A program made the position numbers and the translations under genes. A stretch of DNA of 64,000 bases from contig QZED01000001.1 of NCBI GenBank assembly GCA_009917405.1, positions 124,001-188,000 of the forward strand, written 5' to 3'. Origin of the DNA: a bacterium c-19. GTDB lineage: Bacteria > Bacillota_I > Bacilli_A > Erysipelotrichales > Erysipelotrichaceae. Of the stretch, positions 1-64,000 are shown piece after piece. The notes below the pieces were generated by a model. It was not told where the DNA came from. It worked only from the letters and a program-made list of their open reading frames with translations, and did no database searches. Within the stretch, counting starts at the first letter, position 1; each line of letters opens with the position of its first letter.

Positions 1-1
1 C

Positions 2-427
2 TGGAACGGCGTTCTGTATGTTGCAAGAGAGGCAGGAATGATTGCGGCATTGGAAAAGGTATTCCATCCGTTTTTGAAATGGCTGCTTCCCGATATCAAG
101 GAAGATGAGGAAACACTCGGTTACGTCGCTACCAATATTACCGTGAATATGTTCGGTTTAGGCTCTGCCGCAACACCGGTCGGCTTAAAAGCGATGGAAG
201 GGATGCAGCGCCATAATCCCAAAAAGGATACGGCATCGCGTTCGATGGTGACGTTTCTTGTATTAAACACTGCCGGAGTCACCTTACTGCCTACTACGCT
301 GATTGCGCTGCGCAGTGAGTTTCATTCCTTACAAGTAACCGATTTTATGCCTTGGGCAGTGCTTTGTACGATGTTTGCGTCACTTGTCGGAATTGCTGTA
401 GATCGGTGGTGGAATCATCGTGATTGA
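2..427 (+). CDS. spmA: Spore maturation protein A, C-terminal part
   Basis: The reading frame is open from the left window edge, so the N-terminus is missing; 141 residues are visible against about 196 in Bacillus SpmA. SpmA is a nucleoside-recognition/gate-family membrane protein needed with SpmB for spore core dehydration. The visible part has the family stretch NMFGLGSAATPVGLKAM, followed by two hydrophobic segments and a short cytoplasmic tail. Its stop overlaps the GTG start of spmB by 8 bp, and the order spmA-spmB-rluB is the same as in Bacillus. The identity rests on sequence pattern plus this synteny. Confidence 0.9.
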   Translation, partial: WNGVLYVAREAGMIAALEKVFHPFLKWLLPDIKEDEETLGYVATNITVNMFGLGSAATPVGLKAMEGMQRHNPKKDTASRSMVTFLVLNTAGVTLLPTTLIALRSEFHSLQVTDFMPWAVLCTMFASLVGIAVDRWWNHRD

Positions 428-932
428 CAGTACGTTGATTTTGCCTGCTCTTGTTCTACTGATTTTTATTATCGCACTTTGTAAACGAGTTCCTGCCTAC
501 AGTGTGTTTTTAACCGGTGTCAAGGACGGTATGGGCTTATTTTTAGATATATATCCGGCCCTGTTAGCGATGATGTGTGCAATATCCCTGCTTCGAGAAA
601 GCGGCTTAATGGATATTATCTCCGGTTTATTTCAATACATCAGCACCGCTATACCTTCACAGATATGGCCGATGGTACTGTTTCGTCCGATCTCGGGAAG
701 TGCCTCATTGGCGGTATTGATCGATATTTTCAAAACCTGCGGTGTCGATTCCTTGGCAGGTATGATGGCAAGTATTATTCAGGGCAGTACCGATACTACG
801 GTATATGTCATCACGCTGTATTTTTCCAGTGTCGGAATTAAAAAAATAGGTAATTCACTTTCTATCGGTCTGATTGCTGATATTGCGGGAATCGGAATGG
901 CAATCTTTTTAACCTTGTTGATCTTTGCATAA
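420..932 (+). CDS. spmB: Spore maturation protein B
   Basis: This 170-residue polytopic membrane protein starts at a GTG inside the end of spmA, so the two are probably translationally coupled. It shows the family core around FRPISGSASLAVL and IIQGSTDTTVYVITLYF. Its length is close to Bacillus SpmB (about 178). Together with SpmA it is thought to act in spore core dehydration, probably at the forespore envelope. No terminator is obvious before the rluB promoter. Confidence 0.92.
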   Translation: MIDSTLILPALVLLIFIIALCKRVPAYSVFLTGVKDGMGLFLDIYPALLAMMCAISLLRESGLMDIISGLFQYISTAIPSQIWPMVLFRPISGSASLAVLIDIFKTCGVDSLAGMMASIIQGSTDTTVYVITLYFSSVGIKKIGNSLSIGLIADIAGIGMAIFLTLLIFA

Positions 933-998
933 CAGCCCTATTTTTCTTTGTTTTCCTTAACAAAACATTCTCATCAAGATATTTTATAAAAGATTTCT

Positions 999-1027
999 TT
1001 TACTTTTCGCTTTATATTGTGTAAAAT
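999..1027 (+). promoter_or_regulatory. Candidate sigma-A promoter for rluB
   Basis: A TTTACT -35 box at 999-1004 and a TAAAAT -10 box at 1022-1027 are separated by 17 bp. They lie 33 bp before the rluB start, in an AT-rich gap. Confidence 0.55.
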
Positions 1028-1059
1028 ATAGAAAGCAAATAAAGCGAGGAAGTGAAGCT

Positions 1060-1806
1060 ATGGAGCGTTTACAAAAGGTAATAGCACAGGCAGGTGTTGC
1101 ATCACGCCGCAAGGCTGAGATTTTGATCAGCGAAGGTAAGGTCGCCGTCAACGGTGTGATTGTCACCGAGCTTGGAACGAAAGTAAAAAGAGGCGATCAA
1201 ATCAGTGTCGAGGGGAAAACGATCGTTCGTGAAAATAAGGTGTATTTTATTATGAACAAACCGAAAAAATGTGTTTGTACCAACGAAGAAAACGAGGATC
1301 GCCTTCGTGCAATCGATTTAATAGCATGTGAAGAACGTATTTTTACGGTCGGAAGGCTTGATTATGATACAAGCGGAGTATTGTTATTGACAAATGACGG
1401 TGAGTTCGCGAATTTAGTAACACATCCTCGTCATCATATCCCTAAAATCTATAATTTAACGATTAACGGTGTGCTAAGCAGTGAGGATATTCGTAAAATA
1501 AAAAGCGGTATTGTGCTTGACGACGGCATGAAAACATTACCGGCAAAAATCAAGCATATTACTTATGAAAAGGAAAAGTGCCAAACGACCTTTGATCTGA
1601 CGATTGTGGAAGGACGCAACCGGCAGGTAAAGCGTATGATGGAAGCACTCGGCTATCAAGTGCGCAGGCTGCATCGTAAGCAGTTGGCTTTTTTGAGTGT
1701 ATCTGATTTGAGTCAAGGCGATTACCGTAACTTGAAGCCGTTTGAAATCAAAAAGCTGAAGGCACTTGCGTCAGAGGGAACCTACGAGCATTTAATCCTT
1801 GAATAG
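1060..1806 (+). CDS. rluB: rRNA pseudouridine synthase, RsuA/RluB family
   Basis: This enzyme converts a uridine in 23S rRNA (16S for RsuA) to pseudouridine. The 248-residue protein has an N-terminal S4 RNA-binding domain (MERLQKVIAQAGVASRRKAE) and then the RsuA-type catalytic core. The catalytic aspartate is in GRLDYDTSGVLLLTNDG, and EGRNRQVKRM follows. A GAGGAAGTG ribosome site precedes the ATG. Its place directly after spmAB matches Bacillus ypuL/rluB, which favours RluB over RsuA, although the exact target base cannot be read from sequence. Confidence 0.93.
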   Translation: MERLQKVIAQAGVASRRKAEILISEGKVAVNGVIVTELGTKVKRGDQISVEGKTIVRENKVYFIMNKPKKCVCTNEENEDRLRAIDLIACEERIFTVGRLDYDTSGVLLLTNDGEFANLVTHPRHHIPKIYNLTINGVLSSEDIRKIKSGIVLDDGMKTLPAKIKHITYEKEKCQTTFDLTIVEGRNRQVKRMMEALGYQVRRLHRKQLAFLSVSDLSQGDYRNLKPFEIKKLKALASEGTYEHLILE

Positions 1807-1829
1807 GAAAGCTGATATTTGATTATTAT

Positions 1830-1875
1830 ACAAGACTGATTCTATCTAACATAGGTAGATCAGTCTTGTTTTTTT
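1830..1875 (+). terminator. Rho-independent terminator after rluB
   Basis: A long inverted repeat (ACAAGACTGAT and ATCAGTCTTGT as outer arms, with a further inner pairing) is followed by T7. Confidence 0.9.
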
Positions 1876-1996
1876 ATCAAATAAGAAAGATATTGTTTCA
1901 TTAAGAAATGAATTTTTTTCATATCCTTTAGATTATGATACATTTTTGATACAACACCTTGATAGAATACATGTGAACAAATAAGGAGGAATACAA

Positions 1997-3322
1997 ATGA
2001 ATAAAAAAATATTGATGATCGGAAGTGCGCTTTTCGGTATTATTACAACGCTGTCGATTTTAATTGTTGTGTTTCAAAATATGGAACAAGCAAGTAACAA
2101 TACCGATACAAAGCCTGATATCGCAGCGAAAAACGATGCGGTAATGAAGCTGATTGACAGAGGGGATGTACAAACGTATAAAAACGGTTATTACATGGTC
2201 AAAGACCTTGAACACATTATGTATTTTGATTATGCGACCCAAAAGGAAGTCTATCTGTGCAACAAACCGAACTGTAAACATGAGGATGAGTCTTGCAGCT
2301 CTTATCTGAATATCGCTGAAGTAAATGAAATTTTTTATTATGATCAACATTTATACTTAGTCAATGCACAGGAAGCGAGCAATGTGGTAAGTATAAATGA
2401 CGCCGGAACAACGAGTATGGCATCGGATAACGGAAATCCCTCTACCGTGTATCGCATGGATTTAGACGGAACAAACCGGGAAAAATTATTTACGGTTCCC
2501 AGCGGTACACAGATTTCGATGCCGTATGTGATAAAGGGAAATCAAATGTTTACATTTTTAGAATATTATGAGCATATTCAAGATAAACAAAATTCTTTTA
2601 CTACGAATATAACAAGTCGTAAGTTAATTGCCATCAATCTTGATAACGGCAGCTATGAGGAAATCGATGATGCGATGAATGATTCCTTTATCGGTATTTA
2701 TGATAATAAGATCATTCTTCAGGAAATCATTTATGCACAGGATCCAAATTTGTTTGATGATGATATATCAGGCTATATTGATAATATGTATCATTCTGAT
2801 ATTCAAATTAAGCTGTTTGATATCGAATCTAAAAAAAGCGAAGCGCTGTTTAAGGAAAACTTTATAGATGCGGAACAAATAAAAGTGGGTGAGAACGGCA
2901 TCTATATGCTCGGACAGCACAGTAAAACACTGAAATATTATGATATTAATAAAAGACAAAAAAGTGATTTTACCCAGCTTTCGCAAAGTGATATGACATT
3001 AGCACCGATTATCGATAATAAGCTGTTGGTCTATCACTATAAGGATGAAGAGGCACATATCGATCGTGCCGAAATCATTGATTTAAAATCAAAGGAACAA
3101 AGTGAATTTCATCTGAAAGATACCAATGATTACCTTGTTGAAATATTGGCGTCCAATGATAAATACTATTTTGTGCAAATGGGTTATACTCTCGGTGAGG
3201 AATATACGACTTGGGCAGGCACGACTCAGCAGGATATAGTCGCTACCGATTACGGCTTAATTTTAAAAGAGGATTATTGGAATTCAAAAGCAAATTATTT
3301 AAAGATGGAAAATGCAAAGTAG
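1997..3322 (+). CDS. Membrane-anchored exported protein, propeller-like
   Basis: No function is recognised. The 441-residue protein has one N-terminal hydrophobic segment (about residues 5-27), which should anchor the rest outside the membrane. The outer part contains a Cys/His cluster (YLCNKPNCKHEDESCSSYL, about residues 90-110), then repeated Tyr/Asp-rich strands with blocks such as YRMDLDGTNREKLF and LIAINLDNGSYEEI. These look like beta-propeller blades of the DUF5050 kind. A strong AAGGAGG ribosome site precedes the ATG. It is the first gene of a run that continues with an ABC transporter and a two-component system, so it may be the sensor or substrate-binding partner of that system. The propeller fold is inference. 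Confidence 0.7.
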   Translation: MNKKILMIGSALFGIITTLSILIVVFQNMEQASNNTDTKPDIAAKNDAVMKLIDRGDVQTYKNGYYMVKDLEHIMYFDYATQKEVYLCNKPNCKHEDESCSSYLNIAEVNEIFYYDQHLYLVNAQEASNVVSINDAGTTSMASDNGNPSTVYRMDLDGTNREKLFTVPSGTQISMPYVIKGNQMFTFLEYYEHIQDKQNSFTTNITSRKLIAINLDNGSYEEIDDAMNDSFIGIYDNKIILQEIIYAQDPNLFDDDISGYIDNMYHSDIQIKLFDIESKKSEALFKENFIDAEQIKVGENGIYMLGQHSKTLKYYDINKRQKSDFTQLSQSDMTLAPIIDNKLLVYHYKDEEAHIDRAEIIDLKSKEQSEFHLKDTNDYLVEILASNDKYYFVQMGYTLGEEYTTWAGTTQQDIVATDYGLILKEDYWNSKANYLKMENAK

Positions 3323-3330
3323 GTGCTGTT

Positions 3331-4056
3331 ATGTTGGAAATTAAAAATATATCGAAATGCTACGGCAAGCAACAAGTGTTAAAAGATATTAGCTTCACTT
3401 GTGAAAAGGGAATTTATGCACTGTTAGGACCAAACGGTGCCGGAAAATCAACCTTGATGAAAATAATTACCACCAACTTAAAGGCAGATACCGGAACGAT
3501 TCTATGGAACAATCAAAATATATATGAAAACAGCAGTGCTTATCGCAATATTCTATCCTATATGCCGCAGCAACAGGGGTTGTATCACGGCTTTAGCGGC
3601 AGAATGTTTCTCAGCTATATCGCTGCCTTAAAAAACATTGACAGGCAAAGAGCGAAGCAAATGATTGATGAGGCGATCAAAGCAGTTAATTTAGGCGATG
3701 ATATTCATCGTAAGATTCATACGTATTCCGGCGGCATGAAACAACGACTGTTGATTGCGAGTGCGGTTATCGGTGATCCTAAGCTGATGATATTTGATGA
3801 ACCGACGGCAGGGCTTGACCCGAAAGAACGTATTCGTGTAAAAATGCTGCTTCAAAAGTTGGCAAAGGATCGGATCATATTGATAGCGACGCATATCGTG
3901 CCTGATGTTGAAAATATTGCCGAGGCGATCTTAGTATTAAAGGACGGCAGTTTGCTTCCGCAACAGACGGCAGAACAGCTGCTTGCACACTATGCACCGG
4001 GCGGAACTTTAGAGGATGCCTGTATGCATATCTTTTCCGACGGTGAGGAATTATGA
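3331..4056 (+). CDS. ABC transporter ATP-binding protein
   Basis: The 241-residue ATPase has Walker A GPNGAGKST, signature YSGGMKQRL, Walker B LMIFDEPTAGLDP and a switch histidine in IATHIVPDVE. It resembles the ATPases of bacitracin/lantibiotic-type and ABC-2 exporters. The ATG at 3331 was chosen because an AGGTG ribosome site sits just before it and the family alignment begins at MLEIKNISKCYG; the frame is open further upstream, inside the preceding gene. The stop overlaps the permease start by 4 bp, so the two subunits are probably made together. The substrate is unknown. Confidence 0.9.
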   Translation: MLEIKNISKCYGKQQVLKDISFTCEKGIYALLGPNGAGKSTLMKIITTNLKADTGTILWNNQNIYENSSAYRNILSYMPQQQGLYHGFSGRMFLSYIAALKNIDRQRAKQMIDEAIKAVNLGDDIHRKIHTYSGGMKQRLLIASAVIGDPKLMIFDEPTAGLDPKERIRVKMLLQKLAKDRIILIATHIVPDVENIAEAILVLKDGSLLPQQTAEQLLAHYAPGGTLEDACMHIFSDGEEL

Positions 4057-6413
4057 AACTGATTAAATTTGAGCTGCACAAGCTTTTCAGTCATCGACTG
4101 TTTCTAATATTGTTTGCGGCTGCCGCCTTATTAAACTTCACGTTTTTAAATTATCAAAGTTATTTGCGAAAGGAAGCGCAGTTAAGTGATGAAGGTTATC
4201 GACTGCTTCAACAAGAACTGATTGATAAAACGCATGAGGAAAAGGGAAAGTTGATTCATGATGCCTATGAAAGAGTCTATGCGATCCAGCTCATTTATAA
4301 TGTTCAAACGAATCTGAGCAGTGAAAATGAAGGTATGCGTACCTATGGTAAAACATTGCGTGAACAGAACAAAGACCTGTACAATCGATATTATGAGGAA
4401 GCAATGTCACAGCCTGTATTTCCTTACACCGGTGATTTTGAACACGAATATGCCTTATTGGAACAAGTGAAAAATGATTATGAGAAAATCGATCAATATC
4501 AAAAAGCGATTCAGGATATTTTATCTGAGAGTGATGATCTACAGGGAATATCGATTTTCAATCAAAAAAACAGCGTATCGAGTCAAAGTATTACGGCTAT
4601 TCAACGTGCGTATCAATCTATGTTAGATACTGTAACAGACTTTCAGATCGATCAAGGCGTGAAAGCATTGACAAGCGTATCCATCACTGATTTTCTTGCT
4701 TTTTTATTGATTTTGGTTGCGGCAACTTCAGTGATTTATGAGGAAAAGGAAAAACAGCTGTTGATGTTAATCAAAAGTACGGTAAACGGACAAATTACTA
4801 CTGTTGCTTCCAAGCTTGCGGCTTTAGCGATTACAGCCTTTTTGATCGAAATGTTGCTTTACGGCATGAATTTCATTTATTACGGTTCTGTAATCGGTTA
4901 CGGAAATCTTTCTGCTTCGCTTCAAAGTCTGCCGCTGCTTATGTTATCTACACTGAAGCTGAATGTCGGTACTTATCTGTTACTGTTTTTGCTTACCAAA
5001 CTATTCATGTTATGGATGCTTGCCGTTACGATCTTTTATGCGGCGATACGCTTCTCAAGCATTATGGAGTGCATGCTTGTAACAGCGATATTGTTCATTA
5101 TCAGTTTGTTTATGAGCCGTATGATTGCTTATGATTCCATGATCGGAATATTAAAAAGCTTTAATTTCATCGCATTATTTGATACCAATGCGATGTACAG
5201 CACCTATTCACAGCTGCGATTTTTCAATATCATGCTTGATAAGCACATAATATTGCCGCTGCTTCAGTTGCTTTGGATCTTTGTATTTGGTTTCTTATCC
5301 GTATTTCGTTATTTAAACGGCATGCAGACCGCAAAGAAAGAAAATCGTATACTTGTAAGACTTAATAGCTATCAGCCTCCGATTAAAATTCATCGCTTAT
5401 TCAGCTTTGAATTATATAAAGTATTGATTACCAATAAAGCCTTGCTTGCGATGATAGCTTTTGCGTTATTTACCGTATATCATTTTCAGCAGCAACCTAC
5501 GCATCTGTCGTTTCAGGAAAATTATTACAAGGAATATATGGAAGCTTTGAGCGGTCCGCTGACAAAGGAAAAGGAACAATTTATCCAATCAATTCAAAAA
5601 GAATATGAAGAAGCAGAGGAAGGCTTGCTTCAGATAGATGCACTCGTACAGGCAAACAAACTGACCAATACACAAGCAAACATTGCCAAAAGACCGTATG
5701 AAGATACTTTAGCCTCCAAAGCACAGTTTGCCCGTATTGAAGCAAAGGTCGAATATGTGAAAAACCATGAGTATGCTGAGTTTGTTTATGACAGCGGATA
5801 TCACAAACTGCTCGGTGTTCAGTCGGGAATCAATGAAAATGAAATGTTATTATTAATAATAACGATGATTATAGTACTGCCGGTATTTATCAATGAATAC
5901 AAAAGCGGCTTTATTCTGCTCTTGCATTCTACGCTGAAAGGACGAAAAACACTCGTTCATCATAAAATCATGGCTTTATTTCTTGTCTGCTCCGTGCTGT
6001 ATGCGATCTATCTGACTTCACAGCTGGCACATATAGGTCGCATGTACGGCTTTCCCGAGTTAGGAGCGTCTGTCACAAGCATTGAGTATTTGGAATTCTT
6101 ACCGCATCAAATATCCATCGCTGCCTATATAATCGGCTTTTGTTTCATCAAGTATGTATCCTATCTGTTTACGGTACTGTTGATTGCGTGGATCGCACAG
6201 AGAATTAAGCAGATGAGCGCTGCCTTTATCGTCTCCCTGATCGTATGTATCTTACCGTATTTATTAACGATTTTCGAAACAAAGCTGAACGCACTGTTTC
6301 CGTTATTCAATTTGTCATGGGCGCTGCATCACGGAATAGCTGTTATCACAATCACTGTCATAGTATTTTTAAGCGTTTTCTTGTATAATAATTTACTGAG
6401 AGAACGGAAGTGA
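4053..6413 (+). CDS. ABC-2-like permease, two fused half-units
   Basis: This 786-residue membrane protein is the partner of the preceding ATPase. It appears to be two similar halves in tandem. Each starts with a short cytoplasmic motif (IKFELHKLFSHRLFLIL, then LFSFELYKVLITNKALL), one membrane segment, a long charged extracytoplasmic loop, and then about five membrane segments. The second half begins near residue 445. Most ABC-2 permeases are single halves that dimerise, so here the dimer would be covalent. A 4-bp overlap with the ATPase and a 4-bp gap to the response regulator show tight operon packing. The substrate is not predictable. Confidence 0.82.
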   Translation: MKLIKFELHKLFSHRLFLILFAAAALLNFTFLNYQSYLRKEAQLSDEGYRLLQQELIDKTHEEKGKLIHDAYERVYAIQLIYNVQTNLSSENEGMRTYGKTLREQNKDLYNRYYEEAMSQPVFPYTGDFEHEYALLEQVKNDYEKIDQYQKAIQDILSESDDLQGISIFNQKNSVSSQSITAIQRAYQSMLDTVTDFQIDQGVKALTSVSITDFLAFLLILVAATSVIYEEKEKQLLMLIKSTVNGQITTVASKLAALAITAFLIEMLLYGMNFIYYGSVIGYGNLSASLQSLPLLMLSTLKLNVGTYLLLFLLTKLFMLWMLAVTIFYAAIRFSSIMECMLVTAILFIISLFMSRMIAYDSMIGILKSFNFIALFDTNAMYSTYSQLRFFNIMLDKHIILPLLQLLWIFVFGFLSVFRYLNGMQTAKKENRILVRLNSYQPPIKIHRLFSFELYKVLITNKALLAMIAFALFTVYHFQQQPTHLSFQENYYKEYMEALSGPLTKEKEQFIQSIQKEYEEAEEGLLQIDALVQANKLTNTQANIAKRPYEDTLASKAQFARIEAKVEYVKNHEYAEFVYDSGYHKLLGVQSGINENEMLLLIITMIIVLPVFINEYKSGFILLLHSTLKGRKTLVHHKIMALFLVCSVLYAIYLTSQLAHIGRMYGFPELGASVTSIEYLEFLPHQISIAAYIIGFCFIKYVSYLFTVLLIAWIAQRIKQMSAAFIVSLIVCILPYLLTIFETKLNALFPLFNLSWALHHGIAVITITVIVFLSVFLYNNLLRERK

Positions 6414-6417
6414 GCGA

Positions 6418-7059
6418 ATGAGCAAAATATTGATCGTAGAGGATGAACAGCCGATCGTTGATTTAATCATCATGTGCTTAAAAGCAAGCGGCTATGAAAC
6501 AGACTATGCGCTTGACGGGGAAGCCGGGGCAGATTTGATCTGTGAGCGAGACTATGATTTACTGTTACTGGATATAATGCTGCCTAAGCTGGACGGCTAT
6601 GAGTTGCTTGCTTATGCACGTCGTGAAAATATTCCCGTCATTTTTTTGACCGCAAAAGGAGAACTGCAAGATCGCGTGAAAGGCTTGAATATGGGAGCCG
6701 ATGATTATATCGTGAAACCGTTTGAACCGGAAGAACTGCTTGCCCGCATTCACTGTGTGCTGCGCAGATACAAAAGTGTCATTCGTCTGCCTGATATAAA
6801 AATCGATACGCGACAAAGAAGTGTAACATTACATGATCAGCCGGTTCATTTGACTCTAAAGGAATACGAGTTATTGCTTTATTTGGCGGAAAACGGCGGT
6901 ATTGCGTTATCACGAGGACAAATACTGGCAAACGTATGGGAAAGTGATGATGAGGATACAAGAACAGTCGATCTGCATATTCAAAGACTGCGAAAAAAGC
7001 TGAATTTGGAAAAAACGATTCAGACATTGCCTAAAATCGGCTATCGCTTTGAGGTGTAA
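6418..7059 (+). CDS. Response regulator, OmpR/PhoB family
   Basis: The 213-residue regulator has an N-terminal receiver domain with acidic pocket VEDE, phosphoacceptor Asp in LLLLDIMLPKLDGYELL, a conserved Thr in IFLTAKG and a Lys in VKPFEP. A C-terminal winged-helix DNA-binding domain follows (RTVDLHIQRLRKKL, then GYRFEV). It sits between the ABC permease and the histidine kinase and probably regulates this same operon, as is common for transporter-linked two-component systems. Confidence 0.95.
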   Translation: MSKILIVEDEQPIVDLIIMCLKASGYETDYALDGEAGADLICERDYDLLLLDIMLPKLDGYELLAYARRENIPVIFLTAKGELQDRVKGLNMGADDYIVKPFEPEELLARIHCVLRRYKSVIRLPDIKIDTRQRSVTLHDQPVHLTLKEYELLLYLAENGGIALSRGQILANVWESDDEDTRTVDLHIQRLRKKLNLEKTIQTLPKIGYRFEV

Positions 7060-7060
7060 G

Positions 7061-8443
7061 ATGAAATTCGCTTTTAAAATTGTCAGTGGTACGATGCTGA
7101 TCATCCTTGTGATGTTTTCTTTATCCGGTATTCTGTTTATTCATAATCATTTTCAACAAGCCTTTGAACTGCAAATGAAAATCAATGCGGCAGAGTTTGA
7201 TTTGGAAAAATACAGCATCGAAACAATGCTTACGGAACAGCTAAGCGCAGATTCAACCATTAATCAAGAGCGCTTAAAGGATCAGCTGTATACACTCAGT
7301 GCTTATATGGGTAATTCAAGAAAGTTGTATGTTGCTGTAAATGAACAACTTGTTTGGGGTAATCTTCCTTTTTCAATTGATCCTGTAACAATACAAAACG
7401 GTGATATGATTGAATATGAAAATATGCACTATGCCTTGCTTTGTTCAAGGGTGAAAATGAATCAGGAAACAATCACAGTGATTGGTGCTTATGATATTTC
7501 GACACTCTATGAGGTGAGAAATCGAAATCTAACTTATTTTTATTTTATTGAAATACTGTTATTATTGATATGTGCTGTTTTAATCAGCATTTTAGCACAC
7601 TATTTAACAAAGCCGATTCAAAGTTTAAATGAAGCGACCAAAGCTGTCACAAGCGGTGATTTAGACACGGTGATTCCGATCACTTCTCACGATGAGGTAG
7701 GAGAACTTGCCGCTTCCTTTGTTCTAATGATCGAGGCTATCAAAAAAAGACAACAGGAACTCGAACAGGCGCTGAAGCAGCGAGAGGATTTTATCGCAAA
7801 TTTCACGCATGAATTGAAAACGCCGATGACGTCGATTATGGGCTATACCAAGATTTTACGTCAGGCAAAATATACGGCGGCGGACAAAGAAAAGGCATTA
7901 AATTATATATACAGCGAAACGAAACGACTGGAGCTGTTATCTCATCGGCTGTTGGAACTGATGGAGCTTTCCGCAAACCGTATTGAGTTGCAAAAAATCG
8001 ATGCGTATGAATTGCTTCAAGAGGCGCTGCAGCTTGCCGAGGAACGCTTGATGATCAAGATACACTGTAAAGCGGAACATGCATATGTTTTGGGTGAGCA
8101 TGAGCTGTTAATATCGTGTATCATGAATCTGTTGGAAAATGCCAAAAAAGCGAGTGATAAGGAAATATATATTGCACTCAGCGGTAAAGCAGTCACAAGC
8201 GGCTATCAAATTACGGTCAGTGATCACGGCATCGGAATGGCACAAAGCGAACTGAAACGGATTGATGAAAGCTTTTATACGATCGATAAAGCACGCAGTA
8301 AAAAAAGCGGCGGCTACGGTCTTGGTTTATCACTTTGTACGCGTATTTTAAAGCTGCATCACAGTGAACTGCATATAGAAAGTGAAGTCGGAAAAGGAAC
8401 CGATGCAAGCTTTCTATTGGAGGTTGTATATGAAGAAGCGTAA
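7061..8443 (+). CDS. Sensor histidine kinase
   Basis: The protein has two membrane segments (about residues 5-28 and 160-185) flanking an extracytoplasmic domain of about 130 residues. A HAMP linker, the H-box FTHELKTPMTSIMGYTKIL, the N-box NLLENAKKAS and ATP-lid motifs DHGIGM and GGYGLGLSL follow. The ATG at 7061 is preferred over an upstream in-frame TTG because GAGGTG lies 5 bp before it, at the end of the response-regulator gene. It should phosphorylate the adjacent regulator. The signal is unknown. Confidence 0.94.
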   Translation: MKFAFKIVSGTMLIILVMFSLSGILFIHNHFQQAFELQMKINAAEFDLEKYSIETMLTEQLSADSTINQERLKDQLYTLSAYMGNSRKLYVAVNEQLVWGNLPFSIDPVTIQNGDMIEYENMHYALLCSRVKMNQETITVIGAYDISTLYEVRNRNLTYFYFIEILLLLICAVLISILAHYLTKPIQSLNEATKAVTSGDLDTVIPITSHDEVGELAASFVLMIEAIKKRQQELEQALKQREDFIANFTHELKTPMTSIMGYTKILRQAKYTAADKEKALNYIYSETKRLELLSHRLLELMELSANRIELQKIDAYELLQEALQLAEERLMIKIHCKAEHAYVLGEHELLISCIMNLLENAKKASDKEIYIALSGKAVTSGYQITVSDHGIGMAQSELKRIDESFYTIDKARSKKSGGYGLGLSLCTRILKLHHSELHIESEVGKGTDASFLLEVVYEEA

Positions 8444-9119
8444 TATTATTTTAATCGGCATTTTTCTCATCATGATCTCACTTATCCTGCCGACAGGAAT
8501 TCTGTATCTTTTAGAGGATATGAATACCGATGCCCTTCATGATACACTCACTGATATATTAAATGATAAAAAAAGCGGCTCTAATCATCAAATTATCGAT
8601 GTTGTTTATGCCAAATACGGTGATCAAAGCTATCAAATTGATACCTCTGACAGTCGTGAACCTGCCGTTTTGTATTATCAAATCGACAATCAAACGATTT
8701 CCAATAAAACACTTATGAAATTACAGGAATTAAAGGAAATCGGTTTAATCAAAGCATCTTTATTCACTTATTTACAAGACAATCAGGAAATGATCACAAG
8801 AACCAAGGAATTTCACGGAGAACAGATGAGTTATATTAGAAACAGCATCTATTTGCCGAACGATCGATTTGAAACAGCGTTTCTGTCCTATGAGATAGAG
8901 AATGTAAGCGGAAAAGTAATCAGCTTAAAGCTTCCGAAGCAGTATATCGAGATCAATCAAACGGTATTGACAGATTATATCGCTTATCTTGACTTAGCCG
9001 AATATGATTGGGAATACCATGAAAGTTATCTGTTATCAAAACAATTACGTGCCGAAATTAAAATCGAGACAATTCATGATATTGCGGTAATTTCCTTAAT
9101 TCCGCATCCGTTTGAGTAA
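8430..9119 (+). CDS. Hypothetical single-span membrane protein
   Basis: I do not recognise this 229-residue protein. It starts within the end of the kinase gene at an ATG 7 bp after GGAGG. It has one N-terminal membrane segment (about residues 5-25), then a polar domain of about 200 residues predicted to lie outside. Its place as last gene of the ABC/two-component run, before a terminator, suggests an accessory of that system. Confidence 0.72.
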   Translation: MKKRNIILIGIFLIMISLILPTGILYLLEDMNTDALHDTLTDILNDKKSGSNHQIIDVVYAKYGDQSYQIDTSDSREPAVLYYQIDNQTISNKTLMKLQELKEIGLIKASLFTYLQDNQEMITRTKEFHGEQMSYIRNSIYLPNDRFETAFLSYEIENVSGKVISLKLPKQYIEINQTVLTDYIAYLDLAEYDWEYHESYLLSKQLRAEIKIETIHDIAVISLIPHPFE

Positions 9120-9120
9120 G

Positions 9121-9168
9121 AAAAAAGGGAAATGTACAATGATCTTTTGCACATTTTCCTTTTCTTTA
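9121..9168 (+). terminator. Rho-independent terminator of the ABC/two-component run
   Basis: The arms GGGAAATGT (9127-9135) and ACATTTTCC (9151-9159) pair with one G-U, followed by a T-rich run. Confidence 0.8.
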
Positions 9169-9203
9169 TGTGAAAAATAAGGTAAAATAGTTAAGGTGAT
9201 ACA

Positions 9204-9974
9204 ATGCAGCAGTATTTTATACAGGGAATCATTGATCCGAAACAACCGGTGATGTTGAATGAGGAACAGCTTCATCATATGCTGAGGGTATTGAAAATGA
9301 AGCCGCACGAACAGATATGTTTGGTTGATGAGGCAGAAAATGTCTGGTTGGCTGAACTGATAAATGATGAAAAGTGGTATGCTTCAATTATCGAACAGAT
9401 GCCGAGCGTCAACAGTGCGATTTCCGTTCACTTAGCTCCTGCTTTGATAAAAGGCGAGCGTTGGGACTATTTGCTACAGAAATGCAGCGAATTAGGAGTG
9501 AATGAAATATCCGGCTTTTTGGCAAACCGTTGTGTTGTTAAATGGAAGCAAGCGGAAAAGGAAAAGAAATTGAAGCGCTGGAATAAGATTACACAAGAAG
9601 CTTGCGAGCAATGCCGCCGCAGTGATTTGGTTCATGTGCATGAGCCGATGACGCTGGAGCAGCTGTGTGAGACAGAAGCTGATTTAAAGCTGGTCGCTTA
9701 TGAGCGTTCTGACAGTGAAAGTGAGCATATTCTGTCACTGCTTCATGAGTATCCTCATATCAAGCGAGTCTTGGCGGTAATCGGACCTGAGGGCGGCTTT
9801 GAACCATGGGAAGCAAATCAGCTGATGCAGGCAGGCTTTCATTGCGTATCACTGGGAAAACGCATTTTAAGGGCAGAAACAGCGGCAATATCGATTGTCA
9901 ATGTATTGTCGATGTATTATGAATATGAAATAAGGGGCGTTACAAATGAAAAATATCGAGGCAATCCTCAATAA
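9204..9974 (+). CDS. rsmE: 16S rRNA m3U1498 methyltransferase
   Basis: RsmE methylates U1498 of 16S rRNA from S-adenosylmethionine and is a SPOUT-class knotted enzyme. The 256-residue protein has an N-terminal PUA-like part (LNEEQLHHMLRVLKMKPHE), the family block LLQKCSELGVNEI, and knot motifs IGPEGGFEPWE and SLGKRILRAETA. It lies upstream of mtaB as in many Firmicutes. Its 3' end overlaps the next gene by 29 bp. Confidence 0.95.
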   Translation: MQQYFIQGIIDPKQPVMLNEEQLHHMLRVLKMKPHEQICLVDEAENVWLAELINDEKWYASIIEQMPSVNSAISVHLAPALIKGERWDYLLQKCSELGVNEISGFLANRCVVKWKQAEKEKKLKRWNKITQEACEQCRRSDLVHVHEPMTLEQLCETEADLKLVAYERSDSESEHILSLLHEYPHIKRVLAVIGPEGGFEPWEANQLMQAGFHCVSLGKRILRAETAAISIVNVLSMYYEYEIRGVTNEKYRGNPQ

Positions 9975-10722
9975 AAAATATCATAAAAAAATTGAAAAGC
10001 TCAGTATTTATCGTGATAAGCTGAAGCAGATGCAGATTACCTTTAAGGAATACGGAATCGCTTGCGTCGTAAAGGATGAATGGTCCTTTTATCAATTAGA
10101 AACGATCTACGAGGGAATTTTGAATAAAAAGGCCTTTGAGGATACTTTTTTGACTACCTATGTCGATATGCACGATTTTTGGGCCGATTTAGATTATCAG
10201 GAACGCAAACATCAGATGAATGTCGATATTGATCAAATGCGCAAGGAGTTAAAATCGTTTCCGTATGCAGGTGAGGATATGTATATTCCGATGTTTGATG
10301 TAAGAATGAATCGTCTGTATACCAAGGAAATTGTCTTATTAGAGCTGAAGCAGTATAAGCGCTTTATCAACAGCTTTCAGGATGTGATTATTGAAAATGC
10401 GTACGGAGTATTGCCGTATATGTATAATTTCAGCAGCTGCTTATATATCTGCGGTGATGATCATTATTTTGCATTGTATAATCCTGATGTTAATCGCTTG
10501 TATTTTATTGAAAATTTTCATTGTACGCACACGTTGAATTTTGATTCAATGCGCAGTGCCAAATCAAGTTTTGAAGAAATGAAAAAGATTGCCGAACTAT
10601 TTATGAAAAATGAAGAAGCTGATTGTACGAAGGCAATTATTGAGAGTGAATTAGTTGTCGATTCAATGAAAAAGAAATTAGAAAAGTATTTAAAGAAAAT
10701 CACTAAAAAGACAGAAGCATAA
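9946..10722 (+). CDS. Hypothetical protein
   Basis: I do not recognise this 258-residue protein. It has no membrane segment or signal peptide. It is rich in Lys, Glu, Tyr and Asp, has a middle section with several Cys and aromatic residues (SSCLYICGDDHYFALYNP), and ends in a Lys-rich, probably helical tail. It overlaps the end of rsmE and is followed by a terminator, so it is probably co-transcribed with rsmE. The ATG follows an AGGGGCG-like ribosome site. Confidence 0.75.
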   Translation: MKNIEAILNKKYHKKIEKLSIYRDKLKQMQITFKEYGIACVVKDEWSFYQLETIYEGILNKKAFEDTFLTTYVDMHDFWADLDYQERKHQMNVDIDQMRKELKSFPYAGEDMYIPMFDVRMNRLYTKEIVLLELKQYKRFINSFQDVIIENAYGVLPYMYNFSSCLYICGDDHYFALYNPDVNRLYFIENFHCTHTLNFDSMRSAKSSFEEMKKIAELFMKNEEADCTKAIIESELVVDSMKKKLEKYLKKITKKTEA

Positions 10723-10766
10723 CCGCAGGTGTTCCGCATAGTAAGGGAACTGCGGTTATTTTTCGT
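10720..10766 (+). terminator. Rho-independent terminator
   Basis: The arms AACCGCAG and CTGCGGTT, with a further inner CCG/GGG pairing, are followed by a T-rich run. Confidence 0.85.
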
Positions 10767-10794
10767 TTACCTCTACTTCTATTTGTTGTATAAT
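10766..10794 (+). promoter_or_regulatory. Candidate sigma-A promoter for mtaB-murE
   Basis: TTTACC at 10766-10771 and TATAAT at 10789-10794 have a 17-bp spacer and lie 20 bp before the mtaB start. Confidence 0.65.
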
Positions 10795-10814
10795 AAAAGC
10801 TAAGGAGTGAAACA

Positions 10815-12119
10815 ATGACAACATTTGCGATATCCACATTAGGATGCAAAGTTAATACGTATGAATCACAGGGTTATGCCCAAGCACTGCGTGATTACGG
10901 CTTTAACGAAGTATCCTTTAAAGAAACTGCAGATATCTATATTATAAATACATGTGCTGTAACCAATACCGCCGCAGCGAAATCACGACAAAAGATTCAT
11001 CAGGCACAAAAGCAAAATAAAAAGGCAATGATTGTAGCAGTAGGCTGTTATGCACAAAGTGATTTTAAAAAGCTGAAAGAAGATCCTGCGATTCATTTAT
11101 TGATCGGAAGCGATCAAAAAGAGTTGTTGCCGAAACTGATTCAATCGGCATGGGAAAATTCACAGCGTTATCACTGTGTGCATGATATGCGTGTAATGAG
11201 TGCGTTTGAAGCAATTCCGGTACGCAGCTTTGTACATCAAACAAGGGCATATTTAAAGATACAGGACGGATGTAATCAGTTTTGTTCGTATTGTATTATT
11301 CCGTATACACGCGGTAGCGAACGCTCGCTGTCACCCGATCAAGTGATTGAACAGGCAAAGTCTTTGGTCGCAAACGGTCATTTGGAAATCGTTTTAACCG
11401 GAATTCATACAGGCAGATACGGGCGTGAATATCACGTTACGTTAAGCAGCTTGTTAGAGCGTTTATGTAAGGAAGTTACAGGATTGCAGCGAATTCGTAT
11501 TTCTTCCATTGAAATGAATGAAATTAATGATGAACTGATTGCGTTAATGAAGCGAGAGCCTAAAATCGCCAGACATCTGCATATCCCGATTCAAAGTGCC
11601 GATAATGAGATATTGAAACTGATGAATCGTCCCTATAATATTGAACAGTTTGCACAGCGGATGAATGAGATACGCACACTGCTTCCAGATATCAGCATCT
11701 CTACCGATGTAATTACAGGTTTTCCCTCAGAAAGCGATGCGCATTTTGAATCCGGATATCAATGCTTAAATGAACTCGCATTCAGCTTCCTGCATGTGTT
11801 TCCGTTTTCCAAGCGTGACGGAACCAAGGCAGCGTTAATGAAAGGACAGCTGAACAATCAAGTGAAAAAACAGCGCAGCACACGTTTAAACCGGTTAAGT
11901 GAAGCGCTTTATCAAGCATATCAGCGACGTTTCATAAATCGATGCGTTGCGGTACTTTGGGAAGAGGTAAAGGGGGATTTGATGTTTGGTCATACAAGTG
12001 AATATCTCGGTGTTTATGCACCGTATGAAGCAGCTAGCCTGCATAAATTAGAAACACGGCGCATTATAGCTTATGAAAATGATAAGCTGTTATGCGAGGC
12101 ACAGGAGGTAAACGGATGA
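10815..12119 (+). CDS. mtaB: tRNA t6A37 methylthiotransferase
   Basis: This radical-SAM enzyme adds a methylthio group to t6A37 of tRNA. The 434-residue protein shows the N-terminal UPF0004 domain (STLGCKVNTYES), the radical-SAM motif with three Cys in CNQFCSYCIIPYTRG, and a C-terminal TRAM-like region. STLGCKVN and its place next to rsmE match MtaB (YqeV) rather than MiaB. The stop overlaps the murE start in an ATGA. Confidence 0.93.
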   Translation: MTTFAISTLGCKVNTYESQGYAQALRDYGFNEVSFKETADIYIINTCAVTNTAAAKSRQKIHQAQKQNKKAMIVAVGCYAQSDFKKLKEDPAIHLLIGSDQKELLPKLIQSAWENSQRYHCVHDMRVMSAFEAIPVRSFVHQTRAYLKIQDGCNQFCSYCIIPYTRGSERSLSPDQVIEQAKSLVANGHLEIVLTGIHTGRYGREYHVTLSSLLERLCKEVTGLQRIRISSIEMNEINDELIALMKREPKIARHLHIPIQSADNEILKLMNRPYNIEQFAQRMNEIRTLLPDISISTDVITGFPSESDAHFESGYQCLNELAFSFLHVFPFSKRDGTKAALMKGQLNNQVKKQRSTRLNRLSEALYQAYQRRFINRCVAVLWEEVKGDLMFGHTSEYLGVYAPYEAASLHKLETRRIIAYENDKLLCEAQEVNG

Positions 12120-13579
12120 AGCTGTCTGAAATGTTTGAACACGCTCCCGCATTGGAAATCACCGGAATTGCCAGCGATTCTCGTTCGGTTAAACCGGGAG
12201 ATATGTATTTTTGTATTGAGGGAATGGAAAATGACGGACATCATTACATTGATCAGGCAATCGAAAACGGTGCTGTGAGTATTGTGCATCGAAAGGATTT
12301 ATCGAGCATGAGTGATGGCATTGCCTATATCAAAGTGAATGATGTAAATGCGACTTTGAATATTATCGCATCTAAATTTTACGGATATCCGAGTAAGCAG
12401 ATGAAAATTTTTGGCATTACGGGAACCAACGGGAAGTCATCAATAGCCAGTATTATTGCGGATACATATTCTCATTTTGCCCCATGCGGCTATATTGGTA
12501 CGATAGCGGTGAGCTATGGTGAAGTTAAAAAGCTTCCTTCTTTAACTACTCCTGATCCGATATCGATCCATAGCACAATGAAGGATATGGTAGATGCCGG
12601 TATGAAAGCTTGTGCTTTAGAGGTATCCTCACATGGACTGGAGCTGGGTCGAGTACAAAGCGTTGATTTTGATGTAGCGATATTCTCTAACTTAACCTAT
12701 GATCATTTGGATTTCCATGGGACTATCGATCATTATTTCGCAGCGAAACAAAAGCTGTTTCAGCAGCTGAAAGAAAGCGGCATTGCGGTCTTAAATATCG
12801 ATGATCCGTATTATCAACAGTTAAGAGACGTCACTAAGGCGAAAATCGTTACCTATGGAATCGGGGAAGCTGCGGATTATCGCGGCGATGATATTCATAT
12901 CGGTATGAACGGTTCATCCTTTACGTTGTATCATCATGACGAGGTGTATCGTGTAGAAACGAACTTGGTTGCTTTATATAATATTTATAATCTGCTCGCA
13001 GCGATTGCCGGAATGTGTGAAAGTGGAATACCGTTAGCAGAAATGTTGCCGTTTATCACGCGTTTACAACAGATTGAGGGAAGAATGGAACGCATTGACG
13101 AAGGTCAGCCGTTTACGGTTATCGTTGATTTTGCGCATACGCCCGATGGTCTGACGAAAGTATTTGAATATGCAAAAACGATTACAGATCCTGGTCGCAG
13201 TATTATCGCCGTATTTGGTTCTGCGGGAAAGCGAGATACTAAAAAGCGCAAGGTGTTTGGTGAAATTGCTGATCGCTACTGTGATTTGATTATCTTGACA
13301 GAAGATGATCCACGAAATGAAGATGCCCGTGAGATCGCCAATGAAATTAAAAGCGGCATTCAGGATACAAAGAATATTTATATTGAAAATCGCTATGATG
13401 CGATTCGACAAGCTGTTGAAACTGCCAATGTCAAAGATACTGTATTGATACTGGGAAAAGGTGACGAATTATTTATGTATCGAGAGGACGGCAGAGAGGA
13501 CTGGCTCGGCGATCATAATGCCGCAAGACACTGTATTCGCAAATATTACTTAGGGATTGAAGAGGAAAATACCAAGTAA
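12116..13579 (+). CDS. murE: UDP-MurNAc-tripeptide synthetase
   Basis: MurE adds the third amino acid to the peptidoglycan stem peptide using ATP. The 487-residue protein has the N-terminal domain (TGIASDSRSVKPGDMYFCIEG), P-loop GITGTNGKSS, central ALEVSSHGLELGR and a ligase C-terminal domain. The substrate-selecting motif reads DDPR, where meso-diaminopimelate enzymes usually have DNPR, so lysine or relaxed use is possible. The ATG at 12116 was chosen because AGGAGG lies just before it; an earlier in-frame start at 12092 lies inside mtaB. Confidence 0.94.
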   Translation: MKLSEMFEHAPALEITGIASDSRSVKPGDMYFCIEGMENDGHHYIDQAIENGAVSIVHRKDLSSMSDGIAYIKVNDVNATLNIIASKFYGYPSKQMKIFGITGTNGKSSIASIIADTYSHFAPCGYIGTIAVSYGEVKKLPSLTTPDPISIHSTMKDMVDAGMKACALEVSSHGLELGRVQSVDFDVAIFSNLTYDHLDFHGTIDHYFAAKQKLFQQLKESGIAVLNIDDPYYQQLRDVTKAKIVTYGIGEAADYRGDDIHIGMNGSSFTLYHHDEVYRVETNLVALYNIYNLLAAIAGMCESGIPLAEMLPFITRLQQIEGRMERIDEGQPFTVIVDFAHTPDGLTKVFEYAKTITDPGRSIIAVFGSAGKRDTKKRKVFGEIADRYCDLIILTEDDPRNEDAREIANEIKSGIQDTKNIYIENRYDAIRQAVETANVKDTVLILGKGDELFMYREDGREDWLGDHNAARHCIRKYYLGIEEENTK

Positions 13580-13646
13580 AAAGTGTCGAATTGTGTGTTT
13601 TCACTTTAAAAAAGGCAAATTTTACATAAAACATGATCGTTAGTTG

Positions 13647-13675
13647 TTGCAATTTCAGGTTGTTTTATATATAAT
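13647..13675 (+). promoter_or_regulatory. Candidate sigma-A promoter for rpsU
   Basis: TTGCAA at 13647-13652 and TATAAT at 13670-13675 are 17 bp apart and lie 32 bp upstream of the rpsU start. Confidence 0.7.
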
Positions 13676-13707
13676 TATAGTGCAATCTTCAGAAGGGAGG
13701 TTAAGTA

Positions 13708-13887
13708 ATGCCGAAAGTAGTTTTAAAAGAGAACGAAGTTCTTGATGATGCACTGAGAAGATTCAAACGTCAGGTATCACGAAACGGAACCCTTGCTGAA
13801 GCTCGCAAAAGAGAGTTTTATGTAAAACCGGGCGTACGCCGTAAACTGAAATCAGAAGCTGCCCGTAAAGCTCGTCGTGGCAAATAA
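13708..13887 (+). CDS. rpsU: 30S ribosomal protein S21
   Basis: This is a 59-residue basic protein beginning [20 protein letters not shown] and ending in an Arg/Lys-rich tail (AARKARRGK), typical of S21. A GGGAGG ribosome site sits 7 bp before the ATG. It has its own promoter and terminator. Its place upstream of yqfC-yqfD-phoH matches other Firmicutes. Confidence 0.97.
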
Positions 13888-13889
13888 CG

Positions 13890-13918
13890 AAAACCGAGAA
13901 ATCGGTTTTTTCTTTTTC
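13890..13918 (+). terminator. Rho-independent terminator of rpsU
   Basis: AAAACCGA and TCGGTTTT form a stem with a 4-nt loop, followed by a T run. Confidence 0.9.
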
Positions 13919-13986
13919 TGTTCCCGTATTGCCGCAAGGTATACTTTAAGCAAAGCAAGCGTATGATGGGGTAGAGGTGATTCAGA

Positions 13987-14187
13987 GTGCTTACCATGAA
14001 TAAAAATCAATTGATGATTGAACAATATGAAGAATTGCTACAGGCTTCTCCCCAAGATGTCCGCCTTCGCTTAAAGGATATGCATCTCACAATCACCGGT
14101 AAGGATTTAAAGGTATGTGCGCTTACACGTGATGAAATTCTGATTGAAGGTATTATGGAAGGATTTACTTTTCATTATGAAGCGTGA
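13987..14187 (+). CDS. yqfC: Sporulation protein YqfC, short form
   Basis: The 66-residue YabP/YqfC-family protein is shorter than the Bacillus one (about 93), because the N-terminal part is reduced. The conserved tail pattern is present: LRLKDMHLTITGKDL, then DEILIEGIMEGFTF. I chose the GTG at 13987 because GAGGTG lies 7 bp before it; the ATG at 13996 would be 16 bp away. It overlaps yqfD. The family is under sporulation control in Bacillus; its molecular role is unclear. Confidence 0.82.
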   Translation: MLTMNKNQLMIEQYEELLQASPQDVRLRLKDMHLTITGKDLKVCALTRDEILIEGIMEGFTFHYEA

Positions 14188-15109
14188 GCGATTGATATTA
14201 GGTATGGATAAATGGGAAACAGCACTTGATTCAGCGCGTCTGTATCGCTTGGTGAAGAAACACAACTGGAGCATTTATGAATTGCAGACGAGTAAACAAG
14301 GCATTACCTTTTATGCGCCGGTTTATGAACGAAAAGAAATTGCCCGAGTAATTGAGCATGCGCATGTTGTCACAACGACCGGAATGGTTGGCTTTTTATT
14401 TCGGCAAATGAAGCGTCCTTTTCGCATCATCAGTGTGATGATATCCTGCTGCTTATGGTTTGGTTTATCTCATACGATTTTTGAGATCACAATGAGCGGA
14501 GATAAAGAAGAAAGCAAACAGCTGATCACGAAAACATTAAATGAAATGGGATATGAACCACCCTTTTATGATGCGGATATGGAAAAGATGAAGCTGGATT
14601 TAAAAAAGCGACTGGAAAATGAAATCGCATGGATGGAAGTCAGTAAAAACGGCAGCCAATATCATATCCAGTTTACCACAAAAGAATTTGCGACGATTAC
14701 ACCGCTACAGCAACATGAGCTGATTGCCCAAAAAGACGGTGTAATTGAGCATTTTGAAATTCAGCACGGCAATAAGCTGGTCGCAATCAATGATTATGTA
14801 CATGCTGGTGATGTTTTAGTCTCTAATTTATTGACAGACAGCAGTAACAAGGAACAGAACCTCTATGTAAAAGGAAAGGTTTATGCATATACATGGAAAG
14901 AGGTTCATGTCGAAATGCCGAAGAGTGAATTAGCGAAACCGTTTCAGTTTTATCAGCTGTTATTTACCGCAAGAAGAGAAGCAAGTCATGATTTACGGAA
15001 AGATGAAAAAATTTATAAAGAAAATATTTTGCAATTTCAGGATAATACGGGTACAATAAGTATGGATATTCATTATACATTATTGGAGGATATTACAACT
15101 CCAAAATAA
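14177..15109 (+). CDS. yqfD: Sporulation protein YqfD
   Basis: The 310-residue protein matches YqfD in layout: a soluble N-terminal domain, a membrane segment near residues 90-112 (RIISVMISCCLWFGLSHTIF), then an extracytoplasmic domain with GVIEHFEIQHGNKLVAINDYVHAGDVLVSN. The ATG at 14177 lies in the last codons of yqfC; a TTG at 14144 is also in frame. In Bacillus the orthologue acts in stage IV sporulation with YqfC. The fit is good in region and topology, with weak motifs. Confidence 0.85.
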   Translation: MKRERLILGMDKWETALDSARLYRLVKKHNWSIYELQTSKQGITFYAPVYERKEIARVIEHAHVVTTTGMVGFLFRQMKRPFRIISVMISCCLWFGLSHTIFEITMSGDKEESKQLITKTLNEMGYEPPFYDADMEKMKLDLKKRLENEIAWMEVSKNGSQYHIQFTTKEFATITPLQQHELIAQKDGVIEHFEIQHGNKLVAINDYVHAGDVLVSNLLTDSSNKEQNLYVKGKVYAYTWKEVHVEMPKSELAKPFQFYQLLFTARREASHDLRKDEKIYKENILQFQDNTGTISMDIHYTLLEDITTPK

Positions 15110-15120
15110 AGGAGCATCTT

Positions 15121-16086
15121 ATGAATGAAAAGTACAGTATTTCCTTAGACGATTATACCATGGAACAGATCGTGACCCTATGCGGTCCGAGTGACAGTCA
15201 TTTAGATATTCTGCGCAAAACCTTTGACTGTGATTTAGTCGTTCGCGATATGCATTTAACGATACTTTGCGAAGATGAAAAAAAGCGGACATTGATCTCG
15301 AAATGCATATTCGCCTTATTGGAAATGATTGCACATCCGCTGGCGATCGGAACACAGGAAGTGACTTATGCCGGCAGATTAGCGCTTGAAGGAAAACTGA
15401 ATCAGTTATCATTGACTTATCAAAAGCCGATTGCCAAAACAATCAACGGCAAGCTGATTTATCCGAAAACGATCGGACAGCGCTATCTTTATCAGTGTAT
15501 GGCTAATAACGATATTGTATTCGCGAGCGGTGTTGCCGGTACCGGTAAAACGTATTTGGCAGTTGCCTATGCGGCAAGCTTGTTAAAAAAGGGAGAAATC
15601 AACAAGCTCATTTTAACCCGTCCCGCCGTTGAAGCCGGAGAATCGCTCGGCTTTTTGCCCGGTGATTTAAAAGAAAAGGTAGATCCTTATTTGCGCCCGC
15701 TTTACGATGCGCTGTATGATATGTTAGGCAATGAGCAGGTAGAGAAATTGTTAGAAAAGGAAATCATCGAAATTGCACCGCTTGCTTATATGCGCGGGCG
15801 TACTTTAAACAATGCGTTTATTATCTTAGATGAAGCGCAAAATACGACCAAAGCGCAAATGAAAATGTTTCTGACGCGCATGGGATTTCACTCCAAAATC
15901 GTAATTACCGGAGATATTACCCAAATAGATTTAATTCAAAAAAATGTCAGCGGATTGGTTGACGCCAAAAAACTGTTAAACGGCATTGAAGGCATTGCTT
16001 TCGTCGAATTAACAAGCTTAGATGTAGTGAGAAATCCGCTTGTTCAAAAAATTATCGAGCGCTATGAACAGGCAGAACAAAGCTGA
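15121..16086 (+). CDS. phoH: PhoH-family ATPase
   Basis: The 321-residue protein has P-loop SGVAGTGKTYLAVAYA and Walker B NAFIILDEAQNTTKAQMKMFLTRMGFHSK, followed by ITGDITQIDL. These are the hallmarks of the PhoH/YbeZ group, linked to RNA metabolism and ribosome maturation. A KGAGC-type ribosome site lies just upstream. In other Firmicutes ybeY follows phoH; here spo0A follows instead. Confidence 0.95.
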   Translation: MNEKYSISLDDYTMEQIVTLCGPSDSHLDILRKTFDCDLVVRDMHLTILCEDEKKRTLISKCIFALLEMIAHPLAIGTQEVTYAGRLALEGKLNQLSLTYQKPIAKTINGKLIYPKTIGQRYLYQCMANNDIVFASGVAGTGKTYLAVAYAASLLKKGEINKLILTRPAVEAGESLGFLPGDLKEKVDPYLRPLYDALYDMLGNEQVEKLLEKEIIEIAPLAYMRGRTLNNAFIILDEAQNTTKAQMKMFLTRMGFHSKIVITGDITQIDLIQKNVSGLVDAKKLLNGIEGIAFVELTSLDVVRNPLVQKIIERYEQAEQS

Positions 16087-16163
16087 TTTGCTTGTTTGAT
16101 AAAGTTGTTTCTCATTGTTTTTTCCGCCTTTATTTATCTTGCTTTTACGCTCTCGCGACTTTT

Positions 16164-16170
16164 TTCGACG
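16164..16170 (+). promoter_or_regulatory. Possible Spo0A box upstream of spo0A
   Basis: TTCGACG is one base off TTCGACA, the reverse complement of the TGTCGAA 0A box. A second one-mismatch copy (TACGACA) lies near 16266. Spo0A autoregulates its own gene in Bacillus. Seven-base matches arise by chance, so this is weak. The rest of the phoH-spo0A gap (16087-16322) shows nothing else clear. Confidence 0.25.
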
Positions 16171-16322
16171 TTCATATCATTCAGGTTAAATTTAATACAT
16201 ATGATTACGAAAATATGAAATTTCTTAATCTAAAATAGACTAACTTTTCCATAAAAATGACATGATACGACACGAATTGCCAGAGAAACAATTATAATTA
16301 AATGCGTAGGAGGAAGAAAGCA

Positions 16323-17153
16323 ATGAAAGAGAATTTGAAGATTTACATAGCAGATGAAAGCCTCGATATGATTCATGCGACAAAAGAAGAACTGCGCAAA
16401 CACAGTGTATATCATATCATCGGCAATGCGTGTAATGGGGAGCAGCTTTTAAGGGAATTGCATGGAAAGCACATTGATATTTTGGTTTTAGATCTCATCA
16501 TGTCTAAAAAAGATGGAATCAGTGTGCTGAATGAATTGAAAGAACATCAAATTACTGTCGATCATATCATTTGCACAACCCCTTTTATCAATGATTTAAT
16601 CGTAAAACAGGTACAGCAATTCAAGGTTGATTATTTAATGATGAAGCCGTTTGATTTAAAACAGCTAATGGAAAAGCTGAATATAATAAGCGGTCTTCAG
16701 GGGGTGCATACAACTGCATCTGATCCGCTGATGAATACCGCAAGCAGTGATGAGAAAGAGCGCTTGTTAAAACTGGAATTGGAGAGTGAAATTACCTCGC
16801 TGTTACATGAAATCGGAATTCCGGCACATATCAAAGGCTATATGTATTTACGCACGGCAATTTTGGAAACATATTTAAATGTCGATTTTTTAGGACAGAT
16901 CACCAAAGTATTGTATCCGGAGATTGCGCGCAAATATGCGACGACATCTTCCAGAGTGGAAAGAGCCATTCGTCATGCAATCGAGGTAGCTTGGAATCGA
17001 GGTAATATTGATGCGATTGATGATATTTTCGGTTATACGATTTCCGCAACAAAAGCGAAGCCGACGAATTCAGAATTTATCGCTATGATTGCCGATAAGC
17101 TTCGTTTAGAACATCGTTTAAAGAATAAAAACTTCATCAATGCGTATCGTTAA
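16323..17153 (+). CDS. spo0A: Master sporulation regulator Spo0A
   Basis: The 276-residue response regulator has a receiver domain with phosphoacceptor Asp in [13 protein letters not shown] and Lys in MKPFD. The Spo0A-specific C-terminal DNA-binding domain includes [41 protein letters not shown] and a recognition segment ending [16 protein letters not shown]. The ATG at 16323 was chosen because AGGAGG at 16308-16313 would lie inside the coding region if the upstream ATG at 16302 were used. It marks the organism as a spore former. Confidence 0.97.
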
Positions 17154-17169
17154 GGATAGAATGATAGCT

Positions 17170-17198
17170 TACCTCACAATCGGTGAGGATTTTTTTAT
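17170..17198 (+). terminator. Rho-independent terminator of spo0A
   Basis: The CCTCAC/GTGAGG stem has a 5-nt loop and is followed by T7. Confidence 0.88.
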
Positions 17199-17293
17199 TG
17201 CAAAAATAAAAATGATGAATTAAAAGAGATATAATTTTTTACTGGAAACCTCATTCATTTTCATTTATAATTATGACAGATGAGGAGCATATT

Positions 17294-18463
17294 ATGGCAG
17301 GACGTGTATTGTTTCATATTGATTTAAATTCTTTTTATGCAAGTGCCGAGGTTTTAAAAAATTCGGCATTAGAAGGCTTACCGGTAGTTGTTGCCGGTCT
17401 GCATCGACGCAGTGTAGTATCAACAGCGAGCTATGAAGCACGGGAATTCGGTGTTCATAGCGCAATGCCGTTAATGATGGCACAGGAAAAATGTCCGCAG
17501 TTGGTTGTCGTACAAGGTGATTACAGCTGGTATGAAGAATTGAGTGATCGTTTTTTTCGCTTTGTGAAGCAGTTTTCTCCTTATGTGGAGCCTGCGAGTA
17601 TTGATGAGTGCTATGTCGATGTTACCGAAGTGATCAAGCAGTATAAGCGTCCGCTGGACTTAGCATGGACAATGCAGCAGCAGATCTATCAAAAGCTGCA
17701 TTTGCCTTGCAGCATCGGAGTTGGACCGAATAAGTTTTTAGCGAAAATGGCAAGTGATATGCGCAAGCCTATGGGTATTACCGTATTAAGAAAACAGGAG
17801 ATTACGACAAAGCTTTGGCCGCTGTCAATCACTGAGATGTGGGGAATCGGTAAAAAAAGCCACCCGCTGTTAATCGCAAACGGTATTACAACCATCGGCG
17901 ATTTAGCAAATCCAGAAAATGAATCTAAAATAATGACGCTGTTGGGAAAGCATGCCTATGGTTATATTCAAAATGCACGCGGTAATGATACTAATGTATT
18001 GTCTTTTAATACTACAGTGCAGTCAATATCGCAATCCACAACCTTAGATCGTGATATTGAAGATTACGATGAAATCAAAACGGTACTGCGGCGTTTGGCA
18101 AAATCACTGTCAAGAAGAGCACAGAATGATGATCTCAAGGGACGATTGATCTCCGTCAGTATTCGTTATTATGATTTTACCAATGCGGTGCGCTCAATGA
18201 GCTATCAGGAGTATACCAATGATGAAACAGTATTGTTTGAGCAGGCGCTGTATCTCTTTGACCGCAATCACAACGGTAAGCCGATTCGTCATTTAGGGAT
18301 CGGGTTAGGATCACTGTTTTCACGTCATAAATCGATTGATCAGCTGCAAATGAAGCTGGATCAACCGGTAAAGGATTCTGTTGAAAATGTACTGGAACAG
18401 CTGAATGCACAGCTTCCGGGCATTCATTTAACAACCGCAGATAAAAAGCTTCATCACTCATAA
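17294..18463 (+). CDS. dinB: DNA polymerase IV (Y family)
   Basis: This translesion polymerase bypasses damaged template bases with low fidelity. The 389-residue protein has FHIDLNSFYASAE with the first catalytic Asp, SYEAREFGVHSAMP, the second acidic pair in PASIDECYVDVT, and SIGVGPNKFLAKMASD. A helix-hairpin-helix region and little-finger domain follow. The ATG at 17294 follows TGAGGAG; an upstream in-frame ATG at 17273 precedes that ribosome site. The C-terminus lacks an obvious clamp-binding motif. Confidence 0.95.
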   Translation: MAGRVLFHIDLNSFYASAEVLKNSALEGLPVVVAGLHRRSVVSTASYEAREFGVHSAMPLMMAQEKCPQLVVVQGDYSWYEELSDRFFRFVKQFSPYVEPASIDECYVDVTEVIKQYKRPLDLAWTMQQQIYQKLHLPCSIGVGPNKFLAKMASDMRKPMGITVLRKQEITTKLWPLSITEMWGIGKKSHPLLIANGITTIGDLANPENESKIMTLLGKHAYGYIQNARGNDTNVLSFNTTVQSISQSTTLDRDIEDYDEIKTVLRRLAKSLSRRAQNDDLKGRLISVSIRYYDFTNAVRSMSYQEYTNDETVLFEQALYLFDRNHNGKPIRHLGIGLGSLFSRHKSIDQLQMKLDQPVKDSVENVLEQLNAQLPGIHLTTADKKLHHS

Positions 18464-18479
18464 TTTGTCGAACGAATTA

Positions 18480-18503
18480 AGGACGCATCACAGTGTCTTT
18501 TTT
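18480..18503 (+). terminator. Weak possible terminator after dinB
   Basis: GACGC and GTGTC can pair around a short loop and are followed by T6. The stem is only 5 bp with one G-U pair. Confidence 0.4.
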
Positions 18504-18529
18504 CATACACTTTGTTAGAGGTGATTAAC

Positions 18530-19135
18530 TTGAAAAAACGATTCTATTATGGATTACTGCACAAATATAAAAATGTTTATCTATTTATCACCGTATTGAT
18601 CGCTGCCGGATTTTGTATGGGAATCTTTTTATCTCAGTATATTGATCATACGGATATTACTTCTCTATCATCTTATTTAACGACAATTCATGAGGTGAAT
18701 GATACTTATCCGGCATTTGTAAATCAGTTTTTTACGGGAATTTTATTTATTTTGTTGGTATTTTTATTAGGTACCAGTATTGTCGGTATCCCATTCATTG
18801 CTTTTATTATTTTTACCAAAGGTCTGCAAATCGGTTTTTCTTGTGCCTTATTTGTGGCAAGCTATCATTTAAAGGGTATTGTCGGCATTATTTTAACATT
18901 GGCACCTCAAGTTATATTGGATTTATTGGCAACCTGTTTGATCGCTGCCAGTGCAATACAATTATCGATGTATTTAATTTACAGCTCTTCCAATCGTGAG
19001 CGTTTGAATTTTAAGCTTTTGGCAAACAGTGTTTTGAATGATCTGTGTATCGGATTCGTGATTGTATTAATCGCTGCCTATGTAAAATCAACATTGGTGG
19101 TGGAACTGATTAAACTGTTTCAACTCATCGGCTGA
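18530..19135 (+). CDS. spoIIM: Stage II sporulation protein M
   Basis: SpoIIM is a membrane protein of the SpoIIDMP machine that thins septal peptidoglycan during engulfment. The 201-residue protein has about five membrane segments and the family pattern GFCMGIFLSQYI, FFTGILFILLVFLLGTSIVGIP, FTKGLQIGFS. The TTG at 18530 was chosen because AGAGGTG lies 6 bp upstream. It lies two genes before xerD and deoB, as in Bacillus. Confidence 0.93.
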   Translation: MKKRFYYGLLHKYKNVYLFITVLIAAGFCMGIFLSQYIDHTDITSLSSYLTTIHEVNDTYPAFVNQFFTGILFILLVFLLGTSIVGIPFIAFIIFTKGLQIGFSCALFVASYHLKGIVGIILTLAPQVILDLLATCLIAASAIQLSMYLIYSSSNRERLNFKLLANSVLNDLCIGFVIVLIAAYVKSTLVVELIKLFQLIG

Positions 19136-19298
19136 CATAAAGCAAGATTATCATAGTTTTATTACTTTTATACTATTTGACTGTTCTTTCCTATGATAAA
19201 CTTCTTAAAACCATGGCGTAAAGATTACGAATCGCATGGAAAAGTATTTGTTTTTCCGTTTTTTCCCTGTATAATTAGCGGTAGAAAAGAGGGAATCT

Positions 19299-19967
19299 AT
19301 GGATTTATCAAAATGTCATTTAGATTATTTGCCGGGCAGCGATATTTATTACTATCAGCATCCTGATATGTTTCATACCAATACTGATACGGCACTGTTG
19401 GGACTGTTTGCGGATATCAGAAAAAGAGACACGGTATTGGATATCGGTACCAATAACGGCGCTTTACTGTTATATGCGATGCAAAAAAAACCGAAGCATT
19501 TAATCGGTGTAGATATTAATGAAGAAGCATGCCAGCTCGCCGACTATAATTTGAACCATTATCATCATGCACAGGCAGAAATCTTCGCCTGTGATATTTT
19601 ACAATTCACTCATCAGCCGGTATCATGTATTGTCTGTAATCCGCCTTATTTTAAAGTAAGTGATGAAAAACAGCTGAATCATCGAGAACCGATTGCGAAT
19701 GCCCGTCATGAAGCTAAGCTGACGCTTGATGCTTTGTTAAAAAAAGCAAGTGAATTATTAGTGGATAAGGGAAGACTATATTTGATTCATCGCAGTGATC
19801 GTTTGATTGACTTGGCAATCAGCTGTCGGATGAATCATATGGAAATAAAAAAAATACAACTTGTTTATGATGAAGCTAAAAGTGATGCACAAAGCGTGTT
19901 GATTGAAGCGATGAAAAGCGGAAAGAGCGGTTGTCGCATTTTACCGATCCATATGACGAGACGCTGA
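19299..19967 (+). CDS. TrmN6/YfiC-like tRNA adenine-N6 methyltransferase
   Basis: The 222-residue Rossmann-fold methyltransferase has an AdoMet motif (VLDIGTNNGALLLY), an acidic motif (GVDINEEACQLA) and the catalytic NPPYF of N6-adenine or N5-glutamine methyltransferases. Similar Firmicutes proteins are annotated as tRNA1(Val) A37 N6-methyltransferases. The substrate is inferred from family only. The 163-bp gap before it shows only a weak TATAAT at 19270-19275. Confidence 0.82.
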   Translation: MDLSKCHLDYLPGSDIYYYQHPDMFHTNTDTALLGLFADIRKRDTVLDIGTNNGALLLYAMQKKPKHLIGVDINEEACQLADYNLNHYHHAQAEIFACDILQFTHQPVSCIVCNPPYFKVSDEKQLNHREPIANARHEAKLTLDALLKKASELLVDKGRLYLIHRSDRLIDLAISCRMNHMEIKKIQLVYDEAKSDAQSVLIEAMKSGKSGCRILPIHMTRR

Positions 19968-20023
19968 GTTTGTAAAAGGTGATAATCCGCTTTAATTATA
20001 GCGTAATTACAGGTAATATGTGG

Positions 20024-20029
20024 TATAAT
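20024..20029 (+). promoter_or_regulatory. Extended -10 promoter for xerD
   Basis: TGGTATAAT gives a TGn-extended -10 box at 20024-20029, 17 bp before the xerD ATG. No good -35 box is seen. Confidence 0.5.
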
Positions 20030-20046
20030 ATTACAAGGTGATTACT

Positions 20047-20943
20047 ATGAAGATAGAAGATGCGATTGAGGATTATCTGCATCATATCAGTGTTGTTGAT
20101 CAAAAGGCACTGACCAGTGTACAAGCTTATACACGTGATTTACATATTTATGAAGCTTTCTTGAAACAGCGTCAAAGAGTGAGAATCAATGATATTTCCT
20201 ATATAGATGTACAGGATTTCATTCAAACGGAGCGCAAACATAAAAAAAGCAATTCCGTGAATCGAATGATCTCAACACTGCATAATTTTCATCATTATAT
20301 CACTTTTACTTATCCGAAGGAAAATGATCCGAGTATTTTTATACATTCTAAAAAAGACGGACGCAAGCTACCGAAATATTTCAATGAGCATGATATCGTA
20401 CAATTATTGGACAGTTTCGGAAACAGTGATCAAGAGTTGTTTGAACATGCGATGCTGGAGCTGTTATACAGCTGCGGTTTGCGTGTAAGTGAATTATGTT
20501 CGCTGACGATGAATCAGCTACATTTGGATCAAGGATTTGTGAGGGTAATCGGAAAAGGCGATAAGGAGCGGATGATTCCGATTCATGATCGAGCAGTGCA
20601 TATCGTTCGTGATTATGTGACGATCATAAGACCGCAATGGCAAAAAAAGCGCATGGCAAATGTGTTCTTGAATCATTTAGGCAATGCGGTAAGTCGTCAA
20701 TACGTTCATCATCTGATTAAAACTAAACTTGCACAAATGAATTTGGATCCGGGATTATCGGCACACAGCTTCCGCCATAGCTTTGCGACCCATCTGTTAG
20801 ACGGCGGTGCTGATCTTCGTGTCGTACAGGAACTATTGGGACACAGTGACATCAAAACGACTCAGATTTATACGCACGTGCAAAATAAACGATTAAAGGA
20901 TGCATATGCTTCCTTTCATCCTCGTGCAAAACAAAAGGAGTAA
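20047..20943 (+). CDS. xerD: Tyrosine recombinase XerD
   Basis: XerD resolves chromosome dimers at dif together with XerC. The 298-residue protein has an N-terminal SAM-like core-binding domain ([16 protein letters not shown]) and the catalytic residues: Arg in [12 protein letters not shown], Lys in [37 protein letters not shown] with the Tyr nucleophile. Its place directly before deoB matches Bacillus xerD. The ATG at 20047 follows AAGGTG; an in-frame GTG at 20038 overlaps that ribosome site. Confidence 0.93.
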
Positions 20944-20945
20944 CT

Positions 20946-22124
20946 ATGAGGTATCAGCGAATAATAACGATAGTAATTGATTCCTTAGGGGTAGGCGCTA
21001 TGCATGATGCCGAAAAGTATCATGATGAAGGTTGTGATACCTTAGGACATATCGATGCTTGTAAAAATCTGCATATTCCTAATTTAACAAAATTAGGCTT
21101 AGCGAATCTGCATCCGCTTACCCATGTAAAACCGATTCAAGAGCCGATCGGCTATTATACCAAGCTGTCGGAACAATCATCCGGCAAGGATACGATCAGC
21201 GGACATTGGGAAATGATGGGTCTTCCAGTAATCGAGCCTTTTCCGACGTTTAGTGAAAATGGATTTCCTCAAAGTCTGATCAGTGAATTAGAACAGCGAT
21301 GCGGCTGTCGTTTGATCGGTAATAAGGCGAGCAGCGGTACCGAAATTTTAAAGGAGTTAGGCACACAGGCATATAACGAAAACTGTTTGATTATTTACAC
21401 ATCGGCGGATTCGGTGCTGCAGCTGTGTGCGCATGAGGAACGCTTCGGCTTAGATCGCTTATATCAATGTTGTGAAATTGCTCGTGAATTGACAATGAAA
21501 AAGGAATGGAAAGTCGGCAGAGTCATTGCCCGACCGTTCATCGGAAATGATGCGAATTCCTTTGTGCGCACCGCGAATCGTCATGATTATGCATTAAAGC
21601 CGCACGGTAAAACCGTTTTGAATGAATTGCAAAACAATGGCTTTGATGTAATTGGAATCGGCAAAATTCATGATATATTTGCGGGAGAGGGGATTAAAGA
21701 AAGCTATCGCTCAAAGAGCAGTGTGATGGGAATGGAACAGACAATCGAATTAATGAAACGTAATTTTCACGGCTTATGCTTTGTGAATTTGGTTGATTTT
21801 GATGCGTTGTGGGGACATCGACGCGATCCGCTCGGATACGGAAGGGAATTGGAACGCTTTGATGAATTATTAGGGGAATTGATCAATGCGCTGAAAGCAG
21901 ATGATCTGTTAATGATTACTGCCGATCACGGCAATGATCCGACCTTCAGAGGAAGTGATCATACAAGAGAAGCTGTACCGCTGTTGCTTTATGCGAAATC
22001 GATGCAGGGACACGGCTTATTGCCGCTACAGGATAGTTTTGCGGCAGTGGGGAAAACGATCGCTGATAATTTTGAGGTTCCACAGCCTCGAATGGGAACT
22101 TCCTTCATCGATCTGTTACGATAA
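20946..22124 (+). CDS. deoB: Phosphopentomutase
   Basis: DeoB interconverts ribose/deoxyribose 1- and 5-phosphates in nucleoside salvage. The 392-residue alkaline-phosphatase-superfamily protein has metal-binding motifs near the N-terminus ([13 protein letters not shown]), the active-site stretch [15 protein letters not shown], and [24 protein letters not shown] near the end. It starts 3 bp after xerD and is probably in the same operon. Confidence 0.96.
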
Positions 22125-22205
22125 ATAATTGATAATAATGATTTCATATTTGAATTCAAGCGAAAATAAATAAGAACATCTGAAGTACAGAGAAGGAGAC
22201 TAACT

Positions 22206-23039
22206 ATGAGTAATTGTAATACATGTCCAAGCAAAGGGAAATGCGGTAAAAATGAGAATGCATGCGGAATCGTAAACAATCCTAAAAATCATATCAAGCA
22301 TGTAATTGCGGTGATGAGCGGCAAGGGCGGCGTCGGTAAATCAAGCTGTACCGTGCTTGCGGCTAAAGCATTCAAAAAACGCGGTTTTTCAGTCGGTATT
22401 ATGGATGCGGATATTACTGGACCGAGCATTCCGCGATTAATGAACGTAGTACATGAAAAGGCATACGGCACAAATGATGCAATCGAACCGGTTATCGATA
22501 AAGACGGAATTAAGCTGATGTCCTTAAATTTTTTGATGGAGGAGGAAAACCAGCCTGTTATTTGGCGCGGACCGATTGTCGGCAATGCAGTAAAGCAGTT
22601 TTGGACCGATGTTGTATGGGGCGATTTGGATTATCTGTTCATTGACATGCCGCCGGGAACTGGTGATGTCGCTTTGACGATAATGCAGAGTATGCCGGTA
22701 AACGGTGTGATTATGGTTTCGACACCGCAGCCGATGGTCTCTATGATCGTTTCAAAAGCAATCAACATGTGCAAGCAGATGAATATTCCTATCTTAGGTG
22801 TAATTGAAAATATGAGTTATGTATTATGCCCGGATTGTGGTAAACAGATTAAAATTTATCAAAGTGACGACACCGAATCATTTTTATCAACGAATCAATT
22901 ATCGTTGTTATGTGAATTACCGATGATGGAGAGTGTCGCAATGATTCACAAGGATGATGATTTTGATACTGATAAACAGGCGAAACTGGATGAATTGATG
23001 AAACCATGTGTGGATAAAATCATAGATGCATGTAAATAA
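22206..23039 (+). CDS. Mrp/NBP35-type Fe-S carrier ATPase
   Basis: This P-loop ATPase family carries and transfers iron-sulfur clusters. The 277-residue protein has an N-terminal Cys-rich block (CNTCPSKGKCGKNENACG), a deviant Walker A (VMSGKGGVGKSSC), Walker B DYLFIDMPPGTGD, and a C-terminal CPDCGK pair for cluster binding. AAGGAGA precedes the ATG. The Cys-rich N-terminus resembles NBP35-like anaerobe proteins more than short ApbC. Confidence 0.9.
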   Translation: MSNCNTCPSKGKCGKNENACGIVNNPKNHIKHVIAVMSGKGGVGKSSCTVLAAKAFKKRGFSVGIMDADITGPSIPRLMNVVHEKAYGTNDAIEPVIDKDGIKLMSLNFLMEEENQPVIWRGPIVGNAVKQFWTDVVWGDLDYLFIDMPPGTGDVALTIMQSMPVNGVIMVSTPQPMVSMIVSKAINMCKQMNIPILGVIENMSYVLCPDCGKQIKIYQSDDTESFLSTNQLSLLCELPMMESVAMIHKDDDFDTDKQAKLDELMKPCVDKIIDACK

Positions 23040-23065
23040 GAATACCCTGTATTCAGGAGGTACGA

Positions 23066-24388
23066 ATGAAAATACCAATATTGATAATAACGAAACTGCT
23101 TTCTTTTCTTTTAGGTAAACTGGGGCGCGGTGGTTCTTTTCCCGGTCATGTAGCGCTGAAGCTAAATAAACATATTTTTCAATGCTTCCGCTATACATGT
23201 CCCGTAATAATTGTTACGGGAACCAACGGTAAAACTTCTACCAGTAATCTCATTGCGGATCTATTAATGCATTCGGGCAAGCAAGTGATCAACAATCGTA
23301 AAGGAGATAATCTTAAAGAAGGTATCGCAACTGCGTTTATTCATGCGGCTAAGCTGAACGGTCGTATTTCTGCGGATGCGATGGTCTTAGAAGTTGATGA
23401 ATTGAATATTCCTTATATAATGAAGCATGTTAAGGTCTCGGTCCTTGTAGTTACCAACTTTTTTCGCGATCAGCTTGATCGCTCTCAGGAAATGGAACAA
23501 CTGATTCAAAAGATTGAATACGCGGTAGCATCATTTGACGGCACCTTAGTATTAAACGGTAATGATCCTAATGTAGTAAGAATCAAATCTCATGCGCCGA
23601 ATGCACAGGTATTGTATTTCGGTGTGGACAGATGTGCTGCATCTGTAGAAACCACGCAAGAAGCAAGTGAAGGTAAATTTTGTCCTCGGTGTAATCATCC
23701 GTTGACTTATTCCTTTTATCAGTATTCGCATATCGGATCATTTCATTGTACCGACTGTGACTTTTGTACCCCGCTGCTGACTGTCTGTGCACAAGCGATT
23801 GATATCAAGCAAGGCAGCTTTCAATATGATAAGCATTCTTTTCACGCTCCAGTACCGTCTTTATATGCAATCTATAACTGTATGGCAGTGATAGGAATTG
23901 CAAAATTGTATGACATTCCGTATGAATTGTGTGAAAAGGCATTTTGTTTGGCTACGCAACCGGCAGGACGCAATGAGACTTTTTATTGGCAGGGAATTGC
24001 TTATACATTGAATTTAGTAAAAAATCCGACAGGTGCCAATGAGGTGTTAAAAACGATTGAATTGGATCAAAGTGATAAAGCATTGATGATCGTTTTGAAT
24101 GATCTTGCACAGGATGGAACAGATGTTTCTTGGATCTATGATGCGCAGTTTGAACGTGTGCTACAGCTTTCAACCCAAAAGATTTTATGTTCCGGAACCA
24201 GAGCATATGATATGGCGCTTCGTATTAAATATGCAGATTATCCGGGTGAAATTATTGTAATCGCTGATGAAAAGCAGGCATTGGATGAATTGTATCGTTT
24301 GCGCATGCGCAGCTATGTGATTGCGACCTATACGGCTTTGGCACCAGTGCGTGCGTTAATGAGGAAGGATGAGCGTGATGCAGCATAA
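23066..24388 (+). CDS. murT: Lipid II isoglutaminyl synthase, MurT subunit
   Basis: MurT with GatD amidates the D-Glu of lipid II to D-isoglutamine. The 440-residue Mur-ligase-like protein has P-loop VTGTNGKTSTSNLIADLL, a central domain, a four-Cys zinc ribbon insert (FCPRCNHPL and FHCTDCDFC), and a DUF1727-like C-terminal domain. The stop overlaps gatD. The pair indicates amidated stem peptides, which are typical of Gram-positive walls. Confidence 0.94.
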   Translation: MKIPILIITKLLSFLLGKLGRGGSFPGHVALKLNKHIFQCFRYTCPVIIVTGTNGKTSTSNLIADLLMHSGKQVINNRKGDNLKEGIATAFIHAAKLNGRISADAMVLEVDELNIPYIMKHVKVSVLVVTNFFRDQLDRSQEMEQLIQKIEYAVASFDGTLVLNGNDPNVVRIKSHAPNAQVLYFGVDRCAASVETTQEASEGKFCPRCNHPLTYSFYQYSHIGSFHCTDCDFCTPLLTVCAQAIDIKQGSFQYDKHSFHAPVPSLYAIYNCMAVIGIAKLYDIPYELCEKAFCLATQPAGRNETFYWQGIAYTLNLVKNPTGANEVLKTIELDQSDKALMIVLNDLAQDGTDVSWIYDAQFERVLQLSTQKILCSGTRAYDMALRIKYADYPGEIIVIADEKQALDELYRLRMRSYVIATYTALAPVRALMRKDERDAA

Positions 24389-25130
24389 AAAAATACGTGT
24401 ATGCTGGATGTATCATAATATCATGGATCTTTACGGTGATAAAGGAAATATGATGGTTCTGTCCAAGCGTTGTGAAAACAGAGGCATTGCCTGTGAAATC
24501 GTACCATTGGATATCGGACAGGAAATGGATTTGACTTCCTTTGATTTACTGTTTTTGGGCGGCGGTGCCGATCGAGAACAGGTGCTGTTAATGGAAGATC
24601 TGTTAAAGCGTAAGCAGCAGATTGCGAAAGCGATGGAGCAGGGGACTTTCGTTGTACTGATTTGCGGAGGATATCAGTTATTTGGGCAATATTATATTGC
24701 CGCAGACGGTACGAAAATCGAAGGCCTGAAGTTTTTTGATTATTATACAGAGGCCGGCAGCAATTATCAGCGCTGCATCGGCAATATCGCTGTCTTCGCA
24801 CAGCTTGATGATTTAACAACAACGGTGATTGGTTTTGAAAATCACGGCGGACAAACTCGCAATGTCAGTACACCGTTCGGCAAGGTATTATCCGGTTACG
24901 GTAATAATCAAAGTGACCATATGGAAGGCTTTTACAACGGGCAAGTGCTTGGAACTTATCTACATGGACCGCTGTTTCCGAAAAATCCCGAGATCGCCGA
25001 TTTCGTGATTTATAAATGCTTGAAGAAGCAAAATCCTGATTTGAAGTATACCGATTTAACAAAACTGGATGACTCCTTGGAACAGCAGGCACGAGAGGTC
25101 ATGCTTAAGCGAATGAATCTAACTGTGTAG
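24378..25130 (+). CDS. gatD: Lipid II isoglutaminyl synthase, GatD subunit
   Basis: GatD is the glutaminase subunit that feeds ammonia to MurT. The 250-residue protein has the CobB/CobQ-like class I core: nucleophile Cys in VLICGGYQLFG, GFENHGGQTRN, and catalytic His in GTYLHGPLFPKNPEI. I place the start at 24378, 9 bp after GAGGAAGG. The ATG at 24369 is in frame but almost touches the ribosome site. Confidence 0.94.
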   Translation: MQHKKIRVCWMYHNIMDLYGDKGNMMVLSKRCENRGIACEIVPLDIGQEMDLTSFDLLFLGGGADREQVLLMEDLLKRKQQIAKAMEQGTFVVLICGGYQLFGQYYIAADGTKIEGLKFFDYYTEAGSNYQRCIGNIAVFAQLDDLTTTVIGFENHGGQTRNVSTPFGKVLSGYGNNQSDHMEGFYNGQVLGTYLHGPLFPKNPEIADFVIYKCLKKQNPDLKYTDLTKLDDSLEQQAREVMLKRMNLTV

Positions 25131-25153
25131 CTGCTGAGCTATGCAGTTTTTTT
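25130..25153 (+). terminator. Short possible terminator after gatD
   Basis: CTGC and GCAG flank an 8-nt loop and are followed by T7. The stem is short, so strength is uncertain. Confidence 0.5.
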
Positions 25154-25209
25154 ATACATTATTTGGAAGTATTTATACAAATCAGCTATCTTTTTATTAC
25201 CTTTTATTT

Positions 25210-25215
25210 TATAAT
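25210..25215 (+). promoter_or_regulatory. Possible -10 box for cas9
   Basis: A TATAAT lies 39 bp before the cas9 ATG in an AT-rich stretch. No convincing -35 box is visible 17 bp upstream. Confidence 0.35.
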
Positions 25216-25253
25216 ATATGATATATAAACAGTTAAAGGAGCGGAAGAAGAGA

Positions 25254-28200
25254 ATGAAAAAATATGTACTAGGGATTGATATCGGAATCACCAGTGTAGG
25301 CTATGGAATCATTGATTCAGAAACAGGTGCTTTTGTGGATTATGGAGTGCGTCTGTTTAAGGAAGGTACGGCAGCTGAAAATGAAACAAGAAGAAAAACC
25401 AGAGGCAGAAGACGTTTAACAAGGAGAAGAAAAACGCGGTTGTCTGATATGCGCAAGTTGTTGCGCAACAATCATATTTTAAATGACAATTATCAACCGA
25501 TAAGCAATGTGTATGAATTACGTTGTAAAGGTCTGCATCAAAAATTGACTTCTGATGAATTGTCAGCAGTTATTTTACATATCACAAAGCATCGCGGCAG
25601 TATCCTTGAGACTGTAGAGGATGATATAGAAAAGAGTAAAGACGCAGAAAGTTTAAAGGCAACCTTACAAAAAAATGAGCAACTGATTAAGCAAGGGAAT
25701 TATATTTGTGAGATCCAGTTAGATCGACTGCGTTCACAAAATAAAATTAAAGGACACAGTAATAATTTTTCTACTAAAGATTATGTGAATGAATTAACGG
25801 AAATCTTAAAGCATCAAGGCTTATCCGATGATCTCAATGAACAGATTATCAATATTGTAAAGCGCAGACGCGCCTATTATGAAGGTCCGGGAAGTGAAAA
25901 ATCACCGACATCTTACGGGCGTTTTATCGAAGTAGACGGACAGATCCAACAAATTGACCTGATTGAAAAAATGCGCGGGAAATGCAGCATCTATCCTGAT
26001 CAATCAAGAGCACCTAAATTATCAGTAAGCGCTGAATTGTTTAATTTATTAAATGACTTAAATAATCTTTCGGTAAGTGGGGAGAAACTGACAGTAGATG
26101 AAAAAACAATGCTTTTGAAGCTTGCCAATGAAAAAGGCAATCTCACGTTAAAACAAATCGTGAAGAATTTAGAGGTAGAAGAAGCAGAGATCAAAGGTTA
26201 TCGTATTGATAAGAATGATAAGCCTTTATTCACTGAGTTAAAAGGTTATAAAAAAATTCGTAATATTTTCAAAAAAGAGGGCGTATCTGTATCGTTAAAG
26301 GATTATGAACTCATTGATTTTATAGTGGAAATATTAACCAATAAGAAAGGAATAGAAGAACGTAAACAAGCATTATTGGAATCGCAGTTTACTATCACTG
26401 AAGCTTTAGCCGATGCATTAGCGAATACAACCGGAGTCAGCGGTTATCATTCTTTATCATTAAAAGCCTTGCGACTATTGAATAAAGAGCTTTTTGAATC
26501 AACTTTTAATCAAATGCAACTGTTATATGAATTAAAGCTGTTTGGGGCAAATAAGAAATCTTACAAGGGTAAGAAAAACATTGAAGCAGATATTGATGCA
26601 ATTTTATCTCCTGTGGCGAAACGAGCGCAAAATGAAGCATTTAAGGTAATTAATGCATTGCGTAAAAAATACGGTGAATTTGACTCTATTGTTGTAGAAA
26701 CGACAAGAGATAAAAACAGTGATGAAAGAAAAAAGCGAATCAAGAAGTATCAGAGCCAAAATGAAGCTTCTTCCAAAGAAATGGATAAAATGTTAAAGGA
26801 AAGCGGCTACGATCCTGAAAAAATCAACGGAAAAACACGAATGAAAATCCGTTTGTATCAGCAACAACAAGGTAAAAGTGCTTATACAAATCAACCGTTA
26901 GAATTGCATCAAGTAATTAAAGATCCTTCTTATACGGAAATCGATCATATTATTCCGATTTCTGTTTCCTTAGATGATTCACAAAATAATAAGGTGCTGA
27001 CTTTGCGTTCAGAAAATCAAGCCAAGGGGAATTTAACTCCGTTTATGGCTTTCCAAGCAAATAAATTCAAGTATTCTTATGCCGAATTTAAAGCAAATGT
27101 ACTTGCGAATAAGAATATTCCGTATAAAAAGCGTCTGAACCTATTGAATGAGGAAAATATTACAAAAGAGGAAGTAGCGAAAAAATTCATCAACCGTAAT
27201 TTAAATGATACAAGTTACGCATGTCGTGTAGTGTTCAATACATTGGCAGATTATTTTAAAGACAATGATATTGATACAAAGGTTCATACAATGAACGGTA
27301 GACTTACAGATTTATTCCGTAAAAAAATAAATCTTTTAAAGGATCGTGACGAAGATTACCTGCATCATGCGATTGATGCACTGATTGTTGCCTCAATCAA
27401 AAAGATGAATTTATTGAATGGCTATTTAAGTAAGTATAGTTTAAATGATTTATATAATGAAACTACAGGTGAAGTTTTTACTGTTGTGGATGATGACAAA
27501 TTTTTCGATGAACGCTATATCCACTATATCATTGACTTAAAAACGATGTATTTGCAGAGTAATCAATATTATAATCATTTGATTGAACGAAAAGATATGA
27601 TTTATCCACCGATGAAAATTTCCCATAAAATAAACACCAAGCCTAATCGTAAAATTGCTGATGAGACTATTTACAGTACACGTTCAGTAGATGATGTTGA
27701 TTATTTGATAGAGAAAATCACTGATATTTACGATCCAAAGGAAAAGAAATGTAAAACGTTGGTTGAGGATATACTGAATCATAATGAGCAGAAATATTTA
27801 ATGGCTCAACATGATCCAAAAACATTTGATCTTATCAGGCAGATTGTAGAATACCATTATACTCAATACCATGAGGATCCGAAAATGTATAAAACAGAAA
27901 TAAAGAAAGGGAAATCAGAGATAAAATTAATCGGTGATAATCCATTGACGAGTTACAGAGAAGAGCACGGTCCGATAAGGAAATATTCAAAGAAAGGTAA
28001 CGGTCCTGAAATCAGTTCAATCAAATATCAAAGCGAAAAGTTAGGAAATCATATTGATATATCAGCTAATTATCAAGTAGATTCTAAAAAGGTAATTCTT
28101 AAACAGATCAGCCCATATCGTACTGATTTCTATCGATGCGACGACGGTAAATTCAGGTTTATAACGGTAAGGTATACTAATGTTGATTACCAAAAGAGTA

Positions 28201-28589
28201 CTCAAAAGTATGTTATTTCTGAAGAATGGTATGAAAAAGAAAAACAGAAGAAGGGAATCAAGGCATCAGATACATTCTTATTCTCATTGCATTGTGATGA
28301 ATTGATTGGAATTGTACGACAAAAAGGAAAACCTTATTACTATGATCTATCTACCGAAAAAGAGGGAGAAAAGATAATAGCTGACGGTATCCGTCCGGAA
28401 ATATTAAAGTTTACGGCGACTAATAATGATTCTACAAATATAATTGAAGTAAAACCGGTGTATACATATTGTAAAAAGCAATTAAAGTGCAGTATTTCAA
28501 ATTCAATCAATTTAAAAAAGTACGCCACTGACGTACTGGGAAATTTATACGAAGTTAAAGAAAATTGCTTGAAATTAGAGTTTGATTAG
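25254..28589 (+). CDS. cas9: CRISPR-associated endonuclease Cas9 (type II-A, compact)
   Basis: The 1111-residue RNA-guided nuclease resembles the S. aureus-type Cas9 along its whole length. RuvC-I Asp9 lies in YVLGIDIGITSVGYGIID, and an arginine-rich bridge helix follows (RRKTRGRRRLTRRRKTR). RuvC-II Glu482 is in IVVETTRD. HNH residues Asp564-His565 are in EIDHIIPISVS, with Asn588 in SEN. RuvC-III His705 and Asp708 are in HHAIDALIVAS. All catalytic residues are intact, and the C-terminus ends in the family pattern KKYATDVLGNLYEV. The ATG at 25254 follows AAAGGAG; an in-frame upstream ATG at 25218 precedes it. It is more AT-rich than its neighbours. The PAM cannot be read here. Confidence 0.97.
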   Translation: MKKYVLGIDIGITSVGYGIIDSETGAFVDYGVRLFKEGTAAENETRRKTRGRRRLTRRRKTRLSDMRKLLRNNHILNDNYQPISNVYELRCKGLHQKLTSDELSAVILHITKHRGSILETVEDDIEKSKDAESLKATLQKNEQLIKQGNYICEIQLDRLRSQNKIKGHSNNFSTKDYVNELTEILKHQGLSDDLNEQIINIVKRRRAYYEGPGSEKSPTSYGRFIEVDGQIQQIDLIEKMRGKCSIYPDQSRAPKLSVSAELFNLLNDLNNLSVSGEKLTVDEKTMLLKLANEKGNLTLKQIVKNLEVEEAEIKGYRIDKNDKPLFTELKGYKKIRNIFKKEGVSVSLKDYELIDFIVEILTNKKGIEERKQALLESQFTITEALADALANTTGVSGYHSLSLKALRLLNKELFESTFNQMQLLYELKLFGANKKSYKGKKNIEADIDAILSPVAKRAQNEAFKVINALRKKYGEFDSIVVETTRDKNSDERKKRIKKYQSQNEASSKEMDKMLKESGYDPEKINGKTRMKIRLYQQQQGKSAYTNQPLELHQVIKDPSYTEIDHIIPISVSLDDSQNNKVLTLRSENQAKGNLTPFMAFQANKFKYSYAEFKANVLANKNIPYKKRLNLLNEENITKEEVAKKFINRNLNDTSYACRVVFNTLADYFKDNDIDTKVHTMNGRLTDLFRKKINLLKDRDEDYLHHAIDALIVASIKKMNLLNGYLSKYSLNDLYNETTGEVFTVVDDDKFFDERYIHYIIDLKTMYLQSNQYYNHLIERKDMIYPPMKISHKINTKPNRKIADETIYSTRSVDDVDYLIEKITDIYDPKEKKCKTLVEDILNHNEQKYLMAQHDPKTFDLIRQIVEYHYTQYHEDPKMYKTEIKKGKSEIKLIGDNPLTSYREEHGPIRKYSKKGNGPEISSIKYQSEKLGNHIDISANYQVDSKKVILKQISPYRTDFYRCDDGKFRFITVRYTNVDYQKSTQKYVISEEWYEKEKQKKGIKASDTFLFSLHCDELIGIVRQKGKPYYYDLSTEKEGEKIIADGIRPEILKFTATNNDSTNIIEVKPVYTYCKKQLKCSISNSINLKKYATDVLGNLYEVKENCLKLEFD

Positions 28590-28597
28590 TGTATAAT
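28569..28597 (+). promoter_or_regulatory. Sigma-A promoter of the tracrRNA
   Basis: TTGAAA at 28569-28574 and TATAAT at 28592-28597 have exactly 17 bp between them. The -35 box lies inside the last codons of cas9. Transcription should begin near 28604. Confidence 0.82.
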
Positions 28598-28603
28598 ATA
28601 TAT

Positions 28604-28684
28604 GGTTATATTCTAGCAAAAATCTATATGACCTAGCAAAACAAGGGTTTATCCCGGATTCGGCTCTTCGGAGCCTTTTCTTTT
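28604..28684 (+). ncRNA. tracrRNA
   Basis: Bases 28609-28642 are an anti-repeat. The blocks TTCTAGCAAAAATC and TAGCAAAAC are exact reverse complements of the two ends of the array repeat, with a bulge between (tracr ATGACC against repeat ACCAT). After it come a small GGG/CCC nexus-like hairpin (28645-28655) and a terminator hairpin GGCTC-TTCG-GAGCC (28662-28675) with a T run to 28684. This is the S. aureus-like tracrRNA layout in an unusual position between cas9 and cas1. The ends are estimated from promoter and terminator. Confidence 0.9.
28662..28684 (+). terminator. tracrRNA terminator
   Basis: A 5-bp GC-rich stem with a TTCG loop is followed by TTTTCTTTT. It ends only 8 bp before the cas1 ATG. 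Confidence 0.85.
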
Positions 28685-28692
28685 GATCAATT

Positions 28693-29586
28693 ATGAGTTA
28701 TAGAGTAATCTATATAGAGAAATGCGAATATCTGCGGTTATACTTAGATAATTTAAAGGTCGAAGTAAAGAACGATTCACTTTTATTTCCGATTTCAGAT
28801 ATTCAAATTCTAGTGATTGATAATTATCAGTCTACCATGAGTGTACCATTAATAAATAAATTAACAGAATATAATGTATGTACAATTATATGCGGTGTAG
28901 ATCATCTACCGAAAAGTTATATATTACCGATGAACGGACATTTTTCCAGCAGCGGCAATATCTTAAAACAAATAAATTGGGATGAAAACAGAAAACAAAC
29001 CTTGCATTCTATGATTATTAAATACAAAATATTAAATCAAATTGAAATCCTGAAAATGAATAACAAAAGCTTTGATGTAATTAAAAAGCTTTATGAATTT
29101 GCGGATAGTATTGTAATTGGTGATAAAACAAACAGGGAAGGTTTAGCGGCTAAAATGTATTTCAGAGCTTTATTCGGGAATGATTTCATTCGTTTTGATG
29201 ATGATGTCATAAATGCCGGCTTAAATTACGGATATGCAATCTTTAGATCGTTGATAGCATCTATTATAGTTGCGAAAGGATATTTAGCGAACATAGGTAT
29301 ATTCCATAAAGGCAAACAAAATATGTTTAATTTAAGTGATGATATAATCGAAGTATTTCGTCCGATCGTTGATGATTTTGTATATAAGGAAATGAGCGAA
29401 GATATTCTTTTTAAGCAATCTCACCGTGAATCATTGATTCAATTAGCGAATAAAAAAATTGAGATTGATGAGCGCAAACAAACTGTAGCTAATGCAATAC
29501 ATTTATATTTGGACTCCGTTTTTAACTATTTGGATGGTAAAAATGATACCATTTTATATCCGTTACCCGTCATTTATGATTTATGA
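28693..29586 (+). CDS. cas1: CRISPR integrase Cas1
   Basis: Cas1 catalyses spacer integration. The 297-residue protein matches type II Cas1: an N-terminal beta domain (SYRVIYIEKCEYLRLYL), then the helical catalytic domain with NREGLAAKMYFRALFG (metal-binding Glu), GIFHKGKQNMFNLSDDIIEVFRP (His and acidic residue). No ribosome site is visible: the tracrRNA T run directly precedes the start region. Translation may depend on read-through transcripts or weak initiation. Its 3' end overlaps cas2. Confidence 0.95.
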   Translation: MSYRVIYIEKCEYLRLYLDNLKVEVKNDSLLFPISDIQILVIDNYQSTMSVPLINKLTEYNVCTIICGVDHLPKSYILPMNGHFSSSGNILKQINWDENRKQTLHSMIIKYKILNQIEILKMNNKSFDVIKKLYEFADSIVIGDKTNREGLAAKMYFRALFGNDFIRFDDDVINAGLNYGYAIFRSLIASIIVAKGYLANIGIFHKGKQNMFNLSDDIIEVFRPIVDDFVYKEMSEDILFKQSHRESLIQLANKKIEIDERKQTVANAIHLYLDSVFNYLDGKNDTILYPLPVIYDL

Positions 29587-29899
29587 ATTTATGCGATTGA
29601 TATTATTTTTTGATTTACCGGTTGTTTCCAAAGCAGACAGAAAGCTTTATGCATCCTTTAGAAAGTATTTGATATCCAATGGCTATCTGATGATGCAGTA
29701 TTCTGTTTATTGTAAACTGTTTGCGAATCGGGAAGCTGCTGTTAAGCATATGAATATACTGCAACGTAATGTACCTAAAAAAGGGCAGATAAGAGTTCTT
29801 TTAGTGACTGAAAAACAATATGCAAAAATAGAAATTATTGTTGGCGGCAGATCGAATCAGGAAACAATCGTAAACAGTGATTCATTCATAAAGCTATGA
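29576..29899 (+). CDS. cas2: CRISPR-associated protein Cas2
   Basis: Cas2 is the structural partner of Cas1 in the integration complex. The 107-residue protein has MRLILFFDLPVVSKADRK with the conserved Asp, then YLMMQYSVYCKLFANR and RVLLVTEKQYAKIEI. I chose the ATG at 29576, which overlaps the end of cas1 and matches the N-terminal length of streptococcal Cas2; the ATG at 29591 is the alternative. The open frame extends upstream without family similarity. Confidence 0.94.
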   Translation: MIYEFMRLILFFDLPVVSKADRKLYASFRKYLISNGYLMMQYSVYCKLFANREAAVKHMNILQRNVPKKGQIRVLLVTEKQYAKIEIIVGGRSNQETIVNSDSFIKL

Positions 29900-30768
29900 A
29901 TTTGATTCATATTAAAAACGGATCGGTTAATAAAGAATTCCAAATAAATCAAGTAAAGTATCTGCTTTGTAAGAACAACGATGATTATCCTCTTTATTCT
30001 ACTATTAAACAGTTTGTCAGCAAGGAGCATAGTGAATATAGGGAAGAGAATGATGTAAAGGCGAAGATTTTGATCGATGATCATGAGTTAAGCTTAAAGA
30101 ATAATTTGTTTATTGAGATAACGGATACGTATTCTTTTCATGAAGACCAGAAATTGAATTCTAGATCTTTAATGTTGAAATACCTAGAAATAAAATTGCA
30201 GCTTACAGATTTCTTTGACACAATAAATACGATTGATATCTTATTTCATACTTTATCAGATGAATTCAATGAAAACTCAGCATTTAAAGTTATGTTTCAA
30301 ACAGTAGGGTATAAACAGTTAGTAAAATTATTGTGTCCATATTATGGCGAGGATTATCAAAAGGATGAATTTGATCTTTCGCTGACAGAATTATTGAGCT
30401 TTCAAATTCAATTAATTGAATACATTGCGAAACATAATACTAAATATGATAATATCTTTGTTTATGGGAGACTGCATAATCCAAAACAATGTATTGTTGA
30501 ACAATTAAATTCGTTAAAGGAATGTAAGACAATGATATTTACTGATTATTTCAATGGTGCTATGCAGTTGAATGATATATGCTTAATTGAAAGGGATTTG
30601 ATTGATTTAGCTAATAGGGAAGCTTTTTATCGTTTGTTTTCTATGCGTTCATTCCGTTTTTTCACAATAGAGGAGGTTCAAGATATGATTATGAAGTATC
30701 TAAATACATGTTACACTCACACAGATAACGATATTTATCAAGAATTAGAGCGATTTTCTAAAAAGTAA
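29896..30768 (+). CDS. csn2: Type II-A adaptation protein Csn2
   Basis: Csn2 forms ring tetramers that bind DNA ends during spacer acquisition. The 290-residue protein starts in an ATGA overlap with cas2 and is the last cas gene before the array, the normal csn2 position. Family-like parts are the N-terminal beta region, the helical middle (LMLKYLEIKLQLTDFFDTINTIDILF), and IFVYGRLHNPK...MIFTDYF near the C-terminal half. It is longer than the short Streptococcus form (about 220) and shorter than the long form (about 350). The assignment is by position plus weak similarity. Confidence 0.85.
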   Translation: MNLIHIKNGSVNKEFQINQVKYLLCKNNDDYPLYSTIKQFVSKEHSEYREENDVKAKILIDDHELSLKNNLFIEITDTYSFHEDQKLNSRSLMLKYLEIKLQLTDFFDTINTIDILFHTLSDEFNENSAFKVMFQTVGYKQLVKLLCPYYGEDYQKDEFDLSLTELLSFQIQLIEYIAKHNTKYDNIFVYGRLHNPKQCIVEQLNSLKECKTMIFTDYFNGAMQLNDICLIERDLIDLANREAFYRLFSMRSFRFFTIEEVQDMIMKYLNTCYTHTDNDIYQELERFSKK

Positions 30769-30816
30769 ATGATTGATATATCTTAATGTCAAAAGTTATG
30801 CTATAATACTTTTGAG
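30769..30816 (+). promoter_or_regulatory. CRISPR leader with pre-crRNA promoter
   Basis: Only 48 bp separate csn2 from the first repeat. The gap contains an extended -10 box (TGCTATAAT; TATAAT at 30802-30807), which puts the start of transcription near 30814. It ends in TTTTGAG directly at repeat 1, close to the ATTTGAG leader-anchor known for one class of type II-A loci. No good -35 box is seen. Confidence 0.7.
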
Positions 30817-31316
30817 GTTTTGCTACCATATGGATTTTTGCTAGAATGATACAAAATGATCTCTACCAACAAACAGGACCCGGTTTTGCTACCATATGGA
30901 TTTTTGCTAGAATGATACTCTTTCGTCTCTTTACCGGTATTCCTTGCAGTTTTGCTACCATATGGATTTTTGCTAGAATGATACTAATTCTGATTTTTTA
31001 CGTTTTCATACTCAGTTTTGCTACCATATGGATTTTTGCTAGAATGATACCGACAATTCAAGTGAAAAGAAACCCTCTTTGTTTTGCTACCATATGGATT
31101 TTTGCTAGAATGATACTGATAAATCTTACTTGCAATTTATATTGACTGTTTTGCTACCATATGGATTTTTGCTAGAATGATACAGAATCAGTACATAATA
31201 ACACATTAGCGTTAGTTTTGCTACCATATGGATTTTTGCTAGAATGATACGGGTCAAATTGATATCCCTGAGCCATCGACGTTTTGCTACCATATGGATT
31301 TTTTCTAAAATCTAAA
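30817..31316 (+). CRISPR. CRISPR array, 8 repeats and 7 spacers
   Basis: The 36-bp repeat begins GTTTTGCTACCATATGG and ends TTTGCTAGAATGATAC. Repeats start at 30817, 30883, 30949, 31015, 31081, 31148, 31215 and 31281. Spacers are 30 bp (numbers 1-4 and 7) or 31 bp (5 and 6). Repeats 1-7 are identical. Repeat 8 is intact for 23 bases and then diverges, so the leader end is at 30817 and transcription runs plus, like the cas genes. The repeat pairs with the tracrRNA anti-repeat. Confidence 0.98.
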
Positions 31317-31632
31317 ACAAGATAATGTAAAATGTAGGAAAGTTTTACAAAATAACCCGAATCTCTATTAAATTAAAAATACAGCTTATAAAATAAGTAT
31401 AAAGTGTGTTGAGGTTATATTTTAAGTTAGAATATAAATGAAGATAATGAAAATTCAACTGTTTTTTATGTTCTAAGTTTATTGTTAAATCTCATATTAA
31501 GCGCCGGTTATGTATAGTGAAGTGGAAAGCTATAAGCTACATGGAGTTTTATTTATATTACATAACATACATTATGCGAAGTAATACATTTAAGTCATTT
31601 CTCATGTGACTAATATGAAAGGATATGGAAAG
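31317..31632. other. AT-rich gap after the array, no gene seen
   Basis: I see no convincing ORF, RNA gene or second array here. The stretch is very AT-rich. A short GC-richer patch (about 31500-31520) has no recognisable structure. Confidence 0.6.
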
Positions 31633-31672
31633 ATATAAAAAGCAACGACATCTTTTCAGAATATCGTTGCTC
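31633..31672 (-). terminator. Rho-independent terminator of the YugP-like gene
   Basis: On the minus strand the arms AGCAACGATAT and ATGTCGTTGCT form a stem followed by a T-rich run. Confidence 0.85.
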
Positions 31673-31719
31673 ATTACATAATCAATTTTATCACTCATCT
31701 AACACTACTATATCATGTA

Positions 31720-32400
31720 TTAATCATCATTGCGTCTTGCAATAAGAACCATACGCAGAATCTGTGCTATCGTAGATAACAGTGCCGCAACATAAGTAAA
31801 GGCGGCTGCTCGAAGCATAGAACGGCAATCGTCAATTTCATCTTCATTCACGAAACTCCCCTGCTGTAGCTGTACAAGCGCACGGGAACTCGCATTAAAC
31901 TCTAATGGCAGTGTAACAAGCTGAAACAGCGCGATCACTACAAGCATGATAATTCCGATATATAATAGAACCGGTGTGATATAAAGGAAAAACAATCCAA
32001 GAAATAATGTCAGCCAACCAAGCTTACTGGCAATTTGTGCCGCTGGAAGCAGCTTATTTCTGATCGCAATAAATCCATATTGCTCCTTATGCTGAATCGC
32101 ATGTCCGACCTCATGAGCTGCTACCGCAAGGGAAGCAATCGAACGGTTATAATAGATATCCGGAGATAATCGAACCACATGCTTAGTCGGATCGTAATGA
32201 TCAGACAGGATTCCGCCTTGCGCTACTTCTACATTAACATCATATAAGCCGTTAGCATCCAAGATCTGACGTGCGACATCTGCCCCACTAATATTCTTTT
32301 CATTCTCTATACGCTTATATTTTTGATAAGCACGCTGCACCTGCCCTTGCGCCCAAAGAACACAAATTAGTGCCAATAAATACAAATAAGTAGATTCCAT
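31720..32400 (-). CDS. YugP-type membrane zinc metallopeptidase
   Basis: The 226-residue protein has an N-terminal membrane segment (TYLYLLALICVLWAQ), the zinc motif HEVGHAIQH, and two or three further hydrophobic segments (GWLTLFLGLFFLYITPVLLYIGIIMLV). This is the layout of the neutral zinc metallopeptidase family named after Bacillus YugP. The start at 32400 follows AGAGGTG; the frame is open further upstream but lacks a ribosome site. The substrate is unknown. Confidence 0.88.
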   Translation of the reverse strand: MESTYLYLLALICVLWAQGQVQRAYQKYKRIENEKNISGADVARQILDANGLYDVNVEVAQGGILSDHYDPTKHVVRLSPDIYYNRSIASLAVAAHEVGHAIQHKEQYGFIAIRNKLLPAAQIASKLGWLTLFLGLFFLYITPVLLYIGIIMLVVIALFQLVTLPLEFNASSRALVQLQQGSFVNEDEIDDCRSMLRAAAFTYVAALLSTIAQILRMVLIARRNDD

Positions 32401-32461
32401 TTCTACATCACCTCTTTTTGATATTGTCGTTATTATAACACAAAACGAATGAAAAACAACA

Positions 32462-32496
32462 GAAAAAAAAGACCGCATTTTCATCGAATGCGACCT
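32462..32496 (-). terminator. Rho-independent terminator of hup
   Basis: On the minus strand GGTCGCATT and AATGCGGTC pair with two G-U pairs, followed by T8. Confidence 0.88.
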
Positions 32497-32511
32497 TCCC
32501 TTTTATTCAGC

Positions 32512-32796
32512 TTATTTTACAGCTTCTTTTAATGCTTTCGCTGCCTTAAATGCAGGAACTTTAGAAGCAGGAATCTGAATTGTCTCTTTAGTAGCAGGGT
32601 TAATACCTTGACGTGCAGCACGTTCTTTTACTTCAAATTTTCCAAAGCCGCTGATATCAACCTTGTTACCTTTTGCCAATTCAGCAGTAACAGTTTCACA
32701 AACTGCCTCTACTGCCGCAGCAGCGTCTTTTTTTGTAACTTTCAATTTTTCTGCAACAATTTCAGACAATGCTTTTTTATTTAAAATTTCACTCAT
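32512..32796 (-). CDS. hup: DNA-binding protein HU
   Basis: The 94-residue histone-like protein has the HU pattern: N-terminal helices ([19 protein letters not shown]), [20 protein letters not shown], and the DNA-binding arm [30 protein letters not shown]. The start at 32796 follows GGAGGT. It lies just downstream of spoIVA, the same pair as Bacillus spoIVA-hbs. HU compacts DNA and supports replication and repair. Confidence 0.96.
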
Positions 32797-32891
32797 GTTC
32801 TTTACCTCCGACATGGTATATGATACCATTCAAATCAGTATATTTCAATACTTTTCGGCTTTAATAAGCGAAATTTTTTAAATTTATTGTA

Positions 32892-34370
32892 TTACAGAAC
32901 GATTGCGATTACATTTCCCTTTCCTTTATTTACCAATTTCGTTAAAATATCCTGTAAGCGAACTCTGGCAGCCTCAGGAATCATGGAAAGCTTCGCATTT
33001 AAACCGTCACGTATTAAATCACTTAGCTTGCGGCCGAAGATATCGGAATCCCAAATTGTTTCATCGTTACTGCCGTCTTCACGAAGCAGATAATTGATCA
33101 ATTCCTCGCTTTGTTCCTTGCTGCCGATAATCGGCTCAAAAGAACTTTCCACATCGACCTTAATCATATGAATACTCGGTGCTATTGCTTTCAACTTAAC
33201 TCCGTAGCGACTTCCCTGCTTTATGATTTCCGGCTTACTTAATTGAATATCAGATAATGTTGCACTCGCAAAACCATATCCGGTTTGTTTCACCATCTTT
33301 AAGGCACCTGATACGGCATCATATTCCTTCTTAGCTTGCGTAAAATCCTGCATCATGGAAATCAACTGTGCTTTATCCTTGATTTCAACACCGATAATTT
33401 CTTTTAAGATTTCATTGAATAACCCGGACGCAACCGTAATATCCACATTGACAATACCGCTTCCCGCATCGATTGTCGCAATATTGCTTGTTTCAATAAA
33501 CTCATTTTGATCCAGAGTATCTGTAATATTAGCGACTTCACGCAGCTTATCTACAGAGGACATGCTATCCTGAATCGTTTCATTAAAGCTTTTTTTCAGC
33601 CAGTGATCATCACTTAACACAGCGATCCATTGCGGCATGTTAATATTGATCTGTGATACTGGGAATTCATAGAGAGCTTCTCTTAAGATATTATGCACAT
33701 CATTCTCACTCATGGAATTCACACTCATTGCCAATACCGGCACCTCGTATTTTTCCTTAAGCTTTTCCACTACATTGCTGCAAGCTGCGCTGTTAATATC
33801 AGCGGTATTCACAACAACGATAAACGGCTTACCGATCTGTTTCAATTCATCGATTACCTCAGCCTCAGCTTCAATATAAGCTTCTCGAGATAAATCGGTG
33901 ATCGTACCGTCGGTAGTTACAACGATTCCAATGGTAGAATGGTCCTGAATGACTTTTTGGGTACCCATTTTCGCTGCATCATTGAAAGGCATCGCTTCCT
34001 CACTCCAAGGAGTGCGCACCATGCGAATTCCATCTTCATCCTTGTAGCCTTTTGCCTCGGGAATCACATAACCGACACAATCAACCAAACGCACGTTCAC
34101 TGTAAAACCATCATCAAATTCGATACATGCGGCATTGTTAGGCACAAATTTCGGTTCGGTTGTCATAATTGTCTTACCTACGCCTGCCTGAGGCAATTCA
34201 TCGATCATCCGAGCCTTTTCATACTCATCATTTACATATGGAACCACGGCTTTTTCCATAAAGCTTTTGATAAATGTGGACTTACCCACTCGAACAGGCC
34301 CTACAATCCCTAAGTAAATGTCACCGCCGCATCTCTGCGCTATATTTTTCAAAATCTCAGGTGTATTCAT
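32892..34370 (-). CDS. spoIVA: Stage IV sporulation protein A
   Basis: SpoIVA is an ATPase that polymerises on the forespore outer surface as the base of the spore coat. The 492-residue length is exactly that of the family. The N-terminal ATPase domain has Walker A GPVRVGKSTFIKSFME, then DELPQAGVGKTIMTTEPKFVPN and VRLVDCVGYVIPEAKGY. The C-terminal part ends LQDILTKLVNKGKGNVIAIVL, typical of the membrane-anchoring end. GGAGG precedes the ATG. It lies between a small unknown gene and hup. Confidence 0.97.
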   Translation of the reverse strand: MNTPEILKNIAQRCGGDIYLGIVGPVRVGKSTFIKSFMEKAVVPYVNDEYEKARMIDELPQAGVGKTIMTTEPKFVPNNAACIEFDDGFTVNVRLVDCVGYVIPEAKGYKDEDGIRMVRTPWSEEAMPFNDAAKMGTQKVIQDHSTIGIVVTTDGTITDLSREAYIEAEAEVIDELKQIGKPFIVVVNTADINSAACSNVVEKLKEKYEVPVLAMSVNSMSENDVHNILREALYEFPVSQININMPQWIAVLSDDHWLKKSFNETIQDSMSSVDKLREVANITDTLDQNEFIETSNIATIDAGSGIVNVDITVASGLFNEILKEIIGVEIKDKAQLISMMQDFTQAKKEYDAVSGALKMVKQTGYGFASATLSDIQLSKPEIIKQGSRYGVKLKAIAPSIHMIKVDVESSFEPIIGSKEQSEELINYLLREDGSNDETIWDSDIFGRKLSDLIRDGLNAKLSMIPEAARVRLQDILTKLVNKGKGNVIAIVL

Positions 34371-34413
34371 ATAAATCCTCCCTTATTCACTCTTAATCTA
34401 TGTGAGAGAATTT

Positions 34414-34668
34414 TTAATTATACCTGTTTTCCTCGTTTTTATCAGTTAATTGAGCTGTTTTTTGGTCCATCAGCTTCCATATACGGGCCAAGAGCTTTGA
34501 ATCATTATAAGAAAACTCATATAAGATTTCATACAAGTCCTCAAAGAAATCATTTTCGACAGATTCCTGAAGTGATAGAGTAGAAATGCATTCCAGACGA
34601 TCTTCCCACTGTGTGAACAAATGATCCAAAAGCATTAAAACTTCTTTACGTTCTTCGCAATTCATCAT
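34414..34668 (-). CDS. Hypothetical small acidic protein upstream of spoIVA
   Basis: I do not recognise this 84-residue protein. It is acidic, probably helical, with Leu/Glu/Asp-rich segments (LSLQESVENDFFEDLYEILYEF). Its ATG overlaps the stop of a 20-codon ORF in an ATGA, so translation is probably coupled. An internal ATG at 34635 is an alternative start. It is 43 bp upstream of spoIVA and may be co-transcribed with it. It may not be a real gene. Confidence 0.5.
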   Translation of the reverse strand: MMNCEERKEVLMLLDHLFTQWEDRLECISTLSLQESVENDFFEDLYEILYEFSYNDSKLLARIWKLMDQKTAQLTDKNEENRYN

Positions 34669-34727
34669 ATAAATAAATGCTCCATTAAATCTGATGAATG
34701 CTCTATTTCCATAGAAAAAATGCTCAT
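34665..34727 (-). CDS. Possible 20-residue leader peptide
   Basis: The ATG at 34727 follows GGAGGT by 5 bp, the best ribosome site in this gap. The reading frame encodes MSIFSMEIEHSSDLMEHLFI and ends in a TGA that overlaps the next ATG by 4 bp. It could be a leader peptide, a tiny protein, or the N-terminus of the next gene after a frameshift. Confidence 0.45.
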   Translation of the reverse strand: MSIFSMEIEHSSDLMEHLFI

Positions 34728-34894
34728 ATCGTACCTCCGTAATTCATTTTTCAATTACACGCTGTCATAGCATTCATTAATTACAGATTCGGATAAGAGC
34801 ATTTATCACAGTATATTGGTCTTAAAACAAGCCTTCCCTCAGCATCAATTTAATACCATAAACAAAAGCTTGGGTACAACTATTCTCAGATAAA

Positions 34895-35896
34895 CTATTT
34901 TTGTGAATTAACGGTAAAGCGATAAGAATCTTTACACATTTGTGTTAAGCTTTTTTCAGCCTTCCAATGTAATTCCCGCTCTGCCTTTTTGGTATCGGCG
35001 TAGCATTCGGGTATATCACCGGGACGACGCGGATCTATTTGATAAGGAACCTCAACCTGATTGATTTCAGCGTATGTATTCGCCATCTCTAATACGCTGT
35101 AGCCGCAACCGGTTCCGAGATTATAAATATCCAAAAGTTGACTGTCGTTAATCTTGCGCAAAGCCGCAATATGACCTTTTGCCAAATCAACCACATGAAT
35201 ATAATCACGAACACCGGTACCATCATGTGTCGGATAATCATTGCCGAAAACATGAAGACAAGGCAGTTCCTTATTGGCAACCTTACAGATATAAGGCATC
35301 AAATTATTCGGAATACCATTAGGATCCTCACCGATCAAGCCACTTTCATGAGCCCCGACCGGATTAAAGTAACGCAGAATCGCAATACTCCATGTCGAAT
35401 CGGAACGATAAAGATCCTGCAAAATCATTTCACCGAACAATTTTGTGGAACCGTAAGGATTTGTCGATGATAACGGAAAAGCCTCTGTGATCGGGACCGT
35501 TTCCGGTTCTCCGTATACAGTTGCACTGGAAGAGAAAACTAAATTTTTACAGTTATGTCGCTGCATTACTTCACATAAATTCAATAGACAATTCAAATTG
35601 TTCTGATAATACATCAAGGGCTTTTCAACACTCTCACCTACTGCTTTATATGCTGCAAAATCAATTGCCGCATGAATTTCATGTTCATTGAAAATACGTT
35701 CCAATAATTCAATATCACGAGCATCACCTTCATAAAAAAACGGACGCTTGTTTGTAATCTGTTCAATCTTATCCAAAACCTCTGCTTTAGAATTCACAAA
35801 GTTATCAATAATGACAACCTCATATCCTGCTTGAAACAATTCTACACATGTATGAGAACCGATATAACCGCATCCGCCGGTAACTAACACTTTCAT
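34895..35896 (-). CDS. galE: UDP-glucose 4-epimerase
   Basis: GalE interconverts UDP-glucose and UDP-galactose with bound NAD. The 333-residue short-chain dehydrogenase-like protein has the nucleotide motif VTGGCGYIGSHT, catalytic Ser in FSSSATVYG, YxxxK in NPYGSTKLFGE, and RYFNPVGAH. AAGGAGG precedes the ATG. It appears to be transcribed alone from its own promoter; no other Leloir-pathway gene is nearby. Confidence 0.96.
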   Translation of the reverse strand: MKVLVTGGCGYIGSHTCVELFQAGYEVVIIDNFVNSKAEVLDKIEQITNKRPFFYEGDARDIELLERIFNEHEIHAAIDFAAYKAVGESVEKPLMYYQNNLNCLLNLCEVMQRHNCKNLVFSSSATVYGEPETVPITEAFPLSSTNPYGSTKLFGEMILQDLYRSDSTWSIAILRYFNPVGAHESGLIGEDPNGIPNNLMPYICKVANKELPCLHVFGNDYPTHDGTGVRDYIHVVDLAKGHIAALRKINDSQLLDIYNLGTGCGYSVLEMANTYAEINQVEVPYQIDPRRPGDIPECYADTKKAERELHWKAEKSLTQMCKDSYRFTVNSQK

Positions 35897-35926
35897 GATA
35901 AGACCTCCTTTATCATTTCATTTTGT

Positions 35927-35955
35927 ATTATAACATCATGGTATATAAGATACAA
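35927..35955 (-). promoter_or_regulatory. Candidate sigma-A promoter of galE
   Basis: On the minus strand TTGTAT (35955-35950) and TATAAT (35932-35927) have a 17-bp spacer. The rest of the galE-purC gap up to 36161 shows nothing recognisable. Confidence 0.6.
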
Positions 35956-36161
35956 CTGTTTATCACACACGATTTATGAATCATTTCCTGCATTTGAATG
36001 AAACTGAATATGTAATGACAGGGTCATTTTTTATTATGGACCGTTTTGTATATTTTATAAGTGTTTCATCAGATTCTGTTTTATAAAATTCATTATGAAT
36101 TCGTTTTGATTGAGATTTTTCAATCCGTAAAGTCAATATGAATATTTCAACCGATGTTTGC

Positions 36162-36190
36162 TTAACATAACCATGAAACTATGGTATAAT
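36162..36190 (+). promoter_or_regulatory. Sigma-A promoter of purC-purB
   Basis: TTAACA at 36162-36167 and TATAAT at 36185-36190 (with an upstream TGG extension) are 17 bp apart. The 50-nt leader shows no terminator and no purine-riboswitch pattern. Confidence 0.78.
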
Positions 36191-36247
36191 TTATCAGGTC
36201 ATTAAATTCCTTACATACAGGATAAATATTCAAGGAGGACAACAGAA

Positions 36248-36952
36248 ATGGCAGTAAAAGAAATGATTTACGAAGGAAAAGCTAAGAAGGTATTCGCTAC
36301 CGATCAAGCAGATGAGGTGCTTGTATCTTATAAAGATGATGCGACAGCCTTTAACGGTGAGAAAAAAGGAACAATCGTCGGTAAAGGTGTTGTGAACAAT
36401 CGCATGAGCAACCATTTGATGCAGATGCTGGAAGAAAAAGGAATACCTACTCATTATATAAAGGAATTAAGTGAACGAGATACGATTGTGAAAAAAGTAG
36501 AAATCGTTCCGTTGGAAGTGATTATTCGCAATAAGGCATGCGGCAGCTTCTCAAAGCGTTATGGAGTAGCTGAGGGTACACAGTTAAAGCAGCCTACGAT
36601 CGAATTCTCATATAAGAATGATGATTTAGGCGATCCGCTGATCAATACCTATCATGCGTTAGCACTTGATTTGGCAACCGATGCGGAAATCGCTGAGATT
36701 GAGCGTTTGGCTTTTGCGGTAAACGATGCTTTAATTGCCTATTTTGAAACTATCGATATTGAATTAGTCGATTTTAAATTAGAGTTCGGTCGCTATCATA
36801 ATACGATCGTATTAGCGGATGAGATTTCACCGGATACTTGTCGTTTATGGGATATTCATACGCATGCGCGTTTGGACAAAGACCGCTTCCGCAGAGATAT
36901 GGGCGATGTGGAAGAAGCCTATTTAGAGGTTTATAAGCGTTTGGGTATTTAA
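36248..36952 (+). CDS. purC: SAICAR synthetase
   Basis: PurC joins CAIR and aspartate with ATP in de novo purine synthesis. The 234-residue protein has YEGKAKKVFATDQADEVLVSYKDDATAFNG at the start (read in two blocks), then IVPLEVIIRNKACGSFSKRYG, and DFKLEFGRYHNTIVLADEISPDTCRLWD with the metal and substrate residues. AAGGAGG precedes the ATG. purB follows after 26 bp, so the two aspartate-adding and fumarate-releasing steps are adjacent. Confidence 0.97.
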   Translation: MAVKEMIYEGKAKKVFATDQADEVLVSYKDDATAFNGEKKGTIVGKGVVNNRMSNHLMQMLEEKGIPTHYIKELSERDTIVKKVEIVPLEVIIRNKACGSFSKRYGVAEGTQLKQPTIEFSYKNDDLGDPLINTYHALALDLATDAEIAEIERLAFAVNDALIAYFETIDIELVDFKLEFGRYHNTIVLADEISPDTCRLWDIHTHARLDKDRFRRDMGDVEEAYLEVYKRLGI

Positions 36953-36978
36953 TCAAGTTAATAGAAAGGAAGCAGAAT

Positions 36979-38412
36979 ATGGCAAATGATCGTTATGAAA
37001 GTCCCTTAGCAAAGCGTTATGCAAGCAAGGAGATGCAATATATATTCTCGGCAGATAAAAAGTTTAAAACTTGGCGTAAATTATGGATTGCGCTTGCCGA
37101 AAGTGAAAAAGAATTAGGTCTTGATATTACACAGGAACAAATTGATGAATTAAAAGCACATCAAGAGGATATTAACTATGAAACAGCACAGAAACGTGAG
37201 GCTGAGGTACGTCATGACGTGATGAGTCATGTATATGCCTATGGCTGTCAGTGTCCGAAAGCAAAAGGAATCATCCATTTAGGTGCCACCTCTTGTTATG
37301 TCGGCGATAACACCGATTTGATCGTGATGCATGAAGCACTTGGATTAGTGCGCCGTAAGCTGATTAATGTGATTGCACAGCTCAGTAAGTTTTCTTTGGA
37401 ATATAAAGATTTGCCTACTTTAGCATTTACACATTTTCAGCCGGCACAGCCTACGACTTTAGGTAAGCGTGCCACCTTATGGATGAATGATTTAATGCTC
37501 GATTTAGAGGAATTGGATTTTCTATTGGAACATAAAAAGCTGCTTGGTTGTAAAGGTACTACCGGTACACAGGCAAGCTTCATGGAATTGTTTAATCAAG
37601 ATAATGAAAAGGTTAAAGAATTGGATCAGCGCATTGCCGCAAAAATGGGTTATGAGCATTGTTATCACGTAAGCGGTCAAACCTATTCCCGTAAGGTAGA
37701 CAGTCAGATTTTAAATGTCTTGGCACAGCTTGCCCAAAGTGCGCATAAGTTCTCGAACGATATTCGTCTGCTTCAGCATTTAAAGGAAGTGGAAGAGCCG
37801 TTTGAAAAACATCAGATCGGATCAAGCGCTATGGCATATAAACGCAATCCGATGCGCAGTGAGCGTATTGCTTCCCTTGCCAATTATGTCATTGCGGATA
37901 CTTTAAATCCGGCGATCACAGCGGCTACACAGTGGTTTGAGCGTACCTTGGATGACTCCGCAAATAAGCGTATTGCGATCCCTGAAGCGTTTTTAGCGAT
38001 TGACGGTATCTTAGAATTGTATTTGAATATCAGTGAAAATCTTGTCGTATATCCGAATGTCATCAATGCGCATTTAATGAAAGAACTGCCGTTTATGGCA
38101 ACTGAAACAATTCTTATGGATTGTGTAAAACTCGGCGGAGATCGTCAGGAGCTGCATGAAGCGATTCGTGTACATAGTATGGAAGCTGCGAAGCTGGTAA
38201 AATCCGAAGGAAAAGGAAATGATCTGTTAGAGCGTATTGCGAATGATCCCCTATTCCCTATGGATAAAGAACAGCTTGCACAGCTGATGAATCCGAAAGC
38301 ATTTGTCGGACGCAGTGTTCAACAGGTTGAGGAATACAATGCCGATGTGATTCTACCGCTGTTGGAAAAAGAGCGTGAGGTATTAGGAATTCATGCAGAT
38401 ATCAAGGTTTAA
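36979..38412 (+). CDS. purB: Adenylosuccinate lyase
   Basis: PurB releases fumarate from SAICAR and from adenylosuccinate. The 477-residue fumarase-superfamily protein has HLGATSCYVGDNTDL, THFQPAQPTTLGKRA, and the signature loop GSSAMAYKRNPMRSERI. The length and the MANDRYESPLAKRYASKEM start match the clostridial type. It is co-transcribed with purC and ends at a terminator. Confidence 0.97.
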   Translation: MANDRYESPLAKRYASKEMQYIFSADKKFKTWRKLWIALAESEKELGLDITQEQIDELKAHQEDINYETAQKREAEVRHDVMSHVYAYGCQCPKAKGIIHLGATSCYVGDNTDLIVMHEALGLVRRKLINVIAQLSKFSLEYKDLPTLAFTHFQPAQPTTLGKRATLWMNDLMLDLEELDFLLEHKKLLGCKGTTGTQASFMELFNQDNEKVKELDQRIAAKMGYEHCYHVSGQTYSRKVDSQILNVLAQLAQSAHKFSNDIRLLQHLKEVEEPFEKHQIGSSAMAYKRNPMRSERIASLANYVIADTLNPAITAATQWFERTLDDSANKRIAIPEAFLAIDGILELYLNISENLVVYPNVINAHLMKELPFMATETILMDCVKLGGDRQELHEAIRVHSMEAAKLVKSEGKGNDLLERIANDPLFPMDKEQLAQLMNPKAFVGRSVQQVEEYNADVILPLLEKEREVLGIHADIKV

Positions 38413-38460
38413 AACGCCGTTTGATATGAGTGTGAATCGACAATAAGTTTATTGAATATG

Positions 38461-38502
38461 AAAAAGCGGTAATGGGCGTATCAGCTCCTTTATCGCTTTT
38501 TT
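38461..38502 (+). terminator. Rho-independent terminator of purC-purB
   Basis: AAAAAGCGGTAA and TTATCGCTTTTT pair with one G-U and are followed by further T residues. Confidence 0.8.
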
Positions 38503-38624
38503 TATTCTTGATTACAACAGAAATAATTGAGATTAAAGACACCTTCTTTATTCAAAGACTTGAGTCTTCGTATATCAATCAAGATTCCTCAATCGTTATT
38601 TTTAATGTTTACCTATGACGACTT

Positions 38625-40055
38625 TCATTCACTTTTTTCAGCGGATTGCTTATCGTAAAAAGCTTGAATAATATCCCCGTAGGAAAACAGCTCCGTTACA
38701 TAATGTCCGCTGAAGCAGGCGGTACACAGCGCATTACTGCGATAGGCCTTAGGCAGATCATCGATTTCCATAAAACGAAGTGAATCCGCTTTTAAATATT
38801 CACAGAGCTCTTCATCATTCATACGCGCGGAAATCAGCTCTTCAAAACTTGAGGTATCGACACCGTAAAAACAAGGATGTGTGATTGCCGGAGCGCCGAT
38901 ACGGATATGAACCTCTGTAGCACCTGCTTCCTTTAACAGTTGTACGATTCGACGTGAGGTCGTTCCTCTTACGATCGAATCATCAATAAGAATGATGCGC
39001 TTGTCTCTCACTAACGATTCAATCGCAGACAGCTTCATTCGTACGCCGCGCTCACGCTGCTTTTGTGTCGGCTGAATAAAGGTACGGCCTACATAGCGGT
39101 TTTTGATTAAGCCCAGTTCATACGGGATGCCGCTTTCCTTCGAATAGCCGATGGCGGCAGAGGTTGAGGAATCGGGTACACCGATCACGATATCGGCACT
39201 TACTCCGCTTTCCTTATCCTTTTGTGCCATGACTCTGCCTGTAGCGACACGTGCCTCATGGACATTGATGCCGTCGATCACACTGTCAGGACGCGCAAAA
39301 TAAATATATTCCATCGCACACATGTGAACGCCCTGCGGCTTTCGATAATATTCTTTGGTGATACCTTTTGAATGAAACCAAACGATTTCACCGCTGTCAA
39401 CATCGGTAATCTCTTTAGAGCTGCTCATCACATCAAAGGCACAGCTTTCGGAGCTGATCAAATATCCGTCTTGATAAGAGGCATAGGCTAACGGTCTCAG
39501 GCCGTTATGATCGCGAATCGCAAAGATTCCCTCCTCACACAGCACCAGACATGCGTATGCACCTTCTAAGCGCTGAAATGCCTGCTTAATGCGTTGAGAG
39601 AAGCTCCCCTTTCCCTGCTGAATCAAATGCAGAATGACTTCACTGTCACTGCTTCCTTGAAAGATACTGCCCTTTTTCTCTAATTCAATGCGCAGCTCCT
39701 TTGCATTTACAATCTGACCGTTATGTACGACTGCGAATTTATGCTTTTCCAAATTCGCAATCAACGGCTGCACATTTTCAATTTCATTCCCGCCTGCAGT
39801 CGAATAGCGAACATGTCCAATTGCACAGTCGCCTTTCAACTGACCCATGACAGATGGATAGAATACTTCACTGACCAATCCTTTGCCTTTATGCGCTTGT
39901 AAAACGCCATGATCCATCGATGCAATACCACAGCCTTCCTGTCCGCGATGCTGCAAGGCATGCAAACCATAATAAGATAAAGAAGCCGCATCTTCCACAT
40001 GACAGACGCCAAATACGCCGCATTCTTCATGTAATTCTTCCAATACTTCGCTCAT
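38625..40055 (-). CDS. purF: Amidophosphoribosyltransferase
   Basis: PurF makes phosphoribosylamine from PRPP and glutamine, the committed purine step. The 476-residue protein has a short propeptide before the nucleophile Cys (EECGVFGV), HALQHRGQEGCGIAS, GHVRYSTAG in the glutaminase domain, and the PRPP loop ILIDDSIVRGTT in the transferase domain. Cys residues near the C-terminus (ALCTACFSGHY) fit the Fe-S type known from Bacillus. It is transcribed opposite to purCB. Confidence 0.97.
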   Translation of the reverse strand: MSEVLEELHEECGVFGVCHVEDAASLSYYGLHALQHRGQEGCGIASMDHGVLQAHKGKGLVSEVFYPSVMGQLKGDCAIGHVRYSTAGGNEIENVQPLIANLEKHKFAVVHNGQIVNAKELRIELEKKGSIFQGSSDSEVILHLIQQGKGSFSQRIKQAFQRLEGAYACLVLCEEGIFAIRDHNGLRPLAYASYQDGYLISSESCAFDVMSSSKEITDVDSGEIVWFHSKGITKEYYRKPQGVHMCAMEYIYFARPDSVIDGINVHEARVATGRVMAQKDKESGVSADIVIGVPDSSTSAAIGYSKESGIPYELGLIKNRYVGRTFIQPTQKQRERGVRMKLSAIESLVRDKRIILIDDSIVRGTTSRRIVQLLKEAGATEVHIRIGAPAITHPCFYGVDTSSFEELISARMNDEELCEYLKADSLRFMEIDDLPKAYRSNALCTACFSGHYVTELFSYGDIIQAFYDKQSAEKSE

Positions 40056-40096
40056 ATTATCGATCCTTTTCCAATAGCATTCTTTTTTCGTTTGTT

Positions 40097-40125
40097 ATTA
40101 TACTGCTTTTTATTTCTGATGTAAA
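40097..40125 (-). promoter_or_regulatory. Sigma-A promoter of purF
   Basis: On the minus strand TTTACA (40125-40120) and TATAAT (40102-40097) have a 17-bp spacer. The -35 box lies inside the 3' end of pyrG. Confidence 0.72.
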
Positions 40126-41711
40126 CATGCTGATTCAATAAATTTCACAAACAAAGGATGTGGTCGATTGGGTCTGCTTTTCAATTCCGGATGAAATTGA
40201 ACACCGATATAAAACGGATGATGGATATATTCGATCGCTTCTACGAGTGAGTCCTGCATACTTGTTCCAACTATATCCATTCCATGTTCTTCAAATAACT
40301 TGCGATATGCGTTATTAAATTCATAACGGTGACGATGTCGCTCTGTTATGCTGTTACATGTGTATGCTTGCGCAAATCGACTGCCTGCTTTCACATCACA
40401 TGCATATGCGCCCAGTCGCATCGTTCCACCTTTCTTCCTTACTGTTTTTTGATCTTCCATAAAATCAATAATCAAATGATGGCTTTCAGAATCAAATTCA
40501 TAAGAATTGGCATCTTCATAATGCAACACATCACGCGCAAAGGCAATGGCCGCAACCTGCATGCCCAGACAGATACCTAGATACGGAATGTTATGAACCC
40601 TTGCATAATTGGCTGCTAGAATCATTCCTTCGATACCTCTGTTTCCAAAACCACCGGGAATTAAAATTCCATCCACATCCTTCATCATAGTATGAACAGT
40701 ATCTTCTCTCACACATTCCGAATCCATCCATACAATATCGATATTGCGCTCATTGACATAACCACCATGATGAAGTGCTTCAACCACAGATAAATATGCA
40801 TCATGAAGCGTAACATATTTACCAACGATGGCAATACGTATTGTTCGCTGAATACTCTTGATCCGCGCCACCATTGATTCCCACTGCAAACTGGAAACGT
40901 GTTGTTGCGATAATAAAAGTTTTTCGCATATGATATCCGCAATTTGCTGCTTTTCCAACATCAAGGGTACTTCATATAACGAAGCGCAATTCACATTTTC
41001 AATTACGCTGCGTGTATCAATATGGCAAAAGGATGATATTTTTTCAATGATAGATACGGGCAGTTCCTGCTCGCATCGAAGTATAATTATGTCTGGTATA
41101 ATACCATATGATTGTAACTCCTTCACGGAATGCTGCGTAGGTTTTGTTTTGAATTCGTCGCTGCTTTTTAATAATGGTACCAATGTTACATGTACGAACA
41201 GACAATTATCTTTCCCTTGCTCTTGTGCAATCTGTCGAATGGCTTCCAGATAGGGTTGACTTTCCATATCGCCAACGGTGCCGCCAATTTCACAAATTAA
41301 CACATCCGCCTTGCTTTTTTTCTGTGCAGAATATATAAATTGTTTGATTTCATCTGTAATATGCGGGATCACTTGTACAGTTTCTCCAAGATACTGCCCT
41401 TCCCTTTCTTTATGCAACACATTCCAATAGACTTTTCCCGTTGTCACATTGGAATACATATTCAGATTTTCATCCATGAAACGCTCATAATGCCCAAGAT
41501 CCAAATCTGTCTCGGCGCCGTCTTCCGTCACAAATACTTCTCCGTGTTGGATGGGACTCATTGTTCCAGGATCCACGTTGATATATGGATCCATTTTCTG
41601 CGCGCTGATGCGTATACCCCGATCTTTTAACAGCCTTCCGATGGATGCGGCACTGATGCCTTTGCCAAGTCCGGAGACAACCCCTCCGGTAACAAAGATA
41701 AACTTTTTCAT
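40110..41711 (-). CDS. pyrG: CTP synthase
   Basis: PyrG aminates UTP to CTP using glutamine. The 533-residue protein has the synthetase domain ([45 protein letters not shown] read in parts) and a class I glutaminase domain with Cys in [16 protein letters not shown] and His-Glu in [18 protein letters not shown] within the end of the ANTAR gene serves as ribosome site 3 bp downstream of its stop. It is the third gene of the glnA operon. Confidence 0.97.
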
Positions 41712-41714
41712 TGA

Positions 41715-42290
41715 TCATCCCTCCTCGTATTCTCTAATAATCGCATTTGCGATTTCCAAACGTGTTTTTCGTTGATTCATTGCTTCTTTTTCCAAGCGTT
41801 TATGTGCTTCTTCTTCTGTGATGTACTCATTTTGAATCAGCAGACATTTGGCACGATCAATCAATTTGATCTCTTTGATCTTCTTTACCATTTGCGCTTG
41901 CTTTTTCATTGCGTGATGATAACGATGCAAGGCAGCTTGTGCAAAGGCCATCAACTGTATCAATACATCCTTATCAATGGGTTTCATGATTGTAAAAATA
42001 CCATATTCTTCCACTTTGGCACGAACCAAATCATAATGATTTCTTTTTACCATGACAATAAATGTCGCATGACTCAACTGCGCCATTGCGCACAGACTTG
42101 TAAATTCATGTGTATCTTGTGTAAAAGGAAGGTCCACAAAAACCATCGTGAATACCTGTTTTTTTATAAGTTCGATTGCCTGATCACTTGTAAAGGCTAC
42201 AACAAAATCATGATATCCATGTGCGATAAAATATTCACTTAAAATATCAATGTTTTTTTGTTGATGAGCACAAATAAGAATGGATGGCAT
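41715..42290 (-). CDS. ANTAR-domain antitermination regulator
   Basis: The 191-residue protein has a receiver-like N-terminal domain and a C-terminal ANTAR RNA-binding domain (MVKKIKEIKLIDRAKCLLI, then EEEAHKRLEKEAMNQRKTRLEIANAII). ANTAR proteins bind nascent leader RNA and prevent termination. The receiver keeps the Asp in VFVDLPF and the Lys in IMKPI, but lacks the acidic pair normally at the end of strand 1 (ILICAHQQ), so phosphorylation is doubtful. It lies between glnA and pyrG, 26 bp after glnA. The likely targets are the leaders described here at 43553, 48578 and 48740; this is inference. Confidence 0.9.
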   Translation of the reverse strand: MPSILICAHQQKNIDILSEYFIAHGYHDFVVAFTSDQAIELIKKQVFTMVFVDLPFTQDTHEFTSLCAMAQLSHATFIVMVKRNHYDLVRAKVEEYGIFTIMKPIDKDVLIQLMAFAQAALHRYHHAMKKQAQMVKKIKEIKLIDRAKCLLIQNEYITEEEAHKRLEKEAMNQRKTRLEIANAIIREYEEG

Positions 42291-42316
42291 AGTTAGACTT
42301 CTCCTTTGCGTTATAT

Positions 42317-43534
42317 TTACTGATTGTTTGAATCCAGATAAAAAGAACGGATAGCAGGATGGAGTATTTGTTTTACAAATTCACTGTTGCGTGCGATTTC
42401 CTTAGCTTCATTTAAAGAATGCGGCAGCATTTCCAGATTGCTTTCAAACATTACATCGGTTTTGCTTTCTTTTTGCAAGGATCGATGATGTTTGATGCCA
42501 TCCATTCCTGCGCAAATCAACAAATAGCTGGCCAGATATGGATTGCAAGTAGGGTCAGCGCTTCGTACTTCTAAGCGTACATACGATTTACTGGCAGAAG
42601 GAATGCGTACCAGCGCAGAGCGATTAGAATGGCTCCAGCTAACATACTTAGGCGCCTCAAATTCACCTAGTCGCTCATAAGAGTTTTCACAAGGATTTAA
42701 AAATGCAGTAATCTCTCTGATATGTGCCAATATTCCAGCCAAGAATGGATATATGTAAGTAGGATCTTCTAAAGAAAATGCGTTCAGATTATTTTTAGAC
42801 AAAGATAAATTGATATGCAGACCATTGCCGCTTGCATCTTTCATCGGTTTAGGCATGAAATTTGCAATGACGCCATGTGTATGAGCCACACTATCCACAA
42901 TCCAGCGAAAGGTCATATAATGATCGCAGGATAACAGTGCATCATCAAAATGAAAATCAATTTCATTTTGTCCGGGACCTTGTTCATGATGTGAGCTTTC
43001 CGGTGTAATTCCCATCGATTCCAATGTCAAACAAATGTCACGGCGCAAATCCTCTCCTTTATCTTTTGGAAAAATATCCAAATAAGAGCCGTGATCGATC
43101 GGCTGACAAGACTGATCGATAGATTCCATCGCATAAAACTCACATTCCAAGCCGCTCATCACATGCCATCCCATGGTCTGTATTTCACCGCATTTTTGTT
43201 TCAACAACGACCGAGTATCTTTTTCATAAAGACGGCCGTCCGGATAGCGAATTTCACAAAAAAAACGAATCACCCTTCCTTGTGAAGGTCGCCATGGAAG
43301 AATATCCAAGGTGGCAACATCGGGATAAAGAAACAAATCAGACTGATCCACATTTTGAAAGCCTGGTATTGCGCTAGCATCAAATGAAATTCCATGTTTG
43401 AAAACACGTTCCAACTGTGAAGGCATCACGGAAATATTTTTTTGATTGCCTAGTAAATCACAAAATGCCAAACGAATGAATTTCACATCATTTTCTTTGA
43501 TGAATGAACATACTTCTTGAATTGTACTTTCCAT
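42317..43534 (-). CDS. glnA: Glutamine synthetase type I, short form
   Basis: This enzyme makes glutamine from glutamate, ammonia and ATP. The 405-residue protein has IRLAFCDLLGNQKNISV, SGLECEFYAM, EQGPGQNEIDFHFDDAL and KPMKDASGNGLHINLSL of the active site, then SYERLGEFEAPKYVSWSHSNRSALVRIP. It is about 40 residues shorter than the usual type I enzyme, mainly at the C-terminus. Transcription starts from a strong promoter followed by an attenuator. A second, type III enzyme is encoded at 48804. Confidence 0.94.
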   Translation of the reverse strand: MESTIQEVCSFIKENDVKFIRLAFCDLLGNQKNISVMPSQLERVFKHGISFDASAIPGFQNVDQSDLFLYPDVATLDILPWRPSQGRVIRFFCEIRYPDGRLYEKDTRSLLKQKCGEIQTMGWHVMSGLECEFYAMESIDQSCQPIDHGSYLDIFPKDKGEDLRRDICLTLESMGITPESSHHEQGPGQNEIDFHFDDALLSCDHYMTFRWIVDSVAHTHGVIANFMPKPMKDASGNGLHINLSLSKNNLNAFSLEDPTYIYPFLAGILAHIREITAFLNPCENSYERLGEFEAPKYVSWSHSNRSALVRIPSASKSYVRLEVRSADPTCNPYLASYLLICAGMDGIKHHRSLQKESKTDVMFESNLEMLPHSLNEAKEIARNSEFVKQILHPAIRSFYLDSNNQ

Positions 43535-43552
43535 AATTATCCTCCAAAAATA

Positions 43553-43605
43553 AGAAAAAAGTGGTCATCAAAAGAAACCATTCCCTCTTGATGAACACCT
43601 TTGTT
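43553..43605 (-). promoter_or_regulatory. Leader terminator (attenuator) of glnA-ANTAR-pyrG
   Basis: On the minus strand, starting about 5 nt after the predicted +1, CAAAGGTG-TTCATCAA pairs with TTGATGA-CCACTTT and is followed by T6. It lies between promoter and glnA start, so it can only act on this operon. It shares CAAAGG at the 5' arm with the glnN leader, and CAAAG with the split-GOGAT leader. Confidence 0.78.
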
Positions 43606-43614
43606 CATATGTAT

Positions 43615-43643
43615 ATGATAGCGAAAAGTATGATATTTGTCAA
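43615..43643 (-). promoter_or_regulatory. Sigma-A promoter of glnA operon
   Basis: On the minus strand a perfect TTGACA (43643-43638) and TATCAT (43620-43615) are 17 bp apart. Confidence 0.85.
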
Positions 43644-43691
43644 TCAAAAACAAAGAATTTCTATCTTGATTTTAAATCCTTAATCAATCCT

Positions 43692-45272
43692 CTATTGTCC
43701 GCTGTTTCCATAATTTTTCAATACTCTGGCACTGGGATCATTCACATCGCAATTTGGCCATGTGGCATTGGGCATCCAGAAACCCTTGATCCAATGAGAG
43801 CGATTAGGAAAAAAAGATTCGAACAATTCCCGATAATATAAGGATTCTTTTGTGAATGGTTGCGCATGTGTATAGCATTTTCGTTTTGCTTCATATGTTG
43901 CATCATCATAATACTGATTGGCATATGCCTGAATGTCATCTACCAAAGAATGACCAACAGCGTCTGAAAAAGCAGCTTTTTCACGCATTCGTATATGTTT
44001 GGGCAAGTCCATGTCTGTAAATGCATGACGCAATAAATATTTTCCAATCCCATAATGATTACGCTTTAATTCAGGATCAATCCGCATGATATATGCGATC
44101 AATTCTTTATCGCTGAAAGGTACGCGTGCTTCCATGGCATGTGCTGCAATGCATCGATCCGCACGTAGCACATCATATTGATATAATTCACGAATCCGCT
44201 TTTCCGATTCTTTCTGAAATTCTTTAGCGGATGGCGCATAATCCGTATATTTATAACCGAACAATTCATCACTAATCTCACCGCTGAGCAATACTTTGAC
44301 ATCCTTCTCTTCTGATATTTTTTTACATAACAAATACATGCCGACAGAAGCACGAATCGTTGTAATATCATAAGATTCCAGATGATAGATCACTTCCGGC
44401 AGTACTTTTAAAACATCATCCTTGGTGATGAGAAATTCATGATGTTCACTGCCAATAAAATCCGCTACTTCACGTGCATAGGATAAATCAATCGCATCCT
44501 TATCCATACCAATCGCAAACGTTTTGATTGGCTGAGTGATGTGTTTTGCGGCAATAGAACAAACCAAAGAGGAATCCAATCCGCCGCTGAGCAGAAAACC
44601 AATCGGCGCATCACTGTGTAATCGTTTCAATACTGCACTTTCTAAACGGGAACGAATGCCTTTGCACAATGTCTCCAAATTATGGTTAGCTTGTATGCTT
44701 GTTATATTGGAACAATCATGATAACAGTGAAATTCTCCATCTTTATAATATGTGCCTATCGGAAAAGGATGGATGACATCACAGAAGGGCAACAGTGCTT
44801 TTGCTTCTGAGGCAAAGGCAATGCGTCCGTTGCCTTTTTGAAAACCATAAAACATCGGACGTATTCCCATGGAATCTCTGGCCGCGATCCATTCGTCACT
44901 TTCTTTGATATAACAGACCATCGCAAATTCTCCATCCAGCATATCAAACATCTGCGTTTTATATTTGCAATATAAAGGCAACAGGACTTCACAATCACTT
45001 CCGGTATGCAAAGAAAGATTTAATTTTTCTTTTGCCAAGAAGCGATAATTATAGATTTCGCCATTGCATATACAGACATTTCCATTCCATTCCATCGGCT
45101 GCATTCCTTTTTCACTTAATCCCATAATGGCCAGACGATGAAAACCCATGATACCATCGTTTAGCACTACGCATTTGCTCGCATCCGGACCGCGATGTGC
45201 GATGGAGTGAAACGAAGACTTAAAAACAGATAACGGTAAATCAGTTCCGCAAACACTCATAAATCCACACAT
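43692..45272 (-). CDS. asnB: Asparagine synthase, glutamine-hydrolysing
   Basis: AsnB makes asparagine from aspartate, glutamine and ATP. The 526-residue protein starts MCGF with the nucleophile Cys2, has HRGPDAS and NGEIYNYRFL in the glutaminase domain, then the synthetase P-loop FLLSGGLDSSLVCSIA and MEARVPFSDKELI. It lies 12 bp after the GXGXG gene, with AGGAGG before its ATG, and is the last gene of that operon. No clear terminator is seen before the glnA promoter. Confidence 0.95.
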   Translation of the reverse strand: MCGFMSVCGTDLPLSVFKSSFHSIAHRGPDASKCVVLNDGIMGFHRLAIMGLSEKGMQPMEWNGNVCICNGEIYNYRFLAKEKLNLSLHTGSDCEVLLPLYCKYKTQMFDMLDGEFAMVCYIKESDEWIAARDSMGIRPMFYGFQKGNGRIAFASEAKALLPFCDVIHPFPIGTYYKDGEFHCYHDCSNITSIQANHNLETLCKGIRSRLESAVLKRLHSDAPIGFLLSGGLDSSLVCSIAAKHITQPIKTFAIGMDKDAIDLSYAREVADFIGSEHHEFLITKDDVLKVLPEVIYHLESYDITTIRASVGMYLLCKKISEEKDVKVLLSGEISDELFGYKYTDYAPSAKEFQKESEKRIRELYQYDVLRADRCIAAHAMEARVPFSDKELIAYIMRIDPELKRNHYGIGKYLLRHAFTDMDLPKHIRMREKAAFSDAVGHSLVDDIQAYANQYYDDATYEAKRKCYTHAQPFTKESLYYRELFESFFPNRSHWIKGFWMPNATWPNCDVNDPSARVLKNYGNSGQ

Positions 45273-45284
45273 AATCTTTCCTCC

Positions 45285-45995
45285 TTAATTCTCTACATAG
45301 AGTCTTTCATATGGATTTTTATTTTGCATAATCACTTCATAAAAATCCATTGTTTTGGGAAGTGTAATATGAAAATCATTCGCATATTCATTCAAAGCTT
45401 GATCAATATACGCTTTCTTTTTATCATCTACTTTTTTTAATTGTGAAGTTAGATGGCAAGCTTGTGATAAGTCGGACAGCCGTAAAATAATCGATCCGCC
45501 ATGAGCGCCGCAGCCGCAATATCTGCCACAGCAGCTTGCTTCATTTTGCAAATTCAAAACAATCAAGGTTCCTCCTGATAAATATTCACCGAAAAAATCC
45601 TGTACGACACCACCTATGATCATCAGCGGCTGTTTGGTTTTCGTCGCTTTCATATGAATCCCACATCGGCTTCCACAGTCCTTTTCAACAAAGATTTTAC
45701 CACCGCGCATGCCGTATCCAAGCGCATCTCCACACATGCCATGTAGAATTATCTTGCCATCATTCATCGTATTGGCACATGCATCCTGCACATTTCCAAA
45801 CACTTCTATTTCACTGCCATCCAGAAAACTGCCCAAATTGTTCCCACAAGTGCCAAACAACTTAATTTTTTTTCCATTGGAGGCATTCGCAATGTATCGC
45901 TGTCCCAAAATATTTTGAATTTCTATGACATCTGCATCGCTTTCACGAATTTTTGTATTCAGTTCGCTCGCAGTAAGATTTTTTGCGTCAATCAT
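45285..45995 (-). CDS. Glutamate synthase GXGXG-domain subunit
   Basis: The 236-residue protein corresponds to the C-terminal beta-helix domain of the large GOGAT subunit, here a separate polypeptide. Visible repeats include GNNLGSFLDGSEIEVFGNVQDACAN, MNDGKIILHGMCGDALGYGMRGGKIFV and GAHGGSIIL (each a shorter overlapping block). A Cys-rich patch CCGRYCGCGAHGG is unusual. I chose the start at 45995, 5 bp after AGGTG; an in-frame ATG at 46016 lies within the preceding gene. Similar split sets occur in archaea and as N-methylglutamate synthase. Confidence 0.88.
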   Translation of the reverse strand: MIDAKNLTASELNTKIRESDADVIEIQNILGQRYIANASNGKKIKLFGTCGNNLGSFLDGSEIEVFGNVQDACANTMNDGKIILHGMCGDALGYGMRGGKIFVEKDCGSRCGIHMKATKTKQPLMIIGGVVQDFFGEYLSGGTLIVLNLQNEASCCGRYCGCGAHGGSIILRLSDLSQACHLTSQLKKVDDKKKAYIDQALNEYANDFHITLPKTMDFYEVIMQNKNPYERLYVEN

Positions 45996-45999
45996 GTGA

Positions 46000-47496
46000 T
46001 CACCTGCTTCCTGCATGTTTGACTTGCAAAATACGCAGTTCTTCTTCTTGTAAATGTATCCCTCTCAACATCATGCGATTGCCTCTTAACGCTTCTATAG
46101 AACAAATACCCATACCGCCCATCATTTCTTTTAATTCCAACGTCCATGCTTGAATCAAATGAATGAGCTGTCGTTTTGCCTGTTCGACATGGAGACGCTT
46201 TACAAGCGCATCTTTTTGTGTCGCAATGCCCCAATTACAATTTCCTTTTGTGCAATCACAGCACATATGACATCCCATCGCTATGAGTGCCGCCGTTCCA
46301 ATCGCAACCGCATCCGCACCAAGAGCAATGGCTTTCAGCACATCCGCACTATTGCGAATACCGCCAGCCGCAATTATGGAGACGTCTTCACGTATGCCTT
46401 CCTCTCGTAGAGTCTGATCCACACTGGCTAATGCCAATTCCAATGGTATACCTACATGATCGCGAATTCTGGTAGGCACCGCACCGCTACCTCCGCGCAT
46501 ACCGTCTATATAAATGATATCTGCGCCACTTCTAGCGATACCGCTGCATATGGCCGCAATATTATGTACAGCCGCTACTTTCACGATGATAGGTTTTTCA
46601 TATTGGGTGGCTTCTTTCAAAGAGTTTACCAGCTGTCGAAGATCTTCAATGGAATAAATATCATGATGCGGTGCCGGAGAAATTGCCTCACTTCCCTCTT
46701 CTATCATTCTTGTATCAGCGATCAAAGCAGAATTTTTACGACTTGGTAAATGACCGCCAATTCCTGGTTTTGCGCCTTGCCCAATTTTAATTTCGATCGC
46801 AGCAGAATGTTTTAGATACGTTGGATCGACTCCGAACCTTCCACTGGCAACCTGTACAATGATGGAATCCTTATCCGAATAGAATGCTTTAGGAAGACCG
46901 CCTTCCCCACAGTTATAAAATGTGCCAAGTGCTTTCGCCGCCTCCAAAAGCGCTTGATGCGCCGGATAAGAAATAGCCCCTAAAGACATGCCCGCAAAAA
47001 GAATCGGGGTTTTTAAATGCAGATGCGGATGTACTTTGATTTGAATATTTCCATTTGTATCTCTAGTGATATGGTGGGTTCGTTTTCCTAAAAACGTTCG
47101 TACTTCCATCGGTTCACGTAATGGATCGATACTGGGATTGGTCACTTGTGATGCATTGATCAACAGATGATCGAAGTATTTAGGATATGCTTTGTCATTT
47201 CCCATGGAAGACAGTAACATTCCACCATGTTCTGCTTGTTGATAAATTTCCTGCATATCTTCCATTTGCCAATATCCATGATGATATTCATTTCGATTGG
47301 CAATAATTTTCAATGCATTCTGATGACAATATTCCACGCATCGCTGGCAATTTACACAAGATAGAGAATCGATTATCATCTTCTTTTTTTCTGCATCATA
47401 ATGATATACACCATTGGCACATTGAAATTCACATGCACGACATGTATCACATCGATCTTGATCCTTGATAATTTCATATTTTGGCTGCTTTTTCAT
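46000..47496 (-). CDS. Glutamate synthase FMN/Fe-S domain subunit
   Basis: The 498-residue protein has an N-terminal two-cluster ferredoxin domain (CDTCRACEFQCANGVY and CVNCQRCVEYCHQNA, about residues 16-62). The FMN-binding synthase domain of GOGAT follows: SLGAISYPAHQALLEAA, GQGAKPGIGGHLPSRK, IIYIDGMRGGSGAVPTRIRDH, and MGCHMCCDCTKGNCNWGIATQ with the 3Fe-4S Cys. The N-terminal ferredoxin domain suggests electrons from ferredoxin, because no GltD small subunit is encoded here. It overlaps the glutaminase gene by 4 bp. Confidence 0.92.
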   Translation of the reverse strand: MKKQPKYEIIKDQDRCDTCRACEFQCANGVYHYDAEKKKMIIDSLSCVNCQRCVEYCHQNALKIIANRNEYHHGYWQMEDMQEIYQQAEHGGMLLSSMGNDKAYPKYFDHLLINASQVTNPSIDPLREPMEVRTFLGKRTHHITRDTNGNIQIKVHPHLHLKTPILFAGMSLGAISYPAHQALLEAAKALGTFYNCGEGGLPKAFYSDKDSIIVQVASGRFGVDPTYLKHSAAIEIKIGQGAKPGIGGHLPSRKNSALIADTRMIEEGSEAISPAPHHDIYSIEDLRQLVNSLKEATQYEKPIIVKVAAVHNIAAICSGIARSGADIIYIDGMRGGSGAVPTRIRDHVGIPLELALASVDQTLREEGIREDVSIIAAGGIRNSADVLKAIALGADAVAIGTAALIAMGCHMCCDCTKGNCNWGIATQKDALVKRLHVEQAKRQLIHLIQAWTLELKEMMGGMGICSIEALRGNRMMLRGIHLQEEELRILQVKHAGSR

Positions 47497-48557
47497 TTTG
47501 CGTCCTCCTCATAAGTAACAACATATGCTTCTTGTGCTTTCAGCGAAAACAATCGATTCAGTTGCGGACTCATTTTGCGAATGGCACTTTCTTCACTGGC
47601 CATATAGACACAGGATGCTTGTTCGCCAATCATCAAAGATCGAAGTTTTAAACGATCATTCATGGCGCCGACACCATCTTGAAAACCTAAGATAATACTG
47701 AACGGACCATTGATCAGCATCGATCCCAAGTTTCTTCGAAGCATTGTATAATAGCGTTTTTTATCCGGTCTCATTTGATCGATTTCATCCCAAAAAGGCG
47801 CTGCCAAAATATCCGCGCATTCTACAAAAGACAGTTGGTGTTTCCGCATCAGAAAATCCAATTCATATGTGATAACTTCTGTATCTGTCAATAAGGAACA
47901 TGGATAATCAAACATTTCTATATAACGCCGGTTGGCATCGTAGCTGGATATCTCTCCATTATGTACCAAAGCAAAATCCAGCATGCCAAAAGGATGTGCG
48001 CCTGCCCACCAGCCAGGCGTATTCGTCGGATAACGGCCATGCGCAATCCATGTATATGCTTGATACTGATTCAAACAATAAAACTCTGCCAAATCTTCCG
48101 GATAGCCAACACCTTTGAAAACTCCCATGTTCTTTCCACAGGAAAATATATAAGCGCCTGTTATGGATGTATTGACATAAAACATTGTTTCTGTCATTTT
48201 ATTTTCATCATGTTCTACACTCTCGATAAAATATCGCCAAATTAGCGGGGCGTCCTTGATTTGGGAATGTGGTTTGGTGGGTATTTCTTCTTCATGTAAG
48301 ATGTTCCAATGATGAGACAAATACGCTTCACATGCATCCTTGCATTGTAAAGTATCATAAAAAAGATGCAAAGCATACTCGTTTTTATGTTCTGGATAGA
48401 TGCCATACGCCGCAAAACCGCCGCCAAGACCATTGGAGCGCTCATGCATCATCTGCATCGCCTGCGTAATGCGCTCTCCGTTCTCACGGTGTTTATCTTT
48501 ATGGATCAAAGCCGCAATCGCACATCCGGATGGTATGCGAAATTCTCCTTCTTTCAT
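47493..48557 (-). CDS. Class II glutamine amidotransferase subunit of split GOGAT
   Basis: The 354-residue protein is the glutaminase part that feeds ammonia to the FMN subunit. The nucleophile Cys lies after an 11-residue propeptide (RIPSGCAIAALIHKD). Other Ntn-hydrolase marks are ARIAHGRYPTN-like WIAHGRYPTNTPGWWAGAHPF, LVHNGEISSYDANRRYIE and LTDTEVITYELDFL. The ATG at 48557 follows GAGAGGAGCG; the frame stays open far upstream through the leader but without a start signal. It is the first gene of a four-gene operon ending with asnB. Confidence 0.92.
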   Translation of the reverse strand: MKEGEFRIPSGCAIAALIHKDKHRENGERITQAMQMMHERSNGLGGGFAAYGIYPEHKNEYALHLFYDTLQCKDACEAYLSHHWNILHEEEIPTKPHSQIKDAPLIWRYFIESVEHDENKMTETMFYVNTSITGAYIFSCGKNMGVFKGVGYPEDLAEFYCLNQYQAYTWIAHGRYPTNTPGWWAGAHPFGMLDFALVHNGEISSYDANRRYIEMFDYPCSLLTDTEVITYELDFLMRKHQLSFVECADILAAPFWDEIDQMRPDKKRYYTMLRRNLGSMLINGPFSIILGFQDGVGAMNDRLKLRSLMIGEQASCVYMASEESAIRKMSPQLNRLFSLKAQEAYVVTYEEDAK

Positions 48558-48577
48558 AGTGATCGCTCCTCTCAAAA

Positions 48578-48630
48578 TAAAAAAAACAAAGAGCGTTGCA
48601 CAAAAATGCAATGTGCATAAGCCTCTTTGC
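48578..48630 (-). promoter_or_regulatory. Leader terminator (attenuator) of split-GOGAT operon
   Basis: On the minus strand GCAAAGAGGC pairs with GCTCTTTG around an inner GCAC/GTGC stem, followed by T8. It begins about 5 nt after the predicted +1 and ends 20 bp before the first gene. The 5' arm shares AAGCAAAG with the divergent glnN leader. Confidence 0.8.
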
Positions 48631-48642
48631 TTAACGTGTTTT

Positions 48643-48671
48643 ATCTTAATCACTTCGCTACTTTTTGTCAA
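48643..48671 (-). promoter_or_regulatory. Sigma-A promoter of split-GOGAT operon
   Basis: On the minus strand TTGACA (48671-48666) and TAAGAT (48648-48643) have a 17-bp spacer. Confidence 0.83.
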
Positions 48672-48698
48672 GTAAAATTTTAAAAATAAAAAAAAGGA

Positions 48699-48727
48699 TT
48701 GACAACTGCTTTTCACATGTTTATAAT
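48699..48727 (+). promoter_or_regulatory. Sigma-A promoter of glnN
   Basis: TTGACA at 48699-48704 and TATAAT at 48722-48727 are perfect consensus boxes with a 17-bp spacer. The -35 box is 27 bp from the divergent -35 box. Confidence 0.9.
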
Positions 48728-48739
48728 TAACGCAAACAA

Positions 48740-48778
48740 GCAAAGGCGCTGTAATCGAAAGGTACAGTGTCTTTTTTT
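48740..48778 (+). promoter_or_regulatory. Leader terminator (attenuator) of glnN
   Basis: AAAGGCGCTGTA (48742-48753) pairs with TACAGTGTCTTT (48763-48774) with two G-U pairs and is followed by a T run. It begins about 8 nt after the predicted +1 and lies 26 bp before the glnN start. Confidence 0.82.
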
Positions 48779-48803
48779 GTATTTGAAGAAAGGATGGATA
48801 TTT

Positions 48804-50882
48804 ATGAATACGATACCTGAATATTTTGGTGAATATGTATTTAACGATACGATCATGCGCCAGCGACTTCCAAAAGATATTTACCACAAAATGAAAGCAA
48901 CAATGGAACAAGGTACATCTTTGGATTTGAGCGTGGCCAATGTTGTCGCAAATGCAATGAAGGACTGGGCCATTGAAAAACAGGCAACCCATTATACCCA
49001 TTGGTTTCAACCGATGACCGGTATTACAGCAGAGAAACATGAAAGTTTTATTTGCCCGCAAGACGCATCTCATGTCATTCTTGAATTTTCAGGAAAAGAA
49101 TTGATCAAAGGAGAACCGGATGCTTCCAGTTTTCCAAACGGCGGGCTGCGCGCTACTTTTGAAGCACGAGGGTATACAAATTGGGATCCTACCTCTTTTG
49201 CCTTCATCAAAGATCATACCTTATGCATCCCTACTGTGTTTTGTTCCTTTGATGGCTCTGCATTGGATAAAAAAACGCCGTTGTTAAGATCCATGGAAGT
49301 CATCAACCGACAAGCAATGCGTATTATTTCTTTATTTCCGAATGAAGGAATCACACATGTTTCGACCACTGTAGGGCCGGAACAGGAATACTTCTTAATC
49401 GACAAAGCGCTGTATGAACAACGACCGGATCTCATATTGACTGGTCGTACCTTGTTTGGAGCCAAAGTAACACGTGGACAAGAAATGGAAGATCACTATT
49501 TTGGGATGATTTCACAGCGTGTTTCTGCCTTTATGCAAGACGTCGATCAAGAATTATGGAAACTTGGTATTTTTGCAAAAACGGAACATAAAGAAGTTGC
49601 CCCGGCACAATTTGAGTTAGCCCCTGTTTTTACAACTGCGAATATTGCATCCGATCAAAATCAGTTAACGATGGAAATTTTACAAAAAGTCGCAGAACGT
49701 CATGGATTTGCCTGTCTGTTACATGAGAAACCGTTTGCGCATATCAATGGCAGTGGTAAACATAACAACTGGTCCTTGACAACGAATAACGGCATCAATT
49801 TGTTAGAACCTGGTCAAACACCACAGAAAAATGCGCGCTTTTTACTATTTTTATTAGCTGTTGTGAAAGCCGTAGATGAATATCAGGGATTACTTCGTGT
49901 ATGCGTTGCTACAGCTGGCAATGATCATCGTCTTGGCGCCAATGAAGCGCCACCTGCGATCATTTCAATATTTTTGGGAGATGAATTGGAAGCCGTATTG
50001 GATGCAATCGAGAACGATCATGTTTACGATCAAACTTATGAACGATCCATGAAAATTGGTGTAGATGCACTACCAAAATTTCCAAAAGACACGACCGATC
50101 GTAACCGTACCTCTCCATTTGCGTTTACCGGAAACAAATTTGAATTCCGCATGCTGGGATCCTCCCTATCCATTTCTTGTCCCAATTATATCCTCAATAC
50201 GATCGTTGCGGAAGAATTAAGTAAATTTGCGGATGTTTTAGAAAATGCAAATGACTTTGAAAAAGCACTGCATACATTGATCAAAGAAACCATTCAAGAA
50301 CATAAGCGTATTATATTCAATGGCAATGGATATACAGAAGAATGGCTGAAAGAAGCAAAACAGCGTGGTCTTTTGAATTTACCAACCACCGCTGACGCCA
50401 TTCCTTACTATATTACTTCCAATAATATTGCCTTATTTACAAAACACGGGATCTTCAATGAAAACGAGCTGAAAGCAAGAGATGCGATTCTCTATGAAAC
50501 CTACTATAAAAAATGCAACATTGAAGCCTTGACAATGGTACGCATGGTAGAACAGGATATATTACCGGCTGTCATTGATTATGAAAACATGTTATTAATG
50601 AATGCTGAAAAAAAACAATTACTTTTCAAACAGGAAAAGCATACAACATTGATTCAGAAATTGGATGAATTAACCAATGCTTTATATGAATCCACGCAAA
50701 CATTAAAAGAAAAATTAAAACAAATGGATGAACATGATATGAAAGCAGCTGCGATGTCATGTAAGGAATCGATTCTTCCACAAATGGACATTGTGCGGCA
50801 TTATACAGATCAATTAGAAGAAATAACAGCGAAAAGCTACTGGCCATATCCGGATTACTTTGATTTGCTTTATCGCTCATAA
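48804..50882 (+). CDS. glnN: Glutamine synthetase type III
   Basis: The 692-residue length and motifs fit GSIII, the large dodecameric form common in Bacteroides and some Firmicutes. Visible motifs are FPNGGLRATFEARGYT, TTVGPEQEYFLIDK, EVAPAQFELAPVF, KPFAHINGSGKHNNWSL and DRNRTSPFAFTGNKFEFRMLGSS. The C-terminal third is helical and Glu/Lys-rich. The ATG at 48804 follows GAAAGGATGG; the longer open frame upstream runs through the leader and promoter. It is monocistronic and ends at a bidirectional terminator. Confidence 0.96.
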   Translation: MNTIPEYFGEYVFNDTIMRQRLPKDIYHKMKATMEQGTSLDLSVANVVANAMKDWAIEKQATHYTHWFQPMTGITAEKHESFICPQDASHVILEFSGKELIKGEPDASSFPNGGLRATFEARGYTNWDPTSFAFIKDHTLCIPTVFCSFDGSALDKKTPLLRSMEVINRQAMRIISLFPNEGITHVSTTVGPEQEYFLIDKALYEQRPDLILTGRTLFGAKVTRGQEMEDHYFGMISQRVSAFMQDVDQELWKLGIFAKTEHKEVAPAQFELAPVFTTANIASDQNQLTMEILQKVAERHGFACLLHEKPFAHINGSGKHNNWSLTTNNGINLLEPGQTPQKNARFLLFLLAVVKAVDEYQGLLRVCVATAGNDHRLGANEAPPAIISIFLGDELEAVLDAIENDHVYDQTYERSMKIGVDALPKFPKDTTDRNRTSPFAFTGNKFEFRMLGSSLSISCPNYILNTIVAEELSKFADVLENANDFEKALHTLIKETIQEHKRIIFNGNGYTEEWLKEAKQRGLLNLPTTADAIPYYITSNNIALFTKHGIFNENELKARDAILYETYYKKCNIEALTMVRMVEQDILPAVIDYENMLLMNAEKKQLLFKQEKHTTLIQKLDELTNALYESTQTLKEKLKQMDEHDMKAAAMSCKESILPQMDIVRHYTDQLEEITAKSYWPYPDYFDLLYRS

Positions 50883-50930
50883 ACAAAAAACCTTATACTT
50901 CTATCTTATAAAGAAGTATAAGGTTCTTTT
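50883..50930. terminator. Bidirectional terminator between glnN and the sigma gene
   Basis: AACCTTATACTTCT and AGAAGTATAAGGTT form a 14-bp stem. The plus strand continues CTTTT, and the minus strand continues with a T6-rich run, so it can serve both convergent genes. Confidence 0.9.
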
Positions 50931-50937
50931 ATACCGG

Positions 50938-51741
50938 TTAAGATGCATGCTCTTTTGAACGTAATTTTTGAATTACTTGTGCAAGTACATGTTCTGCCTG
51001 GTAATAAGGTAGTGTATCAAATAGATCGCTTTGTGCTTCGAAAGCTTCCATTTGTTTTGTATACAACTGTATCTGTTCTTTTGGAAGCTGTTTTAACGAA
51101 AGATATTCCCATGCCTGCGGATAAAGACGATGCGTTTGAATGGCATGACCCAATCTTCGCATACAGTCACAATGTCCATTCACCATGCAGTAATTGTCCA
51201 AAAATCCTTTCACTTTTTGCCTGCTTCTTGATAAAATTTGTCTAAAATTTTCTGGTGTCATTTCCATAATTGTAGCGCCGTGTTTCGCATCGATATGAAA
51301 CATGGCACCAAGCACATACACACATCTTGCGCGTGCATCCAAACATTGCAACATGACATTGCTACAAGAATATTTCAATTCTTCTGCTAATTGCTCAGTG
51401 GCTACATTGCTGACATAAGGAACATCAAAATGCTCTTCTACCAAATCATTTGCATAAATTTCAAAGTTCAAACCTTGAAAACGTGAACGTTTTTCCCTTT
51501 CACGAAGCAGGTAATTCACGCTCAACCGATAGACCCAAGTTGAAAATTCGCTTTCAAATCGAAACGTGGACAGCTTATCCAAAATGCGCAAACAAATTTC
51601 CTGACTGGCATCTTGTGCATCTGCAAGATTACCCAACATGCGCAAAGATAAGTTGTAGACAAGGTCGCTGACAGAGCGCACAACCTGTTCCTGTGCATCC
51701 ATGTTTTTTTCAACTGCTTGTTTGATAATGGTTTCTTCCAT
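50938..51741 (-). CDS. ECF-like sigma-70 family factor
   Basis: The 267-residue protein has sigma region 2 (VVRSVSDLVYNLSLRMLGNLADAQDASQEICLRIL, read in parts) with FSTWVYRLSVNYLL, and a region 4-like helix-turn-helix (HGATIMEMTPENFRQILSRSRQKVKGFLDNYC). A C-terminal extension of about 75 residues begins with a Cys/His patch CMVNGHCDCMRR. No anti-sigma gene is adjacent. The start at 51741 follows AAAGAGGCGG. Target promoters are unknown. Confidence 0.87.
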   Translation of the reverse strand: MEETIIKQAVEKNMDAQEQVVRSVSDLVYNLSLRMLGNLADAQDASQEICLRILDKLSTFRFESEFSTWVYRLSVNYLLREREKRSRFQGLNFEIYANDLVEEHFDVPYVSNVATEQLAEELKYSCSNVMLQCLDARARCVYVLGAMFHIDAKHGATIMEMTPENFRQILSRSRQKVKGFLDNYCMVNGHCDCMRRLGHAIQTHRLYPQAWEYLSLKQLPKEQIQLYTKQMEAFEAQSDLFDTLPYYQAEHVLAQVIQKLRSKEHAS

Positions 51742-51808
51742 ATGTATAACCGCCTCTTTCAATGATTAGATACAAGGAGTTCAAAAATGTGACAATCCAC
51801 AACATTAT

Positions 51809-53224
51809 TTATGCTGCGGAAACACTTTCTTTGGATGCTTTATGAATCCATGCGTTTAATTTCTTAATCTCGTGATATGCAAAACATAACACGATGATGC
51901 CGCTGGAAATATCTGCCAAAGGCCCTGCATAAAGAATACCGTCAAGTCCAAAGAACATTGGCAAAATGACAATCAACGGAATCAGCAACAACAGCTGTCG
52001 TAACGTTGATAAAATACTGGCCTTCATTGGCTGACCGGTCGCTTGAAAATAATTGGTCGTCACAATCTGGAAGCCTGATGTAAAGATGCCAAATAAATAA
52101 ATGCGCATTGCTTTTAGCGCAAAATCTGTAAATGCATCATCCGCATTCCCAAACACTTTCAAAATTAAATCCGGAATTAATTCACATAAAAGCCAGCCCA
52201 ACAATACAACGAAGGTTGCACATCCCACTGCCAAAAGATATGTCTTTTTAATTCGCTTTGGTAGATTTGCACCACGATTGAAACCCATAATCGGTTGTGA
52301 ACCGACTCCGATTCCAATGCAGAAAGCGACAATGATCATACTGATTTTTAAAACAATGCCCATAGCGCTCAATGCGATATCACCGCCGACACTTGATAAG
52401 TTCCCATAATGAACAAGTGAATTATTTAATATGATTTGCATAATTGCCTGTGCTGACTGTGTGATACAGCTGGAAATGCCCAAAGATAATATTCTTTGCA
52501 CAATATGCGGCTGTAAACGCAAGTCTGCCTTGCAAAAGCGCATATGCTTGCCCTTTTTCCAAAAGTAATATAACAAGACGAGCGCTGAAAGAATCTGTGA
52601 AGAAATGGTTGCGATTGCAGCTCCGCCGACACCCCAATGAAATACAAAAATATACAACGGATCAAGCACACAGTTTAATACGGCACCGATCACAATACTG
52701 TACATAGAAAGTGCCGGACTGCCATCTGTTCTTGCCATATTGGAAAGTGAAATACCAACTACATTAAACGGTAATCCGATAAATATAATTGCCGCATATT
52801 GTATCGAATATTCCATATTGGCATCGGTCGCCCCAAACAATGTGAGAATCGGTCTTAAAAAAACTAAACCGATCACAGCCAAGATAATACCACTTAATAC
52901 GGATAAGACAAGCACATTTCCCAATGTCTGTTGTGCTTCTTCATCTCTTTTTTCTCCGAGCTTTATGGAAGCGTATGCACTTCCACCGGCACCGATCAAA
53001 GTAGCGATAGCAAGGACAATTGAGACAATTGGAAATGCGACTGTTGTGGCGGCATTTCCCAAATAGCCGACTCCTTGTCCGATAAAGATCTGATCGACAA
53101 TATTGTAAACGGCATTTACCAACATGGAGATTACTGCTGGCAATGCAAATATGCGTAATAGCTTTCCGATCGGTTCATACCCTAACGGATTTCCGCTCTT
53201 ACTGATTTTTGTTGCTTGATTCAT
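51809..53224 (-). CDS. MATE family efflux transporter
   Basis: The 471-residue membrane protein has about 12 hydrophobic segments in two similar bundles. Typical features are LRIFALPAVISMLVNAVYNIVDQIFIGQGVGYLGNAA at the start (read in parts), GAGGSAYASIKLGEK, IGVGSQPIMGFNRGA, and FQIVTTNYFQATGQPMKA. MATE proteins export cationic drugs or metabolites using Na+ or H+ gradients. The start at 53224 follows an AGGGA site; a longer frame opens at 53284 without one. It lies 67 bp upstream of the sigma gene on the same strand. Confidence 0.93.
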   Translation of the reverse strand: MNQATKISKSGNPLGYEPIGKLLRIFALPAVISMLVNAVYNIVDQIFIGQGVGYLGNAATTVAFPIVSIVLAIATLIGAGGSAYASIKLGEKRDEEAQQTLGNVLVLSVLSGIILAVIGLVFLRPILTLFGATDANMEYSIQYAAIIFIGLPFNVVGISLSNMARTDGSPALSMYSIVIGAVLNCVLDPLYIFVFHWGVGGAAIATISSQILSALVLLYYFWKKGKHMRFCKADLRLQPHIVQRILSLGISSCITQSAQAIMQIILNNSLVHYGNLSSVGGDIALSAMGIVLKISMIIVAFCIGIGVGSQPIMGFNRGANLPKRIKKTYLLAVGCATFVVLLGWLLCELIPDLILKVFGNADDAFTDFALKAMRIYLFGIFTSGFQIVTTNYFQATGQPMKASILSTLRQLLLLIPLIVILPMFFGLDGILYAGPLADISSGIIVLCFAYHEIKKLNAWIHKASKESVSAA

Positions 53225-53342
53225 TTGTATTCCCTGCCTTCTTTTTATGTAACGATTATTATAACTTTCAATTACTTTCTTCAATTATGAAATAACGTAA
53301 GTATACACCTGTTATCTTTGATTCCCAAGTAAATAATATCGA

Positions 53343-53371
53343 AATAAAACCGACCAGAACGATCGGTTTTA
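53343..53371 (-). terminator. Rho-independent terminator of purA
   Basis: On the minus strand AAAACCGA and TCGGTTTT form the stem, followed by a short T-rich run. Confidence 0.75.
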
Positions 53372-53402
53372 ATCATACAAATAAAGATTAACAATCATTT
53401 AT

Positions 53403-54689
<1,287 letters not shown>

Positions 54690-54718
54690 CTACCTCCGTT
54701 ATGCTGATTCGCATTCAT

Positions 54719-54757
54719 GAAAAAAGGTGTTCTGCTTTTTGACGGAACACCTGTTCC
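54719..54757 (-). promoter_or_regulatory. Leader hairpins of purA, possible attenuator
   Basis: On the minus strand AGGTGTTC (54752-54745) and GAACACCT (54732-54725) form a stem followed by T6. Overlapping it, GGAAC (54757-54753) and GTTCC (54748-54744) can form a second hairpin at the very 5' end. The two cannot form together. Confidence 0.65.
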
Positions 54758-54763
54758 TGTACT

Positions 54764-54792
54764 ATTATACAGAAAACACATTCATTCGTCAA
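54764..54792 (-). promoter_or_regulatory. Sigma-A promoter of purA
   Basis: On the minus strand TTGACG (54792-54787) and TATAAT (54769-54764) have a 17-bp spacer. Confidence 0.82.
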
Positions 54793-54927
54793 TCCTAAAG
54801 CAGTTGAATGTTTAGAATGTAACGATATATGAATGAAAAATAACTCATATGTTATCAATGATATATATCAAAACATTAGATTTATAATTCTTATTGAAAA
54901 GCATCGAATTATCTCATAGCGCAACAG

Positions 54928-56100
54928 CTAAAGGAAGCCGCGATTTTTTAAGAACTGTTCGATTCTCGCTAATGCTGCTTTAATTTCTTCAATACTGTAA
55001 GCATAAGAAACACGAATAAAGCCTTCACCTGCTTCACCGAATGCCGTACCCGGTACACAAGCAACTTTCTGATCCGCAAGTAGTGCTTCACAAAAGGCTT
55101 CACTGGTAAGATTAGTACTTTTGATACAAGGGAAAATATAGAATGCACCCTGCGGCATATGTGTTATCAAGCCTAATTTGTTAAAGCCATTAACGATAAA
55201 GTTACGGCGTGTGAAATAAGAATCACGCATTTCAGCGACATGATCCATACCGTTGCGCAGTCCTTCGATCGCACCGTATTGAGCAGCGGTTGGTGCGGAC
55301 ATGATTACATACTGGTGAATTTTATTCATTGCCTTTATGAGATATTCATTGCCGCATACATAACCTAAACGCCAACCGGTCATCGCAAATGCCTTGGAAA
55401 AACCGGAAATCAATAATACCTGATCTTTTATTTGGGGGAAATTCGCTGGTGAACAGTGTTTTACATCGTAAGACAGCTCGGCATAAATTTCATCACTGAT
55501 CACAAGAATGCCCCTTTCCTGAATGATCGGTACAAGCGGTTCATAATCCTCATACGTCATTACGCCACCGGTCGGATTGCTGGGAAAGTTTAACAGAATC
55601 GCTTTAGTTTTCGCGGTAATTGCGGCAGCCAATGCTTCCTTGGTCAGCTTAAATTGATTATCTGCCTTTAACTCAATAATAACCGGTTTCCCCCCTGCCA
55701 TTACCACACTCGGCTCATAGGCAACATATCCCGGGCTTAATACGATCACTTCATCGCCTTCATTGATAATTGCACGCATCGTGATATCAATCGCTTCACT
55801 TCCGCCTACCGTCACAATGACATTTTCCTTAGGCTGATAAGATAAGTCAAAGCGCTGTTTTAAATAGCGACAGATCTCCTTACGTAGTTCAAACAAACCT
55901 TGATTGGCGGTATAAAAAGTTTTTCCCTGTGAAATAGAATAAATCGCAGCTTCACGGATATGCCATGGTGTCGCAAAATCCGGTTCACCGACACCGAGCG
56001 AAATTACTCCCTCGGTTTCCGATGCCAAATCGAAAAACTTTCGAATACCGCTGGGTTTAACCTGCTTCACTCGTTCGCTTAACATCATTTCTTTTCTCAT
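54928..56100 (-). CDS. PLP-dependent class I/II aminotransferase
   Basis: The 390-residue enzyme has SLGVGEPDFATPWHIREAA, NPSNPTGGV-like LNFPSNPTGGVMTYED, DEIYAEL, and the PLP lysine in LISGFSKAFAMTGWRLGYV. C-terminal FIRVSYAYSIEEIKAALARIEQF fits the aspartate/alanine group. The start overlaps the Lrp-type regulator in an ATGA. The regulator-aminotransferase pair resembles Bacillus AlaR-AlaT (YugG-YugH), so alanine synthesis is plausible but not proven. Confidence 0.92.
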   Translation of the reverse strand: MRKEMMLSERVKQVKPSGIRKFFDLASETEGVISLGVGEPDFATPWHIREAAIYSISQGKTFYTANQGLFELRKEICRYLKQRFDLSYQPKENVIVTVGGSEAIDITMRAIINEGDEVIVLSPGYVAYEPSVVMAGGKPVIIELKADNQFKLTKEALAAAITAKTKAILLNFPSNPTGGVMTYEDYEPLVPIIQERGILVISDEIYAELSYDVKHCSPANFPQIKDQVLLISGFSKAFAMTGWRLGYVCGNEYLIKAMNKIHQYVIMSAPTAAQYGAIEGLRNGMDHVAEMRDSYFTRRNFIVNGFNKLGLITHMPQGAFYIFPCIKSTNLTSEAFCEALLADQKVACVPGTAFGEAGEGFIRVSYAYSIEEIKAALARIEQFLKNRGFL

Positions 56101-56585
56101 GGCGTTACAAGAAGTCGTTCCTTAACTTCTTCCTCCTCTTCAAAGATAATACCTTCACCTTTGTATTTCTTCAGCACAAACAGGGTACAAGTACCTGTAA
56201 CCTTTTCAATACAGGCTAATTTACTACCGACAAAATGTGCGATTTCCTGCATAGTCTTACCGTAAATCGTAACAATAAATTCACTTTTCCCGCTCATTAA
56301 ATACATAGTATCAACTTCCGGATAGCGATAAATCAGTTTTGCGATGCGATCATATCCGAATTCGCGCTCCGGCATTACACTGACCTCAATCAGTGCCATA
56401 ACACGATCTACATTGGTTTTATCCCAATTAATCAAGGTATGATGTCCCAAAATTACTTTTTCCTTTGTCAATCCATCAATCGCATTATTAACTGTTGCTT
56501 CCGTTTCATTTAATGCGGCAGCTAAATCACAGGTGTTCATTCGTGCATCTTTCTCTAATAGCTTTAACAACGCTGTTTCATTCAT
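56097..56585 (-). CDS. Lrp/AsnC family regulator
   Basis: The 162-residue protein has an N-terminal helix-turn-helix (LLKLLEKDARMNTCDLAAALNETEATVNNAI, read in parts) and a RAM ligand-binding domain (VDTMYLMSGKSEFIVTIYG). The start at 56585 follows AAAGGAG. It is co-translated with the aminotransferase and probably senses an amino acid and controls that operon. Confidence 0.92.
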   Translation of the reverse strand: MNETALLKLLEKDARMNTCDLAAALNETEATVNNAIDGLTKEKVILGHHTLINWDKTNVDRVMALIEVSVMPEREFGYDRIAKLIYRYPEVDTMYLMSGKSEFIVTIYGKTMQEIAHFVGSKLACIEKVTGTCTLFVLKKYKGEGIIFEEEEEVKERLLVTP

Positions 56586-56632
56586 AAAATACTCCTTTCC
56601 CTTACATGATTTTTGGTATTTATCAATCAAAA

Positions 56633-58225
56633 TTATTGTTCATTTCCTACTTCATTTAATACAAGACCTTTATTTTGATCCAAGGCCCATTTGATTCCCC
56701 AGTTATTTAAGAAAATCAATAAGTTTCTGCCCTTTAGATCCTTCACTCGTTTGGTATCACTGTTTAAATTCAAGCTATTGGGGTCTAACGTCTGATCCTC
56801 AATCCATCGTACACATTGGTACGGCAGAATATCAAGCTTAATATCGACATTATATTCACTCTTAAGACGTTGTTCCAACACATCAAACTGCAATACACCG
56901 ACACCGCCGACAATGATTTCTTCCATGCCCAAGTTTAATTCCTGAAATACTTGAATGGCACCTTCCTGCGCAATTTGAGTGATGCCCTTTGTAAATTGCT
57001 TCCGCTTCATCGTATCTTTTTGTGTTACTCGCGCAAAATGCTCGGGTGCGAATGTCGGTATTTTATGAAACAGGAATTGATGAGACGGATGACACAGTGT
57101 ATCACCGATCGCAAAAATGCCGGGATCAAATACTCCAATCACATCACCCGCATAGGCTTCATCAATTATTTCACGATCCTGTGCCATAAATTGCTGCGGC
57201 TGTGCAAGCTTTATTTTTTTACCGCCCTGCATATGATATACTTCCATACCCTTTTCAAACTTACCGCTGCAAATGCGCATGAACGCGATACGATCACGAT
57301 GCGCTTTATTCATATTCGCCTGTATCTTAAAGACAAAAGCCGTAAAATCCATTTGAAACGGATCGATTTCACCAATATCAGATGTTCTTGGACGTGGTGA
57401 AGTCGTCATTGCCAAGAAATGTTTTAAAAACGGTTCTACCCCGAAATTCGTTAAGGCGCTGCCGAAGAATACCGGAGTCAGCTTGCCCTGTGCAATCAAG
57501 TCTTCATCAAAGGCAGTACTTGCCATATCAAGCAATTCACTGTCTTCCTTCAGCTGTTGAAAGAAATGATCTCCAAGAACAGCTCGAAAGCTGTCATCCT
57601 GTAAGCTTCCTTCCAGCTTTTCTGCTTCTTTCTGTCCGTGATCACCGCCGTGAAAAGCGATAATACGCTCATGATCACGCTCGTAGACACCTTTGAATTC
57701 TTTTCCCGAACCAATCGGCCAATTCATCGCATAGGTGGAAATTCCCAGTTCATTTTCAATGTGTTCCAGCAATTCAAATGGATCCATTGCGGCTCGATCC
57801 ATTTTATTGATAAACGTAAAAATCGGAATATGTCGCAGCAGACATACCTTAAATAATTTTTTGGTCTGTGCTTCTACACCCTTTGATGCATCAATCACCA
57901 TTACGGCAGAATCCGCTGCCATCAAGGTACGATAGGTATCTTCACTGAAATCCTGATGTCCAGGAGTATCCAAAATATTGATACAATAATCATCATATTC
58001 AAACTGTAATACAGAAGATGTTACCGAAATACCGCGCTGCTTTTCTATTTCCATCCAGTCAGAAACCGCATGCTTATTCGCTTTTTTACCTTTGACACTG
58101 CCAGCTTGATTAATAGCACCGCCGTATAATAAAAGCTTTTCAGTCAAGGTTGTTTTTCCGGCATCCGGATGGGATATAATAGCGAAAGTCCTTCTTCGCT
58201 CAATTTCATGTTGTAAAGTTGTCAT
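56633..58225 (-). CDS. prfC: Peptide chain release factor 3
   Basis: RF3 is a GTPase that recycles RF1/RF2 from the ribosome. The 530-residue protein has G1 IISHPDAGKTTLTEKLL, the switch region ISVTSSVLQFEY, DTPGHQDFSEDTYRTL (RF3-specific rather than EF-G) and FINKMDR. C-terminal motifs include VGGVGVLQFDVLEQRLKSEY. It is common but not universal in Firmicutes. Confidence 0.97.
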   Translation of the reverse strand: MTTLQHEIERRRTFAIISHPDAGKTTLTEKLLLYGGAINQAGSVKGKKANKHAVSDWMEIEKQRGISVTSSVLQFEYDDYCINILDTPGHQDFSEDTYRTLMAADSAVMVIDASKGVEAQTKKLFKVCLLRHIPIFTFINKMDRAAMDPFELLEHIENELGISTYAMNWPIGSGKEFKGVYERDHERIIAFHGGDHGQKEAEKLEGSLQDDSFRAVLGDHFFQQLKEDSELLDMASTAFDEDLIAQGKLTPVFFGSALTNFGVEPFLKHFLAMTTSPRPRTSDIGEIDPFQMDFTAFVFKIQANMNKAHRDRIAFMRICSGKFEKGMEVYHMQGGKKIKLAQPQQFMAQDREIIDEAYAGDVIGVFDPGIFAIGDTLCHPSHQFLFHKIPTFAPEHFARVTQKDTMKRKQFTKGITQIAQEGAIQVFQELNLGMEEIIVGGVGVLQFDVLEQRLKSEYNVDIKLDILPYQCVRWIEDQTLDPNSLNLNSDTKRVKDLKGRNLLIFLNNWGIKWALDQNKGLVLNEVGNEQ

Positions 58226-58525
58226 AATATCCTCTCTTTCTCTTAAATTACTTTGAAAGATCCGTTTACATTTTATCCCTCACTTTCATAAAACGCCTTT
58301 TAATTATAGCATGAAGCGCCCTTCTAATCCACTTATTTTGAAAAGCGCAACTGCTTGTGAAAAAATTTCGGTTCTGTGACTGTACCCGACCATGTTAAAT
58401 GAACAGTATTGATCATTATTTCCTAAGAGTCATTTGCTATTAAGATATGAATCCGTGCAGAATCTATATTATCTATATCAACAGCACTTGTAAGAAAACG
58501 GTATAGAGACTAAAACAGTCTCCTT
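58226..58525. other. Intergenic stretch with prfC promoter
   Basis: An extended -10 box (minus strand TGCTATAAT, TATAAT at 58308-58303) lies 78 bp before prfC, without a good -35 box. I see no gene or RNA structure in the remaining part. Confidence 0.5.
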
Positions 58526-58572
58526 CAAAAAAAGCTGACGCTATGCCTATGCTTCGGCATAAATCAGCTTCA
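58526..58572 (-). terminator. Rho-independent terminator of the cmk-der-gpsA group
   Basis: On the minus strand AAGCTGA and TCAGCTT form the outer stem with an inner ATGCC/GGCAT pairing, followed by T7. Confidence 0.88.
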
Positions 58573-58577
58573 TAGAA

Positions 58578-59576
58578 TTAATCAATTTCATTTTTTAAAT
58601 CACGTAGCATTAAATCACTTGCGGATTGGTGCGGGTTCTTTCCTTCATAGATCACTCGATAGATTTCAGTGACAATCGGCATCGGAATCCCATGCTTCTT
58701 CGCTACCTCATGAACAATTTTTACAGTCCGAATTCCCTCTACTGTCTTAGTATTCGTTTTCAAGAAGTTCTCGGCACTGCCTTCTTTTCCGATTGTAAAA
58801 CCGGCTTGGAAATTACGTGAATGACTGCTTGTACAGGTCACGATTAAATCACCGATACCTGTTAATCCCATCATCGTACTTTCCTTACCGCCCATGGCGC
58901 TGCTATAGCGAATCATTTCCGCCAAACCTCTGGTAATCAGCGCTGCTCTTGTATTATCACCATATCCTAAACCGGCTAACATGCCGCTTGCCAAGGCAAT
59001 GGCATTTTTCAAAGCGACACCGATTTCACTGCCGATTTCATCACTTCCGCGATAGACACGTAAATATTGGTTAGAAAACAAACGCTGAATTATTTCGGCA
59101 TCTTCTTCTTTTTGAGATACGGCACAAATCGTTGTCAGCATTCTGATCACAACTTCTTCCGCATGAGACGGACCGATCAAAGAGACTACGCTGCTTAATT
59201 TATCTTTAGGCATGACAGAACGGATAACCTCTGACATTCTGCCGTTGGTTTTCGGGTGAAAGCCTTTTGCGGTATTTACAATAATAACCGGATGATCAAC
59301 CAATTCACTGACTTGTGTACACACAGCTTCAATTGCAATACTCGGAACACTTAATACAATCACATCGGCATCTTTTACGACCGAAATATCGGTTGTTGCC
59401 CGCAGTTTAGAATTTAAGGCAACATTTGGAAAATACTTGTGATTTTGATGATGCTCATTAATATCATTGATTTCCGATTCATCTAAACCGTAAATGATTA
59501 CATCTTCCTCTTTGTCCTGTAAAACCTGTGCTAAGGCACTGCCCCAGCTTCCGCTTCCAATAACAACTGTTTTCAT
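58578..59576 (-). CDS. gpsA: Glycerol-3-phosphate dehydrogenase (NAD(P)+)
   Basis: GpsA makes sn-glycerol 3-phosphate for phospholipids. The 332-residue protein has the Rossmann motif VIGSGSWGSALAQVL, SVVSLIGPSHAEEVV, and the catalytic Lys region EIGSEIGVALKNAIALASGMLAGLGYGDNTRAALITRGLAEM (seen in parts). It lies 7 bp after der and is the last gene before the terminator. Confidence 0.96.
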   Translation of the reverse strand: MKTVVIGSGSWGSALAQVLQDKEEDVIIYGLDESEINDINEHHQNHKYFPNVALNSKLRATTDISVVKDADVIVLSVPSIAIEAVCTQVSELVDHPVIIVNTAKGFHPKTNGRMSEVIRSVMPKDKLSSVVSLIGPSHAEEVVIRMLTTICAVSQKEEDAEIIQRLFSNQYLRVYRGSDEIGSEIGVALKNAIALASGMLAGLGYGDNTRAALITRGLAEMIRYSSAMGGKESTMMGLTGIGDLIVTCTSSHSRNFQAGFTIGKEGSAENFLKTNTKTVEGIRTVKIVHEVAKKHGIPMPIVTEIYRVIYEGKNPHQSASDLMLRDLKNEID

Positions 59577-59583
59577 AAGTTAC

Positions 59584-60891
59584 CTACTTTCTTTCACGTG
59601 CGATAATACGCAGTGTGGTTCCGGTGAAGCCAAACGCTTCCCGCAAACGATTTTCTAAATAACGCTGATAGGAAAAATGCAGTAAGCTCGGATCATTTAC
59701 AAATAAAACGATAGTAGGCGGTGCAACTGCGACCTGTGATGCGTAATAGATCTTAAGTCGCTGACCTTTATGTGTCGGTGGTGGTGTCATCAACTGTGCA
59801 TCCATAATCACTTCATTTAAGATATTGGTTTGAATACGCAATAAGGCATAATCATGAACCTCATCGATCAGTGGCAGTAAAGCATTGACTCGTTGTCCGC
59901 TCTTTGCCGAGACAAAGAGAATTGGTGCATAATCTAAATAGATAAACTCCTGTCGCAGTTTTTTAGTGATCTGATTCATCGTTTGCTCATCTTTTTCTAC
60001 TGCATCCCATTTATTATAAACAAGAATGACACCCTTGCCTGCTTCATGTGCATATCCGGCGACATGCTTATCCTGTTCTCTGATTCCTGTTTCACCGTCC
60101 AGTACCACAAGCACAACATCACTGCGCTCAATCGCACTCATTGCACGCAGCACACTGTATTTTTCAATTGATTCGTATACCTTTCCGCGCTTTCTGATAC
60201 CAGCTGTATCAATCACGACATATTCCTTACCGTCACGTTGAAATGCCGTATCGATAGCATCTCTTGTGGTTCCTTCGATTTGACTGACAATGGAGCGATC
60301 CTCATTTAACAACGCATTGACTAAAGAGGATTTCCCTACATTGGGACGGCCGATCAAACAGAACTTTGTCATCCCTTCATAGTCATTGATTTTCTTTTTG
60401 GGAAAACTGCGAATTACTTCATCTAAAATATCGCCGATTCCGATACCGTGTATTCCGGAAACTGCGGTAGGATCACCGATTCCTAAATTATAAAATTCAT
60501 AGATATTAGCTTGCATTTCTGCATTGTCGACTTTGTTCACAGCTAATATGACCGGCTTTTCACTGCGCTGCAACATGCGCGCAATATATTCATCATCATT
60601 GGTCAAGCCTTCCCTGCCATTTACGACGAAAATAATCACGTCGGCTTCATCAACAGCAATTTCTACCTGCATGCGTATTTCTTCCTGAAATGGTTGATCG
60701 GCTAATTGGATTCCTCCGGTATCAATCAGGCGAAATTCCTGTGTCAGCCACTCTACTTTACCGTAAATGCGATCTCTTGTCACACCGGGTGTATCTTCAA
60801 CAATGCTTTTTCGTTCACCGATCATACGGTTAAAAATCGTTGATTTCCCAACATTCGGGCGACCAACGATTGCGGCTATTCCTCTAATCAT
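59584..60891 (-). CDS. der: Ribosome-assembly GTPase Der (EngA)
   Basis: Der has two GTPase domains in tandem and acts in 50S subunit assembly. The 435-residue protein has G1 motifs [16 protein letters not shown] and [17 protein letters not shown]3 DTGG and DTAGI, and NKVD and NKWD. The C-terminal KH-like domain ends in [32 protein letters not shown]-type sequence. The nearest strong ribosome site (GGAGGTGA) lies about 30 nt upstream, separated by a hairpin. Confidence 0.97.
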
Positions 60892-60929
60892 AAGTACGCT
60901 GCATCATATTTTTGATACAGCTCACCTCC
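60892..60929 (-). promoter_or_regulatory. Unusual ribosome site with hairpin spacer before der
   Basis: On the minus strand GGAGGTGA (60929-60922) overlaps the cmk stop. Directly after it GCTGTATCA (60921-60913) and TGATGCAGC (60906-60898) can form a 9-bp stem with one G-U and a 6-nt loop. Six bases then precede the der ATG. Folding would shorten the ribosome-site spacing from 30 nt to about 6. Confidence 0.7.
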
Positions 60930-61588
60930 TATCCACATATGTCAGTGATAATATTTGATACTTTTTCTACAACTTCTTTGATACTCATATCGCTTGTATC
61001 AATCTCAATTGCATCACTTGCTTTTTTCAGCGGAGAAGCTGCTCGATGAGTATCCTGATAATCACGCTGTACAATATCCTTATAAATTGTATCATAATCA
61101 GCGTCGATACCTTTTTCCATATATTCTTGAAAACGGCGCTTAGCCCTCGCTTCTACGCTTGCGACCATATAAATTTTCACATCGGCATCAGGCAATACGA
61201 CCGTACCTATATCACGACCGTCTAAAATATAACCTTTTTCTTCGGCGATTTCCCGCTGCATCGCAACAAGCGCTTCACGCACTTTCGCAAACGTCGATAC
61301 TTTAGACGCAGCCATTGAAATTTCATTCTGTCTGATCTCAAGCGTTACTTTTCGATTGTTAAGATATACATCCTTATTTTCATCAAAGCGAATATCCGCA
61401 TTCTTTATCGTTTCATATAAACTATTTTCATCATCTAAAGCAATTCCCTGTGTGATTGCCGCATAAGCACAACAACGATACATAGCACCGGTATCCAAAT
61501 GCGTTAAATGAAACCGCTTAGCCAATAAATCGGCAATCGTACTTTTACCGGCAGCGCTCGGACCGTCAATCGCAATATTTAATTTCAT
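60929..61588 (-). CDS. cmk: Cytidylate kinase
   Basis: Cmk phosphorylates CMP and dCMP. The 219-residue protein has P-loop IAIDGPSAAGKSTIADLLAKR, HLDTGAMYRCCAYA, and LDGRDIGTVVLPDADVKIYMVAS with the lid region RRFQEYMEKG. The start overlaps the stop of the preceding gene by one base (TGATG). It is followed by der and gpsA, the common Firmicutes order. Confidence 0.97.
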   Translation of the reverse strand: MKLNIAIDGPSAAGKSTIADLLAKRFHLTHLDTGAMYRCCAYAAITQGIALDDENSLYETIKNADIRFDENKDVYLNNRKVTLEIRQNEISMAASKVSTFAKVREALVAMQREIAEEKGYILDGRDIGTVVLPDADVKIYMVASVEARAKRRFQEYMEKGIDADYDTIYKDIVQRDYQDTHRAASPLKKASDAIEIDTSDMSIKEVVEKVSNIITDICG

Positions 61589-62565
61589 CAGACAAGACCT
61601 CCGGCTTGAATGACCCAGTAAATAATAATACCGATTATAACTAATAATGCCAAAATTAAACAGCCTAAAATCACATTCAACATTTTATTGGTTTTTTCTA
61701 CGCCTTCACTCAGATCATTGAGATCATCCTCATACTCATTTAACTGCACACGCAGCTGTTGCGTTTCTTCAACCAGTTTTTGATGAAGCTTTTGTTCACG
61801 TTCAACCTCTGCCTGTAATTCCTTGGCAGCGACCGGCTTTGGTTTCGGTTTGTTTTGCATTACCGGCTGCTTTTCCTTTTTTTCAGCAGCACTCTGGTTT
61901 ACATTAACAGGCTGTGCAGAAGGAGTCATTTTCGTTTTCGGCTGCTTTGCTGGCGATTCCTTTTTCAGTTCCTGTGGGGTCACATCTGTCGGTTTCACCA
62001 CCTCAACCGTAGCTTCGGCAGGCTTTGACTCATCAGCTTTTTTTGTATCCGTGCGTTGTATTAAAGGCTCAGGCTGAAGCGCTTCTTCCTCTAATAAACT
62101 TTTTACCTGTGCGGCGATATCCTCGCGATTTTGAATCACTGCTTCCTCTTGCTTCACTTCCTTGACCTCATCTTCAATATTCTGAATATAGTCACTACGT
62201 TTGGCTCTTGAAACAGCATTCAAACGATTTAAAATATCAATCTGCGTATTCTCACTTTCACGATTTCCTTTTTTTATATTATATTCACGAACCTCATTAA
62301 TAAAATCATCTAAATATTCATTACGAAATTCCTGCATAGTGGAATCATTATCATCATAGATTGATGTTTCAACCCGCTCTCGTTGCGGTGTATTAGGTTC
62401 TTCCTCAGTGATTGTCACTTTTTTAAAGATAGAAGGATCTATTTCATTTAAACGCTTCGCATAAGACTGCAGCTTTTCTTCCGGCGGTGTATCTGTACCG
62501 ATACTGTCATCTTCAATCTGCTTACGCAAATCTTCATAACGCTTGACCCTTGATAAAGTTTCCAT
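61588..62565 (-). CDS. Hypothetical tail-anchored coiled-coil protein
   Basis: I do not recognise this 325-residue protein. It has an acidic N-terminal half, a low-complexity Lys/Pro/Gln/Val-rich middle (about residues 165-245), a coiled coil (about 245-295; EREQKLHQKLVEETQQLRVQL), and one C-terminal membrane segment (VILGCLILALLVIIGIIIYW). The bulk should face the cytoplasm. AGGAGG precedes the ATG. It heads the cmk-der-gpsA operon and overlaps cmk by one base. Confidence 0.78.
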   Translation of the reverse strand: METLSRVKRYEDLRKQIEDDSIGTDTPPEEKLQSYAKRLNEIDPSIFKKVTITEEEPNTPQRERVETSIYDDNDSTMQEFRNEYLDDFINEVREYNIKKGNRESENTQIDILNRLNAVSRAKRSDYIQNIEDEVKEVKQEEAVIQNREDIAAQVKSLLEEEALQPEPLIQRTDTKKADESKPAEATVEVVKPTDVTPQELKKESPAKQPKTKMTPSAQPVNVNQSAAEKKEKQPVMQNKPKPKPVAAKELQAEVEREQKLHQKLVEETQQLRVQLNEYEDDLNDLSEGVEKTNKMLNVILGCLILALLVIIGIIIYWVIQAGGLV

Positions 62566-62694
62566 AAGAAAAACCTCCTAATCAAATATTATTATACCAA
62601 ACTTCTGCATGAAATGGTATGTATAATTCATTAGAAATCTATAAATATTGAAAAAAACAATCACTGCCGGATCATCAATCCCGTTTATCATATG

Positions 62695-62740
62695 AAAACC
62701 ATCGAATAGATACCCATAAGAATCCGTCGATGGTTGAAGA
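62695..62740 (-). terminator. Possible terminator of the pseudopilin group
   Basis: On the minus strand AACCATCGA and TCGATGGTT form a 9-bp stem, but only TTTTC follows, so it is weak. Confidence 0.5.
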
Positions 62741-62773
62741 ATTATTGATCAATTTTTACTTTTATGAGAATCA

Positions 62774-63103
62774 CTACATCAAGCTTTTATAGCGAATAGA
62801 CGACGCAAAAGAGCTGAACGGGACAAATACTGCAAGTGCCATAAAAGCCAATATATCCGCATTTAATGATAACCCCTGCATCTGATACAAATATGCAATG
62901 ATTCCGATATAAATGCCGCAGAACAAAAAGTCCTTCCATTCGATCGATTGACAGCTTTCCGTATAAAAACGCATTGTAATGATCAAAAAAATCAGAAATA
63001 GCGGGATGCTCTCATAGATTAACGGATCGATGAAACGCATCATATGACCGAAATCGAGCATGAGCCAATAAAAAACGGTTGCGGTAAACAGATTTAACAA
63101 CAT
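62774..63103 (-). CDS. Hypothetical small membrane protein
   Basis: The 109-residue protein has three to four hydrophobic segments (LLNLFTATVFYWLMLDF, PLFLIFLIITMRFY, FLFCGIYIGIIAYLY, ILAFMALAVFVPFSSF). GAGGTGG precedes the ATG. It follows the pseudopilin-like genes on the same strand. No family is recognised. Confidence 0.65.
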   Translation of the reverse strand: MLLNLFTATVFYWLMLDFGHMMRFIDPLIYESIPLFLIFLIITMRFYTESCQSIEWKDFLFCGIYIGIIAYLYQMQGLSLNADILAFMALAVFVPFSSFASSIRYKSLM

Positions 63104-63143
63104 AATTCCACCTCATTGTTATCATGGTCAAAAGTATATCTCG

Positions 63144-63575
63144 TTATTCAAGATCAATGATTGATAAAGACGCAATATCATATACAATCTTCAGTTGTTG
63201 ATCATTCAATCGAATATAACAGCACTCTTGCTCATAATCCAAACGAATCAAAACATCGCGATACTGTATTTGCTCAGGCTCAGCGATGCATAAGGTTTCA
63301 TCACTTTCATTATTCGTATCATTTTGCGGTTCGGCTGTTTGTGAATCAGCATTATTTTTACTTCCATGCTCTTTTTCCAACAAGCACCGATTCATTTCTT
63401 TCATACGCAGTTTCGTTCGATAGATTGCCGCAATTTGTGCATCAAACAGATTCATATCCTTTTTCGCATTTTGCAGGGCAACCGCAGAAAAGATGATAAG
63501 CAATGAACCTGCACAAACAATATTTAGCCAAAGCAGTGCATATACACTGAAAAAACCGTTATTCTTCACAGGCAA
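63144..63575 (-). CDS. Hypothetical ComG-like membrane protein
   Basis: The 143-residue protein has one N-terminal membrane segment (about residues 10-32) followed by a helix, as in minor pseudopilins, then a polar, Asn/Glu-rich linker and a beta-type C-terminal part. It lacks the usual Gly-Phe-Thr-x-x-Glu cleavage site. It overlaps the preceding pseudopilin gene by 17 bp. A ComGG-like role is inferred from position only. Confidence 0.65.
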   Translation of the reverse strand: MPVKNNGFFSVYALLWLNIVCAGSLLIIFSAVALQNAKKDMNLFDAQIAAIYRTKLRMKEMNRCLLEKEHGSKNNADSQTAEPQNDTNNESDETLCIAEPEQIQYRDVLIRLDYEQECCYIRLNDQQLKIVYDIASLSIIDLE

Positions 63576-63963
63576 GCACCACCCTTTTTATTTTATTTAA
63601 ACGCTTGGTCGTCATTTGAAAACAGCTTTCCTGCTTCGTAAAACTCACTTCATCGATATTCTGTAAAATGACTTCAAAACCTTTGCGCTTTACAAGTTTA
63701 TTTTCATATTGTGTTAAATAATAAGCTTCCCGATGATATGTAAAATGCAGTTGATTTTGTTCAATGTATAAATTATTAGACTGCGCTAAGATCAATTGCA
63801 GCTGTTTGACAGCTAAACGATCTTCAGCTTCCCGATCACTTACGGCACTTTTTATGAGCAGCTTTGCCGTCTGCGTCAATAATGTGCATACCAAAGCTGC
63901 ACAAAGCAAAGACAGCAATGCTTCAATCATTGTAAATCCGTGTTCCTGCTTCATAGATTTCAT
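63559..63963 (-). CDS. Prepilin-like protein, ComGF type
   Basis: The 134-residue protein has a prepilin peptidase site and membrane helix (EHGFTMIEALLSLLCAALVCTLL) followed by a soluble domain with paired Cys residues near the C-terminus. This is the layout of type IV or competence minor pseudopilins such as ComGF. The ATG at 63963 overlaps an upstream frame in an ATGA; the ATG at 63954 is also possible. Confidence 0.8.
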   Translation of the reverse strand: MKSMKQEHGFTMIEALLSLLCAALVCTLLTQTAKLLIKSAVSDREAEDRLAVKQLQLILAQSNNLYIEQNQLHFTYHREAYYLTQYENKLVKRKGFEVILQNIDEVSFTKQESCFQMTTKRLNKIKRVVLACEE

Positions 63964-64000
63964 AGATATCTAAATTCTCCTCTGATTGCATTGATTGAGC
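63960..64000 (-). CDS. C-terminal end of an upstream gene, probably comG-like
   Basis: From the right edge a minus-strand frame encodes SINAIRGEFRYL and stops in an ATGA overlap with the prepilin-like gene. A second frame is open to 63923. The ATGA coupling favours the first, but only 12 residues are visible. Confidence 0.4.
   Translation of the reverse strand, partial: SINAIRGEFRYL

What the first reader, a model, noticed from the sequence alone, without database searches (positions are those of the whole stretch)
28569..28700. tracrRNA between cas9 and cas1, with its terminator abutting the cas1 start
The tracrRNA promoter overlaps the cas9 3' end and the tracrRNA T run stops 8 bp before the cas1 ATG. 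No ribosome site for cas1 is visible in that gap. The adaptation genes would then be expressed only from read-through and start inefficiently, so tracrRNA termination may set cas1-cas2-csn2 dosage.
Basis: partly seen in the sequence, partly recalled or inferred. Interest (0 to 1): 0.6.

Follow-up and report, generated by a model that had tools for sequence, protein, structure and literature searches.

The report
CRISPR tracrRNA terminator abuts cas1
In this gut bacterium's CRISPR-Cas9 locus the gene for the helper RNA (tracrRNA) sits between cas9 and the memory-making gene cas1, and its transcription stop signal ends 8 bases before cas1 with no ribosome-binding site; the layout is known, but this tight, ribosome-site-less form proves to be kept across a whole clade, which suggests (unproven) that spacer acquisition is held low by design.

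Summary
28569-28700 holds the tracrRNA gene of a type II-A system (cas9-tracr-cas1-cas2-csn2-array, Erysipelotrichaceae). The promoter is TTGAAA-17-TATAAT, with its -35 inside the last cas9 codons. The anti-repeat pairs with the array's own repeat; nexus and GGCTC-TTCG-GAGCC terminator follow. The T-tract ends at 28684, 8 nt before the cas1 ATG (28693). No Shine-Dalgarno (SD) lies between: cas1 has the 4th weakest anti-SD pairing of 61 forced-start genes on its contig.

Comparison adds most. In 32 relatives (Erysipelotrichia, Acholeplasmatales and allies) the T-tract ends 0-13 nt before ATG, and 28 cas1 genes lack an SD; none of 24 cas9 genes in those loci does. In Streptococcus, Listeria and Carnobacterium relatives tracrRNA sits in the same place, but further from cas1, and all 21 cas1 genes have an SD. 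The tight form is one old clade (29 of 31) plus two other lineages.

The layout itself is known (S. thermophilus CRISPR1, Mollicutes). Read-through-only transcription of cas1 is well supported. That this sets a low adaptation dosage is the likeliest mechanism but unmeasured; neutral compaction is the main rival. Three sister arrays share no spacer, so adaptation works or recently worked.

The parts
25254..28589 (+). cas9 (1111 aa, SaCas9/St1Cas9-like, type II-A)
   Evidence: NCBIfam TIGR01865 2.5e-198; PDB best matches SaCas9 and St1Cas9; SD AAAGGAG upstream
28569..28597 (+). tracrRNA promoter TTGAAA-17-TATAAT; -35 overlaps cas9 codons Leu-Lys, -10 lies just after the cas9 stop
   Evidence: -35 falls on an in-frame TTG leucine in 29 of 32 scored loci
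28604..28684 (+). tracrRNA (about 81 nt, start predicted): anti-repeat 28604-28642, nexus GGGTTTATCCC 28645-28655, terminator, U-tract
   Evidence: folds; anti-repeat complementary to each locus's own repeat
28662..28684 (+). intrinsic terminator GGCTC-TTCG-GAGCC + TTTTCTTTT
   Evidence: stem kept by compensatory changes, 19 distinct stems in 32 loci
28685..28692 (+). 8-nt spacer GATCAATT between T-tract and cas1 ATG, no SD
28693..29586 (+). cas1 (297 aa), forced ATG start
   Evidence: TIGR03639 2.4e-83; start conserved in 12 relatives
29591..29899 (+). cas2, starts 4 nt after the cas1 stop, no SD
   Evidence: TIGR01573
29896..30768 (+). csn2 (290 aa), ATGA overlap with cas2
   Evidence: no Pfam or NCBIfam hit but PADLOC Csn2 PDLC02129 1.4e-105
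30817..31316 (+). CRISPR array, 36-nt repeat, 7 spacers, last repeat degenerate

Best explanation
[quoted passage not shown] Its own promoter, embedded in the end of cas9, makes a short tracrRNA that ends at an intrinsic terminator (anatomy shown by sequence and comparison). Because nothing else lies before cas1, the tracrRNA is also the 5' leader of the cas1-cas2-csn2 message (follows from sequence). Transcripts from the cas9 promoter and from the tracrRNA promoter both have to pass this terminator to reach cas1, and the message that does is started without an SD at an AUG directly behind the U-tract (start inferred). cas2 and csn2 are translated by coupling to cas1 (inferred from the 4-nt gap and the ATGA overlap). 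The most likely result is a constant, two-step throttle (leaky termination, then weak initiation) that keeps the spacer-acquisition proteins well below Cas9 and tracrRNA. It is a fixed setting rather than a switch.
For: Same layout in all 32 relatives of the group: T-tract end to ATG 0-13 nt, stem end to ATG 11-21 nt. cas1 lacks an SD (> -4 kcal/mol) in 28 of 32 loci; cas9 of the same loci lacks one in 0 of 24. The host reads SDs: median -10.5 over 61 forced-start genes. Outgroup with tracrRNA in the same place but stem end 22-36 nt before ATG has an SD in 21 of 21 loci. Cas1 tree: 29 of 31 rows of one 99* clade keep the tight form, and it occurs in two further lineages. Terminator score is positive here (14.7) and in most of the group (median 22.1), lower in the outgroup (median -6.8). 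No SD before cas2, none or a weak one before csn2 in the window and its near relatives, with coupling overlaps. In S. pyogenes, over-expressing cas1-cas2-csn2 raises acquisition and high cas expression has a fitness cost (PMC11417352; PMC12216489), so a low setting would make sense.
Against: No transcript or protein data. The loss of the SD may simply follow from the gap being short. Random 20-mers of the contig lack an SD (> -4) 71% of the time, so 28 of 32 without SD shows absence of selection for an SD more than selection against one. The terminator score was calibrated on E. coli, and its hairpin term favours short stems. Adaptation clearly has happened: 7, 10 and 8 spacers in three sister genomes, none shared.
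Confidence: 0.6

Rival explanations
1. Neutral compaction. The tracrRNA cannot move and the gap behind it has shrunk; cas1 is translated well enough from an AU-rich SD-less leader, and nothing about adaptation dosage is being set.
For: AT-rich, compact genomes; the gap sequence itself is not conserved (TTGATCAATT, ATTTGCTAT, ACCCTTTTT, TTTTTGTCT). Two members carry an SD and their arrays are not extreme, 15 and 42 repeats. SD-less members also have long arrays, up to 35 repeats.
Against: Only 2 of 31 rows of a deep clade carry an SD in this gap, although SDs are the rule for other genes. The terminator is not decaying: it is held by compensatory changes.
Confidence: 0.3
2. Hidden start of the message: a cas1 transcript begins, or is cut, within or just after the U-tract, giving a near-leaderless mRNA that needs no SD.
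For: ATG directly behind a U-run, sometimes 0-4 nt; leaderless starts need no SD (general knowledge).
Against: Best promoter match in the tracrRNA body is 7 of 12, and no conserved -10 is seen before cas1 in relatives.
Confidence: 0.07
3. Coupling to a small upstream ORF: in the window a TTG at 28683 behind the GGAG of the terminator arm opens a 6-codon ORF that overlaps the cas1 start.
For: Present in the window and its three nearest relatives.
Against: Not conserved: 13 of 33 loci have no such ORF and the others differ in start, frame and SD.
Confidence: 0.02

Closest known systems
Streptococcus thermophilus CRISPR1 type II-A locus (cas9, tracrRNA, cas1, cas2, long csn2b, array)
   Same: Fonfara et al. 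(PMC3936727) single out its tracrRNA location and its longer Csn2 (Csn2b) within II-A. Streptococcus loci of this kind fetched here show tracrRNA transcribed toward cas1 from the cas9-cas1 gap, and Cas9 matches St1Cas9 over its full length.
   Different: The Streptococcus, Listeria and Carnobacterium relatives fetched here have 22-36 nt between stem and ATG and an SD in all 21; here 17 nt and no SD. S. thermophilus itself was not among the loci fetched.
Mollicutes type II-A loci (cas9, tracrRNA, cas1, cas2, array in that order; PMC6882279)
   Same: Same gene order, SaCas9-like Cas9, nexus plus terminator tracrRNA.
   Different: The passages read say nothing of the tracrRNA-cas1 distance or of ribosome sites. 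Acholeplasma relatives fetched here share the tight form.
S. pyogenes tracr-L autorepression of the cas operon (PMC11417352)
   Same: A tracrRNA gene product limits cas gene expression and thus spacer acquisition.
   Different: There a long tracrRNA guides Cas9 to the cas promoter. Here the only shared word of 9 nt or more between the tracrRNA region and the cas9 promoter region is the -10 box; the limit proposed is termination plus SD-less start, in cis.

Membership tests
tracrRNA of a type II CRISPR-Cas system | anti-repeat complementary to the array repeat | tested here: met
   covaries with the repeat across loci
tracrRNA of a type II CRISPR-Cas system | own promoter, nexus hairpin and terminator with U-tract | tested here: met
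   No Rfam family reached its gathering score anywhere in the window, so there is no library confirmation.
tracrRNA of a type II CRISPR-Cas system | transcribed, processed with crRNA by RNase III, bound by Cas9 | not testable with these tools
   no RNA data for this organism
CRISPR-Cas subtype II-A | cas9, cas1, cas2 and csn2 in one locus | tested here: met
tracr-L type autorepression | second upstream tracrRNA promoter and an about 11-nt guide match to the cas promoter beside a PAM | tested here: not met
   no match of 9 nt or more except the -10 box; no second strong promoter upstream. PAM unknown.
intrinsic terminator | GC-rich stem followed by T-tract, kept in relatives | tested here: met
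attenuator or antitermination switch | conserved alternative structure or ligand that removes the terminator | tested here: inconclusive
   single-sequence and dual-RNA folds keep the terminator hairpin; alternative structures were not searched systematically, and protein-driven antitermination cannot be tested

The most novel reading that the evidence does not exclude
The tracrRNA terminator is a feedback gate: Cas9 (or crRNA plus Cas9) binding the nascent tracrRNA changes termination, so the amount of free Cas9 and guide RNA sets how much Cas1-Cas2-Csn2 is made and hence how fast new spacers are acquired.
Probability: 0.05. Interest if true: 0.8.

Novelty: new variant of a known kind. Interest (0 to 1): 0.4.

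Why it matters
How type II-A systems keep spacer acquisition low enough to avoid self-immunity has one worked-out answer, tracr-L repression in S. pyogenes, which uses a long tracrRNA. In the group found here a different arrangement (tracrRNA terminator as the only leader of cas1, no ribosome site) is kept across many genera, while related Streptococcus loci keep a spaced ribosome site. If the arrangement throttles adaptation, it is a simple cis-acting dosage control that can be tested with a few point changes in a plasmid-borne locus. It also warns that tracrRNA predictions and cas1 transcription cannot be treated as separate units in these loci.

Tried and rejected
Alternative cas1 start: rejected, in-frame TGA directly upstream and next start at residue 41. 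Separate cas1 promoter: none above 7 of 12 in the gap. Coupling uORF in the terminator arm: present in the window, not conserved. tracr-L style guide against the cas9 promoter: no match. Start-region accessibility as the compensating feature: no more open than in the SD-bearing group (median unpaired probability 0.41 against 0.48). Rfam: no hit in the whole window. Plasmid collection with the tracrRNA: no match. Counting terminator covariation on a MAFFT alignment was dropped because the 3' arms slid (and one row, L089, was cut at wrong coordinates); stems were compared locus by locus instead. The comparison with other genes in short flanks of the relatives (36% without SD) is loose because it includes spurious ORFs; the contig-wide set is the better control. 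Paper searches for tracrRNA terminator read-through into cas1 found nothing direct, but the library lacks most subscription papers, including Chylinski 2013.

Full report
What is there. The window lies on contig C96 of a 2.24 Mb genome. Named relatives with the nearest Cas1 sequences are Erysipelotrichales isolates, Holdemanella and Floccifex. At 25254-31316 it carries a complete type II-A locus on the + strand: cas9 (1111 aa, nearest solved relatives SaCas9 and St1Cas9), tracrRNA, cas1, cas2, a 290-aa csn2 (invisible to Pfam and NCBIfam, but PADLOC Csn2 at 1.4e-105) and an array of seven spacers with a 36-nt repeat.

The observation. Every coordinate in the finding holds. The promoter TTGAAA-17-TATAAT matches 11 of 12 consensus bases and begins inside the last codons of cas9. 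It is one of four + strand sites this good in 64 kb. The anti-repeat pairs with the repeat at -40.4 kcal/mol and the dual RNA folds as expected, with nexus and terminator hairpins. The T-tract ends at 28684 and cas1 starts at 28693. The start cannot be elsewhere: an in-frame TGA ends at 28686 and the next in-frame start is residue 41.

The ribosome site. I measured duplex energy of the 20 nt before each start with the 16S tail of this genome (AUCACCUCCUUUCU; 16S found, tail printed). Among 61 genes of the contig whose ATG start is forced, the median is -10.5 kcal/mol; cas1 has -1.3, fourth weakest. So the absence of an SD is unusual in this genome.

Comparison. A Cas1 profile pulled 80 loci from the species collection, and twenty more stretches came from same-family genomes. 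They fall into clear groups. Group A (Erysipelotrichia, Acholeplasmatales and allied bins, 32 loci; a few contigs are labelled Alphaproteobacteria, PVC or Nealsonbacteria, probably mis-binned): stem end to ATG 11-21 nt, T-tract end to ATG 0-13 nt, 28 of 32 cas1 without SD, while 24 of 24 cas9 in the same loci have one. Group B (Streptococcus, Carnobacterium, Listeria, 21 loci): tracrRNA in the same gap, stem end to ATG 22-36 nt, SD in 21 of 21 cas1. The difference in distance gives p about 1e-9 by Mann-Whitney, which overstates the case because the loci are related. On the Cas1 tree the tight form fills one strongly supported clade (29 of 31 rows; the exceptions are Amedibacillus dolichus and an Erysipelothrix bin, both with a gained or kept AGAGGA). 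It also appears in two other lineages (L112/L114; L052, L053, L054, L056). Three changes are needed among loci that have tracrRNA in the gap.

Is the tracrRNA real? The -35 falls on an in-frame TTG leucine in 29 of 32 scored loci, although TTG is only 5-52% of leucine codons in these cas9 genes (loci not independent). The anti-repeat follows the repeat of its own locus wherever an array is held. Terminator stems are kept by changes on both sides, 19 distinct stems in 32 loci.

What it means for cas1. Nothing but the tracrRNA gene lies between cas9 and cas1, and no promoter-like site better than 7 of 12 lies inside it, so cas1 transcription must pass the tracrRNA terminator (inference from sequence). 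cas2 starts 4 nt after cas1 in nearly all group A loci, and csn2 overlaps cas2 by ATGA in most, with weak or no SDs in the window and its near relatives; some distant members have an SD before csn2. The module thus hangs on the cas1 start. Terminators of group A score higher than those of group B by the d'Aubenton Carafa formula (medians 22.1 and -6.8), mainly through better T-tracts; the formula is an E. coli calibration and I give it little weight. Together, group A looks set for little adaptation protein and group B for more. In S. pyogenes, more cas1-cas2-csn2 means more acquisition, and raised cas expression has a fitness cost (PMC11417352; PMC12216489).

Limits. Adaptation is not dead: the window, L059 and L070 have the same repeat and 7, 10 and 8 spacers with none in common, and SD-less loci carry up to 35 repeats. 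The throttle reading is therefore about rate. Compaction with no regulatory meaning remains a real rival, because a random 20-mer of this contig lacks an SD 71% of the time: the data show that an SD has not been required, more than that it has been selected against.

What is known. tracrRNA placement that differs within II-A, with S. thermophilus CRISPR1 singled out together with its longer Csn2, is described in PMC3936727, and the order cas9-tracrRNA-cas1-cas2 is standard in Mollicutes (PMC6882279). I found no paper that treats the tracrRNA terminator as the leader of cas1, within an open-licence library. tracr-L autorepression is the nearest regulatory idea and is not what is seen here.

Verdict. 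Observation confirmed; interpretation partly supported; known layout, with a clade-wide tight SD-less variant that makes a clean, testable case for dosage control of adaptation.

Noticed in passing
L112:5800-6000 and L114:5800-6000: In two uncultured Bacilli loci the cas9-cas1 gap holds two tandem anti-repeat-like copies ahead of one nexus and terminator; the terminator again ends 2 nt before cas1 without an SD.
   Followed up: partly
L070:6001-6890 (G086): cas1 reading frame is broken in a close relative whose cas9, tracrRNA and array are intact, so interference and adaptation may have come apart there.
   Followed up: no
window 30769-30816: Only 48 bp separate the csn2 stop from the first repeat, so the array leader and promoter (TATAAT near 30800) are squeezed in, and may reach into the csn2 end, much as the tracrRNA promoter is in cas9.
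   Followed up: no
window 28683-28703: A TTG behind the terminator's GGAG opens a 6-codon ORF overlapping the cas1 start; found only in the nearest relatives.
   Followed up: yes
L052, L053, L054, L056 upstream of cas1: A separate Cas1 lineage in the same family also has a tracrRNA (anti-repeat matches its array) whose T-tract runs up to cas1 without a strong SD.
   Followed up: partly
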